This document shows positions 1 through 64,000 of a stretch of 64,000 bases of DNA, one piece after another; position 1 is the stretch's first letter, and each line of letters opens with the position of its first letter. The stretch is from Bradyrhizobium sp. SK17 (GTDB taxonomy: Bacteria > Pseudomonadota > Alphaproteobacteria > Rhizobiales > Xanthobacteraceae): positions 6,091,001 to 6,155,000 of the forward strand of contig NZ_CP025113.1 of assembly GCF_002831585.1 (NCBI RefSeq), read 5' to 3'. A program made the position numbers and the translations under genes. Under the pieces are notes generated by a model. That model was not told the DNA's origin, did not search any database, and saw only the letters and a program-made list of their open reading frames with translations.

Positions 1-980
1 CCGGTGATCACTGCCTGGCTTGCGATCACGGTCGCGGCGGTGGCAAGCCCGACCAACGGCAGCAGCAGCACGTCGGGCACCATGCGGTAGAACGAGTTCT
101 CGATCGCCGCGGGATCGGACAGCACCAGGGCGCCCTGCCCGAAGTAGTTCAGCAGCAGCGAGGGCAGCACGAAAAACAGCCAGCCGGACTGGATCGGCTT
201 GCGACCGAAATGGCCGAGATCGGCATAGAGCGCCTCGCCGCCGGTCACCGCGAGGAACACCGCGCCCAGCGTCACCAGGCCGATGGTGCCGTGGGTCAGC
301 AAGAACTGAAGCGCATAATAGGGATTGATCGCCGCCAGCACCGACGGATCGTCCATGATGTGAACGAGCCCCATCACCGCGAGCGAGGCGAACCACACCA
401 CCATGACCGGCCCGAACGCGGAAGCGACGCGGGCGGTGCCGCTTCGCTGCACCGAGAACAGCACGACGAGGATCAGAATCGTCAGCGGCACCACGTAATG
501 CTCGAGATGCGGCGTGGCGAGCTTGAGGCCTTCGACCGCCGACAGCACCGAGATCGCCGGCGTGATCATGGAATCGCCGATGAACATCGAGGCGCCGACC
601 ACGCCGAGCACCAGCAGCGGCCAGCTGCGCCGTCCGATCGCGCGCTGGCCGAGCGCCATCAGCGAAAGCGTACCGCCCTCGCCATTGTTGTCGGCGCGCA
701 GCAGCAGCAGGACGTATTTCGCGGTGACGACGGTGAACAGCGCCCACAGGATCAGGCTGAGCACACCGAGCACCATGATGCGGGTGACCGGCTGGCCGTG
801 CGCGGCGCCGCCAACCGCCTCGCGGAATGCGTAGAGCGGCGAGGTTCCGATGTCGCCGAACACCACCCCGATGCTGCCCAGCGTCAGCGCCCAGAAGCTG
901 GAGGTGGTGTTGCCTTGGCCTGTGCCTTGGCCCGCACCTTGGGTTTCCCGGGCTTCGGTGGATGAGGCGCTGACAGCCAT
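1..980 (-). CDS. kup: Kup-family potassium uptake protein (partial, C-terminus outside window)
   Basis: Low-affinity K+/H+ symporter of the KUP/HAK/KT family in the inner membrane. Reading leftwards from the ATG at 978-980, the protein has a short polar Ser/Gly/Gln-rich N-terminus. This is followed by the family hallmark around residues 30-50 ([20 protein letters not shown]), then [31 protein letters not shown] and [14 protein letters not shown]. All of these are conserved Kup motifs forming the first six or so membrane helices. About 326 codons are present, and the rest of the membrane domain and the cytoplasmic tail lie left of the window. The gene is followed on the same strand, in transcription order, by nothing visible. 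motB lies upstream on the same strand, 114 bp away. The family assignment is very secure from the motifs. Which Kup paralogue this is cannot be told. Confidence 0.95.
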
Positions 981-1094
981 GGCGAGGTTGGAACGTCCGA
1001 CCCGTTGATTTTGATCCGCGCGGCTATCGACGCTTCCGCCGCGCGTGTCAACCGCGCAACACTGCTAGCTTGACGGTAGCATGGTAACCCGGAA

Positions 1095-1925
1095 CTACGG
1101 CTTCAGGTCCGGCGGCAACGGCGGATTTTCCCGCATCAACGTGATGGTGACGCGACGATTTGCCGGCAGGGTCGGGTCGTCGGGAAACAGCGGTTGGCCG
1201 TCCGCCTTGCCGGAAACCGCGAAGATGTGCGACGGCGGCAACCCCTCCCGCTCCAGGATCTGCCGCACCGTATTGGCGCGATCCGCGGACAGGTCGAAGG
1301 CATCGTAATCGCTGCGCGCCGGCACGAAGCCTGCGGCTGTATGCCCCACGATCGCGACCCGCAGCGGCGTCGCTTTCAACGGCGCGGCGAGCTTCTGGAT
1401 CAGCCGGCGGGTGCGATCATACGGTTCTCTGGAGCCATCGGCGAACATCGACCGGCCGTCCTGGTCGATGATCTCGAGGTTGAGCCCCTCCTTGGTCTCC
1501 TCGAACATGATGTTCTTGGAGATCTCGGTGAGCTCCGGCATGTCCTGCAAGGCCTGCCGCAGCGAGGCGGAAGCGAGCGCGAATTCGCGGTCGATCTTCA
1601 GCCGCGCGCCGTTGATCTGGCTGCGCTCCTGCTCGTCCGGCGTCGGATTGGCGGAGGATTCCTCCGGCGAGATGTGGTCGACGTTCTTGAGCTTCGGCCG
1701 GGTCGGCAGGCCGTCGGATTCGACGATGCCGGAATAGCGCACATTGGTCTGCACGCCGAAGGCGTCGCGCATCGAGCCGGCGACGATCTTCAGCTTGTTG
1801 TTGTCCATGGTGGAGAACGCGACGAGCATCACGAAGAAGCTCATCATCAGGCCCATCAGGTCGGCGAAGGTCACGAACCAGCCGTGACCTCCACCGTGGG
1901 CATCGCCGCGCTTTTTCTTCGCCAT
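1095..1925 (-). CDS. motB: Flagellar motor stator protein MotB (OmpA-like C-terminal domain)
   Basis: Stator subunit that anchors the MotA ring to peptidoglycan and carries the proton-accepting Asp. The 276-residue protein has a basic N-terminus (MAKKKRG) and one membrane helix at about residues 16-38 containing Asp22 in the FVTFADLMGLMM context, the usual ion-binding Asp of MotB. A periplasmic linker and an OmpA/MotB peptidoglycan-binding domain at about 160-268 follow, ending in the typical NRRVTITL. The gene lies directly downstream of motA on the same strand with a 33-bp gap, so the two are an operon. Length and domain order fit the family. The GDAHGGGHG stretch before the helix is a low-complexity insert sometimes seen in rhizobia. 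Confidence 0.95.
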   Translation of the reverse strand: MAKKKRGDAHGGGHGWFVTFADLMGLMMSFFVMLVAFSTMDNNKLKIVAGSMRDAFGVQTNVRYSGIVESDGLPTRPKLKNVDHISPEESSANPTPDEQERSQINGARLKIDREFALASASLRQALQDMPELTEISKNIMFEETKEGLNLEIIDQDGRSMFADGSREPYDRTRRLIQKLAAPLKATPLRVAIVGHTAAGFVPARSDYDAFDLSADRANTVRQILEREGLPPSHIFAVSGKADGQPLFPDDPTLPANRRVTITLMRENPPLPPDLKP

Positions 1926-1958
1926 CGATCAGATCTCTGCAGCGCCTGCGCCGGCCGG

Positions 1959-2732
1959 TCAGGCCGGCACCGGCTCGCCTTCCTCGTGGCGATGCTTCTC
2001 CGGCAGATAGGCCAGCAGCATTTCGCGCACCAGCGCCGGGCTCTTGGAGTCGCGGATCATCAGGATGCCGTCGATGATCAGCGTGCGGTTGGTCTCCTCG
2101 TCGAGCAGCTTGCCGTGCAGCTTGTCGGCGATCGGCAGGCAGAACAGGTTGGCGACCAGCGCGCCGTACAGCGTCGCGAGCAGCGCGGTCGCCATGAACG
2201 GGCCGAGCTTGGAGGGGTCGGTCATGTTGGCGAACATCTGCACCATGCCGATCAGGGTGCCGATCATGCCGAACGCCGGCGCGCAGTCGCCGATCGCGCG
2301 GTAGATCTTGCTGCCCTCGTCGAGATGCATCAGGAAATTGTCGCGGTCGCGCTCCAGATTGTCGCGGATGAATTCGAGGTCGTAACCGTCGGCGACATAG
2401 CGAATCCCCTTGGCCAGGAACGGCTCGTCGGTCTCGACCTTCTCGAGGCCGACCGGGCCCTGCTTGCGGGCGATCTCGGCGATGCGGGCGAGTTCGTCGA
2501 CCAGGTCGCGGGCCGACAGCCGGCTCATGGTGAAAGCAAATTTGGCGCCGAGCGGCAGGCCGTGCAGCATCACGCCGAGCGGAAAACGGATCATGGTCGC
2601 CGCGATCGAACCGCCGAAGATGATGATCATGGCATGTTCGGAGATGAACATGTGCAGGTCGCCGCCCATGAACATCATCACCGCGATGACGATGATGCCG
2701 GCCAAGAGCCCGGCGCCTGTCATGATATCCAT
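1959..2732 (-). CDS. motA: Flagellar motor stator protein MotA
   Basis: Proton-channel stator subunit of the flagellar motor in the inner membrane. The chosen start (ATG at 2730-2732) follows a GGAG Shine-Dalgarno at 7 nt and gives 257 residues beginning MDIMTGAGLLAG. An upstream in-frame ATG at 2780 would add 16 residues without membrane character. Helices are visible at about 5-22, 30-48, 145-170 and 180-200. The segment with MIGTLIGMVQMFANMTDPSKLGP is the conserved MotA/TolQ/ExbB channel region. The sequence is of the shorter PomA-like type rather than the ~295-residue enteric type. motB follows 33 bp downstream, so motA-motB are co-transcribed leftwards. Confidence 0.95.
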   Translation of the reverse strand: MDIMTGAGLLAGIIVIAVMMFMGGDLHMFISEHAMIIIFGGSIAATMIRFPLGVMLHGLPLGAKFAFTMSRLSARDLVDELARIAEIARKQGPVGLEKVETDEPFLAKGIRYVADGYDLEFIRDNLERDRDNFLMHLDEGSKIYRAIGDCAPAFGMIGTLIGMVQMFANMTDPSKLGPFMATALLATLYGALVANLFCLPIADKLHGKLLDEETNRTLIIDGILMIRDSKSPALVREMLLAYLPEKHRHEEGEPVPA

Positions 2733-3133
2733 CGGAGACTCCAACGCGAACGCGACACCCGCCTGTCCTGGACGGCGCACGGCCCGAGCTGGGCCGCGTG
2801 GAAAAACCCTAACGTTAATGCGCTTAAGGACGCGTTACCGAATTTGGTAGGGATAACAACGGGTAAACGCCGGCAATTTCGCGATGTCGTTGAAGATGTT
2901 GGCTTTCTGCTCAGACCGCCGCCGCGCCATGCGCAAAAGCCCTCCCCGTAGAACAACGGACATGAGATAGGTTTGTGGGAAGCGTTTTCGCGCGAAAGCC
3001 TGTCCCGGACTTGATCCGGGATGACTACCGGTTTGCGTGGGCAAAACGCGTCAACACAAGAATCGGGAGCCTCGTTCCGTTTCAATCGGAGCGGAACCGG
3101 CGCGAGAGGAAACCAACCAGTGAGCAGGACAGG
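2733..3133. other. Intergenic region between motA and the divergent oxidoreductase gene
   Basis: A 401-bp gap separates the motA start (leftward) from the oxidoreductase start (rightward), so promoters for both should lie here. An A/T-richer stretch around 2815-2870 upstream of motA is the best place for its promoter, but no confident -35/-10 pair can be named. The right part contains a small palindromic repeat (see 2981-3026). Short open frames crossing the gap have no coding character. Confidence 0.5.
2981..3026. repeat. Small palindromic repeat (REP-like)
   Basis: The core CCCGGA-cttga-TCCGGG at 3004-3020 is a perfect 6-bp inverted repeat. It is preceded by a second imperfect palindrome at 2981-2999 built from gcgttttcgc/gcgaaagc. 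The phrase 'tcccggacttgatccggga' resembles a common rhizobial intergenic palindrome. It lies 110 bp before the oxidoreductase start and could form a hairpin in a leader transcript. No second copy was seen in this window. Confidence 0.5.
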
Positions 3134-4111
3134 ATGAAGGCGGTCGTCGTCGAGCAATATGCACCCATCGATCGGATCGGGCTCAAGGAGATCGCCACCC
3201 CCGAACCCGGTCCCGGACAGGTCCGCATCAAGGTCCATGCCGCCAGCATCGGCTTCGTCGACGGATTGAAGGTCGAGGGTCGCTACCAGACCAAGGATCC
3301 CCTGCCCTTCACGCCCGGCGCGGAGTTCGCCGGCGTGGTCGACGCGGTCGCAAGCGATGTCGCCGGCATCGTGCCGGGCATGCGGGTGATGGGCGCGGCG
3401 CGCTCCGGCGCGCTGGCCGAGCAGGTCGTGGTGCCGGCCACCGCGATCGAGGTCATGCCCGACGGCCTGTCGATGGAGGCAGCCGCCGCCTTCCGCACCA
3501 ACTACCTGACCGCACTCTATGCGCTCGGCGAGCGCGGCGCGCTCAAGGCTGGCGAGCAATTGCTGGTGCTCGGCGCCGCCGGCGGCACCGGCATCGCCGC
3601 GATCCAGGTCGGCAAGCTGCTCGGCGCCCGCGTCATCGCCGCCGCCTCGACCGACGAGAAGCGCGACTTCGCCAAGAGCTTCGGCGCCGACGCCGTCGTC
3701 GACTACACAGCCCCCGATTGGCGCGACGCCCTGAAGGACGCGACCGCTGGCCACGGCCCCGACGTGATCTTCGATCCGGTCGGCGGCGAAGTCTCGTTGC
3801 AGGCATTCCGCTCGATCGCCTGGAACGGCCGCCATGTCGTGGTCGGCTTTGCCGCCGGCCAGATCCCTGCTCTGCCGTTCAACCTGCCGCTGCTGAAGGG
3901 CGGCCTCCTGATCGGCGTCGATGCCGCCCAGATCGCACGCCGCGAGCCTGAGGCCCAGGTGCGCATGATGATGCAATTGTCGGCGTGGCTCAACGACGGC
4001 CGGCTGACGCCGGTGGTCGGCAAGGTGTTCGCATTCGACGATTTCCGCGATGCATTCACGACCATGCAGACTCGTGCCGCGCTCGGCAAGATGGTGGTGC
4101 GGATCGGCTAG
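3134..4111 (+). CDS. NADPH:quinone oxidoreductase, zinc-less medium-chain dehydrogenase family
   Basis: Probable NADPH-dependent quinone or enone reductase of the QOR branch of the MDR superfamily, cytoplasmic. The start at 3134 (MKAVVVEQYAP) matches the family N-terminus and is preceded by a purine-rich AGGACAGG. A longer in-frame reading to 2975 runs through the palindromic repeat and is rejected. The 325-residue protein has a GroES-like domain (about 1-120, PGAEFAGVVDAV) and a Rossmann domain with LGAAGGTGIAAIQVGKLLGA around 143-162 that binds the dinucleotide. The usual MDR zinc cysteines are absent. The physiological substrate cannot be read from the sequence. The neighbour on the right is a convergent crotonase. 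Confidence 0.9.
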   Translation: MKAVVVEQYAPIDRIGLKEIATPEPGPGQVRIKVHAASIGFVDGLKVEGRYQTKDPLPFTPGAEFAGVVDAVASDVAGIVPGMRVMGAARSGALAEQVVVPATAIEVMPDGLSMEAAAAFRTNYLTALYALGERGALKAGEQLLVLGAAGGTGIAAIQVGKLLGARVIAAASTDEKRDFAKSFGADAVVDYTAPDWRDALKDATAGHGPDVIFDPVGGEVSLQAFRSIAWNGRHVVVGFAAGQIPALPFNLPLLKGGLLIGVDAAQIARREPEAQVRMMMQLSAWLNDGRLTPVVGKVFAFDDFRDAFTTMQTRAALGKMVVRIG

Positions 4112-4168
4112 CACGCGGGTCGCCTGGATCATCGGACGGAGTTGCAGCCAAAGCCGGGACGACGGTGA

Positions 4169-4870
4169 TCAGCCGAACACAGCAAGAAATGGATCCTGGC
4201 CGGTCGCGGCCAGGCGTTCGAGGCGTGCGGCGAGTTCACCGCGAATCTGCCGCTTCACCGCGCGAAATCCCGGCTGGGCAGCGAGGCGCTTTGCGGCGGC
4301 GATCGATTGGGCCGGCAGATCCGTAGCCGGGCACAGTGCATCGAGCAGCCGCTGATCGAGGCATTCGCGCGTGTCGACGACGGCGCTGGTCAGCGTCAGG
4401 CGACGCAACAATTCCGGTGACAGTTCATGGCGCATCACCTCGAGCGGCCCGGCCGGGAACGGGATGCCGGCCTGTGCCTCGGTCATGCCGAGCTTGGCAG
4501 CCGCGCTGTCGACCGCGAGACGATAGTCACAGCCCAGCATGAGCACGAAACCGCCGCCCAGCGCGTGGCCGTTGATCGCCGCCACGACAGGCACGGGGAT
4601 CGCGAGCAGGCGCGCCAGCATCCGCGTGATCGCGCGAACCATCTCATGGCGTTGCTCCCGAGCGTAGCCCGCGAAAGCGCGCGTATCGACACCGGCGGAG
4701 AACACCTGGCCGCCGCCGGTGAGCACGACGCCGTTCGACGGTGCCTCCGCGGCGGCCGCCGCAAACGTCCGCTCGAGCAACGTGATCGTATCGAGGTCGA
4801 GCGCGTTGACGGGTGGCCGATCGATCGTCACGAGAAGCGTATCGTCGGTCCTTGATGTGATGACGGTCAT
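4169..4870 (-). CDS. Enoyl-CoA hydratase/isomerase family (crotonase) protein
   Basis: Crotonase-fold protein of 233 residues. The start ATG at 4868-4870 is preceded by GGAGATGAA and gives MTVITSRTDDTLLVTIDRPP. A longer in-frame reading to 4999 would run into the divergent dehalogenase start and is unlikely. Oxyanion-hole elements are seen as GGGQVFSAGVDTRAFAG (about 52-68) and NGHALGGGFVLMLGCDYRLA (about 98-117). A Glu in MTEAQAGIPFP sits where the catalytic acid of hydratases is expected, but the second catalytic Glu is not clear, so hydratase versus isomerase cannot be decided. It is divergent from the haloalkane dehalogenase with 127 bp between starts. Confidence 0.88.
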   Translation of the reverse strand: MTVITSRTDDTLLVTIDRPPVNALDLDTITLLERTFAAAAAEAPSNGVVLTGGGQVFSAGVDTRAFAGYAREQRHEMVRAITRMLARLLAIPVPVVAAINGHALGGGFVLMLGCDYRLAVDSAAAKLGMTEAQAGIPFPAGPLEVMRHELSPELLRRLTLTSAVVDTRECLDQRLLDALCPATDLPAQSIAAAKRLAAQPGFRAVKRQIRGELAARLERLAATGQDPFLAVFG

Positions 4871-4997
4871 TTCATCTCCAGACCACGGGTTGCGGGGCAT
4901 CCCCCGCCGGTTGCCCGCGGTGCCATGTGATAGGTTACCATGGAACGGCTCGCTCGACGTCCTCGCGCGGGCCGATGACGAATCGAAAGGGAGAGAC

Positions 4998-5885
4998 ATG
5001 CAGACGCTTCGAACACCGGACGAGCGCTTCGCCGGATTGCCCGGATTTGCCTTCGCGCCGCGTTACATCGAGATCGGCCCGCTGCGCATGCACTATCTCG
5101 ACGATGGAATGAAGACTGCGCCGGTGGCGCTTTGCCTGCACGGCCAACCGACCTGGGCCTACCTCTACCGCAGGATGATCCCGATGCTGCTCGGCGCGGG
5201 ATTCCGCGTCGTGGCGCCGGATTTCTTCGGCTTCGGTCGCTCCGACAAGCCCGTCGACGAAGCCATCTACACCTTCGACTTCCATCGGTCCTCGGTGATG
5301 TCCCTGATCGAGGCGCTCGACCTGCGCCGCGTGATGCTGGTGTGCCAGGATTGGGGTGGATTGATCGGATTGACGATTCCGATGGACATGGCAGACCGGT
5401 TCGACCGGCTGCTGGTGATGAATACGATGCTCGGCACGGGCGACGTGCCGTTGGGCGAAGGCTTCCTGGCGTGGCGCGGCTTCTCCAACCGCAGCCCGGA
5501 CATGGATATCGCAGCGCTGATGCAACGAGCGGTCCCCACTCTCGCAGACAAGGAAGCCGCCGCCTACGCCGCGCCCTATCCGGACGCGCGGTACAAGGCC
5601 GGCGTCCGGCGCTTTCCAAATCTGGTCCCGGATCGACCCGACGCCGGCGGCGCGGCGCTGTCGCGGCGCGCGCGGGACTTCTGGTCGCAGCACTGGAGCG
5701 GACAAAGCTTCATGGCAGTCGGCATGAAGGACCCGGTGCTCGGGCCGCCGGTGATGGGCCAGCTGCGGCAGGTGATCCGAAACTGTCCGCCGCCGCTCGA
5801 ACTGCCCGATGCCGGACATTTCGTGCAGGAGGCCGGCGAGATCATCGTCACGGAGGCGCTGAAGAGTTTCGGTCCGGTGCGCTGA
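4998..5885 (+). CDS. Haloalkane dehalogenase (alpha/beta hydrolase, HLD-I-like)
   Basis: Hydrolytically cleaves carbon-halogen bonds in the characterised family, giving alcohol and halide. The start at 4998 follows AAGGGAGAGAC and yields 295 residues, the family's normal size. HGQPTW (about 48-53) supplies the oxyanion and halide-side residues. The nucleophile motif is VCQDWGG with Asp118 and Trp119, and the catalytic His is near residue 274 in DAGHFVQEAG. The QDWGG form fits the HLD-I subfamily (DhlA/DhmA type) better than the HDWG form of HLD-II. The gene stands alone and is divergent from a crotonase. Actual halogenated substrates are unknown, and some members of this group are nearly inactive, so the call is by motif. 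Confidence 0.88.
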   Translation: MQTLRTPDERFAGLPGFAFAPRYIEIGPLRMHYLDDGMKTAPVALCLHGQPTWAYLYRRMIPMLLGAGFRVVAPDFFGFGRSDKPVDEAIYTFDFHRSSVMSLIEALDLRRVMLVCQDWGGLIGLTIPMDMADRFDRLLVMNTMLGTGDVPLGEGFLAWRGFSNRSPDMDIAALMQRAVPTLADKEAAAYAAPYPDARYKAGVRRFPNLVPDRPDAGGAALSRRARDFWSQHWSGQSFMAVGMKDPVLGPPVMGQLRQVIRNCPPPLELPDAGHFVQEAGEIIVTEALKSFGPVR

Positions 5886-5890
5886 AGCGC

Positions 5891-6363
5891 ACAGATATCC
5901 GCGTTCTCGCGACATGATTTGTCCGAGGTTTGCTCGTCGTTCCGCCCTCTCTTTGGCAGAGGGCGCAGGGAAAGCCGGGTGCCGATCGCACCCATGGGCC
6001 CCGTGCGAAGGGTAGAAAGCACGGGGGTAGGACCACAGGTGTAACCGGAGCAATCCGGCTTTCCCTGCGCGATGGGTTACGGCTTACTTCGTGCTCTCCC
6101 CGGCGAGACTGGGCTTGCTTGTCACCGCCCTTGCAAAACGCTTGCGCGTCCTGCGAGAGGACACCTGCCGCTAGGGCGTCAGGACCACACGACTTCACCG
6201 TCCGCCTCGGTCAAGCGTCGTCACTCGTGACCGCAGCGTCCACCGCATCTCACCGCAACACTCCTGACGATGCGCAAGCGCCCCTCGATCGGGTGAGACG
6301 GGCAGACCATACACCGGGTTACACTTCGGATAAAGCGAAATATTTCACGGATGGGGACTTGAC
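5891..6363. repeat. Long structured dispersed repeat, copy 1
   Basis: About 470 bp that recur with high similarity at 47030-47497, with the 3' part again at 60462-60597. It contains a perfect 16-bp inverted repeat (arms 5963-5978 and 6055-6070, GCGCAGGGAAAGCCGG and its complement) enclosing smaller hairpins: GGGTGC/GCACCC at 5977-5993, CCCCGTGC/GCACGGGG near 5999-6026, and CCGGA-GCAA-TCCGG just inside the right arm. Changes between copies preserve pairing. Open frames on both strands inside it look like by-products and lack usual starts. It fills most of the gap between the dehalogenase and the next small gene. It may be a structured RNA or a mobile palindromic element. Orientation is unknown. 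Confidence 0.75.
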
Positions 6364-6482
6364 GCGTTTTTGCCGATTGCCCCGTCGGGCAACTCAGTAG
6401 CAGGGGCTAATCCGTTGCTTCGTCGGATGCCAGCGGCAAATTATCACACGTTATTGTCGCCGGGGTTCTCGCCGCCTAGCGT
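6364..6482. other. Intergenic remainder with small hairpin
   Basis: Follows the long repeat. It contains TTGCCC-CGTC-GGGCAA near 6376-6393, a perfect 6-bp stem of a type common between rhizobial genes. Nothing coding is seen. Confidence 0.4.
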
Positions 6483-6698
6483 TTGTCGAAGACCCCGGGG
6501 ACGGCAAAGATGCAGGACATGCTGACGCATCTCGAGAAACTTCGCACCGATGCTGCGGAGTGCGCGCTGATCCGCGACCTGACCACGGACATCAGGAAGC
6601 GCGAACTGTTCGCCAAGCTTGCCGAGCACCTCGCCTCCCTCGCCGCCGAAGTCGAAAAGGCCATCGCCACGGCGCGCAAGGCGAACAACGCGACCTAG
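6483..6698 (+). CDS. Small conserved-looking hypothetical protein (helical, 71 aa)
   Basis: An Ala/Leu/Lys-rich, mostly helical cytoplasmic protein with no membrane segment or signal peptide. The frame opens at TTG 6483 (MSKTPGTAKMQD). The first ATG in frame is at 6510, which would give 62 residues starting MQDMLTHLEKL. No strong ribosome site is seen before either. Regular spacing of charged and hydrophobic residues (LEKLRTDAAECALIRDL and LFAKLAEHLASLAAEVEKAI) suggests two amphipathic helices. Codon use matches neighbouring genes. Function is unknown, and the neighbours do not indicate one. Confidence 0.6.
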   Translation: MSKTPGTAKMQDMLTHLEKLRTDAAECALIRDLTTDIRKRELFAKLAEHLASLAAEVEKAIATARKANNAT

Positions 6699-6992
6699 CG
6701 CGACACGCGCCACCTGGCCACTCCAGCAGCTTCGGACAGCCAGAAAGCCGCGGCGCCGGATCGCGGGAACCAATGGAGCGGCGGCGCATTGTCATTCACC
6801 CATCGGTTGAGAGATAATAACTCGCCAGCATCGGTATGCGTGCCGATATTGTCGGGTGGCCTCGCTGCCGAACGGCCATTCAGTCGGACACTGTTGCATT
6901 TCAGGATCTTTCGTCGTGGTACTCTTTGCACATCGGGCCGTCAGCAGGCCCTCCGGATCGCGCAGTTGGACCGGCGCCGCGAGCGAGGCGCG

Positions 6993-7226
6993 ATGAAGAC
7001 CGACAAGGCCATCTGGTACGTCTCGTTTGCCGTGAGAAATCCCGACGCCGGACACCACCGCTTCGCACGCCAGACCCGCACCTTCACCACCGAGCAGGAC
7101 GCCAAGGCGTTCGCACGCACCCTGCTCGTCCAGACGCAGGATGTCAGTGCCGGAACGATCAATCCGCACATGCCCCGGCGCGTGATCGCACCGGCCGTGA
7201 TCGCCGCCTGGGCCGGCGACAGCTGA
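6993..7226 (+). CDS. Small hypothetical protein (77 aa)
   Basis: The start at 6993 is preceded by GAGCGAGG and gives MKTDKAIWYVSFAVRNPDAG. The frame is open further upstream to 6789 but the extension lacks protein-like composition. The sequence mixes beta-like (AIWYVSFAV) and helical (EQDAKAFARTLLVQTQD) parts and has no membrane helix. I do not recognise a named domain. It sits between another small gene and an ABC exporter with no tight coupling. Confidence 0.6.
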   Translation: MKTDKAIWYVSFAVRNPDAGHHRFARQTRTFTTEQDAKAFARTLLVQTQDVSAGTINPHMPRRVIAPAVIAAWAGDS

Positions 7227-7379
7227 AGTCCGGGCCGACGCGGAAAATGCCGGGAGAGCATCCAGCGACCGGCTTGGCTGGATTGCTTCCAAAATCGTTC
7301 GGCAGTCGTGGATCGGTCATTGACGCCGCGACGGAATTGACGCATTCCCATCCGCCCCAATTCCAGCCGGTCAAACCGC

Positions 7380-9062
7380 ATGAGCGAGCCCCTCCCCAGA
7401 GGCCCGGTCGCCGAGATATTCCGTGCCTATTGGAAGTCCGACCGATGGGCGCTGCTGCTGGTGGCGACCATCGTGTTCCTGGCGAGCGCGAGCGGCATCG
7501 CAGCTCCTTACCTGTTCTCCCGCCTGATCGATCGCCTGACCCGGGAGACCGTGGTCGCGGACCTGCTGTGGGCGTTCCTGATCTATGCCGCGCTGGTGGG
7601 ATTGGCCTCGGCGCTGCAACGCGTGGTGCAGAATCTCTCGGTAATCACCGCCGAGAACCTCGGCTTCATCGTCAGCACGCAGTTCTTCGCGCGCATCCTG
7701 CGCAAGCGATCCGACTTCTTCATCGAGCACAACGCGGCCGAGATCCAGACCGCCGGCAACCAGGGCCGCGGCGCGCTGACCACGCTCCTGCAGATCGTGC
7801 TGATCGTGTTCATTCCGGCCGCAACGCAGGTCACGCTGACGCTGGTCACCTTCGGCGCCCTGCTCGACAACCAGGTCGTGGCCATCGTCACCGGTTACGG
7901 CGCCCTGGTGCTGATCCTGACCTATCTCTCGACCAGCCGCTCGCAGATGCTGCTCGATGCCGCCGTATCCGCCTCACAGGACAACGCGCGCTTCACCGGC
8001 AACGCGATGAACGCGATGGAAGCCTTGCGCCATCTCGGCAGCCACGCCTGGATGAGCGGCCGCTTCGCCGAAAAGGCCCGCGCAGTCAAGGACAGCTGGC
8101 GGGCCTACATGCTGCGTCGCGCCCTTACGCTGGCGCTGCTCGGTCTCGGACTCTCGGTGCAATTCGCCGTCAGTTTTCTGCTGTTGCTGCCCCGCTATCA
8201 GGCCGGGACGACAACGGTCGGCGACATCGTGCTGTTCAACACCCTGCTGCTGCAGCTCAACCTGCCGTTCGAGATGATCTCCCAGACCATGGACAATGTG
8301 GCGCGCTCGCGGGCACAGCTCGTCCCGCTCGCCAGGATGTGGCAGGCACCCGAGGAGATTGAAACGAAGGATGCGCAAGGCTTCGCTCCCCGCAACGGGC
8401 GCATCACCTTCGACCAGGTCGACTATGCCTACGGCAATGGCCGCGGCATCGCTGGGATCAGCTTCGTCGCGCACCGCGGCGCCATCACATTCATCGTCGG
8501 CGAGACCGGCTCCGGCAAGTCGACCATCTTCAAGCTTGCGCTGAAATCGGTCGAGCCGGATGCGGGCCGGATCCTGGTCGACGACATCGACCTCGCGCAG
8601 ATCGCGCGTGCCGATTGGTACGGCACCATCGCGGTGGTACCCCAGGACGTCGCGCTGCTCAACGAGAGCCTTGCCGACAACATCATTCTCGGCCGCGGGC
8701 GCGACGACGCCCGGCTCCGCGAGGTGGCGGAGAAAGCAGCCATCCTGTCCTTCATCGAGGCACTGCCGGACGGCTTCGAGACCACGGTCGGCGAACGCGG
8801 CCTGAAACTGTCGGGCGGCGAGCGCCAGCGGATCGCGATCGCCCGCGCCCTCTATGGCCGGCCAACGGTGCTGTTCCTCGACGAGGCGAGCTCCGCGCTC
8901 GACGATGCGACCGAGCGCGACATCATGGAGCATGTGCGGACCCTGGTCGACGACGTTACGGTGCTGGCCATCACGCATCGACGCGCGATCCTCGCCGACG
9001 GCGACAATGTCGTCGATCTCAACGCGACGCGGCCTGTCCAGGGCGAGCCGACCGTGCAATAA
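7380..9062 (+). CDS. ABC transporter, fused permease and ATPase (exporter type)
   Basis: Half-size ABC exporter of 560 residues. The N-terminal membrane domain (about 1-310) has some six helices, and the C-terminal ATPase carries Walker A GETGSGKST near 374-382, signature LSGGERQR near 478-485, Walker B TVLFLDEASSALD just after, and the switch His in AITHR near the end. The domain order is that of the ABCB/MsbA class, and it probably works as a homodimer. The start ATG at 7380 has only a weak ribosome site. A LolC-like permease starts 54 bp downstream on the same strand, so the two may be co-transcribed, but a full exporter does not need that partner. The substrate cannot be deduced. Confidence 0.92.
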   Translation: MSEPLPRGPVAEIFRAYWKSDRWALLLVATIVFLASASGIAAPYLFSRLIDRLTRETVVADLLWAFLIYAALVGLASALQRVVQNLSVITAENLGFIVSTQFFARILRKRSDFFIEHNAAEIQTAGNQGRGALTTLLQIVLIVFIPAATQVTLTLVTFGALLDNQVVAIVTGYGALVLILTYLSTSRSQMLLDAAVSASQDNARFTGNAMNAMEALRHLGSHAWMSGRFAEKARAVKDSWRAYMLRRALTLALLGLGLSVQFAVSFLLLLPRYQAGTTTVGDIVLFNTLLLQLNLPFEMISQTMDNVARSRAQLVPLARMWQAPEEIETKDAQGFAPRNGRITFDQVDYAYGNGRGIAGISFVAHRGAITFIVGETGSGKSTIFKLALKSVEPDAGRILVDDIDLAQIARADWYGTIAVVPQDVALLNESLADNIILGRGRDDARLREVAEKAAILSFIEALPDGFETTVGERGLKLSGGERQRIAIARALYGRPTVLFLDEASSALDDATERDIMEHVRTLVDDVTVLAITHRRAILADGDNVVDLNATRPVQGEPTVQ

Positions 9063-9116
9063 CTGACCGGGCCGAGCCCCGCGGCAAAAGAATGGTATGC
9101 CGATCCCATTGGGCCC

Positions 9117-10385
9117 ATGAGCAAGATTGTGGCAGAGCCATCGCAAACCACGCCGTTCGCCCCGTTCGAATGGATGCTCTCGGCACGCTACCTGCGGGCG
9201 CGGCGCCGGGAAGGCCTCATCTCGGTGATCGCCGGATTTTCGTTCCTCGGCATCATGCTCGGTGTCGCCACGCTGATCATCGTGATGGCGGTCATGAACG
9301 GCTTTCGCAAGGAACTGCTTGGCAAGATTCTCGGCCTCAACGGCCACATTCTGGTGCAACCGGTGGAAAGGCCCCTGACCGACTGGCAGGATGTCACCGA
9401 ACGCATCACCCGGGTACAGGGCATCCGACTCGTTGTACCGGTGGTCGACGGCACCGCGCTGGCATCATCCTCCGAGGCTTCCGGCGTCCTCGTCCGCGGT
9501 ATCCGCGCCGCCGACCTCTCGCGTCTCCCCTCCGTCGGCAACACCATCAAGGGGTCGATCGAGAATTTTGACGAGGGCCAGGGGATCGTCATCGGCCGCC
9601 GGCTCGCCGATCAGCTCGCGGCACGCGTCGGCGACAGCATCACGCTGATCGCGCAACGTGGTGCGAGCACGCCGATGGGCGTCATGCCGCGGATCAAGAA
9701 GTATCAGGTATCAGCCGTGTTCGAGATCGGCATGTCCGAATATGACGCCGGCCTCGTCTTCATGCCGATCGCGGAGGCACAGGCTTACTTCAACCGCGGC
9801 ACGAACGTCACCGGGATCGAGGTCTTCACCACCGATCCGGATCACATCGACCAGTTCCGCAAGGCGGTGCTGGAGGCAGCGGAGCGGCCGGTCTTCCTGG
9901 TGGATTGGCGTCAGCGCAACACGACCTTCTTTGGCCTGCTCCAGGTCCAACGCAACGTGATGTTCGTGATCCTGACCATGATCGTGCTAGTGGCGGCGCT
10001 GAACATCGTGTCCGGGCTGATCATGCTGGTCAAGGACAAGGGCAGCGACATAGCGATCCTCCGCACGATGGGCGCCTCACAAGGCTCCATCATGCGGATC
10101 TTCCTGATCACCGGAGCTTCGATCGGCGTGGTGGGGACGCTGGTCGGCTTCACGGTCGGCCTGGTCGTCTGCCGCCACATCGAGGCGATCCGTCAAGCCC
10201 TGTCATGGCTGACCGGCAGGCAGCTCTTCCCACCCGAACTCTACTTCCTGTCAGAGCTGCCGGCCGAGGTCGATGTCGTGGAGACCGCCACAGTCGTGAT
10301 CATGGCACTGACGCTGGCGTTCCTCGCGACGCTCTATCCATCGTGGCGCGCTGCGCGGCTCGATCCGGTCAAGGCATTCCGGTAA
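9117..10385 (+). CDS. LolC/LolE-family lipoprotein-releasing permease (no LolD beside it)
   Basis: Membrane permease of the MacB/FtsX superfamily, 422 residues. The N-terminal LolC hallmark is clear (MLSARYLRARRREGLISVIAGFS, first helix about 38-62, then NGFRKELLGKILGLNGHI). A periplasmic domain (about 65-270) and three C-terminal helices with NIVSGLIMLVKDKGSDIAILRTMGAS follow. The protein ends LDPVKAFR, close to the usual LDPVxALRYE but shorter. LolC/E normally pairs with the ATPase LolD encoded next door, yet none is here. The upstream gene encodes a complete exporter rather than a LolD. It may be a second paralogue using a LolD encoded elsewhere. Confidence 0.88.
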   Translation: MSKIVAEPSQTTPFAPFEWMLSARYLRARRREGLISVIAGFSFLGIMLGVATLIIVMAVMNGFRKELLGKILGLNGHILVQPVERPLTDWQDVTERITRVQGIRLVVPVVDGTALASSSEASGVLVRGIRAADLSRLPSVGNTIKGSIENFDEGQGIVIGRRLADQLAARVGDSITLIAQRGASTPMGVMPRIKKYQVSAVFEIGMSEYDAGLVFMPIAEAQAYFNRGTNVTGIEVFTTDPDHIDQFRKAVLEAAERPVFLVDWRQRNTTFFGLLQVQRNVMFVILTMIVLVAALNIVSGLIMLVKDKGSDIAILRTMGASQGSIMRIFLITGASIGVVGTLVGFTVGLVVCRHIEAIRQALSWLTGRQLFPPELYFLSELPAEVDVVETATVVIMALTLAFLATLYPSWRAARLDPVKAFR

Positions 10386-10396
10386 CGCGGACTGAC

Positions 10397-11668
10397 CTAA
10401 AGGAAACGCGACGGCGCGAACGGCGCCAGCGGAATCTCCGGCGGCTTTCCGCTCAGCAGTTGCGCGACCAGTCGGCCGGTGCGGGCCGAGCCGACCAGGC
10501 CGACGTGACCGTGGCCGAAGGCGTAGACCACGTCGCGGGTGGCGCGGCTGTGGCCGATGCAGGGGCGGCCGTCGGGCATGCTCGGGCGATGGCCGAACCA
10601 GGTCTTGATCCGCGATGGCGGAATATCCCGCGGCAGTTTCGGGAACATGCCGAGCAGATGGTCGCGCAGGATCTCGGCACGCTGCCAGTTCGGCTCGGCG
10701 TCGAGCCCCGCGATCTCCACCGTGCCGGCGGCGCGCAGGCCCTTGTCGGTCCAGTTGACGACCATCTTGGCGTCGGATGCCATGATCGAATTGCGCGGTC
10801 CGCACTCCGGATGTTCGATCATCACGTGATAGCCGCGCTCGGTTTCCAGCGGCAACCGATCGCCGATCGATGCGGTCAGTTGCTTCGAGCGCGCGCCGGC
10901 GGCGACCACTGCGGCGTCGCAGGGAATTTCGCCACTCTCGGTGATCACGGCGACGAGCCTGTCGCCGGACAGCTTGAGGCCGGTGGCCTTGGCAGCGACG
11001 CGCTCGGCGCCGTTCGCGATCGCATGCGCGGCGAGCGCCGCGACATAGGCGCCGGGATCGCGGCAGCGGCCCGCCTCCTCGACCACGACACCGAACTTGT
11101 AGCGCGGATGCAGGTCGGGCTCGCGCTGGCGCATCTCGTTTTCGTCGAGCTCCAGCCATTCGATGCCGACGCGCTTGCGGATGCGCCAGCCGAGATCCTT
11201 GTCAAACGGCGCGCGCGAGGGAAACGCGTGCATCACGCCGCGCCGCTCGATCAGGTCGGGGACGCCGGCTTCCTCGGCGAGCTGCCGGTGCAGCAGCGGC
11301 GCGTCCTTGAGCAGGTCGCGCATCGCGCGCGCGGTGGCCTCGACCTGCGCCTCGGTCCGGCTCGACAGCAGGTATTTGACCAGCCACGGCAAGGCCTTCG
11401 GCAGGTACGACCAGCGGATCGCCAGCGGCCCGAGCGGGTCCATCAGATAGCCCGGCACCTTCTTCCAGGTGCCGGGTTCGGCCGGCGGGATCACCGAATG
11501 CGACGACAGCCAGCCGGCATTGCCGTAGCTCGCCGCCTGCTCGCCGCCGGGCTCGCCCGGATCGATCAGCGTGACGCGATGGCCCTCGCGCAGCGCCTCG
11601 ATGGCGCTGATGACGCCGACCGCGCCGGCACCGATGATCGCGACGTGACGGCCGGCCGGCTGCACCAT
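10397..11668 (-). CDS. D-amino-acid dehydrogenase (DadA/DAO-type FAD oxidoreductase)
   Basis: Flavoprotein of the DAO superfamily that oxidises D-amino acids to 2-oxo acids and passes electrons to the respiratory chain. The ATG at 11666-11668 begins MVQPAGRHVAIIGAGAVG, placing the FAD-binding GAGAVG at about residues 13-18 as expected. SYGNAGWLSSHSVIPP and LIERRGVMHAF are typical of DadA-like proteins. The C-terminus has WFGHRPSMPDGRPCIGHS and FGHGHVGLVGSA, the conserved substrate/FAD-closing motif. The length of 423 residues is normal. It is encoded 62 bp downstream of a TPP-dependent enzyme on the same strand, which suggests a shared pathway for a D-amino acid. The exact substrate is unknown. 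Confidence 0.88.
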   Translation of the reverse strand: MVQPAGRHVAIIGAGAVGVISAIEALREGHRVTLIDPGEPGGEQAASYGNAGWLSSHSVIPPAEPGTWKKVPGYLMDPLGPLAIRWSYLPKALPWLVKYLLSSRTEAQVEATARAMRDLLKDAPLLHRQLAEEAGVPDLIERRGVMHAFPSRAPFDKDLGWRIRKRVGIEWLELDENEMRQREPDLHPRYKFGVVVEEAGRCRDPGAYVAALAAHAIANGAERVAAKATGLKLSGDRLVAVITESGEIPCDAAVVAAGARSKQLTASIGDRLPLETERGYHVMIEHPECGPRNSIMASDAKMVVNWTDKGLRAAGTVEIAGLDAEPNWQRAEILRDHLLGMFPKLPRDIPPSRIKTWFGHRPSMPDGRPCIGHSRATRDVVYAFGHGHVGLVGSARTGRLVAQLLSGKPPEIPLAPFAPSRFL

Positions 11669-11690
11669 CAGCGTGTGGCCTTTCTGTTGG

Positions 11691-11737
11691 GCATGATCTC
11701 TTTCGGAAAACCGCTTCGCACTTTTCCGGATCAGGCC
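11691..11737. repeat. Dispersed palindromic repeat (copy a) at the stop codon of the TPP enzyme gene
   Basis: The motif gcatgatct..cggaaaaccgcttcgcacttttccggatca recurs as copy b at 25250-25301. The two differ at only a few positions. Its ends are inverted (gcatgatc/gatca-gc). On the minus strand the repeat starts within the TGA stop at 11731-11733, so the element supplies the stop and most of the 62-bp spacer to the dehydrogenase gene. This kind of repeat is frequent in Bradyrhizobium-like genomes (general knowledge). Confidence 0.7.
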
Positions 11738-13389
11738 TGCCCGGGGACAAAATCCTTGCCGACCGACAGCGCACGCTGATCGACCAGGCAGTGCAGGATC
11801 GCCGGCTTGCCGGAAGCCAGCGCGCGCTCGAACGCCGGCGCGAAATCTTCGGTGCGCTCGACCCGCTCGCCATGGCCGCCGAACGCCTTGGCGTACAGCG
11901 CGAAGTCCGGATTCTTGAGCTGGGTACCGACGACCCGGCCGGGATAGTCGCGCTCCTGATGCATGCGGATGGTGCCGTATTGCGCATTGTCGATGATGAC
12001 GACGACCAGCGGCGCGTCGTACTGCACGGCGGTGGCGAACTCCTGCCCGTTCATCAGGAAGCAACCGTCGCCGGCGAACGCGACGACGACGCGATCCGGA
12101 TGCTGCCGCTTGGCCATCACGGCCGCCGGCACCCCATAGCCCATCGAGCCCGAGGTCGGCGCCAGCTGCGCGGCAAAGCTGTGGAAGCGATGGTGACGGT
12201 GAATCCAGCCGGCGTAGTTGCCGGCGCCGTTGCAGACGATCGCGTCTTTCGGCAAGCGGTCGCGCAACCAGGTGACGACCTCGCCATATTGGAAGCTGCC
12301 CGGCAGCTCGCGCGGCTTGTCGGTCCAGGCCAGATAGTCCGCATGCGCCTTTGCCGCCTCGCCCTTCCAGGCCGGCGCGGCCGAGGGCTTCATGTTCTCG
12401 ACCGCGGCGGCAAAGGCGGCGGGCGTCGCCTGGATCGCCAGCGTCGGCTGGTAGACCCGGCCGAGTTCTTCCGAGCCAGGATGGACATGGATCAGCTTCT
12501 GGCTCGGCACGGGAATGTCGAGCAGCGTGTAGGACGATGACGGCATCTCCGACATCCGGCCACCGATCAAGAGGATGACGTCGGCGCCGGTGATACGGTC
12601 CTTCAGCTTCGGGCTCGGGCCGATGCCGAGATCGCCGGCATAGTGCGAATGATCGGCGTCGAACAGCGACGCGCGCCGGAACGAGGTCGCGACCGGGAGA
12701 TCAAAACGCTCGGCAAAGCGCGCGATGCCCTTGGCGGCATCAGCGGTCCAGGCCGAGCCGCCGAGCACCACGATCGGCGCCTGGGCGGATGCGAGCATGG
12801 CGCCGAGGCGCTCGAGGTCAGCCGGTGCCGGCCAGGTCGCCGCGGGCTCGACCTTCGGCGCGTCGGCGACCGCTGCGGTTTCGGTCAGCATGTTCTCCGG
12901 CAGCGAGATCACGACCGGACCGGGGCGGCCCTGTAGCGCGACGCGGAAGGCGCGCGCGACCAGCTCGGGGATGCGATCGGGGCGATCGATCTCGACGGCC
13001 CATTTCGCCATGGTGCCGAACACCGCCTTGTAGTCGAGCTCCTGGAACGCCTCGCGCTCGCGCATGCCGGTGTCGACCTGGCCGACGAACAGGATCATTG
13101 GGGTCGAGTCCTGCATCGCGATGTGCACGCCGTGCGCAGCGTTGGTCGAACCGGGGCCGCGGGTGACGAAGCAGATGCCCGGACGTCCGGTCAGCTTGCC
13201 ATAGGCCTCCGCCATCATCGCAGCCCCGCCCTCGGCGCGGCAGATCACGACGTCGATCGGACTGTCATGCAGGGCATCGAGCGCCGCCAGATAGCTCTCG
13301 CCGGGCACGCAGGTGACGCGTTCCACTCCCTGCGCGACCAGCTGGTCGATCAGGATCTGGCCTCCGGTGCGGGCGTTCGATTTGGTCAT
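11731..13389 (-). CDS. Thiamine-diphosphate-dependent enzyme, acetolactate synthase/decarboxylase-like
   Basis: TPP-binding enzyme of the AHAS/benzoylformate decarboxylase superfamily, 552 residues from the ATG at 13387-13389 (MTKSNARTGGQ). A longer open frame to 13632 crosses a palindromic repeat and is rejected. Domains: N-terminal pyrimidine-binding domain with the activating Glu in CRAEGGAAMMAEAYG (about 53-67), a central domain, and a C-terminal diphosphate-binding domain with GDGCFLMNGQEF followed by IIDNAQYGTIRMHQE. True anabolic AHAS has a small regulatory subunit gene beside it, but here the neighbour is a D-amino-acid dehydrogenase. A 2-oxo-acid decarboxylase role in amino-acid catabolism is therefore at least as likely. 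Confidence 0.85.
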   Translation of the reverse strand: MTKSNARTGGQILIDQLVAQGVERVTCVPGESYLAALDALHDSPIDVVICRAEGGAAMMAEAYGKLTGRPGICFVTRGPGSTNAAHGVHIAMQDSTPMILFVGQVDTGMREREAFQELDYKAVFGTMAKWAVEIDRPDRIPELVARAFRVALQGRPGPVVISLPENMLTETAAVADAPKVEPAATWPAPADLERLGAMLASAQAPIVVLGGSAWTADAAKGIARFAERFDLPVATSFRRASLFDADHSHYAGDLGIGPSPKLKDRITGADVILLIGGRMSEMPSSSYTLLDIPVPSQKLIHVHPGSEELGRVYQPTLAIQATPAAFAAAVENMKPSAAPAWKGEAAKAHADYLAWTDKPRELPGSFQYGEVVTWLRDRLPKDAIVCNGAGNYAGWIHRHHRFHSFAAQLAPTSGSMGYGVPAAVMAKRQHPDRVVVAFAGDGCFLMNGQEFATAVQYDAPLVVVIIDNAQYGTIRMHQERDYPGRVVGTQLKNPDFALYAKAFGGHGERVERTEDFAPAFERALASGKPAILHCLVDQRALSVGKDFVPGQA

Positions 13390-13698
13390 GAGGGCTCCCT
13401 GCGGGCATTGGCGCGCGCCTGGCGGGTCGCGCGGAACGTGGTCCGACGGGGGTATGATAGACCGGAATGTGGCGCAAGGCCGAACTCGCCGCGGGATGCG
13501 GCCGCCGCATTGGGCTATGCGGTGGGAAAAGGTGTGCTGGCGACTTGCGCAGCCGGTCGATTCTGCAGAACGGGTCCCGGCCCAGGTCCCATCCGCCGTC
13601 GTTGCGAGCGAAGCGAAGCAATCCATGCCCACCCAGAAAGCCGAAAGCTGGATTGCTTCGCTTCGCTCGCAATGACGAAACTAGCAGCCCAATCCGCC
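13390..13698. other. Intergenic region with one large hairpin
   Basis: The gap between the TPP-enzyme start and the acyl-CoA dehydrogenase stop (both leftward). The left half should carry the TPP-enzyme promoter, though no clear boxes are visible. The right half is the palindrome described at 13597-13677, which may also end transcripts of the catabolic operon. Confidence 0.5.
13597..13677. repeat. Large palindromic repeat (29-bp arms)
   Basis: Arms at 13597-13625 and 13649-13677 are complementary at 28 of 29 positions, built on tgcgagcgaagcgaagcaat and its complement, with a 23-nt loop. This matches a well-known rhizobial intergenic palindrome family. It lies just after the stop of the acyl-CoA dehydrogenase gene and would form a very stable hairpin in that transcript. 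Confidence 0.85.
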
Positions 13699-14844
13699 CT
13701 ACAACGACCGCGCGATCAGGACCTTCATGATCTCGTTGGTGCCGCCATAGATCTTCTGGATGCGGGAATCGATGAACATCCGCGAGATCGGATATTCCTG
13801 CGTGTAGCCATAGCCGCCGTGCAGTTGCAGGCATTCGTCGGCGGTCTCGACCTGCTTCTGCGAGCACCACCATTTCGCCATCGAGGCCGTCACGGTGTCG
13901 AGATCACCGGCCACCAGCCGCTCGACGCACCAGTCCACGAACACGCGCGCGATCATCGCCTCGGTCTTGCGCTCGGCCAGCGTGAAGGCGGTGTTCTGGA
14001 ATTCGATCAGCGGCTTGCCGAACGCGGTGCGCTCCTTGGTGTATTCGGCGGTGATCTTCACTGCGCGCTCCATCGAGGCGACGGCGCCGATCGCCAGCGA
14101 CAGCCGTTCCTGCGGCAGTTGCTGCATCAGTTGCACGAAGCCGTTGCCCTCCTCGTTGCCGAGCAGGTTTTCCGGCGGCACCGTGACATTGTCGAAGAAC
14201 AGCTCCGAGGTATCGGAGGCATGCAGGCCGATCTTGTCGAGGTTGCGGCCACGGCGGTAGCCCTCGGCGCCGGCGGTCTCGACCACGATCAGCGAGATGC
14301 CCTTGGCGCCCGCGGCGCCGGTGCGCGCGACGACGATCACGAGATCGGCGGCCTGGCCGTTGGTGATAAAGGTCTTCTGGCCGTTGATGACATAGGAATT
14401 GCCCTGCTTCTTCGCCGTGGTCTTGACGGCCTGCAGGTCGGAGCCGGTGCCGGGCTCGGTCATCGCGATGGCGCCGACCATCTCGCCGGACGCCATCCTG
14501 GGCAGCCAGCGCTTCTTCTGCTCCTCCGAGCCATAGTTGAGGATGTAATGCGCGACGATCGCGCTGTGCACGGAGACGCCGGTGGTCAATTCCGGGACGG
14601 TGCTCTCGAGGTCGTCGAGGACAGCGGCGTCATAGGCGAAGGTCGTCCCCAGGCCGCCATAGGCTTCGGGCACGCTCGGCAGCAGCGCCCCCATCTCGCC
14701 GAGCGCGCGCCACGCGGACCGGTCGACCAGCTTCTGCGCGCGCCATGTCTCGGCATGCGGCGCCAGGTCCTTGGCAAGAAATTTGCGAAACTGGTCACGG
14801 AAGGTGTCCAGCTCCTCGGTCATCCAGGACGATCGGTAGTGCAT
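13699..14844 (-). CDS. Acyl-CoA dehydrogenase
   Basis: FAD enzyme that introduces the 2,3 double bond into an acyl-CoA and hands electrons to ETF. The 381 residues show the three ACAD domains. Signature 1 is AIAMTEPGTGSDLQAVKT near 125-142. The C-terminal signature is QLHGGYGYTQEYPISRMFIDSRI. The catalytic Glu is in YGGTNEIMK near residue 370, the position used by short- and medium-chain members. The start ATG at 14842-14844 follows GAGGATAAC. It is the last gene of a leftward operon (thiolase, two MaoC-type proteins, SDR, ACAD) and supplies the first oxidation step of a beta-oxidation-like pathway. Substrate chain type cannot be assigned. Confidence 0.92.
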   Translation of the reverse strand: MHYRSSWMTEELDTFRDQFRKFLAKDLAPHAETWRAQKLVDRSAWRALGEMGALLPSVPEAYGGLGTTFAYDAAVLDDLESTVPELTTGVSVHSAIVAHYILNYGSEEQKKRWLPRMASGEMVGAIAMTEPGTGSDLQAVKTTAKKQGNSYVINGQKTFITNGQAADLVIVVARTGAAGAKGISLIVVETAGAEGYRRGRNLDKIGLHASDTSELFFDNVTVPPENLLGNEEGNGFVQLMQQLPQERLSLAIGAVASMERAVKITAEYTKERTAFGKPLIEFQNTAFTLAERKTEAMIARVFVDWCVERLVAGDLDTVTASMAKWWCSQKQVETADECLQLHGGYGYTQEYPISRMFIDSRIQKIYGGTNEIMKVLIARSL

Positions 14845-14856
14845 GTTATCCTCGTG

Positions 14857-15684
14857 TCAGATGAGCAGACCGCCGCCGGCGACGATCACCTGGCCACTGA
14901 TGTAGTTCGATTCCGGAGCGCAGAACAGATAGACCGCGTCCGCTGCCTCTTCCGGCGTGCCGCCGCGGCCGAGCGGGATCATGCGGCCCATCGCCTCCAG
15001 CATCTGCGGCTGCACGCCGACCTTGATGTCGCGGCCGGCGACGTCGATGGTCTTCTGCTGGGTCTCGATCGGCTGGGTCAGGCGGGTGTTGATCAGGCCG
15101 AACGCCACGCAATTGACGTTGACCTTGTAGCGGCCCCACTCCTTGCACATCGTCCGCGTCAGCCCGATCAGCGAGGCCTTCGCCGAGGAATAGCTTGCCT
15201 GTCCGGCATTGCCGTAGAGGCCCGCGATCGAAGAGATGTTGACGACCTTGCGGAACACCTCGCGCCCGGCCTCGGCCTCCTTCTTCGCCAACACCCGGAT
15301 TGGCTCCGACGCTGCACGCATGATGCGGAACGGCGCGACCAGATGGACGTCGAGCATCGCCTGGAACTGCTCGTCGGTCATCTTCTGGATCGTCGAGTCC
15401 CAGGTGTAACCGGCATTGTTGACGATGATGTCGAGGCCGCCGAACTGCTCGATGGCGCTACCTACGAAACGATCGGCAAAACCGGCTTCGGTCACGCTGC
15501 CATTGACCGCGATCGCCTCGCCGCCCATGGCCTTGATCTCGGCGACGACGGCGTCGCCCGGCTCGGCATCGAGGTCGTTGACCACGACGCGCGCGCCCTC
15601 GCTCGCGAGCTTCAGCGCAATCGCCCGCCCGATGCCGCGCCCCGATCCGGAGACCAGCGCGACCTTCCCTTGCAGCTTCGACAT
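14857..15684 (-). CDS. SDR family oxidoreductase (3-hydroxyacyl-CoA dehydrogenase/FabG-like)
   Basis: Classical short-chain dehydrogenase of 275 residues. The NAD(P)-binding SGSGRGIGRAIALKLASEG is at about 12-30, NNAG is in IVNNAGYTWD, and the catalytic Ser-Tyr-Lys are in NISSIAGLYG and ASYSSAKAS. The start at 15684 (MSKLQGKVALVSG) follows AGGGAGAGATC. In this operon it is the natural candidate for oxidising the (R)-3-hydroxyacyl-CoA made by the MaoC-type hydratase next to it. It is 9 bp from the upstream MaoC gene and 12 bp from the downstream ACAD gene, indicating tight coupling. Confidence 0.9.
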   Translation of the reverse strand: MSKLQGKVALVSGSGRGIGRAIALKLASEGARVVVNDLDAEPGDAVVAEIKAMGGEAIAVNGSVTEAGFADRFVGSAIEQFGGLDIIVNNAGYTWDSTIQKMTDEQFQAMLDVHLVAPFRIMRAASEPIRVLAKKEAEAGREVFRKVVNISSIAGLYGNAGQASYSSAKASLIGLTRTMCKEWGRYKVNVNCVAFGLINTRLTQPIETQQKTIDVAGRDIKVGVQPQMLEAMGRMIPLGRGGTPEEAADAVYLFCAPESNYISGQVIVAGGGLLI

Positions 15685-15693
15685 GATCTCTCC

Positions 15694-16101
15694 CTACAGC
15701 GCGATGATGGCTTCGCCGACGAGCTTGATCTCGCCGTTCTGGTCCTTGGTCGTCAGCGCGAGCTTTGCGCGCCGTTCGCCATGATGCTCGATCAGCTCGG
15801 TCACCACGCCCTCGCAGGTCAGCTTCGCCCCAAGTTGCGTGATGGCGGCGAAGCGGGTCGAGAACGAGCGGATCCGCGACGGCGCGACCGCATCGGTCAA
15901 CGCCTGACCGAGATAGCCCATCACCAGCATGCCGTGCGAGAACACGTCGGGGAAACCCGCCGCCTTGGCGAAATCGAGATCGACATGGATCGGATTGTGA
16001 TCCCCCGAAGCGCCGCAATACAGCGCCAGGCGATGGCGGGTGATCGGCGAAAACTCCTTGTGGACCAGGCGGTCGCCGACCGACGGAATGGCAGCGCTCA
16101 T
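15694..16101 (-). CDS. MaoC-like hydratase subunit (hot-dog fold, HadB-like)
   Basis: Single hot-dog domain of 135 residues with the (R)-hydratase active-site pattern: FSPITRHRLALYCGASGDHNPIHVDLDFAKAAGF contains the catalytic Asp and His (GDHNPIH), followed by SHGML. The start ATG at 16099-16101 overlaps the stop of the preceding gene by 4 nt. It should form a heteromeric 2-enoyl-CoA hydratase with the non-catalytic partner encoded just upstream, as in HadAB or ChsH1/ChsH2-type enzymes (known families). Membership of the catabolic operon points to hydration of enoyl-CoA rather than fatty-acid synthesis. Confidence 0.88.
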   Translation of the reverse strand: MSAAIPSVGDRLVHKEFSPITRHRLALYCGASGDHNPIHVDLDFAKAAGFPDVFSHGMLVMGYLGQALTDAVAPSRIRSFSTRFAAITQLGAKLTCEGVVTELIEHHGERRAKLALTTKDQNGEIKLVGEAIIAL

Positions 16102-16553
16102 GACGGCCTCGAATTGCGCACCACGACCGTGCGCGAGGTATCGGCGACGTGAATGCCGCTCTGGTTGGTGACCGCGGTGACGATGACGATCAGGGTCATC
16201 GCCCCGCCCTTCTTGTCGGTGACCTCGGTGACACGCGACGTCAGGGTCAGCGTGTCGCCGACGACCACCGGCGCGTGATAGTCGAAGCGCTGCTCGCCAT
16301 GCAGCACGCGGGCGAGATCGATGTCGAGCGCGGTCAGGAATTCGAACGGATCGGGCGCGTCCATCATCTCCAGGCAGAACAGATAGGTCGGCGGCACCGG
16401 CGCCGCCGTGAAGCCGGCCGCACGTGCGGCCGCCCCGTCGCGATAGACCGGGTTGGTGTCGCCGAGCGTGTCGAGGAAGAAGCGCAGACGCCCCGGCTCG
16501 ACGCGCGCGGTCACGGGCGCGAATGTACGCCCGACAGCGGATTGATCGACCAT
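16098..16553 (-). CDS. MaoC-like dehydratase N-terminal (FAS1_DH-like) subunit (HadA-like)
   Basis: Hot-dog protein of 151 residues of the MaoC_dehydrat_N type: VEPGRLRFFLDTLGDTNPVYRDGAAARAAGF near the N-terminus, then APVPPTYLFCLEMMD and a central YHAPVVVGDTLTLTSRVTEV strand region. The Asp-His hydratase dyad of its partner is not preserved, so it is probably the substrate-binding, non-catalytic half. It sits 7 bp from the thiolase gene upstream and overlaps the catalytic MaoC gene by 4 nt, which strongly implies a complex of the two. Confidence 0.88.
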   Translation of the reverse strand: MVDQSAVGRTFAPVTARVEPGRLRFFLDTLGDTNPVYRDGAAARAAGFTAAPVPPTYLFCLEMMDAPDPFEFLTALDIDLARVLHGEQRFDYHAPVVVGDTLTLTSRVTEVTDKKGGAMTLIVIVTAVTNQSGIHVADTSRTVVVRNSRPS

Positions 16554-16560
16554 GGTGACC

Positions 16561-17745
16561 TCAGGCGCGTTGGTAGAGCGTCACGACGCAGGCGCCGCCG
16601 AGGCCGAGATTGTGCTGCAAGCCGAGCCGCGCGCCCTCCACCTGCGTCGCCGCAGCGGTGCCGCGCAACTGCCGCGTGAGCTCGTAGCACTGTGCGAGGC
16701 CGGTGGCACCGAGCGGATGCCCCTTCGACAGCAACCCGCCGGAAGGATTGGTGACGAACTTGCCGCCATAGGTGTTGTCGCCGTCGTCGATGAACTTCGC
16801 CGCCTCGCCCTGCCCGCACAGGCCGAGCCCCTCATAGGTGATCAGCTCGTTATGCGCGAAGCAGTCGTGCAGCTCGACGACGTCAATGTCCTTTGGGCCG
16901 ATGCCAGCAGCTTCATAGACCTTGTTGGCGGCATCGCGCGCCATGTCGTAGCCGACCACCTGCATCATGTCGGAGGCCCCGAAGGTCGACGGCGTATCCG
17001 TCGTCATCGCCTGCGCGGCGATGCGGACCTGCTTGTTAAGGCCGTGCTGCTCGGCGAACTTGTCCGAGACCAGGATCGCGGCAGCGGCGCCGCAGGTCGG
17101 CGGGCACGCCATCAGCCGCGTCATCACGCCGGGCCAGATCACCTGGTCGTTCATCACGTCGTCGGCGGTGACCTCCTTGCGGAACAGCGCCAACGGGTTG
17201 TTCTTGGCGTGGCGGCTCGCCTTGGCGCGCACTTTCGCGAACGCCGAGAGTGGCGTGCCGTATTTCTTCATATGGCTGAGGCCGGCGCCGCCGAAATAGC
17301 GCAGCGCCAGCGGCACGCCGGGCGCGTCGACCAGCTTGTCGGCGGCGGCGTCGAAATCGTCGAACGCGCTCGGACGATCAGTGAACACGGCCCCGAGTGC
17401 GCCGGGCTTCATCTGCTCGAAGCCGAGCGCCATCACGCAATCGGCCGCACCCGACTCGATCGCCTGCCGCGCCAGGAACAAAGCGGTCGAGCCGGTCGAG
17501 CAGTTGTTGTTGACGTTGACGATCGGAATGCCGGTCATGCCGACCGGATAGAGCGCACGCTGGCCGCAGGTGGAGTCGCCATAGACATAGCCGACATAGG
17601 CCTGCTGCACACCGCCGTAGTCGAGACCGGCATCGGCGAGCGCGAGCTTCGCGGCCTCCGCTCCCATCACATGATACGGCGCATTGGCGCCGGGCTTGAC
17701 GAACGGGATCATGCCGACCCCGGCAACATAGGTGCGTGACGTCAT
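16561..17745 (-). CDS. SCP2-type thiolase / lipid-transfer protein
   Basis: Thiolase-fold protein of 394 residues of the SCP-x/Ltp group. The start at 17745 (MTSRTYVAGVGMIPF) is preceded by CGGGAGGACACGCG. The nucleophilic Cys is in VNNNCSTGSTALF near residue 85. HDCFAHNE and GGLLSKGHPLGATG carry the other conserved His residues. It ends HNLGLGGACVVTLY, so the usual active-site set is complete and cleavage activity is plausible. Family members release acetyl- or propionyl-CoA from branched, cyclic or steroid side chains, sometimes with a DUF35 partner, and none is visible here. It is the first gene of the leftward operon facing the TetR gene. Confidence 0.9.
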   Translation of the reverse strand: MTSRTYVAGVGMIPFVKPGANAPYHVMGAEAAKLALADAGLDYGGVQQAYVGYVYGDSTCGQRALYPVGMTGIPIVNVNNNCSTGSTALFLARQAIESGAADCVMALGFEQMKPGALGAVFTDRPSAFDDFDAAADKLVDAPGVPLALRYFGGAGLSHMKKYGTPLSAFAKVRAKASRHAKNNPLALFRKEVTADDVMNDQVIWPGVMTRLMACPPTCGAAAAILVSDKFAEQHGLNKQVRIAAQAMTTDTPSTFGASDMMQVVGYDMARDAANKVYEAAGIGPKDIDVVELHDCFAHNELITYEGLGLCGQGEAAKFIDDGDNTYGGKFVTNPSGGLLSKGHPLGATGLAQCYELTRQLRGTAAATQVEGARLGLQHNLGLGGACVVTLYQRA

Positions 17746-17763
17746 CGCGTGTCCTCCCGAAAA

Positions 17764-17796
17764 TTACCCGCTGGACTATTTGTTACCCATGGGTAA
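17764..17796. promoter_or_regulatory. Candidate TetR operator in divergent promoter region
   Basis: TTACCCATGGGTAA at 17783-17796 is a perfect 14-bp palindrome. An extra half-site ATTACCC lies at 17764-17770. It is in the only gap (75 to 96 bp) between the thiolase start and the TetR start, so it could control both arms. Autoregulated TetR proteins typically bind such palindromes. Binding itself is inferred. Confidence 0.6.
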
Positions 17797-17841
17797 TATA
17801 CGTCGCATCACGCAGAGTCAATGCGGCATCGGCTTCACGAG

Positions 17842-18636
17842 ATGGACGAACATACCCCCTCTTCCAGCGCCTCCCCCTGGCTGCCGTTCGAGAGCCGGCG
17901 CCGTGCCCGCGACGAAAAGCGCGAGGCGGTGTTGCGCACGGCCGTCGCGCTGTTCCTGGAACAGGGCTATCACCGCGCCACACTGAACGAGGTCGCCAAG
18001 CGGCTCAACATCACCAAGCCGGCGCTCTACAACTACTTCCGCGGCAAGGACGAGATTCTCTACGAGTGCTGGTCGCTCGGCAACGAACTGGTCGACGAAT
18101 GCATCGCCGAAACATCGGCGGGCAGCGGCAGCGGGCTTGCCAAGCTGCGCAAGCTGATCGTCCGCTATGCCGAGCTGATGACCGAGGACTACGGCAAGAG
18201 CCTGGTCCGCTTCGACATCCGCGATCTCAGCGAACACAATCGCAAGATCGTGCAGACCGCCAAGCGGCGGATCGACCGCGCCTTCCGCGACTATATCGCC
18301 GATGGCATCAAGGACGGTTCGGTGAAACAGTGCGACCCGAAGCTCTCGGCATTCGCGATTGCGGGTTCGCTGAACTGGATCGGGCACTGGTTTCAGCCCG
18401 GCGGCGAAATGACCGGACGCGCGGTCGCCGAGGAATTCGCAATCCGCCTCACCGAGGGGATTGCCACGACAACAACGCGCAAGACAGCGCAGAAGGCAGC
18501 CGTTCCGGCTGCAGAGAAGGCGGACAAACCGCCTCGCAACGGAAACGCACCAAGGGAGGATGAAGGTGAACATCACGCACGGACTGCGGCGCGCGCAGCA
18601 GGTCAATCCAAACGGGCTCGCAGTCGTCTGCGGTGA
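17842..18636 (+). CDS. TetR/AcrR family transcriptional regulator
   Basis: DNA-binding repressor, 264 residues from the ATG at 17842 (MDEHTPSSSAS). An ATG at 17821 would add seven residues. The N-terminal helix-turn-helix is clear at about 40-70: TAVALFLEQGYHRATLNEVAKRLNITKPALYNYFRGKDEIL. The C-terminal part has a TetR_C-type ligand domain, then a basic Ala/Lys-rich tail after about residue 215 (KTAQKAAVPAAEKADKP) unusual for the family. The last 77 nt overlap the acyl-CoA synthetase start in another frame. Located between acyl-CoA genes on both sides, it probably senses an acyl-CoA and represses the cluster (inference). Confidence 0.9.
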   Translation: MDEHTPSSSASPWLPFESRRRARDEKREAVLRTAVALFLEQGYHRATLNEVAKRLNITKPALYNYFRGKDEILYECWSLGNELVDECIAETSAGSGSGLAKLRKLIVRYAELMTEDYGKSLVRFDIRDLSEHNRKIVQTAKRRIDRAFRDYIADGIKDGSVKQCDPKLSAFAIAGSLNWIGHWFQPGGEMTGRAVAEEFAIRLTEGIATTTTRKTAQKAAVPAAEKADKPPRNGNAPREDEGEHHARTAARAAGQSKRARSRLR

Positions 18637-20122
18637 GCGACGCCGCAGCTGGCGCGAGGTCGGCGAACGGGTCGCCCGCCTCGCCGCCGGCATCCGCAGC
18701 CTGGGCGCCGAGACCGGCGACCGCGTCGCGATCCTGTCGCTGAACTCGGACCGCTATCTCGAGCTCTATCTGGCGGTCGGCTGGGCCGGCGCCGTGATCG
18801 TGCCGCTCAACATCCGCTGGTCGCCGATCGAGAACGAGGACGCGCTGCGCGACTGCCGCGCCACGATCCTGTTCGTCGACAAGGCGTTCGCAGCGGTCGG
18901 TACCACGCTGGCAAGCGCGATCCCCGGCCTCAAGCTGATCTATGCCGACGAGGGCGAAACGCCCGCCGGCATGGAGAATTACGAGACGCTGATCGCGCGT
19001 AGCGAACCTATTCCGGATGCGATGCGCACCCGCGACGATCTCGCCGGCATCTTCTACACCGGCGGCACCACCGGCCGCTCCAAGGGCGTGATGCTGAGCC
19101 ACGGCAATCTGATGGCCAACGCGCTGAATGCGCTCGGCGAAGGCCTGTGGCCCAGCAGCACGATCTATCTGCATGCGGCGCCGATGTTCCACCTCGCCAA
19201 CGGCGCGGCGATGTATTCGGTGCTGCTGTCCGGCGGATCCAACGTCGTGATCCAGAGCTTCACGCCCGATGGCGTCGCGGCCGCGGTGCAGAAGGAGCGC
19301 ATCACCGACGTGCTGCTGGTGCCGACCATGATCCAGATGTTCGTCGATCATCCGACGCTCGGCAATTACGACCTGTCGTCGATGAAGCGGATCGCCTACG
19401 GCGCATCGGTCATCAGCGACGCGGTGCTGATGCGGGCCATGAAGGCCCTGCCGCATGTCGAATTCACCCAGGCCTACGGCATGACCGAGCTGTCGCCGAT
19501 CGCGACGCTGCTGCACTGGAAGGAGCATATCGGCGACGGCCGCGCCAAGGGCCGGCATCGCGGCGCCGGCCGGGCGACGCTGGGTGCCGAAGTGAAGATC
19601 GTCGATGCCCTGGATCAGGTGGTCCCACTCGGCACCGTCGGCGAGATCGCGGTGCGCGGCGATATGGTGATGATGGGCTATTGGGAGCGGCCCGAAGAGA
19701 CCGCGCGCGCCGTGATCGACGGCTGGATGCACACCGGCGACGGCGGCTACATGGATGCCGACGGCTTCGTCTACGTCGTCGACCGCGTCAAGGACATGAT
19801 CATCTCCGGCGGCGAGAACGTCTATTCGGCCGAGGTCGAGAACGCCCTCGCCCAGCACCCCGCGGTGGCGCAATGCGCCGTGATCGGCATTCCGAGCGAG
19901 CGCTGGGGCGAGCAGGTCCACGCCGTCGTGGTGATGAAGAGCGGCGCCAGCCCCACAGCGGAAGAGCTGATTGAGCACTGCAAGGCGCTGATCGCCGGCT
20001 ACAAATGCCCGCGCAGCGTCGACATCACCGCAACCCCGCTGCCGCTCTCCGGCGCCGGCAAGATCCTGAAGCGCGAGCTGCGCAAGCCATACTGGGAGAA
20101 CCGCGAACGGCGGGTGAGCTGA
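18560..20122 (+). CDS. Acyl-CoA synthetase (AMP-forming)
   Basis: ANL-superfamily ligase of about 520 residues that activates a carboxylic acid to its CoA thioester via an acyl-adenylate. P-loop motif GIFYTGGTTGRSKGVMLSH lies near 175-193, and AYGMTELSP, GWMHTGDGGYMDADGF and VKDMIISGGENVYSAEVE are conserved A4-A10 motifs. The catalytic Lys is in PLSGAGKILKREL near the C-terminus. The ATG at 18560 is almost on top of GGGAGG, while a GTG at 18566 (VNITHGLRRAQ) has better spacing. It is co-transcribed with, and overlaps, the TetR gene. It probably feeds substrate to the divergent beta-oxidation-like operon. Confidence 0.9.
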   Translation: MKVNITHGLRRAQQVNPNGLAVVCGERRRSWREVGERVARLAAGIRSLGAETGDRVAILSLNSDRYLELYLAVGWAGAVIVPLNIRWSPIENEDALRDCRATILFVDKAFAAVGTTLASAIPGLKLIYADEGETPAGMENYETLIARSEPIPDAMRTRDDLAGIFYTGGTTGRSKGVMLSHGNLMANALNALGEGLWPSSTIYLHAAPMFHLANGAAMYSVLLSGGSNVVIQSFTPDGVAAAVQKERITDVLLVPTMIQMFVDHPTLGNYDLSSMKRIAYGASVISDAVLMRAMKALPHVEFTQAYGMTELSPIATLLHWKEHIGDGRAKGRHRGAGRATLGAEVKIVDALDQVVPLGTVGEIAVRGDMVMMGYWERPEETARAVIDGWMHTGDGGYMDADGFVYVVDRVKDMIISGGENVYSAEVENALAQHPAVAQCAVIGIPSERWGEQVHAVVVMKSGASPTAEELIEHCKALIAGYKCPRSVDITATPLPLSGAGKILKRELRKPYWENRERRVS

Positions 20123-20132
20123 TCGCGGGATT

Positions 20133-20212
20133 GTAGGGCGGGTTCGCAAAGCGTGACCCGCCATTTCGCCGCACAAAGACGGCGGGTTACGCCTGCGGCT
20201 AACCCGCCCTAC
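20133..20212. repeat. Intergenic palindromic repeat (gtagggcgggtt type)
   Basis: The ends gtagggcgggtt and aacccgccctac are perfect inverted 12-mers at 20133-20144 and 20201-20212, with the inner sequence also partly self-complementary. It is an intergenic element type common in rhizobia and other proteobacteria. It lies between the acyl-CoA synthetase and the DUF2889 gene. Confidence 0.75.
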
Positions 20213-20301
20213 GCGGTGCATGCCGCTGCGCGGGCAGCGCCCGTTGACATCAGCGCACGCGGCCGGTTGGATCGATTCCAGATTCAATCGAGCGAGTTCC
20301 G

Positions 20302-20898
20302 ATGTCCGCACCCGATACCAACGCCGACGGCAAGGGCCGCCGCCTGATGCACCGTCGCTCCGTCGAATGCCTCGGCTTTCTCCGCGACGACGGCCTGTGG
20401 GAGGTCGAGGCCCGCCTCGTCGACACCAAGCCCTATGCACGGCAGGACAAGCATCGCGGCCTACAGCAGCCCGACGATCCCGTGCACGACATCAGGCTGC
20501 GGCTCGCGGTCGACGACAGTTTCACGATCCGCGAGACCGGCACTACGATGGCCTCGACGCCCTACCCGTCCTGCCTCGACGTCGAAGGCATCTTGCAGCG
20601 CCTGGTCGGCGAGCGCATCGGCAAGGGCTGGCGCGAGTTGGTCCGCCACAAGATCGGCAAGCTCGAGACCTGCACTCACCTCGCCGAGCTGCTCGGACCG
20701 GCGGTGACGACGCTGTTTCAGACCGCGACCTCGGGCAAGGACCCGCAGGGCCGCGGTGCGCTCGATCACCAGCGCGACGTCAAGGAGCCGCCGTTCTTCG
20801 TCGGCGGCTGCTATTCGTGGCGGCTGGACGGGCCGGTCGTGGCCGAGACATTTCCGCAGTTTGCGAAAAAGCCGGCCGAGGCGAAGCAGGACTCCTGA
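20302..20898 (+). CDS. DUF2889 domain-containing protein
   Basis: Cytoplasmic protein of 198 residues matching DUF2889 by its pattern: RRLMHRRSVECLGFLRDDGLWEVEARLVDTK at the N-terminus, DSFTIRETGTTMASTPYPSC in the middle, and ETCTHLAELLGPAVTTLFQT later. The family is often found beside acyl-CoA and aromatic or steroid degradation genes and has no established reaction. Its position after the acyl-CoA synthetase fits that association. The start ATG at 20302 has a weak ribosome site. A repeat of the gtagggcgggtt type separates it from the upstream gene, so co-transcription is uncertain. Confidence 0.85.
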   Translation: MSAPDTNADGKGRRLMHRRSVECLGFLRDDGLWEVEARLVDTKPYARQDKHRGLQQPDDPVHDIRLRLAVDDSFTIRETGTTMASTPYPSCLDVEGILQRLVGERIGKGWRELVRHKIGKLETCTHLAELLGPAVTTLFQTATSGKDPQGRGALDHQRDVKEPPFFVGGCYSWRLDGPVVAETFPQFAKKPAEAKQDS

Positions 20899-20975
20899 CA
20901 CGATCGGCTTCAGCGCCAATCAGCCTTGCATCCGGATGGGTTGATCCGCCCCAAGAGGTCACGTAGTCGTCCACG

Positions 20976-21893
20976 ATGACCGAACACGCGGCCGGCGCCG
21001 GGACGACACCCCTTCTCGATACCAAATCCATGTTGCCGGGGATCGCATGCGGACTCGGCGCGTCGCTTTGCTGGGCGCTCGGCTTCGTGGCGACCCGGCA
21101 CGGCCTGAAAATCGGGTTCACGCCGGTGGACCTGCTGATGCACCGCTATCTGTGGTCGGGCATCGTGTTCGTCCCGCTGGTCCTGCGCGCCGGCCTCGGC
21201 GATCTCTGCGGCATCGGATGGGGCCGCGGCATGGCGCTGATGATGCTGGGCGGGCCGGTGATGTCGATCATCAGCTATGCGGGCTTCATGTTCGTACCGC
21301 TCGGGCACGGCAGCGTGATCCAGCCTTCCTGTGCGACACTCGGCGGGTTGTTTCTCGCGGTCGTCCTGCTCAAGGAAACGATTTCGCTCTCCCGGCTTGC
21401 CGGCGCCGTCGTCATCGTGTGCGGCCTTGCCGTGATCGGCAGCGAGTCGATCGGCCATATGGGACCGAGCGCGGTGATGGGCGATCTGATCTTCGTCCTC
21501 ACCGGGCTGATGTTTGCAGGCTTCGCCACGCTGGTGCGCTACTGGCGTGTGTCGGCGTTCTCGGTCGCGACGGTCATCAGCGTGCTGTCGCTCGCGCTGT
21601 TTCCGCTCTATGCCGCATCGGGTGGTCTCGCTCGCGACGCGGCCATCGGCCTCGACGAGAATGCGCTACAGGCGATCGCCCAGGGCATCCTGGCCGGGCC
21701 CGCCGCGCTCTATATGTTCGCCCAGTCGATCCAGCGTCTCGGCGTTGCCCGCGCGGCGGTCTTTCCCGCGATCGTACCGGCGCTGACCCTGCTGTTGGGC
21801 TGGCTGCTGATCGGCGAGCCGCCGACCACGTTGCAGGCAGCGGGACTGGTCACCGTTCTGGCCGGCTTCTACCTCGCACAGCGGCAGAGCTAG
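20976..21893 (+). CDS. EamA/DMT-superfamily transporter
   Basis: Inner-membrane protein of 305 residues with ten predicted helices in two EamA repeats (about 20-150 and 165-300). Characteristic features are GASLCWALGFVATRHGLK in helix 1, the helix-4/5 region GHGSVIQPSCATLGGLFLAVVLLKETISLSRLAGA, and the second repeat RAAVFPAIVPALTLLLGWLLIGE. Such proteins export or import small metabolites, and the substrate cannot be inferred. Its stop overlaps by 4 nt the stop of the convergent SDR gene. Confidence 0.88.
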   Translation: MTEHAAGAGTTPLLDTKSMLPGIACGLGASLCWALGFVATRHGLKIGFTPVDLLMHRYLWSGIVFVPLVLRAGLGDLCGIGWGRGMALMMLGGPVMSIISYAGFMFVPLGHGSVIQPSCATLGGLFLAVVLLKETISLSRLAGAVVIVCGLAVIGSESIGHMGPSAVMGDLIFVLTGLMFAGFATLVRYWRVSAFSVATVISVLSLALFPLYAASGGLARDAAIGLDENALQAIAQGILAGPAALYMFAQSIQRLGVARAAVFPAIVPALTLLLGWLLIGEPPTTLQAAGLVTVLAGFYLAQRQS

Positions 21894-22621
21894 GCCGTAC
21901 TGCCGGCGTCGATGACCTGAACCGTGCCGGTGATGTTGCTACCACCCTCGCCGAGCAGGAATTCCGCCATCGCGGCCACATCGTCGGCCGTCGCCAGCCG
22001 GCGCAGCGCGCTGCGGCCGGCGATCCGCGCGCGGTCGTCGTCGCCCAGTCCCTTGGTGAGCTCGGTATCGATGAAACCGGGCGCGATCGCATTCACGGTG
22101 ATGCCGAGCTGGCCAACCTCGCGCGCCAGCGACCGCGTGAAGCCGGTGGCGGCCGCCTTGCTCGCGCCGTAGACCGAGAGGCCCTTGTAGCCGGTCGCGG
22201 CCGCAATCGAGGACATGTTGATGATGCGGCCCGCGCCATCGGCCATCATCTGCCGCGCGACGTATTTGGTCAGGATGATCGGCGAGAGCACGTTGAGGCG
22301 GACCAGGGCTTCGATCTGGCTGTTGTGCATGGTCGCAAGCAGGCCCTCGGTCCCGATGCCGGCATTGTTGACCAGGCCGAAGATCGGACCGAACGCACGG
22401 CGCAGCTCCTGCACGAAGGCCGGAATCGCATCGACCTCGCTGAGATCGAACGCCCTGAAGCAGATTTCTCCGCCGCTGCCGGCCCCAGTTGCAATGGCGT
22501 CGTCGAGCTCCGCGCCGCGGCTGCGCGCCACCGCGATCACGCGATCGCCGCCGCGCGCCAGGCGGCGGGCGATGGCAAGTCCGATGCCGCGGCTTGCGCC
22601 GGTGACGAGGATGCTACGCAT
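21890..22621 (-). CDS. SDR family 3-oxoacyl-(ACP) reductase-like protein
   Basis: Short-chain dehydrogenase of 243 residues, FabG-like. TGASRGIGLAIARRLARGGD at about 7-26 binds the cofactor, LVNNAGIG is present, and the catalytic set is in NMSSIAAATGYKGLSVYGASKAA. The end FLLGEGGSNITGTVQVIDAGS is typical of FabG-type reductases. The start ATG at 22619-22621 overlaps the stop of the upstream adenylation gene by 8 nt, so they are translationally coupled. As third gene after an acyl carrier protein and an adenylating enzyme it probably reduces a 3-oxoacyl or similar ACP-bound intermediate. Confidence 0.88.
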   Translation of the reverse strand: MRSILVTGASRGIGLAIARRLARGGDRVIAVARSRGAELDDAIATGAGSGGEICFRAFDLSEVDAIPAFVQELRRAFGPIFGLVNNAGIGTEGLLATMHNSQIEALVRLNVLSPIILTKYVARQMMADGAGRIINMSSIAAATGYKGLSVYGASKAAATGFTRSLAREVGQLGITVNAIAPGFIDTELTKGLGDDDRARIAGRSALRRLATADDVAAMAEFLLGEGGSNITGTVQVIDAGSTA

Positions 22622-23993
22622 CGGCGCGCGCCAGCTTGCCGGCCGGCGTCACCGCCAGCGCGGGCACGAAGCGCAGGATGGCCGGCACCTTGTACGGCGC
22701 CAGCGCCGCGCGGCATGCAGTCAGGATGCCATCACGCATCGCGGCGTGGTCGCCGGCCTGCGAGCCATCCGCGAGCACGACGTCGGCCGCCGCGATTGCG
22801 CCGGTGATCGGGTTGCGCTGCGCCCGCGCCCGCGACATGCGCACACCCGGACAGGCATTGATCACGGCCTCGATCTCCTCGGGGTGCACCTTGTGGCCGC
22901 CGATATTGATGATGCCGCCGCGCCGGCCAACGAAATAGCAGCGGCCGTCGCGCACCTCGATCATGTCGCCGGTGTCGACGAAGCCGTCGGCATCGGTCAA
23001 TGCCGCTTTGGCGCCGACATAGCCGGTCGCGACGCGGCCGGAGCGAATCCGCAGCGAGCCGTGCTCGATCTTCATGTCGACGCCGTCGCGGCCGCCGCCG
23101 AGCATCGCCTCGGGAAAACCCTCCAGACCGTCATTGACGGCAAAGCCGACCCCGGCCTCGGTCGAGGCGTAGGCATGGCCGACCGACGCCGCCGGAAATG
23201 CCTGCTTGAGCGCATCGAGGATCGCCTGATCCGCGATCTCGCCGGACAGGCGCACGTAGCGTGGTGCGAAACCACGCGCGGCACCGCTCATCAAGAGCTT
23301 GCGCCAATGCGTCGGCGTACCTGAGATGTGGGTGACGCCGCGCGCATTCAGGCGGGCGACCCAATCGACCATCTCCTCGCGCGGATCCGACAGCACCATG
23401 GAGCCGCCGCCGATCATGGCGCGCAGCAAGATCTGCAAGCCGCCGTAGCGACGGATGTCGTAGAAGGTCGCCCACACCGGCGATCCGGCCGCGACCGTAT
23501 CGGCGACGATCGCACCGCTGAGGCCCGCGAGCGTATGACTGACGATCTTGGGTACGCCCGACGTGCCCGAGGTCAGCATCAGCCACTCCGTCGCGGCGGC
23601 TGCGTCGGCTGGCGGCCGTGACGGCTGCGGCTCGGCCAACATTGTGTATGTCGGGATATTGCTGCCGGCCCAGCGCGCGGGATCGTCCGACACCACGGCA
23701 TCAATCGCGGCGGCCGTCACCAGCGCTGCGAGATGATCGGGGCTGACATCGGATGGCAGCAGCAACATCCGCCGTGCGACGCCGTCGAGCTCGGCCAGCG
23801 CGATGGCGGATTGCAGCTGCGTCGACAGATCGAGCAGCACCGAACGGCCGGCGAGCTCCACGAGCCCGCCAGCGAACCAGCTTTGCTCCGACATGCAGCT
23901 GAGCGACACGCGTGCCTCGGCGTCGGACATGGTCCGGCCCGCGGGCGCGGCGCCGAGCCAACTGCGCAAGGCCCGAAGCTCAGGCCGGGACAT
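22614..23993 (-). CDS. Stand-alone AMP-binding (adenylation) enzyme
   Basis: ANL-superfamily enzyme of 459 residues, shorter than usual acyl-CoA synthetases because the N-terminal subdomain is reduced. The P-loop is WLMLTSGTSGVPKIVSH near 132-148. Later motifs are GHAYASTEAGVGFAV, GFVDTGDMIEVRDGRCYFVGRRGGIINIGGHKVHPEEIE, and the C-terminal Lys in VTPAGKLARA. The start is ATG 23991-23993, or six nt upstream at 23997-23999. It overlaps the acyl carrier protein gene by about 14 nt, which argues that it loads an acyl or amino acid onto that carrier, like DltA/DltC pairs (analogy only). The substrate pocket cannot be read reliably. Confidence 0.85.
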   Translation of the reverse strand: MSRPELRALRSWLGAAPAGRTMSDAEARVSLSCMSEQSWFAGGLVELAGRSVLLDLSTQLQSAIALAELDGVARRMLLLPSDVSPDHLAALVTAAAIDAVVSDDPARWAGSNIPTYTMLAEPQPSRPPADAAAATEWLMLTSGTSGVPKIVSHTLAGLSGAIVADTVAAGSPVWATFYDIRRYGGLQILLRAMIGGGSMVLSDPREEMVDWVARLNARGVTHISGTPTHWRKLLMSGAARGFAPRYVRLSGEIADQAILDALKQAFPAASVGHAYASTEAGVGFAVNDGLEGFPEAMLGGGRDGVDMKIEHGSLRIRSGRVATGYVGAKAALTDADGFVDTGDMIEVRDGRCYFVGRRGGIINIGGHKVHPEEIEAVINACPGVRMSRARAQRNPITGAIAAADVVLADGSQAGDHAAMRDGILTACRAALAPYKVPAILRFVPALAVTPAGKLARADA

Positions 23994-24225
23994 TCTCATA
24001 CGCCCTGACGAAGTCGCCAATCGTGAGGGGGAACGACACCTCGTCCGACACCGTGAAAGGATCGCGCCCGGTCTCATCCTCGAGCCGCGCGACCAGAATC
24101 GCAAAGCCCAGGGAATCCAGGCCCGTAGCGTGCAGCGCCAGGTCGTCATTCAACGGCGGCAGCGTGACGTTCTGCTCCCGCGCAACCTGCTGCATCTCGG
24201 CAATGATCTTTAACCTTATCGACAT
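23980..24225 (-). CDS. Acyl carrier protein
   Basis: Small acidic carrier of 81 residues from ATG 24223-24225 (MSIRLKIIAEMQQV), the position expected for the family. A longer frame to 24360 would cover the divergent promoter region. The phosphopantetheine site is ATGLDSLGFAILVARLE with Ser38 in the Asp-Ser-Leu motif. It differs from housekeeping AcpP, which has the GADSLDTVELVM form, so it is a specialised carrier. It is first in a leftward operon with an adenylation enzyme and an SDR, and is divergent from a GNAT-like gene 100 bp away. A cognate phosphopantetheinyl transferase is not in the window. Confidence 0.88.
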   Translation of the reverse strand: MSIRLKIIAEMQQVAREQNVTLPPLNDDLALHATGLDSLGFAILVARLEDETGRDPFTVSDEVSFPLTIGDFVRAYENVPA

Positions 24226-24325
24226 CGGCCTTTTGCTTTCCGTGCCAGCTATGACAAGAAACATAGGCCGGCCCGCGACAATTTGCTGCGGCTCTGCCGG
24301 TCTTTTTGCAGGCCTTGGTAAATCG

Positions 24326-25201
24326 ATGGCTAGCCCGCCGCCCCGCATCCGGGAAATCACGGAACAGGATCTCGACGCCGTCGGCGACCTGCTGACGCGG
24401 GGGTTCGTTTACAGATCGCGCGAGTACTGGATGCGCGGCCTGCTGCGCCAGGCGAAGCGCGAGATCCCACCGAATGCGCCGCGCTTCGGCTATCTGATGG
24501 AGCATGACGGCGAGGCCGTCGGCTGCCTGCTGCTGATCTGCACGCGCCGAACCATCAATGGCGCGATCGCGGACAGATGCAACGTCTCGAGCTGGTACGT
24601 TGACCCCGCATATCGCAACTTCGGCGCGCTGTTCGCCTCGATGGTGCAGAAGCGCAAGGACGTCACCTATTTCAACGTCACGCCGGTGCAGCCGACCTGG
24701 CCGATCCTCGAAGCGCAGGGCTACCGGCGCTATTGCAGCGGGCAATATTTCGCGTTGCCGTGGCTGTCGTGGCGCGGCGCCACGATGTCGGTCGCGCGGG
24801 TCGCCGGCGGCAGCACGCCGATCGAGGGCGTGAACAGCGAGGACACCGCGATGCTGCGGCGTCATGCCGACTACGGCAATCTGAGCCTGGTGTGCCGTGG
24901 CGGCGGCCGCGCGCGGCCGTTCATCTTCATGCCGTTGCGCAAGCGGCGCGGCTTCATCCCGATGCCCGCGATGCAGCTCGCTTATTGCCCGTCGATCGCC
25001 GACTTCACGGCCTGCGCCGCGGCGCTCGGACGCTATCTTCTGTTGCGCGGCAAGCCTGTCGTCATCCTCGATGCCAACGGCCCGCTGGCCGGAATTCCCG
25101 GCCGCTACAGTGAAGAGCAGGGCCGGAAGTATTTCAGGGGACCACAACAGCCCCAGCTCGGCGACCTCGCCGATACCGAGCTTGCGATCTACGGCCTCTA
25201 A
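24326..25201 (+). CDS. GNAT-like acyltransferase protein
   Basis: A 291-residue protein with an N-terminal GNAT-like half: REITEQDLDAVGDLLTRGF, then GEAVGCLLLICTRR, WYVDPAYRNFGALFASMVQ, and a C-terminal half with less clear similarity. A canonical acetyl-CoA loop (Q/RxxGxG/A) is only partly kept as YRNFGAL, so the donor may not be acetyl-CoA. The start ATG at 24326 gives MASPPPRIREI. The frame extends upstream across the divergent region but without protein-like composition. It lies between an ACP operon and a very-long-chain acyl-CoA synthetase, so it may transfer an acyl group from the ACP (inference). Confidence 0.7.
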   Translation: MASPPPRIREITEQDLDAVGDLLTRGFVYRSREYWMRGLLRQAKREIPPNAPRFGYLMEHDGEAVGCLLLICTRRTINGAIADRCNVSSWYVDPAYRNFGALFASMVQKRKDVTYFNVTPVQPTWPILEAQGYRRYCSGQYFALPWLSWRGATMSVARVAGGSTPIEGVNSEDTAMLRRHADYGNLSLVCRGGGRARPFIFMPLRKRRGFIPMPAMQLAYCPSIADFTACAAALGRYLLLRGKPVVILDANGPLAGIPGRYSEEQGRKYFRGPQQPQLGDLADTELAIYGL

Positions 25202-25249
25202 AGCGCGATGAGATTGAGTTGAATCGTCATCGCGCTCGAGCTCCTTGTT

Positions 25250-25301
25250 TGAGCATGATCTCTTCGGAAAGCCGCTTCACACTTTTCCGGATCATGCTCT
25301 A
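25250..25301. repeat. Dispersed palindromic repeat (copy b) at a stop codon
   Basis: Second copy of the element at 11691-11737. The terminal inverted gagcatgatc/gatcatgctc is perfect here. On the minus strand it overlaps the TAG stop (25299-25301) of the acyl-CoA synthetase gene, the same arrangement as copy a. Confidence 0.7.
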
Positions 25302-27098
25302 AAGGCGCAACCTACCCGCGACGATGGCGGCAAAGCTTTCGGCATCGAGCCGGCGATAAGTCATGCCAGCGGCATCGCGGTAGAACAGGCGGTCGCCGAC
25401 GGTCGCAGGATCGAAGCCATCGCGGACCAGCTCGCTGCGCTTCAGCTTGAACGTGTCGGTGAGGTCGAGGCGGTCGCGGATGCGGATCAGGACCGGCTGG
25501 GCATAGGGCGGCAACCGGCCGGCAAGATGCTGATGCAGCGCCGCGATGTCGAAGCGGTCGTCGATGGCAATCGCCGCCATTCCGGCGCGGCCGTCGGCAC
25601 CCGGGATCATGACGCCGTAGCTGACGGCATCGACGATGCCAGGACAGGCGAGCAAGGCTGCATCGACCTCCGCCGTCGCGACGTTCTCGCCCTTCCAGCG
25701 GAAAGTGTCGCCGATCCGATCGACAAAATAGAAATAGCCGGCGCGGTCGAGCCGCATCAGGTCACCGGTCCGGAACCAGGCATCGCCGGGCGCGAACACA
25801 TCGCGCAGGATCTTCCGCTCGGTGTCGGCTGCATCCGTGTAGCCCTCGAAGCGGCCGCCACGTTCTTCGCTGGCTCCGATGCGGCCAATCGCTTCGCCGG
25901 GCTCATCAGGCCCGCACAATTCGCACCATCCGTCAGCCGAGCGCAGCGGCGCGCCGTCGGCGCCGAGGCGGATGATCGCGGCTGGAAAACGATGCTTCAG
26001 GAACGGCGGGACGCGGCCGATGGCGCCCCGTTTGCCCTCGACATTGTAGAGCGAGAAATTGCCCTCGGTCGCGGCGTAGAATTCCAGGATTCGTGGAATG
26101 CCGAAGCGCGTCTCGACAGCCTCCCAGATGTCGCCGCGCAGGCCGTTGCCGCAGGCGAGCCGCAGCCGGTGCGCTCGCTCGGCGGCGGACGGCGGCGATT
26201 GCAGGAGATAGCGGCCGAGCTCGCCGATGTACTGGACAATGCTGCAATCCCAGCGCGCGATGTCCTGCCAGAACCGGCTGGCCGAGAACTTGTCCGCGAT
26301 CACCACCGAGGCCCCCGCCGCCAGCATGCTGCAAGGCGCCACCACGCCACCGACGCTGTGACAGAGCGGCAGGCAGTCATACAGCCGGTCGGCGGCGGTC
26401 GCCTCCATCAGGCCCTCGAACCAGCGCGCCCATGTCAGCACACGCCGATGGCTGACATTGGCGGCCTTGGGCAGGCCCGTGGTGCCCGAGGTGAAGATCA
26501 TCAGCGCGCGATCATCGAGCGTCACCACACGGCGTTCCGCCGGCGATAGCGGGCCGTCGTCATATCCGGCGACCGCGGTAGCGAGCCCGCCCGCCTCGCC
26601 GCCTTGCAGCAGAAGCTTCGGCAGGCGCGCAAGGTGCGGCACCGCGCGCTCGAATGCATCGCGCAGTTCGGCCGCGACGATCAGGTGCCCGGCACCTGAC
26701 ACATCGATGCAATGCGCGAGCGAGGCGCCGACCAGGTTGCTGTTGATCAGCGCGACCACCACGCCGGCGCGGCTGAGCCCGAGCCAGGCCGCGAGATAGT
26801 CCGGCCGGTTCGGCATCAGCAGGCCGACGCAATCGCCGGCCGCGATCCGTTCGGCCATCGCCCAGCGCGCATAGCGGCGGATCCGCCCGGCAAGCTCGCG
26901 ATAATCGAGGCTCTCGCGGTCCGACAGCAGCGCCGGCTGCGCGGGACTGCGTGCGGCCCAGTCGTCGATCAGATCGGCAAGCAACCGATCGGGCGTCGCG
27001 TCGATCCGCGAGGTCAGCTCGATCGCCTTGAGCCAGAGCTTCGCGGCCGGCGTTGCCTTGCCGTCATTGTCGCCAGCTCGATTCGAAATGGTCATCAT
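25299..27098 (-). CDS. Very-long-chain acyl-CoA synthetase-like (FATP/FadD-type) ligase
   Basis: AMP-forming ligase of 599 residues resembling the FATP/ACSVL group. LLADLIDDWAARSPAQPALLSDRESLDYRELAGRIRRYA opens the domain. The P-loop is LMIFTSGTTGLPKAANVSHRR near 200-220. CNGLRGDIWEAVETRFGIPRILEFYAATEGNFSLYN is the FATP-type signature. FRTGDLMRLDRAGYFYFVDRIGDTFRWKGENVATAEV closes the active site. The ATG doublet at 27093-27098 makes the exact start ambiguous by one codon. It is convergent with the GNAT-like gene and may activate the fatty acid used by the nearby ACP cassette, but it has its own separate transcript. Confidence 0.88.
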   Translation of the reverse strand: MMTISNRAGDNDGKATPAAKLWLKAIELTSRIDATPDRLLADLIDDWAARSPAQPALLSDRESLDYRELAGRIRRYARWAMAERIAAGDCVGLLMPNRPDYLAAWLGLSRAGVVVALINSNLVGASLAHCIDVSGAGHLIVAAELRDAFERAVPHLARLPKLLLQGGEAGGLATAVAGYDDGPLSPAERRVVTLDDRALMIFTSGTTGLPKAANVSHRRVLTWARWFEGLMEATAADRLYDCLPLCHSVGGVVAPCSMLAAGASVVIADKFSASRFWQDIARWDCSIVQYIGELGRYLLQSPPSAAERAHRLRLACGNGLRGDIWEAVETRFGIPRILEFYAATEGNFSLYNVEGKRGAIGRVPPFLKHRFPAAIIRLGADGAPLRSADGWCELCGPDEPGEAIGRIGASEERGGRFEGYTDAADTERKILRDVFAPGDAWFRTGDLMRLDRAGYFYFVDRIGDTFRWKGENVATAEVDAALLACPGIVDAVSYGVMIPGADGRAGMAAIAIDDRFDIAALHQHLAGRLPPYAQPVLIRIRDRLDLTDTFKLKRSELVRDGFDPATVGDRLFYRDAAGMTYRRLDAESFAAIVAGRLRL

Positions 27099-27337
27099 CA
27101 GATCAGGACCGCGTCATCCCATCGGCTATAGCCGCCCGCGTGCCCGCGAACGTTAACGGCGATGGTTAAGCCTGCGGACCACGCCCGCATCCCTCATCCT
27201 TGATTAACGGCCGGCGGCCGGATTGCGCCCCGCTTTCTTCGATCCAGGCCAAGCCGTCTTTACCACACCGTCGGGAACATGATGCGCCGCGGGCCAAGCG
27301 GCCGTATGTCCGAAGGGCGCAAAGGGAGAAACCCAGC

Positions 27338-28318
27338 ATGATCGCCCGCAGAGCGTTCCTCTCGCTGTTCGGTACCGCCTGTCTCGCCACGACGGCCGGT
27401 CGCCATCCAGCCTTCGCCGAGGCCGCCTACCCGGCGCGGCCGGTGCGCTGGATCGTGCCCTATGCTGCCGGCGGCGCCACCGACGTGCTGTCGCGCCTGA
27501 TCTGCCAGCGCCTGACCGAACGGCTCGGGCATCCCTTCGTGGTCGAGAACAAACCCGGCGCCGGCAGCAATATCGGCACCGAGGCCGTGATCACCTCGCC
27601 AGCGGACGGCTACACGTTGCTGCTGACCAGCACGGCGAATGCCATCAACGCCTCGTTCGATCCGACCATCCATTACGATTTCGGCAAGAGCATCGCGCCA
27701 GTGGCGGGGATCGCGCGGATCCCACTGGTGCTCGTGGTCAACAACGCCTTGCCGGTGCGCAATGTCGCCGAGTTCATCGCCTATGCGAAAGCCAACCCGG
27801 GCAAGCTCAGCACCGGATCGTCGGGCGTCGGGACCTCGCTGCACCTGTCCGGCGAGTTGTTCAAGGCGATGGCCGGCATCGATCTGGTCCACGTTCCCTA
27901 CCGCGGCTCGGCGCCCGGACTGACCGACCTGATGTCCGGGCAGATCCAGGCCATGTTCGACAACGTCACCTCGTCGCTGGAGCTGATCCGCGCCGGCAAG
28001 ATCCGCGCGCTCGGCGTGACGACGAAGGAGCGCTCGGCGACGCTGCCGGACGTGCCGCCGATATCGGACGTGTTGACCGGCTACGAGACCAGCTCGTTCT
28101 ACGGCGTCGGCGCCCCCAGCGGCACGCCGACCGAGATCATCGATCTGCTCAACCGCGAGATCAATGCCGCACTCACCGATCCGGCGATCAAACAGCAGAT
28201 CGGCCAGCTCGGCGCGCTGCCGATCATCGGCAACGCGGACGCCTTCGGCAACATGCTCACCGCCGAGACGGCGCGCTGGCGCAAGGTCGTCGCCCTGGCC
28301 GGACCGCGGACCCAGTGA
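27338..28318 (+). CDS. Bug-family (tripartite tricarboxylate transporter) substrate-binding protein
   Basis: Periplasmic binding protein of 326 residues. The start at 27338 follows AAGGGAGAAACC and begins MIARRAFLSLFGTACLATTAG, a signal peptide cleaved after about residue 28 (AFA-EAAYP). The mature part begins YPARPVRWIVPYAAGGATDVLSRL, the classical Bug/TctC motif, and continues with VVENKPGAGSNIGTEAV, VHVPYRGSAPGLTDLMSGQIQAMFDN and APSGTPTEII. TctA and TctB membrane partners are not encoded nearby, as is common for the many orphan Bug proteins. The ligand is unknown, though the family often binds carboxylates. Confidence 0.92.
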   Translation: MIARRAFLSLFGTACLATTAGRHPAFAEAAYPARPVRWIVPYAAGGATDVLSRLICQRLTERLGHPFVVENKPGAGSNIGTEAVITSPADGYTLLLTSTANAINASFDPTIHYDFGKSIAPVAGIARIPLVLVVNNALPVRNVAEFIAYAKANPGKLSTGSSGVGTSLHLSGELFKAMAGIDLVHVPYRGSAPGLTDLMSGQIQAMFDNVTSSLELIRAGKIRALGVTTKERSATLPDVPPISDVLTGYETSSFYGVGAPSGTPTEIIDLLNREINAALTDPAIKQQIGQLGALPIIGNADAFGNMLTAETARWRKVVALAGPRTQ

Positions 28319-28331
28319 ACAGACGACAATC

Positions 28332-29153
28332 TCAGCCAAGTCCCGCCAGCTTGAGGCTCAGCGCCCGCAGCCGCTTGCGCGCCTCGGCATCATAGGCTTG
28401 CGCATGCGCGCGGGCCTCGCGCAGGCCGTCGAAGAACAGCCCGCTCCTTTCGGCGACGTCATCCCCCTGCACCAGCCGCAGGATCGCCTCGCCGCCCTGC
28501 TCCACGGTCGAGATCGGGGTGGCACCACTGGCGCGCACCATCGTGGTGTTCATGTAGGTCGCCGGATGCAGAGAATTGACGGTCACGCCGGAGCCCTGCA
28601 ACTGCTCGGCGAGATCGATAGTGAACATGATCTGCGACAGCTTGCTCTGGGCATATGCGCGGCCGCCGCTGTAGTTCCTGGTGATCATCACGTCGGCGAA
28701 ATCGATCGGGTGCTGGCCGAGCGAGGCGACATTGACGATGCGCGCGGGCGAGCTCGCCTTGAGCCGCGGCAGCAACAGATGCGCCAGCAAGAAGCCGGCG
28801 AGATAGTTGACGGCGAAGCGCAGCTCGTGACCGTCCTTGCTGGTCTGCCGCGCCGGCCCCTCGTTTTGCGAGCCGATGCCGGCGTTGCTGACCAGGACAT
28901 CGAGACGATCCTGGTCGTCGAGCACCAGCTGGGCGAACTCGCGGACATCGGCAAGCGACGACAGGTCGGCCTGATAGAACATCGGCTCGCGGCCGCTGAC
29001 GCGCTTGATCTCGTCGGCAAGCGTCTGTGCCCTCTGGGTGTCGCGGCCGTGGATCAAGACCCGGGCGCCGGCGGCCGCCAGCTTCATCGCCACATAGCGG
29101 CCGACGCCGTCGGTGGAACCGGTGATCAGCACGGTCTTGCCTGCCATATTCAT
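28332..29153 (-). CDS. SDR family oxidoreductase (retinol dehydrogenase/WWOX-like)
   Basis: Short-chain dehydrogenase of 273 residues. The start ATG at 29151-29153 (MNMAGKTVLITGSTDG) fits the family. The cofactor motif is TGSTDGVGRYVAMKLAAAG, followed by IHGRDTQRAQ indicating NADP preference. VLVSNAGIGSQNEGP and catalytic NVASLGQHPID with SGGRAYAQSKLSQI (Tyr-x3-Lys) complete the set. The long loop between Ser and Tyr and the HPATYMNTTMV segment are typical of the retinol dehydrogenase-like subgroup. It stands alone between convergent and divergent neighbours, and the substrate is unknown. Confidence 0.88.
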   Translation of the reverse strand: MNMAGKTVLITGSTDGVGRYVAMKLAAAGARVLIHGRDTQRAQTLADEIKRVSGREPMFYQADLSSLADVREFAQLVLDDQDRLDVLVSNAGIGSQNEGPARQTSKDGHELRFAVNYLAGFLLAHLLLPRLKASSPARIVNVASLGQHPIDFADVMITRNYSGGRAYAQSKLSQIMFTIDLAEQLQGSGVTVNSLHPATYMNTTMVRASGATPISTVEQGGEAILRLVQGDDVAERSGLFFDGLREARAHAQAYDAEARKRLRALSLKLAGLG

Positions 29154-29391
29154 CGAAAATCGCCTTTCGATCGTTCCGCCCAGCGCTGCCAGCAAAGATA
29201 AATCCCCGCTGCGGACTTTGCCATGGCGCCATCAACGCCAAAACGGCACCAAAATGACCCGGCCGGGCGCTCCTCGGTGCTCACCGGCGTACAGCCTGCG
29301 GCGCGGCCTGCGGTCGCGCGGCGCCGCGTCGCGCGTCAACATGCATGCGTTCTGGTATTGTTGACCGGAACGACGACAAGTCAGGATCGGA

Positions 29392-29754
29392 ATGTCCTCG
29401 ACCATTCCAGACCGGATCGCGCGGAAAACTCCCTCGCTGGAGCCTTTCGGCATGCTCCTGTTGTTCGCAGTGCTGTCAGCGCTGCCGATCGTCCTGACGC
29501 TTCGTTGGGTTGAGCCCGCACTCGTGCTGCCCGCGCTCAGCCTGCTGTTGTTCACCGAGGCAGCCATTGCCGCGATCGCGGCACGCGTGATCCGCGTGAT
29601 CCGCGTGCGCACGAGCGTGGCACGTCTTACGTTGTGGGATTTTGCCGGGGCGTTCACCTTCATGGGATGCGCGGCGTCAATCCTCGGCGAGCCGGATCAG
29701 GCGGCGCTGTTCTTCGAGGAACAGGCCGCGCTACGACCCGTCTCGCGACCATAA
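29392..29754 (+). CDS. Small hypothetical membrane protein
   Basis: 120 residues with two hydrophobic helices at about 19-38 and 42-65 (LFAVLSALPIVLTLRW, LVLPALSLLLFTEAAIAAIA), a basic cytoplasmic stretch RVIRVIRVRTSVAR, and a third hydrophobic segment near 82-98. The start ATG at 29392 follows AGGATCGGA. Composition is like other inner-membrane proteins of the genome. I do not recognise the family. It is followed 179 bp later by a TerC gene, but the gap contains hairpins, so co-transcription is uncertain. Confidence 0.65.
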   Translation: MSSTIPDRIARKTPSLEPFGMLLLFAVLSALPIVLTLRWVEPALVLPALSLLLFTEAAIAAIAARVIRVIRVRTSVARLTLWDFAGAFTFMGCAASILGEPDQAALFFEEQAALRPVSRP

Positions 29755-29831
29755 ATCCCAGGCCGGGCCCCTCTGGCAGCCACAAGCTGCGATGTCGGAC
29801 TGGAACTCAGTTGGAGTGGCCCTGCTTCGAC

Positions 29832-29879
29832 CCGCGACGTGAAACCGTCGCGGCGGATTTGCCGTCGGCATGACGGCAA
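29832..29879 (+). promoter_or_regulatory. Two hairpins in the terC leader
   Basis: CCGCGACG/CGTCGCGG at 29832-29853 (8-bp stem, 6-nt loop) is followed by TTGCCGTC/GACGGCAA at 29859-29879 (8-bp stem, 5-nt loop). Both lie 55-100 nt upstream of the TerC start. TerC genes elsewhere are often controlled by manganese riboswitches, but the conserved sequence of that class was not recognised here, so only the hairpins are claimed. Confidence 0.35.
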
Positions 29880-29933
29880 CAACCGGCTTCGTCGGAACGA
29901 GTCCACTCCCCGACCTCAAGGGGAACATGATTC

Positions 29934-30554
29934 ATGTCCGAACTGCTTTCATTCGACGCCCTCAGCGCATTGCTGCAAGTCGTCGTCATCGACCTCGTGC
30001 TGGCCGGCGACAACGCCGTCGTGATCGGCCTTGCCGCGGCAGGCCTGCCCGAGAAGCAACGCGGCAAGGCGATCCTGATCGGCATCGGCGCCGCGACGCT
30101 GCTGCGCATCCTGTTCGCGCTGCTCACCACGCAATTGATGCAGATCGTCGGGCTGTTGCTCGCCGGCGGCATCCTCTTGCTGTGGGTATGCTGGAAGATG
30201 TGGCGCGAGTTGCGTGCCACGTCGCACGATCCCGCCACCGATATGGGCGCCGACGGTGCGGAAGGCCAGCGCAAGACGCTGTGGCAGGCCACCACCCAGA
30301 TCATCGTCGCCGACGTCTCGATGTCGCTCGACAACGTGCTGGCGGTCGCGGGCGCGGCGCGCGAGCAGCCGATCGTGCTGATATTCGGCCTCGCGCTCTC
30401 GATCGCGATGATGGGCGCGGCGGCCACCTTCATCGCACGGCTGCTGCAAAACCACCGCTGGATCGCCTATGTCGGCCTCGCCGTGATCCTCTATGTCGCA
30501 ATCGACATGACGATCCGCGGTGCATCCGAGATCGCCAAGGTCGCGCCGGTCTGA
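29934..30554 (+). CDS. TerC/YjbE-family integral membrane protein
   Basis: Inner-membrane protein of 206 residues with about seven helices. Family signatures are clear: VLAGDNAVVIGLAAAGLPEKQRGKAILIGIGAATLLRI in the first half and IIVADVSMSLDNVLAVAGAA in the second, each with conserved acidic/Asn residues proposed to bind metal. Homologues act in Mn2+ efflux or in metalation of exported proteins (known for Alx/MeeF-type members). The start follows CAAGGGGAACATGATTC and gives MSELLSFDALSALLQ. Regulation by metal is plausible but unproven. Confidence 0.9.
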   Translation: MSELLSFDALSALLQVVVIDLVLAGDNAVVIGLAAAGLPEKQRGKAILIGIGAATLLRILFALLTTQLMQIVGLLLAGGILLLWVCWKMWRELRATSHDPATDMGADGAEGQRKTLWQATTQIIVADVSMSLDNVLAVAGAAREQPIVLIFGLALSIAMMGAAATFIARLLQNHRWIAYVGLAVILYVAIDMTIRGASEIAKVAPV

Positions 30555-30617
30555 CAATCGACAGCAAAACGGCGGGCCTTCCAGCCCGCTGTCCGCCCAA
30601 TCGAATACGCGCTTGCG

Positions 30618-31337
30618 TCAGTGGATTTCCGACGAACGCTTCAGCGCGTCCTTCAGCTTCTCGAGGGTGAAATCCTTGGAGCGCGCGATCTCCAGGATCG
30701 GGGTCTCGCGGCGGCCGCAGAGCTCGGCGGCCTCGGGCAGCTTCGCCGCGATGTCGTAGGGGATCACGATCGCGCCGTGACTGTCGGCGTGGATCAGATC
30801 GTCGGAGCGCACCGTCATGCCGGCGACACGCACTTCGCCGCCGAAGCTCTCGGCGTGCACCCAGGCGTGCGACGGGCCGATCGAGCCGGCCAGCGCCTGG
30901 AAGCCCGGCGCCCATTGCGGGATATCGCGGATCGACCCGTCGGTGATGACGCCGAGGCAGCCGAGCGCCTTGTGGACGGCGCTCTGCACCTCGCCCCAGA
31001 ACGCGCCGTAGCCGACGTCGGGCCCGTCGATGTCCTGGATGACCGAGATGCGCGGACCAAAGCCGGTGCCGACATACTCATAATAATCGATGCGGCGCTT
31101 CGACTGTTCCTCGGCCGACAGGCCGGACTTCAGCACCGACCGGATCGCGACCGTACGCGCATAGCCGACGATCGGCGGCAAGGTCGGGAACGGGCAGACC
31201 AGCGGCTTCACCGTGTAGCCAATCAGGCGGCGCTCCGGCGCGACGATCTCCATCGCGTTGCAGATCGTCGGCGTGTCATAGCGCGCCAACGCTTCAAGAA
31301 CGGAGGCAGGAAGCGGGGCGGAAGCGGATGTCGTCAC
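30618..31337 (-). CDS. RraA-like protein (4-hydroxy-4-methyl-2-oxoglutarate aldolase/DMK methyltransferase-like fold)
   Basis: Protein of 239 residues with the RraA fold: ALARYDTPTICNAMEIV near the N-terminus, GALGCLGV-like KALGCLGVITDGSIRDI in the middle with the Gly/Asp/Arg substrate site, and DLIHADSHGAIVIP near the end. The GTG start at 31335-31337 is favoured because AGGAG lies about 9 nt upstream. The frame stays open to 31463 but the extra residues have no homology-like pattern. Members include HMG/CHA aldolases and regulators of RNase E. Annotations as menaquinone methyltransferase are historical. No pathway genes are adjacent. Confidence 0.85.
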   Translation of the reverse strand: MTTSASAPLPASVLEALARYDTPTICNAMEIVAPERRLIGYTVKPLVCPFPTLPPIVGYARTVAIRSVLKSGLSAEEQSKRRIDYYEYVGTGFGPRISVIQDIDGPDVGYGAFWGEVQSAVHKALGCLGVITDGSIRDIPQWAPGFQALAGSIGPSHAWVHAESFGGEVRVAGMTVRSDDLIHADSHGAIVIPYDIAAKLPEAAELCGRRETPILEIARSKDFTLEKLKDALKRSSEIH

Positions 31338-31455
31338 GGCGTTTCTCTCCTGATTTGGGCGTTCGCTGAGCCGTTTCAGCCTATAGCCGAGATCGGAAGC
31401 GAACCCAACCAAGGCCCGCTCATGGCTGATATTTGGGAAGTGCGAACAAGCTCTC

Positions 31456-31559
31456 ACCGTCATCCTGACGAGCGCGCAGCGCGTCTCGAAGGATGCACGG
31501 CCACCGGCGGGGCCGTCGACCCTTCGAGACGCGCGTTCCGCGCTCCTCAGGGTGACGGA
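31456..31559. repeat. Dispersed palindromic repeat, cgtcatcctga type (copy 1)
   Basis: Ends caccgtcatcctga and ctcagggtgacgg pair, with inner arms gtctcgaaggat/ccttcgagacgcgcg also complementary. A related copy lies at 36108-36214. It fills the gap between pssA and the RraA-like gene and could end both transcripts. Confidence 0.75.
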
Positions 31560-31572
31560 TTACACAGGAGCC

Positions 31573-32448
31573 TCAGTGCAGATGCGTCGGACGGTCGTCG
31601 TGGTCCGTATCCGTGACCGGCGCCGCGTAGGGCGTGGCGGCCGCCGCCGGTACCCCGGCGCCTTGGCTCTGCGCGGCGAGCTTGCGCTCCTGGTCGCGAT
31701 AGGACTTCCAGCCCCACGGCAGGCTGATCAGGTAGGCCACCGAACCGGCCGACAGGATGTGCCAGGGGTAGCCGATCAGCAGCGCGACAAAGAACACCAC
31801 GGCGACGAACACCGGCAACACCATCTCCGGCGGCACGCGCATCTTCACGGTCTTGCCGGAGAACACCGGCAGCCGCGACACCATCAGGAAGGCGATCAGG
31901 AGCGTGTAGAACGCCGTCAGCGTCGCCGGCGGCATCGGCACGCCGAGGAAGGCGAGGTAGATCGGCAGCAGCACGGTGATCGCGCCGGCCGGTGCCGGCA
32001 CGCCGGTGAAATAATTGGCGGCGAACGCCGGCTTGTTGGGATCGTCGATCGAGGCGTTGAAGCGCGCCAGCCGCAGGCCGCCGGAGATCGCAAACACCAT
32101 CGCCGCGATCCAGCCGCCATTGTTGAGCTCATGCAGCTGCCAGAAATACAGGATCAGGCCCGGCGCGACGCCGAAATTGACGAAGTCAGCGAGGCTGTCG
32201 AGCTCGGCGCCGAATTTCGACTGGCCTTTGATCATGCGGGCGACCCGCCCGTCGATGCCGTCCAGGATCGCCGCGAACACGATGGCGGCGACCGCAAGCT
32301 CCATCCGCCCTTCCGTCGACAGGCGGATCGCGGTGAGGCCGGCGCAGATCGCCAGCAGCGTGATCATGTTCGGCACCAGCATCCGCACCGGGATCGGGCG
32401 GAACCGGCGGCGGCGCAGCTCGCTGGAATTGTTATCGAATGGCGTCAT
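31573..32448 (-). CDS. pssA: CDP-diacylglycerol--serine O-phosphatidyltransferase
   Basis: Makes phosphatidylserine from CDP-diacylglycerol and serine in the inner membrane. It has 291 residues from ATG 32446-32448 (MTPFDNNSSELRRRRF). The frame extends 13 codons further, without need. The CDP-alcohol phosphotransferase motif is fully visible as LDGIDGRVARMIKGQSKFGAELDSLADF near 82-110, with all the conserved Asp/Gly/Arg positions. Around six to eight helices follow. psd lies 77 bp upstream on the same strand, so the two phosphatidylethanolamine genes are adjacent and probably co-transcribed. The C-terminal tail is Ala/Pro-rich and ends in a His/Asp cluster. Confidence 0.94.
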   Translation of the reverse strand: MTPFDNNSSELRRRRFRPIPVRMLVPNMITLLAICAGLTAIRLSTEGRMELAVAAIVFAAILDGIDGRVARMIKGQSKFGAELDSLADFVNFGVAPGLILYFWQLHELNNGGWIAAMVFAISGGLRLARFNASIDDPNKPAFAANYFTGVPAPAGAITVLLPIYLAFLGVPMPPATLTAFYTLLIAFLMVSRLPVFSGKTVKMRVPPEMVLPVFVAVVFFVALLIGYPWHILSAGSVAYLISLPWGWKSYRDQERKLAAQSQGAGVPAAAATPYAAPVTDTDHDDRPTHLH

Positions 32449-32525
32449 GGCTCGATCAATATAGCAAGCAGGGTCCGGCTCCGCCATCGGCGCGGGAACC
32501 GGCTGATCGGCCTGCCCGAACAGAG

Positions 32526-33224
32526 TTAATCGGCGCGATAGGTGCGGCCGGGATCGGCGTTGCGGAAATCCGCCAGGATGGTCTCGCCGGCGACCGCGGT
32601 CTGGCCTTCGGAAACCAGCGCCTTGGTGCCATCGGGGAGGTAGACGTCGAGCCGCGAGCCGAACCGGATCAGGCCGAAGCGCTCGCCGGCGCCGATCGAC
32701 TGCCCTTCCTTGACGAAGCAGACGATGCGGCGCGCCACCAGGCCTGCGATCTGGACCACACCGATGCGGCCGTTGGCAGTCGAGATGACCAGCGAATTGC
32801 GTTCATTGTCCTCGCTCGCCTTGTCGAGCTCGGCATTGATGAAAGCACCGGGGCGATAGGCGATGCGGTCGATGCGGCCGGCCACCGGGCTGCGGTTCAC
32901 ATGGCAGTTGAACACGCTCATGAACACCGAGATGCGCGGCAGCGGCTGGTCGCCAAGACCGAGTTCGGCCGGCGGCAGCGCCTGCACCACCATGGAGACC
33001 CGGCCATCGGCCGGCGACACCAGGATGCCGTCGCGCAGCGGCGTCACGCGCACCGGATCGCGGAAGAACAATGCGCACCAGACCGTGAGCAGCGTTCCGA
33101 TCCACCCCAGCGGGGTCCAGATCCAGAACAGGATCAGGCTCGCCAGCGCGAAACCACCGATGAAGGGATACCCCTCCGGGTGGATCGGCGGGATCTGCGC
33201 GCGGATGGAATTGGCGATCGACAT
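32526..33224 (-). CDS. psd: Phosphatidylserine decarboxylase proenzyme
   Basis: Converts phosphatidylserine to phosphatidylethanolamine using a pyruvoyl cofactor. It has 232 residues, the short Psd type of rhizobia. An N-terminal membrane-associated region (about 20-55) precedes [21 protein letters not shown] and [19 protein letters not shown]. The self-cleavage site is the Gly-Ser in [14 protein letters not shown] near residue 190, where the Ser becomes the pyruvoyl group of the small subunit. The gene sits between the ABC exporter upstream (53 bp) and pssA downstream (77 bp) on the same strand. Confidence 0.95.
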
Positions 33225-33277
33225 CAGAGCTCGCTTGCGTTTCCCCGCCCCGTTTGGCGGGAGAGGCCCTAGATCGA

Positions 33278-35266
33278 CTATTCCGCGGCGGTCGGCAAGG
33301 GTTTCTCACCCGCGTCAGGGGTGGAATCCTCCGACGATTCAGTGACCACCGGCGGCAGGCGATTCGGCGCCGTGCCGTCGTCATCGACCTGGGCCAGCCG
33401 TTCACGGGCCTCCTCGGCCTCGCGCTGCCGGTTCCACATGCTGGCATAGAGGCCGCCGGCGGCCAAAAGCCGCGCGTGGGTGCCGCGTTCGGCGATCCGC
33501 CCCTGGTCCAGCACGATGATCTCGTCGGCGCCGACGATGGTCGACAACCGGTGCGCGATCACCAGCGAGGTGCGGTTGCGCGACACCCGCTCCAGCGCGC
33601 CCTGGATTTCGGCCTCGGTGTGACTGTCGAGCGCCGATGTCGCCTCGTCCAGAACCAGGATCGGCGGCGCCTTCAGCACCGTGCGCGCGATCGCGACGCG
33701 TTGCTTCTCGCCGCCGGACAATTTCAGGCCACGTTCGCCGACCTGGGTTTCGTAGCCCTGCGGCGACATCCGGATGAAGCCGTCGATCTGCGCCAGCCGC
33801 GCCGCCTCCTCCACCTCGTCGTCGCCGGCGTCCCAGCGGCCATAACGGATGTTGTAGCGGATGGTGTCGTTGAACAGCACGGTGTCCTGCGGCACCATGC
33901 CGATCGCCGAACGCAGCGAGGCCTGGGTCACGGTCTTGATGTCCTGGCCGTCGATCAGGATGCGGCCGCTCGACACGTCATAGAGCCGGAACAGCAGCCG
34001 CGAGATCGTCGACTTGCCGGCGCCGGATGGACCGACGATCGCGACCGTCTTGCCGGCCGGCACCTCGAAGCTCAGGCCTTTCAGGATAGGCCGATCGGAT
34101 TCGTAAGAAAAACGTACATCATCGAACCGCACGCTGCCGGCGGATACCACGAGCGGCCTGGCGCCCGGCATGTCCTTCACTTCGGGATCGCGCGCCAGCA
34201 CATCGAACATCTTCTCGATATCGATGATCGCCTGCTTGATCTCGCGATAGACCATGCCCATGAAATTCAGCGGCTGGTAGAGCTGGATCATCATGGAATT
34301 GATCAGCACGAAATCGCCGACGGTGTGGGTGCCGTTGCGGATGCCGAACGCGCACATCAGCATGGTCGCGGTCAGCCCCGCGGTGAAGATCACCGCCTGC
34401 CCGGTGTTGAGCACGGCGAGCGAGGTGTAAGTCTTCACGCTGGCCTGCTCGTAGCGTTCCATCGAGCGGTCGTAGCGCCGCGCCTCGCGCTCCTCGGCGC
34501 CGAAATACTTCACCGTCTCGTAATTGAGCAGCGAGTCGATCGCCTTGGTGTTCGCTTCGGTGTCGGAATCGTTCATCTTGCGGCGGATCTCGATCCGCCA
34601 CTCGGTCGCGACGTAGGTGTAGTACATGAACACGACGACGGTGAGCAGCACCGCCAGCACGTAGCGCCAGTCGAACTGCCACAGCAGCACGCCCGCCAGC
34701 AGCGTGACCTCGACGATGGTCGGGATCAGTTGCAGGATCACCATCCGCACGATGGTCTCGATCCCGGAGCGGCCGCGCTCCAGCACGCGGGTCAGGCCGC
34801 CGGTCTTGCGCTCGAGATGGAAGCGCAGCGACAGCTCGTGCATGTGCACGAAGGTGATGTAGGCGAGCCGGCGCACCGCGTGCATCGCAACGCGGGCAAA
34901 GATGCCGTCGCGCCACTGCGTCAGCACCGCCATGATGACGCGCACAGCGCCATAGCTGATCGTCATCAACACCGGCGAGGCGATCAGCCACAGCACCCAG
35001 TTCGACGGTTCGACCGGCGCCGAGCCCGCGCCGTTCAGCGCATCGATCGCCCATTTGAAGGTGAACGGCACCGACAGCGTCGCAAGCTTGGCGAACAGCA
35101 GCAGCACCACCGACCAGATCACGCGCATCTTCAGATCGGCGCGATCGCCCGGCCAAATATACGGCCACAGATGAACGAGCGTGCCGAGCAGCGTGCCTTT
35201 CTCGGCGGCCGGAATCGTGGCCGTGGGCTGCGCGGCGCCGGTCACGGTCTGTTGCGGCGGCACCAT
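33278..35266 (-). CDS. ABC exporter of the Atm1/ABCB7 type
   Basis: Fused permease-ATPase of 662 residues. The membrane domain (about 30-340) contains the Atm1-like segments [24 protein letters not shown] and [20 protein letters not shown]. The ATPase has GPSGAGKST near 416-424, [26 protein letters not shown] and a switch His in VIAHRLST. Bacterial Atm1 homologues export glutathione-linked or metal conjugates and help metal tolerance (known family). The C-terminal tail is polar and acidic. It heads the leftward psd-pssA group, an arrangement that may only reflect shared transcription. Confidence 0.9.
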
Positions 35267-35479
35267 CAGGAGCCCGCTCTCGCCGCCGTGGCGCGCCGGT
35301 GCGCTGCCACATCTTTTCCACGATTTGCCATTGTGCCCGTCATATAGATCGTTTGAATGCGGCGTACAGGCTTATGACGAAAATTGTTCGCGATTCGCGG
35401 GAATTTACGGGATTTTTTGGCCTTCAATCCCCATATGCCAGTCTTGACCCTGTTTACGCTGCAGTGCCACAAGGATCGT

Positions 35480-36085
35480 ATGAACCAAATCAAGACTGTC
35501 TGTGTTTATTGCGGCTCCGGCCCCGGTAACAATCCCCGCTTCGTTGAAGCTGCCATCGCACTCGGCAAGAGCCTTGCCGACAACAACGTGCGCCTGGTCT
35601 ATGGCGGCGGCTCGATCGGCCTGATGGGCGCGGTCGCCAAATCCACCCTCGACCATGGCGGCTCGGTCACCGGCATCATCCCGGAATTCCTGCGCGCGCG
35701 CGAGAACGCGCTGACCTCGGTTCAGGAGATGATCGTCACACCCGACATGCACGAGCGCAAACGGCTGATGTTCGAGCGCTCGGACGCGTTCGTGGCACTG
35801 CCCGGCGGCATCGGGACCTTGGAGGAACTGGTCGAGCAATTGACCTGGCAGCAGCTCGGCCGTCACCACAAGCCGATCCTGCTCGCCAACATCGACAATT
35901 TCTGGGAGCCCCTGCTCTCGCTGCTGAACCACATGCGCGCGACTGAATTCATCCGCGCGACGCTGCCGATCAACGTGCTGATGGCCGATCGCGTCGACGA
36001 GATCCTGCCGCGGCTGCGTTCGGCGGTGGCCGGAACACCGGCAGCCGCCAAGGAACTGGCGCCCGAAGTGGCGCGGCGGCTGTAG
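35480..36085 (+). CDS. LOG-family protein (TIGR00730, cytokinin-type nucleoside monophosphate phosphoribohydrolase)
   Basis: Rossmann-fold hydrolase of 201 residues that in characterised members cleaves ribose-5-phosphate from adenine nucleotides, including cytokinin precursors. The ATG at 35480 after AAGGATCGT gives MNQIKTVCVYCGSGPGNNP. Conserved VYGGGSIGLMGAVA and the catalytic PGGIGTLEELVEQLTW (PGGxGTxxE) are present. An in-frame extension to 35384 adds a non-family segment and is rejected. In plant-associated bacteria such proteins may make free cytokinins, but in most they are housekeeping, so a signalling role is not claimed. Confidence 0.9.
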   Translation: MNQIKTVCVYCGSGPGNNPRFVEAAIALGKSLADNNVRLVYGGGSIGLMGAVAKSTLDHGGSVTGIIPEFLRARENALTSVQEMIVTPDMHERKRLMFERSDAFVALPGGIGTLEELVEQLTWQQLGRHHKPILLANIDNFWEPLLSLLNHMRATEFIRATLPINVLMADRVDEILPRLRSAVAGTPAAAKELAPEVARRL

Positions 36086-36107
36086 CCGAAGGCCTCGTGG
36101 CCCTCTC

Positions 36108-36214
36108 CCCGTCATGCTGAGGAGCGCGGAACGCGCGTCTCGAAGCATGCGCGGCCCCGCTGGTGGCCGTGCATCCTTCGAGGCTCGCAAGATCTCGCAC
36201 CTCAGGATGACGGG
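36108..36214. repeat. Dispersed palindromic repeat, cgtcatcctga type (copy 2)
   Basis: Related to 31456-31559: ends cccgtcatgctgagg and cctcaggatgacggg pair, and the interior again has gcgtctcgaag/ccttcgaggc. It follows the LOG gene directly. Confidence 0.75.
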
Positions 36215-36240
36215 TTGAGACGAGCGCTTGCCGACTAGAT

Positions 36241-36618
36241 CTACTCACTCGGAAACGTCACCGCTTCGATCCGGTTGCCATCGGGATCAAGAACGAACGC
36301 CGCGTAGTAGCGGACACGATCGTGCGGGCGGAGACCCGGCGCGCCATCGGAGCGGCCGCCGGAGGCAAGTGCGGCAGCGTGGAACGCAACGACCTCGGCG
36401 GTGGTTTTCGCCCGCAGGCAGATGTGCGTGCCGCTCTCATGGGGTACCGGCGTCATCGACACGCGCAGGTTGATCCAGAATTCGGGATAGGCCTTGCCGA
36501 AGCCGATCGTCGCCGGCCGCGTGACGAGACGGGCGAGGCCAAGCGCGGCCAGCGCAGGTTCATAGAACCGCGCCGCGCGGTCGAGATCGCGGACGCCGAC
36601 GGAGACGTGGTCGATCAT
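36241..36618 (-). CDS. VOC-family (glyoxalase/bleomycin resistance-like) protein
   Basis: Protein of 125 residues with the two-beta-alpha-beta-beta-beta pattern of the vicinal oxygen chelate fold: MIDHVSVGVRDLDRAARFYEPALAALGL at the N-terminus and YYAAFVLDPDGNRIEAVTF at the C-terminus. The start ATG at 36616-36618 follows AAGGAGGGCACA, an excellent ribosome site, which decides against the upstream in-frame ATG. Candidate metal ligands are His4, His69-type residues and the final Glu. Specific activity is unknown. Confidence 0.9.
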   Translation of the reverse strand: MIDHVSVGVRDLDRAARFYEPALAALGLARLVTRPATIGFGKAYPEFWINLRVSMTPVPHESGTHICLRAKTTAEVVAFHAAALASGGRSDGAPGLRPHDRVRYYAAFVLDPDGNRIEAVTFPSE

Positions 36619-36638
36619 TGTGCCCTCCTTCCGCATGC

Positions 36639-36707
36639 GTAGCCCGGATGAGCGAAGCGACATCCGGGAGCGACAATCCCGCATATCGCTTCGCTCATGC
36701 GGGCTAC
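36639..36707. repeat. Intergenic palindromic repeat (gtagcccggatgagcg type)
   Basis: The outer arms gtagcccg and cgggctac are perfect inverted repeats, with inner gatgagcgaagcgacat/atatcgcttcgctcat nearly complementary. It fills the gap between the cimA stop and the VOC start. Confidence 0.8.
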
Positions 36708-36711
36708 AATC

Positions 36712-38310
36712 TCACGCCGGCGCGCCAGACTTCACCAGCTTGTAGACCAACGAATCCATCAGCGCCTGGAACGAGGCATCGATGATGTTGGGCGACACGC
36801 CGACCGTGGTCCAGTTGTCCCCGGTCTCGTCCTCGCTCTCGATCAGCACGCGCGTCACCGCCTCGGAGCCGCCATTGAGGATACGGACGCGGTAGTCGAT
36901 CAGCTTCAGGCCATCGATGTATTTCTGGTATTTGCCGAGGTCCTTGCGCAGCGCCACGTCGAGTGCATTGACCGGACCGTTGCCTTCGGCGGCCGAGATC
37001 AGCCGCTCGCCGGCGACATCGACCTTCACCACCGCAAGCGCAACGGTGACGCGCTGGCCGTTGGCGTTGTAGCGCTGCTCGACATTGACGTCGAACTGCT
37101 CGACCGTGAAATATTCCGGCACCTTGCCGAGCGTACGGCGCGCCAGCAGGTCGAATGACGCGTTGGCGGATTCATAGGCAAAGCCCGCGGCCTCGCGCTC
37201 CTTCAACTCCTCGACGAGGCGCGTCAGCCGCGGATCGCTCTTGTCATAGACGATGCCGGCGCGATCGAGTTCGGCCATCACGTTGGAGCGACCGGCCTGG
37301 TCGGAGACCAGCACCTTGCGGTGGTTGCCGACCAGTTCCGGCAGCACGTGCTCGTAGGTCTGCGGATCCTTCATCACGGCCGAGGCGTGGATGCCGGTCT
37401 TGGTGACGAACGCGCTCTCGCCGACATAGGCGGCATGGCGGTTGGGCGCGCGGTTCAGCATGTCATCGAGCGTACGTGACACCTTCATCAGCGTCGCCAT
37501 CTTCTCGGTGGTGACACCGATCTCGAACCTGTCGGCGAACTCGCCCTTCAGCTTCAGGGTCGGGATCAGCGAGCAGAGATTGGCGTTGCCGCAGCGCTCG
37601 CCGAGGCCGTTCAGCGTACCCTGGATCTGCCGCGCGCCGGCACGCACCGCGGCGAGCGAATTGGCGACCGCCTGCTCGGTGTCGTTATGGGCATGGATGC
37701 CGACATGATCGCCGGGAACGTGCTTGATCACGTCAGCGACGATGCTCTCGACCTCATGCGGCATGGTGCCGCCATTGGTGTCGCACAGCACCACCCAGCG
37801 CGCGCCGGACTCGTAGGCCGCCATCGCGCAGGCCAGCGCGTAGTCGCGGTCCTCCTTGTAGCCGTCGAAGAAATGCTCGCAGTCGACCATCACCTCGCGG
37901 CCCTGCGCCCTGGCCGCCGCGACACTGTCGCGGATCGAGGCGAGGTTCTCCGCGTTGGTGGTCTCAAGCGCGACCCGGACCTGGTAGGCCGATGATTTGG
38001 CGACGAAGCAGATCACGTCGGCCTTGGCTTCGAGGATGCCGGCAAGCCCCGGATCGTTCGAGGCCGAGCGGCCCGGCCGCCGCGTCATGCCGAACGCGGT
38101 GAAGCGCGCATGCTCAAAGGCCGGCTTCCGGCTGAAGAACTCGGTGTCCGTCGGATTGGCGCCGGGATAGCCGCCCTCGACATAGTCGATGCCGAGCCCA
38201 TCGAGCATGCCGGCGATCACCTGCTTGTCCTGCAACGTGAAGTCGACGCCATTGGTCTGCGCACCGTCGCGCAGCGTGGTGTCGAACAGATAGAGGCGTT
38301 CGCGGCTCAT
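36712..38310 (-). CDS. cimA: (R)-citramalate synthase
   Basis: Condenses pyruvate and acetyl-CoA to citramalate, the first step of the threonine-independent isoleucine route. It has 532 residues from ATG 38308-38310 ([16 protein letters not shown]). The HMGL-like TIM barrel carries LFDTTLRDGAQTNGV, HAHNDTEQAVANSLAAVRAGA and GTLNGLGERCGNANL. The C-terminal LeuA dimerisation/allosteric domain spans about 390-525. The overall pattern matches TIGR00977-type citramalate synthases rather than LeuA. A GNAT gene overlaps by 4 nt upstream, and cysS precedes that, so cysS-GNAT-cimA form one leftward operon. Confidence 0.93.
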   Translation of the reverse strand: MSRERLYLFDTTLRDGAQTNGVDFTLQDKQVIAGMLDGLGIDYVEGGYPGANPTDTEFFSRKPAFEHARFTAFGMTRRPGRSASNDPGLAGILEAKADVICFVAKSSAYQVRVALETTNAENLASIRDSVAAARAQGREVMVDCEHFFDGYKEDRDYALACAMAAYESGARWVVLCDTNGGTMPHEVESIVADVIKHVPGDHVGIHAHNDTEQAVANSLAAVRAGARQIQGTLNGLGERCGNANLCSLIPTLKLKGEFADRFEIGVTTEKMATLMKVSRTLDDMLNRAPNRHAAYVGESAFVTKTGIHASAVMKDPQTYEHVLPELVGNHRKVLVSDQAGRSNVMAELDRAGIVYDKSDPRLTRLVEELKEREAAGFAYESANASFDLLARRTLGKVPEYFTVEQFDVNVEQRYNANGQRVTVALAVVKVDVAGERLISAAEGNGPVNALDVALRKDLGKYQKYIDGLKLIDYRVRILNGGSEAVTRVLIESEDETGDNWTTVGVSPNIIDASFQALMDSLVYKLVKSGAPA

Positions 38311-38813
38311 GCATGGCCTCCCGGCGCGGCCACGCCGTCGAGCGTCTTCTGCATCGTGGTGTTGGCGAGCCATTCGTCGCCGATAGTGACCGAATTGCGC
38401 TGCTGCGCGACATAGCCGCGCTTGCGGAAGAATTCGAGCGCGGTGTCGCTGGCATCGACCTTCAGGGTCTTGGTGCCGCGGGCGCTGGCGATCTTCTCCA
38501 GCGCATCGCACAGCGCGGCACCGACGCCCTGCCCGACCGCGCTCGGATGCACGTAGAGCATGTCGACGTAATCCGTGCCCTTCAGCGAGGCGAAGCCGAC
38601 CGGGGCGCCCTGCAAGGTCGCAATCAGCGTCAGCTGGCCGGCGAGCTTCTTGCCGAAGGCCTGCTCGTCGTCGGCAGCCGCCGCCCAGGCTTCCTGCTGC
38701 GCTTCGCTGTAGTCGTCGCCGGTCAGGTCCATGATCGAGGCCGCGAAGATCGCCGCCAGCAGCGGCGCGTCGTCAGGCAGATAGGGGCGCAATGCGGGTG
38801 CGGAGCGGCTCAT
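38307..38813 (-). CDS. GNAT family N-acetyltransferase
   Basis: Acetyltransferase of 168 residues starting [23 protein letters not shown]. Its ATG (38811-38813) overlaps the cysS stop, and its own stop overlaps the cimA start by 4 nt. The acetyl-CoA loop is seen in [25 protein letters not shown] (QGVGAAL), preceded by [15 protein letters not shown]. The C-terminal [22 protein letters not shown] is typical of the superfamily. The substrate is unknown. Tight coupling with cysS is conserved-looking but no functional link is evident. Confidence 0.9.
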
Positions 38814-40225
38814 CGCGCGACCTCCCAGGTGGTCACCGGTTTGCCGTCGGCGTCCTTGCCATCCTTGATCGCGACGCCCATCGCGGCGAGCTGATCGCGG
38901 ATGCGGTCCGACTCCTTGAAGTCCTTCCGCGCGCGCGCCGCGGTACGCTCGGCGAGCAGCGCCTCGACGGCCGCCGCATCGACGCCGCTTGCCTGCCGCT
39001 TGCGGCCCTCCCAGGCGGCCGCGCTCTCTGACAGGAAACCGAGCAGCCGCAGCGAGCCGGCGAATTCCCTGCGGCTTTGCTCGCTGCTCGACGATGCGCT
39101 GCGCAGGCCGTGCAGCACCGCCATCGCTTGCGCCGTGTTGAGGTCGTCGTAGAGCGCCTCGACCATGGCTTGCGACGGCGCGCCGGGCTCGGCATCGGCC
39201 GCAACCGCGTACCAATCGTCGAGCGTCTTCGCGCTCTCCTCGGCGCTCTTCAGCGTCCAGTCGAGCGGCGAACGATAATGCGTCTTGAGCATGCTGAGGC
39301 GCAGCACCTCGCCGGGCCAGTCGGCCAGCAGATCGCGAATCGTGAAGAAGTTGCCGAGCGATTTCGACATCTTCTCGCTCTCGATCTGCAAGAAGCCGTT
39401 GTGCATCCAGACATTGGCCATGCGGTCGGTGTGGAACGCGCAGCAGGTCTGCGCGAGCTCGTTCTCATGGTGCGGGAACACCAGATCGATGCCGCCGCCA
39501 TGGATGTCGAACTTCTCGCCGAGATGCTTCCAGGCCATCGCCGAGCACTCGATGTGCCAGCCGGGCCGGCCCTCGACCGCGATTCCTGCGGGTGACGGCC
39601 AGGACGGCTCGCCGGGCTTCGACGGCTTCCACAGCACGAAGTCGGTGTTGTCGCGCTTGTAGGGCGCGACGTCGACACGAGCGCCGGCAATCATCTCGTC
39701 GAGCGAGCGCTTCGACAGCGAACCATAGCGCGGCAGCACCGAATTGGCCGCGTTCATCGCCTGCGGCGAGAACAGCACGTGATCCTCGGCGACATAGGCG
39801 AAGCCGCCGGCGACCAGCTTTTCGATGATCGCGCGCATCTCCGGAATGTGCTCGGTCGCCCGCGGCTGCACCGTCGGGGCCAAGCAGCCGAGCGCCGTGA
39901 CGTCGTCCTGGTACTGCCGATAGGTCAGCTCGGTGACCTTGCGGATCGCCTCGTTCAGCGGCACGCCGGGATAGTCCCGCGCTGCGCGGACGTTGATCTT
40001 GTCGTCGACGTCGGTGATGTTACGGACATAGGTCACGTGACCGGCGCCATAGCGATGGCGCAGCACGCGGAACAGCACGTCGAAGACGATGGCCGCGCGG
40101 CCGTTGCCGATATGCGCGAAGTCGTAGACCGTCGGTCCGCAGGCATACATGCGGACGTTGTTGGCATCGAGCGGCACGAGGGGCCGCTTCTCCCGGGTCA
40201 ACGTGTCGTAAAGGCGCAAATCCAT
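38810..40225 (-). CDS. cysS: Cysteinyl-tRNA synthetase
   Basis: Class I aminoacyl-tRNA synthetase of 471 residues. Zn-binding Cys is in [19 protein letters not shown], where HIGN is the nucleotide-binding motif. [35 protein letters not shown] holds further zinc ligands, and KMSKSLGNF near residue 280 is the second signature. The start at 40225 follows GAGGAACAGG. All catalytic motifs are intact, so this is the functional housekeeping enzyme. It heads the cysS-GNAT-cimA operon. Confidence 0.96.
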
Positions 40226-40524
40226 GGATCACCTGTTCCTCGCGGCGAGGCGTCCAGTGATTCTCAGGCGATTGAGAAAAGACGGCCTCAGCCAGCGAAT
40301 CGCTAGCTCATAATCTCGCGGCAAATGCTGCAGATGGCGAGGTGGCCGTTCATGGTTCCACCATGTCTCATGGCCCCCGCATCGCGTCAAGGGCCTGTTT
40401 TCGCTCCCTTTCGGCCATCGCGCGGGGCCAGAAATCACGGCAACGCCTTCATGGTTAATCATTATTAAGGAATTGGGCGTATCCGGTGAACCGAAGATTC
40501 CTCGCCCCTTTTCATTGGTGCACC
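40226..40524. other. Intergenic region upstream of cysS and a small secreted-protein gene
   Basis: About 300 bp between divergent genes, presumed to carry both promoters. An A/T-rich patch at about 40452-40475 (gttaatcattattaagg) lies 50-70 bp before the secreted-protein start. No operator or repeat is evident. Confidence 0.4.
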
Positions 40525-40833
40525 ATGCGGCCGATTTCAGCACTGATTGCCTGCACGTTCCTGCTGCTCCCCGCGGCCGCGCTGGCCGACAGCCGCGTCT
40601 TCATCATCGCCAACCAGGCCGACGGCTATGGCATCGACGAGTGCCTGGCGCGCGGCGACCGCTGCGGCGCGTCCGCGGCCCGCGCCTATTGTCGGTCACG
40701 CGATTTTGCGCAGGCCACCAACTACCGCCGCGTCGATCCCGACGAGATCACCGGTGCGGTTCCGCACGCCGCGCACGCCAAATGCACCGGCAATGGCTGC
40801 GACGAATACGTCGCGATCACCTGCCAGCGCTGA
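40525..40833 (+). CDS. Small secreted Cys-containing hypothetical protein
   Basis: Protein of 102 residues with a signal peptide (MRPISALIACTFLLLPAAALA, cleavage likely before DSRVF). The mature part of about 80 residues has six Cys, paired-looking as DECLARGDRC, YC, KCTGNGC and TC, suggesting disulfide bonds in the periplasm. The ATG at 40525 is chosen because it opens directly on the signal peptide. A GTG at 40486 would add 13 residues. The family is not recognised. It is followed by another secreted protein gene (DUF2865) but with a 157-bp gap. Confidence 0.75.
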   Translation: MRPISALIACTFLLLPAAALADSRVFIIANQADGYGIDECLARGDRCGASAARAYCRSRDFAQATNYRRVDPDEITGAVPHAAHAKCTGNGCDEYVAITCQR

Positions 40834-40990
40834 AGCCAAGCCGCTGGAGCAGCGGGGTTCTTGCCACACCGGCGCCCCGGAAACGACGTGACGCTGCCCC
40901 GAGAAACGGCTATTGCAGACCGCCTTTGCAGGTGGTCCTGCCGCGCGCTTCGGCATGGATCGCCGCGCGGCGTCGTTTGAATGGCTGGAT

Positions 40991-42142
40991 ATGCCCGATA
41001 CCTCCAATTTCCGCTTCTCCCGTTGGCTTTTGACGTGTGCCGTGCTGGCCGGCATCGCGCTGCCCGCCACTGGCGCGCTTGCGCAGGTGCCCCCGGGACC
41101 GCCCGGCCCGGTCCCGCAAGGCGCCCCGCAGGCCAATCCGATGTGCAGCCGGCTGGAGGGCCAGCTGGCGGCGATCGACCGTGGCGGCGGCGGTGGTGAT
41201 CCGGCCAAGGACGAGCAGATCCGCCGCTATCAGGATGCGGCAACCCGCCAGCAGGGGGAGCTCGATCGCGTGACGGCGCAGGCCCGCCGCATGGGCTGCG
41301 ACAGCTCCGGGTTTTTCTCGCTCTTTAATAACAACTCGGCGCAGTGCGGACCGGTCAACAACCAGATCCAGCAGATGCGCGCCAATCTCGACCAGATGAC
41401 CGCCAGTCTCGAGCGGCTGCGCACCGGCGGGCTCGGCGGAGCCGACCGCGAGAACCAGCGCCGCTCGGTCCTGACCGCGCTCGCGCAGAACAATTGCGGC
41501 CCGCAATACGCCGCCGCCGCGCGCGGCCCCGGCAACTTCCTCGAGAACCTGTTCGGCGGCGGCGGTGGCGGCAATCCGAACAATCCGCTGCCCCCGCCAG
41601 ATGCGCAATATGGCGGGCCGTCGGGCACCTTCCGCACCGTCTGCGTCCGCACCTGCGATGGCGCCTACTTCCCGATCTCGTTCGCGACCTCGCAGGCACG
41701 CTTTGCCGCCGACGAGCAGGTCTGCAAGGCGCAGTGCCCGGCCGCCGAGGCCAGCCTGTTCGCCTATCGCAATCCCGGCGAGGACATCAACCAGGCGGTC
41801 TCGATCAGCGGCCAGTCCTACTCGTCGCTGCCGAACGCGTTCAAGTACCGCACCGAGTTCAATCCGTCCTGCTCGTGCAAGCCGGCCGGCCAGAGCTGGG
41901 CGGAGGCGCTGAAGGCGGTCGACGACCCCGCAACCGCTGCGCAGCAGGGCGACATCATCGTCACCGAGGAGAGCGCGCGTAAGATGCAACAGCGCGCCCA
42001 GAGCAAGGCCGCCGGCAAGAAGGGGGCGCCCGCAACGGCGCAGCAGCCCGCGGCTGCCGATGCCGGCGCGCCGGCTGCGGCGTCGAGCGACGGCCAGATC
42101 CGCTCGGTCGGCCCGACCTTCATCCAGCAGAAGAAGCAGTAA
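40991..42142 (+). CDS. DUF2865 domain-containing secreted protein
   Basis: Exported protein of 383 residues from ATG 40991 (MPDTSNFRFSRWLLTCAVLAG), with a signal peptide ending near ALAQV. In-frame ATGs at 40955 and 40981 are alternatives with no better ribosome site. After a Pro/Gly-rich stretch comes a helical region (CSRLEGQLAAIDRG...QDAATRQQGELDRVTAQARRMGCDS) and then the DUF2865 core with TFRTVCVRTCDGAYFPISFATSQARFAADEQVCKAQCPAAEASLF and NPSCSCKP. The many Cys suggest a disulfide-bonded periplasmic protein. The C-terminus is Ala/Lys/Gln-rich. Function is unknown for the family, which is common in Bradyrhizobium and relatives. Confidence 0.88.
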   Translation: MPDTSNFRFSRWLLTCAVLAGIALPATGALAQVPPGPPGPVPQGAPQANPMCSRLEGQLAAIDRGGGGGDPAKDEQIRRYQDAATRQQGELDRVTAQARRMGCDSSGFFSLFNNNSAQCGPVNNQIQQMRANLDQMTASLERLRTGGLGGADRENQRRSVLTALAQNNCGPQYAAAARGPGNFLENLFGGGGGGNPNNPLPPPDAQYGGPSGTFRTVCVRTCDGAYFPISFATSQARFAADEQVCKAQCPAAEASLFAYRNPGEDINQAVSISGQSYSSLPNAFKYRTEFNPSCSCKPAGQSWAEALKAVDDPATAAQQGDIIVTEESARKMQQRAQSKAAGKKGAPATAQQPAAADAGAPAAASSDGQIRSVGPTFIQQKKQ

Positions 42143-42202
42143 AGCCTGCTCCGTCTGGTTTGAGCATCGCCGCGCAGAGGCCGACGCGTCCGCCGGGGTG
42201 CC

Positions 42203-43954
42203 CTACCCTTCGAATGCTTCGGCCGACGCGCGTGAGCCGCGCGTCACGAGCTTGTCGTCCGGCTCCGGCAAGGCCTTGCCGAAATCGCGGAAGCGGTTGG
42301 TGATCGGATAGCGGCGGTCGCGGCCGAAATTCTTCCGCGTCACCTTGACGCCCGGTGCGGCCTGCCGCCGCTTGTATTCGGCGATGTTGAGCAAGCGGTC
42401 GACGCGGGTCACCACGTCGCGGTCGAAGCCGGCGGCGATGATCGAGGCCAGCGGCTCCTCGCGTTCCACCAGCCGCTCCAGGATCGCATCCAGCACGTCG
42501 TAGGGCGGCAGCGAATCCTGGTCGGTCTGGTTCTCGCGCAATTCGGCGGTCGGCGGCCGGATGATGATGTTGACCGGGATCACCTCGCCCGACGGCCCGA
42601 GCGCGCCGTCCGGTTTCCAGGCATTGCGCAGGCTCGACAGGCGGAACACCTCGGTCTTGTAGATGTCCTTGATCGGGTTGAAGCCGCCATTCATGTCGCC
42701 GTACAGCGTGGCGTAGCCAACCGACATTTCCGACTTGTTGCCGGTGGTCACCACCATGGCGCCGGTCTTGTTGGAGATCGCCATCAACAGCGTGCCGCGG
42801 GCGCGCGCCTGCAAATTCTCCTCGGTGATGTCGCGTTCCAGCCCTTCGAACACCGGCGCCAGGATCTTCTCGAAGCCGTTGACGGCGTCCGCGATCGGCA
42901 GGATTTCGTAACGGATGCCGAGCTCTTTCGCGAGCTTGGCCGCATCGTCGAGCGACACCTGTGCGGTGTAGCGGAACGGCAGCATCACGCCGCGCACCTT
43001 GTCGGCCCCGAGCGCATCGACCGCGATCGCCGCGCACAGCGCCGAGTCGATGCCGCCGGAAACGCCGAGCAGCACCCCCGGAAAGCCGTTCTTGCGGACA
43101 TAGTCGCGCAGGCCGAGCACGCAGGCCGCATAGTCGGCCTTGTCGCCCTCGAGCTGCGTCATGATCGGGCCGGAGCAGCGCCAGCCATCCGCGGTCTTGC
43201 GCCAGACCAGCGTGGTCACGTTCTCCTCGAACGCCGGCAACTGTGCCGCGACCGAGAGATCGGCATTCAGCGCGAACGACGCGCCGTCGAAGATCAGCTC
43301 GTCCTGGCCGCCAATCTCGTTCAAATAGATCAGCGGCAGCCCGCTCTCGGTGACCCGCGCCACCACGATCGACAGCCGGAGATCGGCCTTGTCGCGGGCA
43401 TAGGGCGAGCCGTTCGGCACCACCAGGATTTCGGCGCCGGTCTCGGCGAGACATTCGACGACGTTCTCGTATTCCTCTGACTCTTCGAGCCAGATGTCCT
43501 CGCAGATCGGCACGCCGATGCGCACGCCGCGCACCGTCACCGGGCCCGGCGCCGGGCCGCGGGCGAACAGCCGCTTCTCGTCGAACACGCCGTAATTCGG
43601 CAGATTGGCCTTGAAGCGCAACGCGGCGATGCGGCCGCCGTCGAGCAGCGCGCAGGCATTGTAAAGCTTGCCGTCATCGACCCAGGGCGTGCCGATCAGC
43701 ATGGCCGGCCCGCCATCGGCGGTCTCACGCGCCAGTTCCTCGATCGCGGCGCGGCAGGCCGACTGGAACGCCGGCTTGAGCACCAGGTCCTCCGGCGGAT
43801 AGCCGGCGATGAACAGCTCCGAGAGCACGACGAGATCGGCGCCGTCGGCTTTCGCCTTGTCGCGCGCGAGGCGCGCCTTCGCGGCGTTGCCGGCGACGTC
43901 ACCGACCGTCGGGTTGAGTTGCGCCAGGGTGATCTTGATCTGTTGTTCGCTCAT
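42203..43954 (-). CDS. nadE: Glutamine-dependent NAD+ synthetase
   Basis: Final step of NAD synthesis, amidating deamido-NAD with glutamine as nitrogen donor. It has 583 residues. The N-terminal nitrilase-type amidase domain (about 1-260) has Glu in VVLSELFIAGYPPEDL, Lys in ALRFKANLPNYGVFDE and Cys in GVPICEDIWLEE. The C-terminal synthetase domain (about 285-560) has the ATP-pyrophosphatase loop LGVSGGIDSALCAAIA and ISNKTGAMVVTTGNKSEMSVGYATLYGDMNGGFNP. All catalytic residues are present. It lies next to dgkA on the same strand with a 45-bp gap. Confidence 0.95.
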   Translation of the reverse strand: MSEQQIKITLAQLNPTVGDVAGNAAKARLARDKAKADGADLVVLSELFIAGYPPEDLVLKPAFQSACRAAIEELARETADGGPAMLIGTPWVDDGKLYNACALLDGGRIAALRFKANLPNYGVFDEKRLFARGPAPGPVTVRGVRIGVPICEDIWLEESEEYENVVECLAETGAEILVVPNGSPYARDKADLRLSIVVARVTESGLPLIYLNEIGGQDELIFDGASFALNADLSVAAQLPAFEENVTTLVWRKTADGWRCSGPIMTQLEGDKADYAACVLGLRDYVRKNGFPGVLLGVSGGIDSALCAAIAVDALGADKVRGVMLPFRYTAQVSLDDAAKLAKELGIRYEILPIADAVNGFEKILAPVFEGLERDITEENLQARARGTLLMAISNKTGAMVVTTGNKSEMSVGYATLYGDMNGGFNPIKDIYKTEVFRLSSLRNAWKPDGALGPSGEVIPVNIIIRPPTAELRENQTDQDSLPPYDVLDAILERLVEREEPLASIIAAGFDRDVVTRVDRLLNIAEYKRRQAAPGVKVTRKNFGRDRRYPITNRFRDFGKALPEPDDKLVTRGSRASAEAFEG

Positions 43955-43999
43955 ACCGTTATGTTGTCCCGCACAAGAGCAAACTTCAATCTGCTTGGA

Positions 44000-44353
44000 T
44001 TAGAACGCGCCCATGCGTTCAGCGAGGGCGAACAGCCAGAACAGCCCGGCCATGATCAGCGCGACGCCGACGGCGGCCGATCCCATGTCCTTGACCCGCC
44101 CGATCTGCGGATCGTGATCGAGGGTCAGGCGGTCGGCGAGCTTCTCGATCGCAGTGTTGAGCAGCTCGATCACAAGCACCAGTACCACGGTCGCAACCAA
44201 TTCGACCCGGCGCATCACGGTGGCGCCGACCAGCCAGGCCAGCGGCACCGACAGCACCAGCGCCACCACCTCCTCGCGGATAGCCTGCTCCGAGCGGATG
44301 GCGAATGCCAGCCCGTTGCGCGAGTTGATGGTGGCTCGCCAGAACCTCAGCAA
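44000..44353 (-). CDS. dgkA: Diacylglycerol kinase
   Basis: Small integral membrane kinase recycling diacylglycerol to phosphatidic acid. It has 117 residues with three helices (about 30-48, 55-72, 92-112). The family signature is visible as ELLNTAIEKLADRL with the catalytic Glu, plus SRNGLAFAIRSEQAIREE at the N-terminus and VKDMGSAAVGVALI before helix 3. Length is normal. It is encoded between aroG and nadE on the same strand. Confidence 0.93.
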   Translation of the reverse strand: MLRFWRATINSRNGLAFAIRSEQAIREEVVALVLSVPLAWLVGATVMRRVELVATVVLVLVIELLNTAIEKLADRLTLDHDPQIGRVKDMGSAAVGVALIMAGLFWLFALAERMGAF

Positions 44354-44391
44354 GTCACTGCCCTCAAGTCACCGCCCTCACCTGCCCCAAA

Positions 44392-45780
44392 TCACAAGCC
44401 CGCGGCGGCCGGCATCGGTTTGACCTTGCCGGCGCGCTCCTGCTTCAGGAGCTCGGCGATCAGGAAGGCCATGTCGATCGACTGTTCGGCATTGAGACGC
44501 GGATCGCAGACCGTGTGGTAGCGGTCGTTGAGATCCTCGTCGGTGATGGCGCGCGCGCCGCCGATGCATTCGGTGACATCCTGCCCGGTCATCTCCAGAT
44601 GCACGCCGCCGGCATGGGTGCCCTCGGCGGCATGGATCGCGAAGAACGACTTCACCTCCGCCAGCACGCGGTCGAACGGCCGCGTCTTGTAGCCCGAGGT
44701 CGAGGTGATGGTGTTGCCGTGCATCGGATCGCACGACCACACCACGACGCGGCCCTCGCGCTGCACGGCGCGGATCAGACCGGGCAGATGGTCGCCGACC
44801 TTGTCGGCGCCGAACCGGTTGATCAGGGTCAGCCGTCCCGGCTCATTGTCGGGATTGAGGATGTCGATCAGCTTCAAGAGCTCGTCCGGCTTCAGCGACG
44901 GGCCGCATTTCAGGCCGATCGGGTTCTTGATGCCGCGGAAATACTCCACATGGCCGTGATCGAGCTGGCGGGTGCGGTCGCCGATCCAGATCATGTGGCC
45001 TGATGTCGCGTACCAGTCGCCGGTGGTGGAATCGACCCGCGTCATCGCCTGCTCGTAGCCGAGCAGCAGCGCCTCGTGGCTGGTGTAGAAATCGGTGGCG
45101 CGTAGCTCCGGATGGCTCTCCAGATCGAGGCCGCAGGCGCGCATGAAGTTCAGCGCGTCCGAGATGCGGTCGGCCAGTTCCTTGTAGCGGCGGGACTGCG
45201 GCGAATCCTTCAGGAAGCCGAGCATCCACTGATGCACGCTGCCGAGATTGGCGAAGCCGCCGGTGGCGAAGGCGCGCAGCAGGTTCAGCGTCGCCGCGGA
45301 TTGCCGATAGGCCATCAGCTGGCGCTGCGGATCGGGGATACGCGCTTCCGCCGTGAAGGCGATGTCGTTGACGATGTCGCCGCGATAGCTCGGCAGCTCG
45401 ACGTCGCCCTGCTTCTCGGTCGGCGACGAACGCGGTTTGGCGAATTGCCCGGCGATGCGGCCGACCTTCACCACCGGCAGCGCGCCGGCATAGGTCATGA
45501 CCACGGCCATTTGCAGCAGCACGCGGAAGAAGTCGCGGATATTGTTGGCGCCGTGCTCGGCGAAGCTCTCGGCACAGTCGCCGCCCTGCAACAGGAAGGC
45601 CTCGCCGGCCGCGACCCGGCCGAGCGCCCTTTTCAGGTTGCGCGCCTCGCCCGCGAACACCAGCGGCGGAAAGGTCGCCAGCTGCGCCTCGACATCGGCC
45701 AATGCCTTGGCATCGGGATAATCGGGCACCTGAAGCACCTTCTTGGCGCGCCAGCTATCGGGTGTCCACCGCTCGGACAT
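44392..45780 (-). CDS. 3-deoxy-7-phosphoheptulonate synthase, class II
   Basis: First enzyme of the shikimate pathway, condensing PEP and erythrose 4-phosphate. It has 462 residues of the plant/mycobacterial (type II) class. Hallmarks are [18 protein letters not shown] near 80, [73 protein letters not shown] and [22 protein letters not shown]. The start ATG follows GGAGTTGACCTC. It is the only aromatic amino-acid gene in the window. Upstream lies a divergent hydrolase gene with a short palindrome in the gap. Confidence 0.95.
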
Positions 45781-45902
45781 GAGGTCAACTCCTGAGCAAA
45801 AACCGCGACTTAATCGCGGGCATAGCGAAAGCCCGGCTTATACACAGGCCCCCGGCCTCCGGCTAGAAGGATTCCTGCAATCGCGTCAAGCTCTTGCAGG
45901 AG

Positions 45903-45918
45903 AATGCGAATTCGCATT
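45903..45918. promoter_or_regulatory. 16-bp perfect palindrome before the alpha/beta hydrolase gene
   Basis: AATGCGAATTCGCATT is a perfect palindrome located 15 nt upstream of the hydrolase ATG and 120 bp from the divergent DAHP synthase start. It could be an operator for an unidentified regulator. No regulator gene is adjacent. Confidence 0.45.
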
Positions 45919-45932
45919 TGCTGGACCATACC

Positions 45933-46859
45933 ATGAATGCCGGGGAAATCGCCGTGGCCTCCGCCGCGCTGGACGACGTTTTTAGCGACGACATCGTCAT
46001 GCCGGCCGCGGACGGCTATCCGCTCGCCGCGACGCTGTTCCTGCCGCGCGGCAAGAAGCGCCACGCCGTCCTGATCAACTCGGCGACCGCAGTGCCCCGC
46101 AAGGTCTATCGCGGCTTTGCCGGCTACCTCGCCCGCCGCGGCTCGGCGGTGCTGACCTATGACTACCGCGGCACCGGCGACAGCAGGCCGATGGCGGCGA
46201 CCGGCCGCAACAGGCCGAAGTCGCTGGCCGGCTTCAAGGCCACGATGGCGGACTGGGCCGCGCTCGACGCCACCGCCGCGGTGCGCTGGATGCGCGAGCG
46301 CTACCGCGACCTGCCCTTCGCCTATGTCGGCCACTCCTTCGGCGGCCAGGCGCTCGGCCTGTTGCCCAACAATACCGAGATCCCGCGTGCGCTGCTGGTC
46401 GCGGCGCAGGCCGCACATTGGAAACTGATGGCCTCGCCCGAGCGCTATCGCGTGGTTGCCTTCATGAACGGCATCGGCCTGCCGCTGGCGCGCACGCTCG
46501 GCTATGTGCCGGGCTGGTCCGGCCTCGGCATGGACCTGCCGGGGGGCGTGTTCGAGCAGTGGCGCGGCTGGGTGATGCGCGAGCGCTATCTGCTCGACGA
46601 TCCAGCGTTGGCCGCGCGCGAGAATTTTCCGAAGTTCAAGGGCAGGCTGCGTGCGATCAGCATGACCGACGACACCTGGGCGACGCGGCCCGCGGTCGAG
46701 CTGCTGTGCTCGGCCTTCACCTCGATCACGCCCGAGATCATCGCCATCAGTCCCACCGATGTCGGCGCCAAGACGGTCGGCCATTTCGGCTTCTTCCGCA
46801 ACGACCACCGCGACACGCTGTGGCGCGGCGCCGCGGAATGGCTGGAGGTGGAAGGATAG
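45933..46859 (+). CDS. Alpha/beta hydrolase family protein (3' end duplicated downstream)
   Basis: Serine hydrolase of 308 residues from ATG 45933 (MNAGEIAVASAAL). A TTG at 45894 would add 13 codons. After a strand-rich N-terminus (DGYPLAATLFLPRGKKRHAVLIN) come LTYDYRGTGDSRP and the nucleophile elbow YVGHSFGGQALGL with Ser near 139. The C-terminal His is in KTVGHFGFF near 282. The sequence resembles the YheT/BAAT-type 'predicted alpha/beta hydrolase' group, and the substrate is unknown. Its last 291 coding bases plus 24 bp are repeated at 50065-50379 with 9 mismatches, so this junction is probably where a mobile segment inserted and rebuilt the gene's end. Confidence 0.88.
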   Translation: MNAGEIAVASAALDDVFSDDIVMPAADGYPLAATLFLPRGKKRHAVLINSATAVPRKVYRGFAGYLARRGSAVLTYDYRGTGDSRPMAATGRNRPKSLAGFKATMADWAALDATAAVRWMRERYRDLPFAYVGHSFGGQALGLLPNNTEIPRALLVAAQAAHWKLMASPERYRVVAFMNGIGLPLARTLGYVPGWSGLGMDLPGGVFEQWRGWVMRERYLLDDPALAARENFPKFKGRLRAISMTDDTWATRPAVELLCSAFTSITPEIIAISPTDVGAKTVGHFGFFRNDHRDTLWRGAAEWLEVEG

Positions 46860-46883
46860 ACGCGAGTTTTCACCGGTGTCGTC
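46569..46883 (+). repeat. 315-bp direct repeat, left copy (hydrolase 3' end)
   Basis: Aligns without gaps to 50065-50379, with 9 mismatches by eye (about 97% identity). It starts tgggtgatgcgcgagcg and ends ttcaccggtgtcgtc, after which the flanks differ completely. It brackets the insert 46884-50064. Confidence 0.9.
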
Positions 46884-46910
46884 GCATCGCCAAGCAGTCC
46901 CAACCCAGGT

Positions 46911-47013
46911 GTCATCGCCCGGCTCGACCGGGCGATCCAGTATTCCAGAGGCCGCGGTGCTTGAGCCGTGAAGCCGCGGCGTACTGGATCGCCCGGTCGA
47001 GCCGGACGATGAC
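46911..47013. repeat. Palindromic repeat with 32-nt arms
   Basis: Arms at 46911-46942 and 46982-47013, built on gtcatcgcccggctcgaccg and gatccagta, are nearly perfectly complementary. The inner segment has a second stem (gccgcggt/aagccgcggc). It lies at the left edge of the insert. Confidence 0.75.
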
Positions 47014-47029
47014 AGTGTAGGTGTGGACA

Positions 47030-47497
47030 CAGCTTCGCATTCTCGCGACATGAATCGTCCGAGCCTTGCTCTTCGTTTCGCCGCTCTGAATCAGAGGGCG
47101 CAGGGAAAGCCGGGTGCCGATCGCACCCATGGGTCCCGTGCAACAAAGAGCACGGGAGGTAGGACCACAGGTGTAACCGGGAACATCCCGGCTTTCCCTG
47201 CGCGATGGGTTACGGCTTATTTCGTGCTCTCCCCGGCGAGACTGGGCTTGCTTGTCACCGCCCTCGCAACGCGCACCGCGCAATGCGACGAGACACCTGC
47301 CGCTAGGGCGTCAGGACCACACGACTTCACCGTCCGCCTTGATCACGCGTCGTCACTCGTGACCTCGGCGTCTACCGCATCTCACCGCAACACTCCTGAC
47401 GATGCGCAGCGCCCCTCGATCGGGTGAGACGCACATATTGAACATCTGAGTTGGGTCAAACACCAAGCGGAATATTTTCCGCACGGGGACTGGACAG
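47030..47497. repeat. Long structured dispersed repeat, copy 2
   Basis: Corresponds over nearly its full length to 5891-6363. The 16-bp inverted arms are at 47098-47113 and 47188-47203, identical in sequence to copy 1. Inner stems are kept despite substitutions: TCCCGTGC/GCACGGGA replaces CCCCGTGC/GCACGGGG. GCGGAA/TTCCGC brackets a loop at the far end (about 47468-47483). Open frames inside it are not regarded as genes. It is located in the insert, upstream of the membrane-protein gene. Confidence 0.75.
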
Positions 47498-47705
47498 GGG
47501 TAATCACTTTGATCTAATTGGGGAATTTCGCGCTTTGGCGCAGAGCGGTCTTAGCCGTTCTCTCTTGTGTAAACCGCATTTGGGAATCTCAGCGCATGGC
47601 TGCCCGTTTTGGGAACAAGCATGTGGAAGGACCCTGTGCAGCTGAAAGCTGCCTACCAAACTTCCATATAATCATCGGAACCAAGGCGGCAGAGGACGAA
47701 AGTGT
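47498..47705. other. Leader region of the island membrane-protein gene
   Basis: About 200 bp with A/T-richer patches (ttccatataatcatcgg near 47660-47676, with tataat as a possible -10 element). A short open frame runs through it but has no ribosome site or recognisable protein pattern. The promoter of the following gene is probably here. Confidence 0.35.
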
Positions 47706-48620
47706 ATGGGCAAGAACCGCGGCAAACAGAGGCCGGCGACGCAACCGAAGCAAAAAAGCACTCGCACGGCGGACGAGAGTGCAAGTCTCTCAGTTTCCAA
47801 TCTGGTCCCGCCGCAGCAATCTAGCGTGCCGTTGGAAGCCGCGACACCCATTGATGCTATCGCGCAAGCCAACCTGCGGCTAACTCGCTGGTTGGTGATA
47901 TGGACCGCTGTACTCGCAATCGTCGCTGTCGTCACTACTGGCGTTGGCTACGTGCAATGGAGAGCGTTGCTCAAGACTGATGGCACAACGCGCGAAGCGT
48001 TCACGGCAGTCCAACGGCCCTTCATCATTGCGACTGGTCTAGCGGCATCCCAAGACCTTCCGGGCTATTGGAGCTTTCAGACGATTTTGGAGAACACTGG
48101 CGGCACGCCCACTAAGAACATGACCGTCACAACTGCGGTATCGTTCTCCGTGCCTGTGTTACCCGATAGCCCTGATGATCCTGGAGAATTGAAAAAGCAG
48201 TCGAGCGAAGCTTATCCAACTGTGACCAACCACTTCATCGGACCTCACGGCAAGGTAGCGGTTGACGCAATTTCGCTGATCACCAAAACTCTTGAAGAGA
48301 TGGCCGACAACCGAGCCGACTTCTTTGTGTATGGAATTGCAAGGTACAATGACCAATTCGCTGAGACCACCGAACGTCTAACCAAGTTCTGTTTTGTGGT
48401 GCGCCCGTATAAGGAAAAGAGCGGTTTGACGCTTCAAAATCGTGGTCTCTGCCACCACTGGAATTGTGGCGACGAAGATTGCCAACGAGACAAACGAGGG
48501 TATCAAGCGGAGCTAGCGGAGTTTCTGGGGAAGAATCCCGCTGCAAAGGGTATCGTTCGAGATTTGCCCATCGCGGCTATCATCCCCTTCTACCCGGTCC
48601 CCCTCATTAAGGCGCAGTGA
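47706..48620 (+). CDS. Hypothetical membrane-anchored protein of the insert
   Basis: 304 residues; ATG 47706 preceded by GAGGACGAAAGTGT. A polar, Lys/Arg/Gln-rich N-terminus (about 1-55) precedes one membrane helix at about 59-82 (WLVIWTAVLAIVAVVTTGVGYVQW). A soluble domain of some 220 residues follows, beginning REAFTAVQRPFI and containing ENTGGTPTKNMTV, which is likely a beta-rich periplasmic or cytoplasmic domain. CFVVRPYKEK and a Cys-rich patch GLCHHWNCGDEDCQRDKRG lie near the C-terminus. The single-helix, 'VQRPFI...NTGGTPxKN' layout is seen in uncharacterised proteins of rhizobial accessory regions. No function can be assigned. Base composition differs from the flanking genes, consistent with transfer. 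Confidence 0.75.
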   Translation: MGKNRGKQRPATQPKQKSTRTADESASLSVSNLVPPQQSSVPLEAATPIDAIAQANLRLTRWLVIWTAVLAIVAVVTTGVGYVQWRALLKTDGTTREAFTAVQRPFIIATGLAASQDLPGYWSFQTILENTGGTPTKNMTVTTAVSFSVPVLPDSPDDPGELKKQSSEAYPTVTNHFIGPHGKVAVDAISLITKTLEEMADNRADFFVYGIARYNDQFAETTERLTKFCFVVRPYKEKSGLTLQNRGLCHHWNCGDEDCQRDKRGYQAELAEFLGKNPAAKGIVRDLPIAAIIPFYPVPLIKAQ

Positions 48621-48690
48621 TGCGGTGCCCGGAGTTAGCCCATAAGCCAAAAACAACACCGTCTACTTGGTAGCCGAGAAGGTAGCTTCG

Positions 48691-49246
48691 ATGCGGTCGA
48701 CCCAGCGACTTGCCAAAGGAGTGCGCACGGAACGCCTCGCGCCTGCATTTCGCATTCCGCTCGCTGGCTCGGAGCTACAGACCCTTGGAGAACTGTGCGC
48801 GATTCAAGGACAGGTCTAACATTTGCCGGTCCATACTCTGCACTATGTTCCGGACCTGCCATTAGAAACAGCTCGTACAATGCTAGCGTCAAGTAGCATC
48901 CATACGAATGCAAGGATATGGATCGAAGTGCTTCGTGCGAAATGCCACGATCAATCGATTTTACGAGCAGCGGAAGAAGCCTTTGATTTGGTTGAAAGCA
49001 CCACCAAGGGGAGAAACGACTTCGTTCACGCAATTTTTGCCACCTCCATGGGAAAATATGTGAGTGCTTGGCGTTGGTCCGAAAGGCACGAAGCACCGGA
49101 GAGCGAAGCAGAACGACGCCATCGCAGTGCGCACCCGAGATATCAAAAAGAAGCGACCAGTCTCTGACTTGATCTCGGTAGGCAACGACGACGCAAGACT
49201 ATCCCTGCTGCTCTCGGAAATTGCCTCCGAGTTCCTGCCGGATTAG
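48691..49246 (+). pseudogene. Disrupted hypothetical gene (in-frame stop and frameshift)
   Basis: Reading from the ATG at 48691, a protein-like sequence (MRSTQRLAKGVRTERL...ELQTLGELCAIQGQV) meets TAA at 48817-48819. It then continues in the same frame as PVHTLHYVPDLPLETARTML...IWIEVLRAKCHDQSILRAAEEAFDLVESTTKGRNDFVHAIFAT. Near 49064-49100 the coding pattern moves to another frame, reading GPKGTKHRRAKQNDAIAVRTRDIKKKRPVSDL and ending ASEFLPD at 49246. Two independent lesions indicate decay. The GRNDFVHAIF motif resembles the (R)N-x-x-H patterns of some abortive-infection or HEPN-like proteins, but this is weak. No family is assigned. Confidence 0.6.
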
Positions 49247-49318
49247 GTGCTCCACAATCGGCGGCCTACAGCGCATTCAATGGCCCCCGTTGACTCGGGC
49301 GATGCGCCTTCTATGGGA

Positions 49319-49984
49319 TCATTTCAGCTTGCCTTCGGGCGCCTCGGCTGCCGCCTTGACGCCCTTCTTAATCTTCGCCGTTAATACGTAGAGAAAGTCG
49401 CCCAGCGCCTTTGCAAATTCTACAACCTGCTGTGCTTGTTCTGGGGTGACATGCGGGTTTTCTTCATCCGCGTGCCGCACATTGTTAGCCTCAAGTCTCA
49501 CGGCGTGTGCCCATTTGCCCATGCCCTCAGTAAGAAGGTGCTCAGACACGGCCTCGTCAATTCGGGAGTAGAGAGACCCTTCTTTCAATCCTTGGTCCTT
49601 CAGCATTGCATCGATAGAGGATGCCGCCATCACAGCAGCAGCATCCGGGGCGTGCAATGTTTCAAGCGCCTGTCGCAAATAGCTGCGCGCTGACGGCGGC
49701 AATGCCTCATCGACGGCGATGGGTTCGGGGAAAATTCTCTCGACATTCAAATCCTTCACGAACCCATGGCCCGGATTAGGTCGTGCGACCAGTCTGCACT
49801 GAGCCAATAAAAGGTTCCCGCAGGATGAGCAGCGCACGGCAGCCCATTGCCTCGCCCTCAAATTGTCGCCAGGTTCCTCAAGATGGGCGCTAAGCCAAAT
49901 TGGCGATAACTGTGGCTTGGCGATCTGGCATCTCGGACACCGATCGAGGCCGGTAAGATCACCATCAACAGTCATCTTTCCCAT
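49319..49984 (-). CDS. DUF4145 domain-containing protein
   Basis: 221 residues from ATG 49982-49984 (MGKMTVDGDLTGLDRCPRC), preceded by AAGGGGGCACAGC at good spacing. An ATG at 50041 would lie next to the repeat and lacks such a site. An N-terminal zinc-ribbon-like part has CPRC and CSSC (about 15-62). The DUF4145 helical domain (about 100-210) follows, with PSARSYLRQALETLHAPDAAAVMAASSIDAMLKDQGL, SLYSRIDEAV and LEANNVRHADEENPHVTPEQAQQVVEFAKAL. The family is frequently found on its own or fused to restriction and defence proteins, and its biochemistry is unsettled. It is antisense to its island neighbours. Confidence 0.8.
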   Translation of the reverse strand: MGKMTVDGDLTGLDRCPRCQIAKPQLSPIWLSAHLEEPGDNLRARQWAAVRCSSCGNLLLAQCRLVARPNPGHGFVKDLNVERIFPEPIAVDEALPPSARSYLRQALETLHAPDAAAVMAASSIDAMLKDQGLKEGSLYSRIDEAVSEHLLTEGMGKWAHAVRLEANNVRHADEENPHVTPEQAQQVVEFAKALGDFLYVLTAKIKKGVKAAAEAPEGKLK

Positions 49985-50064
49985 GCTGTGCCCCCTTGTG
50001 GCGCTCCGCCATTTCCCACGCCGCGTTTGCAATCCGGCCATTGGGACTTACAGTAGGGTGAGAT

Positions 50065-50379
50065 TGGGTGATGCGCGAGCGCTATCTGCTCGACGATCCC
50101 GCGTTGGCCGCGCGCGAGAATTTTCCGAAATTCAAAGGCCGGCTGCGCGCGATCAGCATGACCGACGACACCTGGGCGACGCGGCCTGCGGTCGAATTGC
50201 TGTGCTCGGCCTTCACCTCGATCACGCCCGAGATCATCGCCATCAGTCCCACCGATGTCGGCGCCAAGACGGTCGGCCATTTCGGCTTCTTCCGCAACGA
50301 CCACCGCGACACGCTGTGGCGCGGCGCCGCGGAATGGCTGGAGGCGGAAGGATAGACGCGAGTTTTCACCGGTGTCGTC
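50065..50379 (+). repeat. 315-bp direct repeat, right copy
   Basis: Right-hand counterpart of 46569-46883, with 9 mismatches. It marks the right edge of the insert. Confidence 0.9.
50068..50355 (+). pseudogene. Duplicated 3' fragment of the alpha/beta hydrolase gene
   Basis: Codes for the last 95 residues of the hydrolase (MRERYLLDDPALAARENFPK to EWLEAEG) with one conservative difference (AEG for VEG at the end). Otherwise only silent or near-silent changes are seen. It has no upstream part, ribosome site or promoter of its own, so it is a remnant, probably the original chromosomal 3' end displaced by the insertion. It lacks the nucleophile Ser and cannot be active. Confidence 0.85.
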
Positions 50380-50399
50380 CTGGCGAAAGCCAGGACGAC
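50374..50399. repeat. 11-bp-stem hairpin with GAAA loop
   Basis: A perfect 11-bp stem (arms 50374-50384 and 50389-50399, gtcgtcctggc and its complement) closed by a GAAA tetraloop. It is a common rhizobial palindrome, located just after the right-hand repeat, and may act as a transcript end. Confidence 0.8.
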
Positions 50400-50483
50400 G
50401 ATGCGGATGATTCTCGCGCGATACCGCGATACAATGCGCCGTCTCAGCCGAGGGACATGCTCCGGGAGCGACGAGTCGATTCG

Positions 50484-50777
50484 ATGAAATGCCTTGCTCT
50501 GGCATGTTTGGCCTGTCTGCTGGCGTCGACGTTGGCCATGGCGTGTCAGTTCGACACGGACTGCCAGCCCGGCAGTCAGTGCCTGAAGGCGTCCTCAAGC
50601 ATCTACGGGGTTTGCGCAGGCGGCCTGTCGCCCGGCAACGCCAACGATCGGCAGCCGACGCAATTTCCGCAAGATATCAACGGGACCTACGGCAACACCT
50701 GCTCGTTCGATACCGATTGCGGTGTCAGCAGCCATTGCATCAAGCAGGACACGATCCAGGGCGTCTGCATGAAGTAG
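50484..50777 (+). CDS. Secreted Cys-rich tandem-repeat protein
   Basis: 97 residues; ATG 50484 opens MKCLALACLACLLASTLAMA, a signal peptide probably cleaved before CQFD. The mature protein has two copies of a Cys pattern: CQFDTDCQPGSQCLK...GVC and CSFDTDCGVSSHCIK...GVC, each with four Cys spaced C-x5-C-x5-C-x8/9-C, joined by a Pro/Asn/Gln-rich linker. The spacing suggests two small disulfide-knotted units in the periplasm or outside. I know no function for it. The gene stands alone just outside the island edge. Confidence 0.8.
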   Translation: MKCLALACLACLLASTLAMACQFDTDCQPGSQCLKASSSIYGVCAGGLSPGNANDRQPTQFPQDINGTYGNTCSFDTDCGVSSHCIKQDTIQGVCMK

Positions 50778-50888
50778 CTGCTCGCGCGGCCGATGTGGCA
50801 GCGGATGACGCTTCCGCCTTCGTAAGCTGAACTATGGCGGGCAGCACACCGATCCGCTCAGCGATTTGAGACCTTCGGTCCGACGCTC

Positions 50889-51110
50889 CTACTGATACGT
50901 CGTCGGCTTGTGGCGGCTCAATTCGCCGTGCGCTTCAGCTTCGCTCTTACCGTTGCCGCTGCCATTGCCGTTCCCGTTGGCGGCCTTGCGCGCCAGCAAT
51001 TCCTTTTCGGCCTGGTACCAGAGTTGATCCATCTGGCCCGGCGGTTCGCCGGCATCCTTCCACAGCTCATAGGCGCGGGTGCGAATTTCTTGCTCGGTGG
51101 GACCTGTCAT
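50889..51110 (-). CDS. DUF2934 domain-containing small protein
   Basis: 73 residues from ATG 51108-51110 (MTGPTEQEIRTRAYELWKDAGEPPG). An ATG at 51125 would add five residues. The N-terminal pattern IRxRAYELWxxAGxPxGxxxxxWxxAExEL is diagnostic of DUF2934, widespread in rhizobia, with no known function. The C-terminal third is a low-complexity Asn/Gly run followed by a polar tail. Confidence 0.88.
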   Translation of the reverse strand: MTGPTEQEIRTRAYELWKDAGEPPGQMDQLWYQAEKELLARKAANGNGNGSGNGKSEAEAHGELSRHKPTTYQ

Positions 51111-51290
51111 GGGCGGCTCCCTCAATCCTTGGATTTACAAAATGGTTTGCAAAAGGAACTTCCGGGCCGGCGCTATGTTCCAAAATGAATGCGGGCACGC
51201 CCCCGCTGCGATGTTCCCGCAATGCTGCACCCAACGCCGCGCCACGGCAAGATTGTCGCGCGGCAACTCACCGTTTCCGGTCGCAATATC

Positions 51291-52757
51291 TCAGCCGGTC
51301 GAGCCGCGCGGTGCCTCACCATTGAGCAGCACCGAGTGGCGGCGGCCGTAGGCGAAGTAGAGGCCGAGGCCGATCACCAGCCAGACGATGAGACGCAGCC
51401 AAGTCTCCCAAGGCAGGAATACCATCAGCAGGATCGAGAAGCCCATGCCGAGCAGCGGCACCACCGGCACCGCAGGCGTGCGGAACGGACGCGTGACCTG
51501 GGCATCGCTCCGGCGCAGATAGATCACCGCGCCGCAGACCAGCACGAACGCGAACAGCGTGCCGATCGAGACCATTTCACCCAGGATGTCGATCGGGGTC
51601 AGCGCCGCGACGATCGCCACCACGATCCCGATCAGGAGCTGGCTCTTGTATGGCGTCCCGAGCGAGGGATGTACGTCGGAGAACATCCTGGGCAGCAGGC
51701 CGTCCTTGGCGATCTGGAAGAAGATGCGGCTCTGGCCATACAGCAGCACCAGGATGACCGTGGTGAGGCCGGACAGCGCGCCGATCTTGATCAGCACCGA
51801 GAACCACGTCTGGCCGATGACGTCGACACCCTTGGCGATCGGGTCGGCGACGCCGAGCTCGGTATAGGGCACGAGGCCAGTGAGCACGCCGGCGACCGCG
51901 ACATAAAGGATGGTGCAGATCAGCAGCGAGCCGAGGATGCCGATCGGCATGTCGGTCTGCGGATGCTTGGCTTCCTGCGCCGCGGTCGAGACCGCATCGA
52001 AGCCGATGAAGGCGAAGAACACCACCGAGGCGCCGCGCATCACGCCGGTCCAGCCGAACTGGCCGAACGTGCCGGTGTTGTCGGGAATGAAGGGATGCCA
52101 GTTCGCTGGCGTAACGTATCCAACGCCGAACAGGATGAAAGCCAGCACGACGGTGAGCTTGATGCCGACCATGACGTTGTTGAGCCGCGCCGATTCCCTG
52201 GTGCCGCCGATCAGCATGGCCGTGAGCAAGAGGACGATCAGCGCCGCCGGCAGATTGACGATGCCTTGCACGGTCGTGCCGTCCGGCAGCTTGGCCTCGG
52301 TCCAGGGCGCCGCGGCATATTGCGGCGGGATGTTGATGCCGAAATTATGCAGCAGCGAGACGATGTAGCCCGACCAGCCGACCGCGACGGTGGAGGCGCC
52401 CATCGCGTATTCGAGGATCAGGTCCCAGCCGATGATCCAGGCGAAGATCTCGCCCAAGGTCGCATAAGTATAGGTGTAAGTGCTGCCGGAGACCGGCAGC
52501 AGTGCCGCGAGCTCCGCGTAGCACAGGCCGACAAACGCACAGGCGATGCCGCCGACGACGAAGGAGAGCATGATGGCGGGGCCGGCGTAGTGCGCCGCAG
52601 CGGTGCCGGTGAGCACGAAGATGCCGGCGCCGATGATGCAGCCGATCCCGAGCGCCGTGATGCTCAGCGCGCCGAGCGTCTTGCCCAGCGCCTGCTCGCC
52701 CGCCTCGGCGATGATGGAGGCAACCGACTTGCGCGTCATCAAACCAAGGTCAGACAT
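51291..52757 (-). CDS. Amino acid permease, APC family (cationic amino acid transporter-like)
   Basis: Inner-membrane transporter of 488 residues with about twelve helices. Family signatures are ALGIGCIIGAGIFVLTGTAAAHYAGPA in helix 1 and CYAELAALLPVSGSTYTYTYATLGE in helix 3. ASVVFFAFIGFDAVSTAAQEAKHPQTDMPIGI in helix 6 is the CAT/YfnA pattern. The start at 52757 (MSDLGLMTRKS) follows AAGGGGATGCTGCC. It probably takes up an amino acid by proton symport, and specificity cannot be read. It is flanked by unrelated genes. Confidence 0.93.
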   Translation of the reverse strand: MSDLGLMTRKSVASIIAEAGEQALGKTLGALSITALGIGCIIGAGIFVLTGTAAAHYAGPAIMLSFVVGGIACAFVGLCYAELAALLPVSGSTYTYTYATLGEIFAWIIGWDLILEYAMGASTVAVGWSGYIVSLLHNFGINIPPQYAAAPWTEAKLPDGTTVQGIVNLPAALIVLLLTAMLIGGTRESARLNNVMVGIKLTVVLAFILFGVGYVTPANWHPFIPDNTGTFGQFGWTGVMRGASVVFFAFIGFDAVSTAAQEAKHPQTDMPIGILGSLLICTILYVAVAGVLTGLVPYTELGVADPIAKGVDVIGQTWFSVLIKIGALSGLTTVILVLLYGQSRIFFQIAKDGLLPRMFSDVHPSLGTPYKSQLLIGIVVAIVAALTPIDILGEMVSIGTLFAFVLVCGAVIYLRRSDAQVTRPFRTPAVPVVPLLGMGFSILLMVFLPWETWLRLIVWLVIGLGLYFAYGRRHSVLLNGEAPRGSTG

Positions 52758-52998
52758 GGCAGCATCCCCTTCTGATGAAACCGGTACCGGGTAACAATCA
52801 GAACGAGAGCGTTGGGTTCCTTGTATCGGAACGATTGTCCATCAAGCCAGCCCGGGTTAGCGGATGCAGAAAGACCGCAACGGCGCGGTACTCGCTGGCG
52901 GTAAGAAGTGAAAGCGCACCGGTCGCGGACCACACGCGAGCCGATTGTGTCCGGATGTTGCGACGCGACGATCCGCATCGTCGTGGCGCGCAGTCCGC

Positions 52999-54087
52999 TC
53001 ACCGCAGGTTTGCGGTGAAGAACTCGAGCGCAAGCCTGACGGTCTCCGCATGAACCGCATCCCGATCGATGCCGTCGGGATCGCGGCATACGGTCCCTCC
53101 AATCACCACCCGTCCTGCCAGCGTGCAGGTGCCAAAGAAGACAAAGTGGCCGGCGCCCGGAAACAGCTTGAGCGTGGCATGGGGAACCGCCTTGCCGAGC
53201 GCCTCGGCACCCGAGACCGGCGGCGTGATCTCGTCGGCGCTTCCCGCGACGATCGCGAGCGGGATCGAGATGGCGCCAAGGCTCTCCGGCGTGAAGGACG
53301 GCACCGGCCCCGGCGCCATCGCGAACACGGCGCGCACGCGCGCGTCACGATAGGACTGGCTGGCAAGAGCGTAGCGCTGCCGGAAGTCGAGGTCGGTCGT
53401 CAGACGTGACTGACTCCGCTGACGCAGCTCCTTCGCGCCCAACTGCGATGTGCACAGCGCATCGGCGGCGGGCGAGCGGCAAAAGGCCGGAGTCCGTTCC
53501 GGATCCGTGATGCCGCCGGCGATGGCGATCACGGTGTAGCCGCCATACGAATGACCAGCGGCGCCGATCCGCGCCAGATCGATCCGGTCGCCGAAGGTGC
53601 TGTCGGCACGCATGGCGTCGATCACCGTGCTGAGATCGACAGCGCGTAACCACGGCAGCGCATAACCTTCGACCGTCGTCGACTCGGATCCGTTGTTGCC
53701 GGGGTGGTTGACGGCAACGGCAATGAAGCCGTGCGCCGCAAGCCCTGCGCCGAGCCAGGCGAGCGTGGCTGCGGAGCCGCCAAAACCGTGGGACAGCACG
53801 ATCAGCGCCCGGCGTGGCCCCGCCGCTGGCGCCGCATCGGGCGCGGCGCTGCCGGTGCTGACGAATGGGACGATACGCGGCCCGATCCATTGCGGCTGCT
53901 CGCGCGCTTCGGCCACGGCGGGATACCAGATGGTGACACGGAGCGCGTGCAGCTTGGCGCCGCGCCAATCGTAAGGCTCGGCCGGACTGAAGTCGCGCTT
54001 GGCGACGCCGACCTTGAAGACGGCGTCCTCCGCAGATGCGAGGTCCGGCGCCGCGAGGAGGATCAGGCACAGCGCCAGAAACTTCAT
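52999..54087 (-). CDS. Secreted alpha/beta hydrolase (PAF-acetylhydrolase/dienelactone hydrolase-like)
   Basis: 362 residues with a signal peptide (MKFLALCLILLAAPDLASA). VTIWYPAVAEARE at the N-terminus of the domain and VLSHGFGGSAATLAWLGAGLAAHGFIAVAVNHPG match the PAF-AH-like group. The nucleophile elbow is GAAGHSYGGYTVIAIAGG with Ser near 176. The acid is likely Asp in IVAGSADEITPP and His in FPGAGHFVFFG near 317. Candidate disulfide Cys occur after that. The enzyme is likely periplasmic. It is 25 bp from the gor stop on the same strand, so they might share a transcript. Confidence 0.88.
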   Translation of the reverse strand: MKFLALCLILLAAPDLASAEDAVFKVGVAKRDFSPAEPYDWRGAKLHALRVTIWYPAVAEAREQPQWIGPRIVPFVSTGSAAPDAAPAAGPRRALIVLSHGFGGSAATLAWLGAGLAAHGFIAVAVNHPGNNGSESTTVEGYALPWLRAVDLSTVIDAMRADSTFGDRIDLARIGAAGHSYGGYTVIAIAGGITDPERTPAFCRSPAADALCTSQLGAKELRQRSQSRLTTDLDFRQRYALASQSYRDARVRAVFAMAPGPVPSFTPESLGAISIPLAIVAGSADEITPPVSGAEALGKAVPHATLKLFPGAGHFVFFGTCTLAGRVVIGGTVCRDPDGIDRDAVHAETVRLALEFFTANLR

Positions 54088-54112
54088 CGGGATGCCCCCC
54101 GAGGTGGACGCC

Positions 54113-55498
54113 CTACTCCGCGGCCTGGCGGACGTGGCGTGCGGTCGGGGTGCGCATCGTCACCAGTTCTTCCGACGCGGTCGGGTGCAGCGCGATGGTG
54201 GCGTCGAAATCCGCTTTCGTCGCCTTCATCTTCACCGCGATCGCGACCGCCTGGGTGATCTCGGCGGCGGCATCGCCGACGATGTGGCAGCCGAGCACGC
54301 GGTCGCTCGCGCCGTCGACCACCAGTTTCATCAGCACGCGGGTGTCACGGCCGGACATGGTCGCCTTGATCGGGCGGAAATCGGTCTTGTAGATGTCGAC
54401 GTGGCTGAACTGCGCGCGCGCCTCTTCTTCCGTGAGACCAACCGTGCCCACCTCGGGCTGCGAGAACACCGCGGTCGGGATCGTGGCGTGGTCGACCTGC
54501 ACCGGGCGCTTGCCGAACACGGTGTCGGCGAAGGCATGGCCCTCGCGGATCGCAACCGGGGTCAGGTTGGCGCGGTGGGTGACGTCGCCGACCGCGTAGA
54601 TGTTGTCGACCGAGGTCTTCGACCAGCCGTCGACCTGGATGCCGCCATTGGCGGGATTGATGGCGACGCCCGCGGCTTCCAATCCGAGATTGGCGACGTT
54701 GGGATGGCGGCCGATCGCGAACATCACCTGGTCGGAGGCGATGCTCGAACCGCTCGACAGATGGGTAGTGTAGTCACGGCCGTGCCTGTCGACCTTGGTC
54801 ACCGTGCAGCCGGTGATGATGGTGATGCCGCGCTTCTCCATCTCGCTGCGGACATGCTTGCGCACGTCTTCGTCGAAGCCGCGCAGGATGTTGTCGCCAC
54901 GATAGACCACCGTGACGTCGGAGCCGAAGCCTGCGAAGATGCCGGCGAATTCCAGCGCGATGTAGCCACCGCCCTGGATCACGATCCGCTTCGGCAGCTC
55001 TTTCAGGTGAAACGCCTCGTTGGAGGAGATCACGTGCTCGATGCCGGGGATCGCCGGCCCGTGATTGGGCGCGCCGCCGGTCGCGATCAGGATGTATTTT
55101 GCGGTGACCTTCTCGCCGGTGGCGAGCTTGATCGTGTGGGCGTCTTCCAGCACCGCGCGGGTCTTGACGATCCGCGCGCCCGACTTTTCGACATTGGTGG
55201 TGTAGGCGCCCTCGAGCCGGGCGATCTCCTTGTCCTTGTTGGCGACCAGCGTGGCCCAGTCGAACGAGACCTGGCCGATGCTCCAGCCGAACCCGGCCGC
55301 GTCCTCGATTTCCTGGTGGACGTGGCTGCCGATCACGAACAGCTTCTTCGGCACGCAGCCGCGGATCACGCAGGTGCCGCCCATCCGGTACTCTTCGGCG
55401 ACCATGACCCTGGCGCCATAATTGGCGGCGATGCGCGCGGCGCGAACCCCGCCCGAACCGCCACCGATGACAAACAGGTCGACGTCAAACTCGGCCAT
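54113..55498 (-). CDS. gor: Glutathione-disulfide reductase
   Basis: FAD/NADPH flavoenzyme of 461 residues that keeps glutathione reduced. FAD-binding IGGGSGGVRAARIAANYGARV is at the N-terminus. The redox-active disulfide is in GGTCVIRGCVPKKLFVIGS near 41-59. A second Rossmann motif IQGGGYIALEFAGIFAGFGSDV and VYRGDNILRGFDEDV with an Arg suited to NADPH follow. The C-terminal interface has ATIALHPTASEELVTMR with the catalytic His. The plant/rhizobial type with a short N-terminus is evident. Confidence 0.94.
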   Translation of the reverse strand: MAEFDVDLFVIGGGSGGVRAARIAANYGARVMVAEEYRMGGTCVIRGCVPKKLFVIGSHVHQEIEDAAGFGWSIGQVSFDWATLVANKDKEIARLEGAYTTNVEKSGARIVKTRAVLEDAHTIKLATGEKVTAKYILIATGGAPNHGPAIPGIEHVISSNEAFHLKELPKRIVIQGGGYIALEFAGIFAGFGSDVTVVYRGDNILRGFDEDVRKHVRSEMEKRGITIITGCTVTKVDRHGRDYTTHLSSGSSIASDQVMFAIGRHPNVANLGLEAAGVAINPANGGIQVDGWSKTSVDNIYAVGDVTHRANLTPVAIREGHAFADTVFGKRPVQVDHATIPTAVFSQPEVGTVGLTEEEARAQFSHVDIYKTDFRPIKATMSGRDTRVLMKLVVDGASDRVLGCHIVGDAAAEITQAVAIAVKMKATKADFDATIALHPTASEELVTMRTPTARHVRQAAE

Positions 55499-55531
55499 TT
55501 TTGTACCCAGTCATGGCACCTCTCTCCTCAC

Positions 55532-55555
55532 CCTCGCCCCGCGAGCGGGGCGAGG
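55532..55555. repeat. 10-bp-stem palindrome
   Basis: CCTCGCCCCG at 55532-55541 pairs with CGGGGCGAGG at 55546-55555 around a 4-nt loop. It sits between gor and the DUF2059 gene and belongs to a common rhizobial palindrome type. It may attenuate read-through. Confidence 0.65.
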
Positions 55556-55578
55556 TCACAGGCATATAGGTATCGTTC

Positions 55579-56109
55579 TCAGATATCCTTGCCGCGCTTC
55601 TTCATCTCGGCCTTGAACTGGGCGTTGACGAGCACGCCGAACTGCTGGGCCCATTGCTGCATATATTGCAGCGACTCGTTGATGGCCTTGGGCTCGGAGG
55701 TCAAAAGCTTCTGGCCGAGCGGCGTCTTGTAGAACGCCACCAGATCAACCAGCTCCTTCTCGGTGAATTCGGAGGCGTAGATCTGCGCCATGCCGTCGCC
55801 GATCTCCTTCTCGCGGCCGGCGAAGTTCTTGGCGATGATCACCGCGACCTCGTCGAGATCCTTCTGGTAGTTGAGATATTGCTGGAGCAGACCGGTCTTG
55901 GTCTTCTCGATGATGCCGGGAACGGCGCCGGCATACATGACGCCGACATTCTTCATCGCCAGGATCTCTTTGGCGGCCGCGACCGCCGCCGGCGACGACT
56001 GCTTGACGCTGGGCGGCGCGGGCTGCTGCTGCGCCATTGCCGGCGCGGCCGCGAACGCCAGTCCGGCCGACAGGGCCACCGCCGACAAAAGTCCCGAGAA
56101 ACGCTTCAT
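55579..56109 (-). CDS. DUF2059 domain-containing secreted protein
   Basis: 176 residues from ATG 56107-56109 with a signal peptide (MKRFSGLLSAVALSAGLAFA, then APAMAQQ). The rest matches DUF2059: KEILAMKNVGVMYAGAVPGIIEKTKTGLLQQYLNYQKDLDEVA and MAQIYASEFTEKELVDLVAFYKTPLGQKLLTSEP, helical and periplasmic. The function of the family is unknown. It is 23 bp downstream of rpiA on the same strand, so co-transcription is likely. Confidence 0.92.
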   Translation of the reverse strand: MKRFSGLLSAVALSAGLAFAAAPAMAQQQPAPPSVKQSSPAAVAAAKEILAMKNVGVMYAGAVPGIIEKTKTGLLQQYLNYQKDLDEVAVIIAKNFAGREKEIGDGMAQIYASEFTEKELVDLVAFYKTPLGQKLLTSEPKAINESLQYMQQWAQQFGVLVNAQFKAEMKKRGKDI

Positions 56110-56132
56110 TCCAAGTCTCCTTGCTTGCGGCG

Positions 56133-56831
56133 TCATCGCCGTTCAACAACCCGAATTCCCTGCGCGCCGGCCAGAATGGCGACGCTCCCAAGCCCGATGA
56201 ACAGGCCGTGCTCGACCACGCCCGGTATGGCGCTGAGCAGATTGGCAAGACGCGGCGGGTCGCCGATCCGGCCGAGATGGGCATCGACGATCCAGTGGCC
56301 GCCATCGGTGACAAAAACGTGACCGTCCTTGCCCTTCCGGATGACCATTTCGCCGGACACGCCGGCTTCGGCGAACGCCCGCGCCATCGCGGCCCGGGTC
56401 GCGCGCAGCCCGAACGGAATCACCTCGACCGGCAGCGGAAAGCGTCCGAGCACGTCGACCCATTTGCTGTCATCGGCAATCACGATCATGCGAGCACTGG
56501 CGGCCGCCACGATCTTCTCGCGCAGCAGCGCGCCGCCGCCGCCCTTGATCAAATTGAGCGCGGGGTCGATCTCGTCGGCGCCGTCGACGGTAAGGTCGAG
56601 ATGGTCGACCTCGTCGAGTGTGGTCAGCGGCACGCCACAGCGGATCGCATCCGCCCGTGTCGCCTCCGAAGTTGGCACGCCGATCACCTTCAGGCCCGAG
56701 CGGACCTTGTCGCCGAGCAGTTCGACGAAATGCTTGGCGGTCGACCCGGTGCCGAGCCCGAGCTTCATGCCGTCGCGCACCTCTTCGAGCGCACGCGCCG
56801 CCGCCTGGCGTTTCAGTGCATCCATATCCAC
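56133..56831 (-). CDS. rpiA: Ribose-5-phosphate isomerase A
   Basis: Interconverts ribose 5-phosphate and ribulose 5-phosphate in the pentose phosphate pathway. 232 residues. Motifs: [16 protein letters not shown] near 30-45 for phosphate binding, [29 protein letters not shown] with the catalytic Asp and Glu, and [13 protein letters not shown] near the end. A second ATG two codons in (MDALKRQ) is an alternative start. It lies upstream of the DUF2059 gene and downstream of an SDR gene on the same strand. Confidence 0.95.
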
Positions 56832-56935
56832 GTGCCGTTAGCCCCTTGTCGTTGCGGGCACGCCATCGGGCGGCCCGGCGGGCGCATATCTAGCCTCGAT
56901 TCACGGGCAGGAATAGCGCCAACAACAGGCCATCC

Positions 56936-57769
56936 TTAGTCGGAAACCGCGTCCATTGCGGCCAAAATCGCCGAAAAACGCTCCTCGACCTCGGCTCGCA
57001 TCCCCGGATGGGTGAAAACATAGAGCCGCTGCTCGCGGATCGCGGCCAGCACCTGTGCGCCGACCGTCGCCGGATCGAGGCCGGCCTCGATGCGGCGGCC
57101 GATCTCGGCAACGATGGCGGCCTCGATGCTCGCGGGATCGTGGCGCCGGGTCGGGCCGTAATGCTCGGGCCGGTTGCGGCCGCTGTCGCCGATCCGGGTC
57201 CGGACATAGCTCGGACAGAGCACGCTGACGCCGATGCCGAGCGGCTTGAGTTGCGCCCACAGCCCCTCGGAGATGCTGACGACGGCGAATTTGGTCGCCG
57301 AATAGGGGCTGAGACCGAGCCCGGCATTCATCCCGGCCATCGATGCCGTGTTGACGAAGTGACCGCCCTCGCCGTGCTTGCGGATATGCGGCAGGAAGCT
57401 CCTGATCCCGTGCACCACGCCCATCAGGTTGACGTCGACCACCCAACGCCAGTCGTCGACCGAGATCCGCTCAAGGCCGCCGCCGGCCGCGACACCGGCA
57501 TTGTTGCAGACGATGTGGATGTTGCCCAAAGCGAGGAAGGAGGCCTGCGCCGCGCCGTCGACGCTGGCGGGGTCGGCGACATCGCAGACGATGCCATGGG
57601 CGTTCGCCCCGGTGGCGCGCAACCCAGCGACGGCCTTGTCGAGCGCGCCGTTCTCGATGTCGGCAAGCATCACCTTCATGCCTTCGCGGGCGAATGCGGT
57701 CGCCATCGCCAGTCCGATTCCGCTGGCCGCGCCGGTGACAAAGGCGCCCTTTCCGGCAAGTTCCCGCAC
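56936..57769 (-). CDS. SDR family oxidoreductase
   Basis: Classical short-chain dehydrogenase of about 277 residues. The GTG at 57767-57769 (or TTG just before) is chosen because GGGGAGG lies immediately upstream. The ATG at 57802 would leave only 6 bp to the divergent gph frame. The cofactor site is VTGAASGIGLAMATAFAREG, CNNAGVAAGG is present, and catalytic Ser/Tyr/Lys occur in NTASMAGMNAGLGLSPYSATKFAV. The C-terminal extension (TVGAQVLAAIREQRLYVFTHPGM) is characteristic of a cis-diol/steroid-type SDR subgroup. The substrate is unknown. Confidence 0.88.
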   Translation of the reverse strand: MRELAGKGAFVTGAASGIGLAMATAFAREGMKVMLADIENGALDKAVAGLRATGANAHGIVCDVADPASVDGAAQASFLALGNIHIVCNNAGVAAGGGLERISVDDWRWVVDVNLMGVVHGIRSFLPHIRKHGEGGHFVNTASMAGMNAGLGLSPYSATKFAVVSISEGLWAQLKPLGIGVSVLCPSYVRTRIGDSGRNRPEHYGPTRRHDPASIEAAIVAEIGRRIEAGLDPATVGAQVLAAIREQRLYVFTHPGMRAEVEERFSAILAAMDAVSD

Positions 57770-57808
57770 CAATGCCTCCCCAATTTCATGACGCGTTGAC
57801 ATCTACTC

Positions 57809-58525
57809 TTGCATCGCGGCGCACGGCCCGATAGCGAAAAGCATCATGTCCGCCTCCGCTCCCCCATCATCGTGTTCGATCTCGACGGCACGCTGGTCGA
57901 CACCGCGCCCGACCTGATCAGCGCGCTCAATTACGTGCTCGACCGCGAGGGTCTGCGGCCGGTGCCGCTGTCGGCGGCGCGCAACATGATCGGCGCCGGC
58001 GCGCGCAAGCTGCTTGAGCGCGGGCTCGAAGTAGATGGACGCGAGGTCACCGTCGCCGATCTCGACCGCCTGACCGTGGATTTCGTCGACTATTACGCCA
58101 AGCACATCGCCGACGGCTCGCGCCCGTTCGAGGGGCTCGAAGCCGCGCTCGATCTGCTCGCGGCCAAGGGCCATCGCTTCGCGGTCTGCACCAACAAGCT
58201 GGAATGGCTGTCCAAGCTGCTGCTCGATCGGCTTGGCCTGACCCCGCGTTTCGCCGCGATCTGCGGCCAGGACACGTTCGGCGTCGCCAAGCCCGACCCG
58301 GCGATCCTGCGCGAGACGGTGGCTCGCGCCGGCGGCCAGCTTCCCGGTGCGATCATGGTCGGCGATGCCGGCCCCGATGTCGGCGTCGCCCGGCGCGCCC
58401 AGGTCCCGGTGATCGGGGTCGATTTCGGCTATACCGACGTACCGATGAGCGAGCTGAAACCCGACCGGCTGATCAGCCACATGCGCGATCTGCCGGATGC
58501 CGTCGCCAGCCTCATCGCCCGATAA
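57809..58525 (+). CDS. gph: Phosphoglycolate phosphatase (HAD family)
   Basis: HAD hydrolase removing phosphate from 2-phosphoglycolate. Motif I is IIVFDLDGTLVDTAPDLISALN with the nucleophile Asp, motif II is AVCTNK, and motifs III/IV are AKPDPAILRETV and MVGDAGPDVGVARRA. All catalytic residues are present. The start is unclear. The frame opens only at TTG 57809 without a ribosome site. An ATG at 57846 (MSASAP) would read into the family N-terminus if one more C were present in the CCCCC run at 57861-57865. That may be a start-site frameshift, an assembly slip, or a genuine TTG start. Confidence 0.85.
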   Translation: MHRGARPDSEKHHVRLRSPIIVFDLDGTLVDTAPDLISALNYVLDREGLRPVPLSAARNMIGAGARKLLERGLEVDGREVTVADLDRLTVDFVDYYAKHIADGSRPFEGLEAALDLLAAKGHRFAVCTNKLEWLSKLLLDRLGLTPRFAAICGQDTFGVAKPDPAILRETVARAGGQLPGAIMVGDAGPDVGVARRAQVPVIGVDFGYTDVPMSELKPDRLISHMRDLPDAVASLIAR

Positions 58526-58685
58526 ATATTCCGCAATACATTGATATTGCTTGGCAATATTTTGCCATGCGATTCCGGCATTAACCATCGTTTAACGAGC
58601 GGGCCTGGCGCTGTTGCACGTCTGTTCCGACGCTCCTATGGTTACCGCGGGGATTGTGGCTGATAGCCGCAGTAGAGTGTGGATC

Positions 58686-59171
58686 ATGCGTCATATCATC
58701 GTGTTGGCGGCCGCCGGTTTGAGTCTGGCTGGCTGCTCCTCCTTCTCATTGGATTCGTTCAAGTCGGCACCGCCGCCGATGCAGGTGCAGCTGGATTCTG
58801 CGCCGCAGGGTGCGGATGCCGTGACCTCGATCGGACCGGGCTGCAAGACGCCCTGCTCCGTGACGATCCCGGCGCCGGAGACCAATTTCTCCGTCACCTT
58901 CAACATGCCGAAGTTCCAGCCGGCAAATGTACCGGTGACGGTGACCCGCACGCCGGGCGACTTCACCAGCCCGGCCACCACCACGCTCGATCCGAGCCCG
59001 GTGTTCGCCCAGTTGCAGCCCGCCGGCCCGCCGCCGCGCGCGCACAAGATGCGCCCGAAGCACAGGAAGCCGAAGCCGGCCGCAGCGGCGCCCGCCGCCG
59101 CAGCTCCTGACTCGGCGTTCCCTGCTCCGGCAGCTCCGCCGCCGGCCGCAGCGCCCGCACCCAGCCGCTAG
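58686..59171 (+). CDS. Putative lipoprotein with Pro/Ala-rich tail
   Basis: 161 residues; ATG 58686 opens [20 protein letters not shown], where LAGC is a lipobox, so Cys17 should be lipidated. The core (about 30-100) is a small beta-rich domain with [44 protein letters not shown] and VTRTPGDF, somewhat like PEGA-type surface domains. The last 50 residues are Ala/Pro/Lys-rich ([14 protein letters not shown]). It is probably membrane-attached in the periplasm. Unknown function. A terminator-like hairpin follows at 59226. Confidence 0.78.
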
Positions 59172-59225
59172 CGCCGTCTGGTCCGGCGCGCCCGAAGAAG
59201 GTACGCGCGATTGCACTGCACAAGA

Positions 59226-59252
59226 GCCCGGCCCACAGCCGGGTTTTTGGTT
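59226..59252 (+). terminator. Rho-independent terminator candidate
   Basis: CCCGGC-ccaca-GCCGGG at 59227-59243, followed by TTTTT at 59244-59248, 55 bp after the lipoprotein stop and before moaA. Confidence 0.75.
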
Positions 59253-59431
59253 TTGGAAGAAACACATCGGCGATTGCGATCACGCATCGCGCGATATGCC
59301 TCATCTATCGCTTTGCAGGTTGCGGATCATCCTTTGGAACGCATTGTGACGGCGTGCCAACATGCATAGATTGCGTTCAAGGGCCGGGCACGGCTCACCA
59401 GGCAGGGAACGGATCGCAAGGCCCGAACGGA

Positions 59432-60466
59432 ATGAACGGATCCACGCAAGCGCATTCTGACACGCTGTTTCGTCCGATGACCGATCCGTTCGGCCGGACG
59501 ATCCGCTATCTGCGCGTCTCCGTCACCGACCGCTGCGACCTGCGCTGCTTCTACTGTATGTCGGAAGACATGACGTTCCTGCCCAAGGCCGATCTGCTGA
59601 CGCTGGAAGAGCTCGACCGGCTCTGCTCGGCATTCGTCGCGAAGGGCGTGCGCAAGATCCGCCTCACCGGCGGCGAGCCGCTGGTCCGCCGCAATGTGAT
59701 GGGCCTGGTGCGCTCGCTGTCGCGCCACCTCTCAAGCGGCGCACTCGACGAATTGACCCTGACCACCAACGGCTCGCAGCTCGCCCGCTTCGCGCAGGAG
59801 CTGGCCGATTGCGGCGTGCGCCGGGTGAACGTTTCGCTCGACACGCTGGATGCCGCCAAGTTCCGCGCCATCACCCGCTGGGGCGACATCGACAAGGTGT
59901 TGTCCGGCATCGAGGCGGCACGCTCGGCCGGGCTCGCGGTCAAGATCAACGCCGTGGCGTTGAAGAACATGAACGAGGACGAGATCCCCGCGCTGATGCA
60001 ATGGGCGCACGGCAAGGGCATGGGGCTGACGCTGATCGAGGTGATGCCGATGGGCGACATCGGCGAAGGTCGGATCGATCAGTATGTGCCGCTGTCGCTG
60101 ATGCGCGCGCGGCTCGAGAAGCACTACACGCTGACCGACCTCGCCGACGATACCGGCGGCCCTGCCCGCTACGTCAGGGTCGCCGAGACCGGCGGCAAGC
60201 TCGGCTTCATCACGCCGATGACCCACAATTTCTGCGAGGCCTGTAACCGGGTGCGGATCACCTGCACCGGCACGCTGCACACCTGCCTCGGCCACGAGGA
60301 TGCCTCCGACCTGCGCCGGCCACTGCGCGCCTCCGCGGACAACGACCTGCTCTCCGCAGCGATCGACCGCGCGATCGGACTGAAGCCGAAGGGCCACGAC
60401 TTCATCATCGATCGCCGCCACAACCGCCCGAGCGTCAGCCGCCATATGAGCGTGACCGGCGGCTAG
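59432..60466 (+). CDS. moaA: GTP 3',8-cyclase (molybdenum cofactor biosynthesis protein A)
   Basis: Radical-SAM enzyme for the first step of molybdenum cofactor synthesis. 344 residues from ATG 59432 ([13 protein letters not shown]). An ATG at 59477 ([12 protein letters not shown]) is a possible alternative nearer the usual start. The SAM cluster motif is [15 protein letters not shown] (CxxxCxxC). The second cluster is in [22 protein letters not shown]. The protein ends VTGG, the diglycine tail needed by MoaA. All functional residues are intact. The stop codon TAG lies at the edge of the third copy of the long structured repeat. Confidence 0.95.
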
Positions 60467-60597
60467 GGCGTCAGGATCACACCATATCGCCGTCCGCGTC
60501 ACGCGCACGCGTCAGTTGCCCATTCCACGTCCGCCGCATCTCGTCCCACATTCGTGATGACGACGACGCGCCTCGTGTCGGCAAGACGGGCACACCG
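60462..60597. repeat. Long structured dispersed repeat, partial copy 3 (3' part)
   Basis: Matches the right-hand portion of the 5891-6363 repeat (about 6169-6309), starting gctagggcgtcaggatcacac and running to gcaagacgggcacaccg, with lower identity than the other two copies. It begins inside the moaA stop codon, and the left part with the 16-bp stem is missing. Confidence 0.65.
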
Positions 60598-60829
60598 AGT
60601 TCCCTCTCCAATAAAAGTATAAACTGCGAGGGTTTGCCCGATGTGCGGCCGTTTGCGCGGGTATTATCGTCGGCATCAATCGCCGTGGTTGAATCGTCAT
60701 CGCGCCCGGCCATGATGACCTTGACCAGTAATCCAACGATCCGAGTTAGGATTGATTCTAATTCAAATTGTATTTTCTATTGACTCACCTAAAAATTGTT
60801 ATAGAAGCGAACTAAAAAATGGGGTGGCC
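60598..60829. other. A/T-rich leader of the PEP-CTERM protein gene
   Basis: A stretch unusually rich in A/T from about 60745 to 60820. A possible promoter is TTGACT at 60780-60785 with TAGAAG 16 nt further on. The ribosome site GGGGTGG lies just before the ATG at 60830. Nothing else is recognised. Confidence 0.4.
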
Positions 60830-63800
60830 ATGATTATCAAATCAGCCCTTCGCCGTTTGCTTCTCACTGCGGCTCTGCCCATTGCTCTTGTGGCTTTGTC
60901 CTGTCCGGAACTCGCGTTTGGCGCGAGCGATACCGAATCCGGCGCTGCCGGTAGTGCCGGCGCAAATGGCGTCAACCCAGGTGATCCAGGCGGACAAGGC
61001 AGCGTGGGCGGATCAGCTAACGCCACCGCGGCTGGCGCCGGCGACAGCAGCAATAACGCGGCAGCATACGGCGGGTCCGGAGGGGCCGGAGGATCCGGGG
61101 CGGTCGGCGGCAATGCCGGAGCCGGCGGTGCAGGAGGCGGTGCGACAGCCACTACGACCACTTCCGTGGCTACGGGGTCCTCATCTGCGACATCTTTTGC
61201 AAAAGGCGGATCTGGCGGTGCTTCAACTTCACCAGGCGCGGGCGGCGCCGGGGGACCAGGCGGTCAGGGCGGCTCGGCGGCGGCAACGAGTTCCGCAACG
61301 ACCGGAAACTCCTCTTCCACGAATATCACCGCGAGTGCAGTCGGTGGAAGCGGCGGCACGGCCTCTTATGCCGGTGGGACCGGGGGAGCCGGCGGAGGTG
61401 CGAGCGCGACCGCAAGTGGCAGTTCGAACGGTGGCGCCGTCCAGGTCAACGGCACCATCATCGGCGGTGCAGGCGGCACCGGCTACTACGGCGCCAGCGG
61501 CGGCAATGGCGCGGCGGCGAACATCAACAACATCGTCTCGGGTTCGACGACCGGAACGCTCAATCTAAACCAGTCCGCCAATGGCGGCGACGGCGGTTCG
61601 TCCTACGGTGGCGGCTATCCAGCGGTTGGCACGGCCGGTGCCGGCGGCAACGCTTCCTCCACGCTTTCCCTCAACGATACTGCGGCTTCGTCTTTGAACG
61701 CCGGTTCCAATGCGTATGGCGGGGCCGGCGGCTTTGCGGACGGCGGCGGCAATTCCGGCGTTGCCGGAGCGGGCACGGCGACAGCCGCAGTTGCCGCCAC
61801 GGGAGCGGCGGCGGCCACCTCAAATGCGCATGGCGGCCTAGGCGGTGGCGTCGGCGCTGGCAGCGGGTTGACCGGTGGCGCAGCCACCTCGAGTGCGAAC
61901 GTGAGTTCGACCGGCAGTTCTTCCAGCGCGGACGCCTATGCCCAGGGCGGTGCCGGCGGGCTTGTCCAGGGCGGCAGTGGCGGAGCCGGCGGCTCCGGCG
62001 GCGCCGGCTCTGCGACCGCCGTTGCGGCGAGCACGGGGGCGAGCAGCGCTTCTGCCAGCGCCAACGGCGCGGGCGGCGACGGCGGTGTCGCCTACTACGC
62101 CGGCAACACCGGAGGCAATGGCGTAAGCGGTACAACCTCCGCATCCGCCACGTCCGGCAGCGGCACCGTCCAGGTCTACGGCACCATCACCGGCGGTTCA
62201 GGCGGCACCGGCTACTACGGCGCCCGCGGCGGCAATGGCGCAGCGGCGAATGCCAGCAACATCGTCTCGGGGTCGACGACCGGATATCTCAATCTTAGCC
62301 AGTACGCCAATGGCGGCGGCGGCGGTTCGGCCTACGGCAATGGCACTCCGGCCGTTGGCACGGCCGGTGCGGGCGGCAATGCTGCTTCCACGCTGTCCAT
62401 CAACGATACTGCGGCCTCGTCTTTGAACGCCAGTTCCAATGCGGCTGGCGGGGGCGGCGGATATGCGGACGGCGGCGGCAATTCCGGCGTTGCCGGAACG
62501 GGCACGGCAACGGTCGCAGTTACGGCCACGGGAGCGGCGACGGGCACCTCCAACGCTTATGGCGGCCTAGGCGGTGGCGTCGGCACCGGCAACGGGTTGA
62601 CCGGCGGCGCAGCCACCTCGAGTGCGAATGTGAGCTCGACCGGCAGTTCTTCCAGCGCGAATGCCAGTGCCCAGGGCGGCGTGGGCGGCATTCTCCAGGG
62701 CGGCAGTGGCGGAGCGGGCGGCTCCGGCGGAGCCAGCTCTGCGACCGCCGTTGCGGCGAGCATCGGGGCGAACAGCGCTTCTGCCAGCGCCAACGGCGCG
62801 GGCGGCAGCGGCGGTGTCGCCTACTACGCCGGCAACATCGGAGGCAATGGCGTAAGCGGTACGGCCTCCGCATCCGCCACGTCCGGCAGCGGCACCGTCC
62901 AGGTCTACGGCACCATCGCCGGCGGTGCAGGCGGCTCCGGCTACTACGGCGCCCGCGGCGGCAAACGCCAACAACATCGTCTCGGGGTCGACGACCGGAA
63001 GTCTTTACCTTAACCAGTCCGCCAATGGCGGCAACGGCGGCACGTCCTACAGCAACGGCTATCCGGCTGTTGGCACCGCCGGTGCTGGCGGCAACGGCTC
63101 CTCCACGCTGTCCATCAACGATACGGCGGCTTCCTCGATCAACGCCTCTGCTTCCGCGAAAGGCGGAGCCAGTGGCTTTTCTGATAGTGGCAATTATGGC
63201 GCTGCCGGTTCAGCGAACGCACTCACCAATGTGACCACGACAAACTCAGCCTATGTCGTTGGCACCGCCAGTGCGGTCGGTGGCACCGGTTTTGGTATCC
63301 AAGGAGGCGCCGCGGCCGCAACGGCGCGAATTGCGGGCGCCTCGAATGGGTATGCCAAGGCGAGCAGTCAAACCCAAAGCTCGCTCGGATCGGCTTACAC
63401 GTCGGCCAACTCGCCGGTCGGCGGCCCGGCCAGCGCGGTAACCCAAGTATCGATCGGCACGTCCGGTATCGCTTCAGTTCCATCGATCCTGGCGGGTCAG
63501 AGCTTGTCGACCGCCATTCTGTCGCCGTCAACGGGCGGAGCCCTCGCGATCGGCGGGATGTCGATCGGCTATGGTGGCTCCGGTGAGTCTTTGACCTACA
63601 CCACCACCGCCCAGTTCTCGAATATTGCACAGAATGGCAATGTTCTCCTCACCTTCCTCGATCACGGTGTTCTCGGTGACGGTTTCTCGTCGATGACGTT
63701 GGATATCGTGATCAACGGCACCGGCCACAACTACGCATGGAACGATTTGGCCAGCGCCGAGACCTTCTTCAGCCACGACACGCTGGATTTCGGACCATAC

Positions 63801-64000
63801 AGCGGCAACCTCAGTCTACAGTTGTACTGGAGTCTAACGTCGCAGTCGCCGGGAGATGGATTTGGTTTCGATTATGCAATCGGAAACTACCAGGTCAGCG
63901 CCGTTCCGGAGCCGTCGACCTGGGCAATGATGATCATCGGATTTGCGGGTCTCGGCTTCATGAGCTGGCGCAAGGTTCGATCCTCAAAGGCAAGCTTCGC
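60830..64000 (+). pseudogene. Gly/Ala-rich PEP-CTERM surface protein gene, frameshifted by a 14-nt deletion (3' end cut by window)
   Basis: ATG 60830 opens a signal peptide (MIIKSALRRLLLTAALPIAL...AFGASD), then a Gly/Ala/Ser/Asn-rich region with GGAGG and GGNG motifs. Three repeats with a 729-bp period start at 61439, 62168 and 62897 (243 aa each; the third is partial). In the third, the sequence after GGCGGCAA at 62957-62964 lacks 14 nt present in the others, so the first frame ends at 63011-63013. In the shifted frame the protein continues openly to the window end, with a non-repetitive domain and a PEP-CTERM tail: VPEPSTWAMMIIGFAGLGF plus basic residues WRKVR. Such tails are processed by exosortases. 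The broken frame makes an intact product unlikely unless the deletion is bypassed. Confidence 0.8.
61439..63300 (+). repeat. 729-bp in-frame tandem repeats within the PEP-CTERM gene
   Basis: The phrase gtccaggt..acggcaccatc occurs at 61439, 62168 and 62897, giving two exact 729-nt periods (243 codons). Units 1 and 2 are full length. Unit 3 has a 14-nt deletion near 62965 and diverges after about 63200. The equal period shows duplication without slippage. Confidence 0.9.

Follow-up and report, generated by a model that had tools for sequence, protein, structure and literature searches.

A duplicated hydrolase gene end in Bradyrhizobium, most likely the scar of ordinary recombination in a variable gene interval

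Does a gene end repeated on both sides of a group of accessory genes mark the borders of a mobile element, or can it be left behind by ordinary recombination? The question is raised by a locus in the 64,000-nucleotide stretch of Bradyrhizobium DNA analyzed here (the window), in which the 3' end of an alpha/beta hydrolase gene is present twice (Table 1). The original prediction read the locus as an integrative element with the hydrolase gene as its target and a replacement 3' end as part of its load. Pairwise alignment of the two copies agrees with the first reading of the repeats in borders, length (315 bp), absence of gaps and number of mismatches (nine), and the list of open reading frames together with the Pfam matches bears out that the left copy completes the hydrolase and that the right copy is a fragment. 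The identity between the copies begins at 46569/50065, breaking off abruptly at the joint 50064/50065, and beyond the repeats (from 46884 and 50380 on) the DNA behind one copy is unlike that behind the other. When the own genome was searched at the protein level and all 17 candidates were scored, the full hydrolase and the fragment (residues 225-321, 98%) were the only matches. Hydrolase DNA was matched in 253 of the 265 genus genomes, the own genome included, and among the places listed the 3' end occurs twice only in the own genome, with at most two candidates scored for each of the 265 genomes and 17 others tallied with two matches, the second of which falls outside that list.

Table 1. Features of the hydrolase locus, from left to right (positions in the window)
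Feature	Position	Strand	Basis or remark
Conserved left neighbor, 462 aa	44392..45780	-	77-99% identical where matched; match in 72/73 related loci
Intact alpha/beta hydrolase, 321 aa + stop	45894..46862	+	Pfam Hydrolase_4, Abhydrolase_6, Abhydrolase_1 above cut-off
Left copy of hydrolase 3' end	46569..46883	+	Alignment of both copies
Palindromic intergenic repeat, 33-nt arms	46910..47014	.	Many matches in genome
rep510, repeat with non-coding look	47033..47546	+	Left edge of cargo at locus
ins1, 304 aa	47706..48620	+	Orthologue at same locus in G182
ins2, broken gene	48691..49247	+	Relative of intact 184-aa G182 gene
DUF4145 gene, 240 aa (longest ORF)	49319..50041	-	Pfam DUF4145, E 4.9e-11
Cargo end at joint with hydrolase codon 226 (50064/50065)	50042..50064	.	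Alignment, comparison of the joint sequences
Right copy, orphan hydrolase 3' end	50065..50379	+	Alignment, protein search of own genome, genus search
Hairpin after right copy	50374..50399	.	Resembles, by eye, hairpins behind hydrolase stop in many of the relatives compared
Small Cys-rich protein gene	50489..50776	+	Adjoins hydrolase in G152, G199, G243
Conserved right marker 'g50971'	50888..51190	+	3' of hydrolase in 28/31 relative loci
Amino acid permease, right neighbor	51291..52757	-	Pfam AA_permease_2, E 2.5e-58

Left of the hydrolase lies a conserved gene that we take to encode a class II DAHP synthase. In G182, a related complete genome, a single hydrolase is followed by rep510, ins1 and ins2, and positions 47036-49247 are colinear with that locus at 82.5%. 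Searched separately, 46884-47032 and 47547-47705 gave no match in G182, so the likeness is not seamless, and neither protein nor DNA search matched the DUF4145 gene at the G182 locus. Compared with the 184-aa gene of G182, ins2 has an internal stop, after which the frame is lost. The earlier view of the insert as unrelated DNA of lower GC therefore needs to be divided: the drop in GC is real (0.548 over 47547-50064 versus 0.684 for the hydrolase), but the insert is not all foreign, given this colinearity with the same locus of a relative. The context of the right copy is found in other relatives. There, the Cys-rich gene follows the hydrolase directly in three of the 28 marker-bearing loci, with a flank homology of 79-80%, and the permease lies behind the marker in six of the 31 relative loci (L192, L066, L196, L052, L197, and L198). 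As the context behind the left copy is that of G182 and the context behind the right copy that of other relatives, each found separately, the genome appears to hold two versions of one interval in series, version A (hydrolase - rep510 - ins1 - ins2) and version B (hydrolase - Cys-rich gene - marker, in some cases with the permease), the hydrolase tail being doubled at their putative joint. The duplicated tail was most likely left behind by ordinary recombination in a place where strains swap genes, and a new mobile element is disfavored.

The layout itself would also fit a degraded or trans-mobilized integrative element that inserted in the hydrolase and replaced its 3' end, its integrase being lost or located elsewhere. 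In e14, the model for such a reading, as in our case, the gene is whole by way of its left copy, an orphan 3' end lies to the right and the differences are mostly silent. The duplication in icd measures 165 bp and shows 12 exchanges along with two conservative replacements (PMC11148124). In contrast to e14, no integrase domain was detected by Pfam in any of the 10 ORFs of at least 80 aa lying wholly between the copies, no phage family was found among the insert ORFs, and no second copy is seen in the compared relatives. The Pfam scans confirm the earlier remark that no integrase is present in the insert. A genome-wide search with the tyrosine integrase profile placed none in the window, the nearest Phage_integrase match (PF00589) being at C1:6188009, about 46.6 kb to the right of the right copy. 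Thus, the 3' end of the target gene is repeated at both borders as in e14, an own integrase is missing, and the same borders do not recur in other hosts, be it G182 or the 31 relative loci. G182 carries most of the insert in the same place without a second copy, and a second hydrolase 3' end was found in none of the 31 loci, 29 of which are long enough to show one (two contigs end early). Moreover, in the cargo-bearing loci looked at, the cargo follows either on rep510 or on the hydrolase and never begins within the gene, contrary to the proposed insertion inside it. Based on G182 and the single hydrolase ends of the compared relatives, a site-specific element was rejected as the main reading; we regard it as improbable, and the repeats probably do not delimit an integrative element. 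Among the routes first offered (a degraded element, mobilization in trans or homologous recombination), the last is the one supported. A search for a mobile vector matched ins1 neither in the plasmid collection nor in viral contigs, and the DUF4145 gene had no plasmid match and two weak phage matches.

Eight of the nine differences between the copies are synonymous. On the assumption that every change was neutral, P is 8e-5 to 3e-4, a test which overstates the case since the working left copy is under selection anyway. The three right-copy changes that look derived in our own reading (46634, 46640, and 46644) are all synonymous as well (P 0.014-0.025). Over 46702-46859, the copies are 99.4% identical, with one mismatch, and each is at most about 88% identical to 22 relatives, which makes them sister alleles; four states are common to both copies and absent from these relatives. 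A plain tandem duplication of this gene end in one lineage, followed by cargo insertion and drift, could explain the shared states as well as the head-to-tail order of the copies. However, it predicts the same DNA downstream of both, and drift of a dead fragment would leave mostly non-synonymous changes, neither of which is seen here; on these two grounds it was ruled out, and we give it hardly any weight. The silent differences and the unlike downstream neighbors make it probable, as was first proposed, that one copy derives from another allele, and the anchor gene is indeed present as two diverged sister alleles, as gene capture would have it. Relatives share alleles with each copy and both copies carry states that are rare among relatives, so the base changes do not tell which one is resident. 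In addition, eight of the nine differences are packed into 98 bp (P 0.012), a clustering which, otherwise unexplained, hints at gene conversion.

That versions A and B were joined without an integrase, in either direction, is in our estimate the likely history of the locus. DNA from a close relative, comprising the hydrolase 3' end, rep510, ins1, ins2 and a terminal DUF4145 gene, would have entered a cell with version B, where one homologous crossover within the hydrolase 3' end would have left the gene whole. On the other side, a non-homologous join would have formed at 50064/50065, which apparently lacks homology across the joint when the sequences are compared. The incoming piece may have been circularized and taken up by a single crossover, or the join may have come about by homology-facilitated illegitimate recombination; in both cases the resident hydrolase tail would have been displaced downstream as an orphan. 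Among the relatives, neither a genome with version A plus DUF4145 nor an exact version B parent was found, and the state of donor end and joint before joining is therefore not visible.

Both routes have precedents. In E. coli conjugation, sequenced lacZ-end duplications of 109-950 bp arose by a single crossover of truncated, recircularized DNA (PMC3240628). The partial gene-end duplication, the incoming DNA between the copies and the absence of an integrase are shared with our case, whereas those events involved a laboratory plasmid under selection and ours a natural chromosomal locus for which donor and crossover are inferred. For Vibrio cholerae T6SS effector genes, displaced 3' ends were attributed to a proposed homology-facilitated illegitimate recombination (PMC5361080); there too, a new module stands behind a conserved upstream part, and the old 3' end with its downstream gene is pushed back. 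The Vibrio cases concern effector-immunity modules and repeated rounds, while here a hydrolase is involved, its product changed by one residue in one round.

The joining of A and B includes as a sub-case the reverse direction, in which version A was resident and part of version B entered from the right by homologous exchange in the region of marker and permease, with the non-homologous join beside DUF4145. This order of events yields an identical end product and so cannot be separated by sequence from an entry of A into B; we hold it as a tentative alternative. It draws on the frequency of rep510 behind the hydrolase (15 of the 28 marker-bearing loci have a match at least about 395 bp long, which in G243 lies behind the cupin gene) and on G182, where the permease does not follow the marker in the stretch. 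Against this, the flanks are uninformative, being about equally similar to G182 (left flank 93.6%, marker 93.1%).

On the present sequence comparisons, the hydrolase-to-marker interval is a cargo spot, with versions that differ among related Bradyrhizobium. In the relatives it is occupied by TIR, PDC-M02 or cyclase-TPR genes, so that differing accessory genes stand between the same conserved neighbors, as in a hotspot. The comparison proposed at the outset is borne out as far as cargo differs at the locus, though a second hydrolase 3' end was present in no compared cargo-bearing relative; the contrary pattern, in which all relatives would have the region and both copies, does not occur among them. 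Hotspots of gene content that lack integrases are known from sites between core genes, where they were defined within species and with statistics (PMC5635113). The variable cargo, the conserved flanks and the lack of an integrase at the locus are common to both, whereas our comparison set contains one genome per species and the absence of an integrase applies to the own window alone. A limited literature search returned no title or abstract on such an anti-phage or defense hotspot in Bradyrhizobium. A cargo spot with some defense-like genes is indicated in this genus, and the locus illustrates how recombination alone, acting on two versions of a variable interval, can produce a gene-end duplication that mimics a mobile-element border. 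Such orphan tails could mark past gene capture. It is a doubtful extension that, in this Bradyrhizobium group, small defense-type genes are swapped without an integrase at a spot whose docking edge is rep510 behind the hydrolase, with the orphan tail as the footprint of the capture step; if true, such tails could date and count cargo swaps.

The first ~400 bp of rep510 occur in at least seven copies in the genome, as counted from 40 scored candidates out of 185. The idea of rep510 as a cargo dock in general was rejected, since the six other own copies have no clear cargo beside them, judged by eye from ORF listing and GC, and at least one relative, G239, has cargo without rep510. A role as structured RNA was likewise dropped: there was no Rfam match, and the alignment gave a covariation term of 0.26, which is no support for the fold though eight of 91 pairs change on both sides. 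Nothing in the literature search pointed by title to an earlier description of such a Bradyrhizobium repeat.

In G199 and G243, a cupin gene separates the Cys-rich gene from the marker. The own genome lacks a close match to it (the best two reach 32-40% over part). From its position in these relatives, it seems to have been lost here in a separate deletion, which does not decide the direction in which versions A and B were joined. The hairpin behind the right copy gave just a weak sub-threshold match in Rfam. By eye, ins1 contains a membrane-like stretch, and it has a weak SLATT-like match far below the cut-off.

The original prediction of 315-bp direct repeats was borne out: the left copy, which forms the 3' end of an intact alpha/beta hydrolase gene, and the right copy, an orphan fragment, align without gaps and with nine mismatches, eight of which fall within 46604-46701. 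A protein search of the genome itself (two contigs, rated 100% complete; all 17 candidates scored) recovered only the full hydrolase and the right fragment. The reported absence of an integrase also held: the 10 ORFs of at least 80 aa contained entirely between the copies are all free of integrase domains, and the closest tyrosine integrase sits outside the window, at a distance of 46.6 kb. The GC content of 47547-50064 is 0.548. A palindromic repeat with 33-nt arms and dozens of matches in the genome lies at 46910-47014.

Features of the hydrolase locus and of the related Bradyrhizobium genomes (G) and loci (L) compared with it
Feature	Position	Content
Window, hydrolase gene	45894-46862
Window, left copy	46569-46883
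Window, rep510	47033-47546
Window, ins1	47706-48620
Window, ins2	48691-49247
Window, DUF4145 gene	49319-50041 (-)
Window, right copy	50065-50379
Window, Cys-rich gene	50489-50776
Window, 50971 marker	50888-51190
Window, permease	51291-52757 (-)
G182, hydrolase	C1:2698436-2699400
G182, ins1	C1:2696646-2697554
G042, cargo		DUF4365 with PADLOC PDC-M02A; PDC-M02B protein
G117, cargo		guanylate cyclase-TPR protein, weak PycC match
L066, cargo		TIR, PADLOC TIR-TM
L062, cargo		DUF6680 (CER78)

That the two repeats are the borders of a 3.2-kb integrative element is made unlikely by comparison with G182, a genome of another species. Of 265 genus genomes, 11 (own counted) had a match to ins1, the sole close full-length one being in G182 (82%) and a partial one in G163 (66%). 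Window 47036-49247 is colinear with G182 DNA (82.5% over 2229 bp) at the hydrolase locus, and therefore most of the supposed insert is present there without the right repeat. When pieces were searched separately against G182, 47033-47546, 47706-48620 and 48621-49247 all matched, and 46884-47032, 47547-47705, 49248-50064 and 50380-50887 gave no match. The window has a broken ins2, whose G182 counterpart is intact. Past the right copy, the order is hairpin, Cys-rich gene, marker and permease; the hairpin resembles those after the hydrolase stop in many relatives whose sequences were printed, and the Cys-rich gene adjoins the hydrolase in G152, G199 and G243 (flank identity 79-80%). The right copy thus has its own hydrolase context.

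Over 46702-46859 the copies share 99.4% identity, and neither exceeds about 88% to any of 22 relatives, their mean identity to relatives (84-85%) being below that of the relatives among themselves (88.2%). By sequence comparison, the copies are apparently sister alleles, nearer to each other than to any sampled species. Eight of the nine differences are synonymous (P 8e-5 to 3e-4 under neutrality of all, an overstatement in that the left copy is a functional gene), as are all three changes looking derived in the right copy (P 0.014-0.025), and the differences are clustered (P 0.012).

The simplest account is that a variable interval exists in two versions, A (hydrolase-rep510-ins1-ins2) and B (hydrolase-Cys-rich gene-marker, then permease), and that these became joined in series. 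Incoming DNA would have paired with the chromosome at the hydrolase 3' end, the opposite side being sealed without homology at 50064/50065; either A or B may have been resident. In E. coli laboratory cases (PMC3240628), a lacZ-end duplication PCR product was reported in 56 of 60 clones, 14 of them sequenced (109-950 bp), and such a sequenced gene-end duplication is the same product as proposed here. True illegitimate events in that study numbered 4/60, with DNA deleted; the single-crossover form therefore fits the duplication better than the illegitimate one. Displaced gene tails have been proposed at V. cholerae T6SS loci (PMC5361080), and hotspots that lack integrases, and whose flanking core genes show more homologous recombination, have been described (PMC5635113).

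The close relatives by hydrolase are Bradyrhizobium. From the fetched loci, 31 of closer relatives were compared (one genome per species), leaving out the more distant L073-L124, except L080 and L115, without a match to the 50971 marker. Hydrolase and marker lie on one stretch in 28 of the 31; two contigs (L053, L054) stop behind the hydrolase, and L201 has no marker. A second hydrolase 3' end was found in none of the 31, L053 and L054 being too short to show one, and the extra matches in five loci span just 17-24 bp. The hydrolase-to-marker distance ranges from about 0.4 to 4.1 kb; between the two, a rep510 match of at least about 395 bp occurs in 15/28 loci and a cupin match in 27/28, one of just 28 aa. 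The draft contigs L053 (B. tropiciagri SEMIA 6148) and L054 (Bradyrhizobium sp. NAS96.2) end just past the hydrolase, perhaps from repeats. In L051 (G108, a single-contig genome) the hydrolase gene matched as two pieces about 0.8 kb apart, and G036:C1:3266788-3266934 holds a short hydrolase C-terminal match (57%) at a distance from the full copy in that genome, perhaps another orphan tail or a paralogue.

ORFs were tabulated for 14 of the 28 intervals, mostly longer ones (G243, 1650 bp, was among those omitted). On visual inspection of the 14, three (G070, G145, G121) hold repeats and cupin with no further gene, two (G181, G137) small ORFs only, and G196 transposase-like ORFs; in rep510-bearing cargo loci, also by eye, the cargo is placed after the right end of rep510. 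Family searches covered eight proteins of six relative loci (see table), with no family match for two G182 proteins and the G049 404-aa protein. The hydrolase-marker interval is therefore a cargo spot, and part of what it carries is defence-like. For the cargo of the window itself a defence role is not clear, PADLOC giving nothing better than E 0.04 for ins1, ins2 (as in G182) and DUF4145. DUF4145 was matched in 10 of 265 genomes (own counted), at 49-53% identity in G174, G122 and G188 and at 21-32% in the remainder; neither hydrolase nor rep510 was found around it in those three (stretches of 15, 16 and 3.1 kb). As for rep510, no Rfam entry matched and the consensus fold had no covariation support. 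It looks non-coding, is similar from species to species and also occurs at about 5900-6300 of the window; the genome holds at least seven copies of its first ~400 bp.
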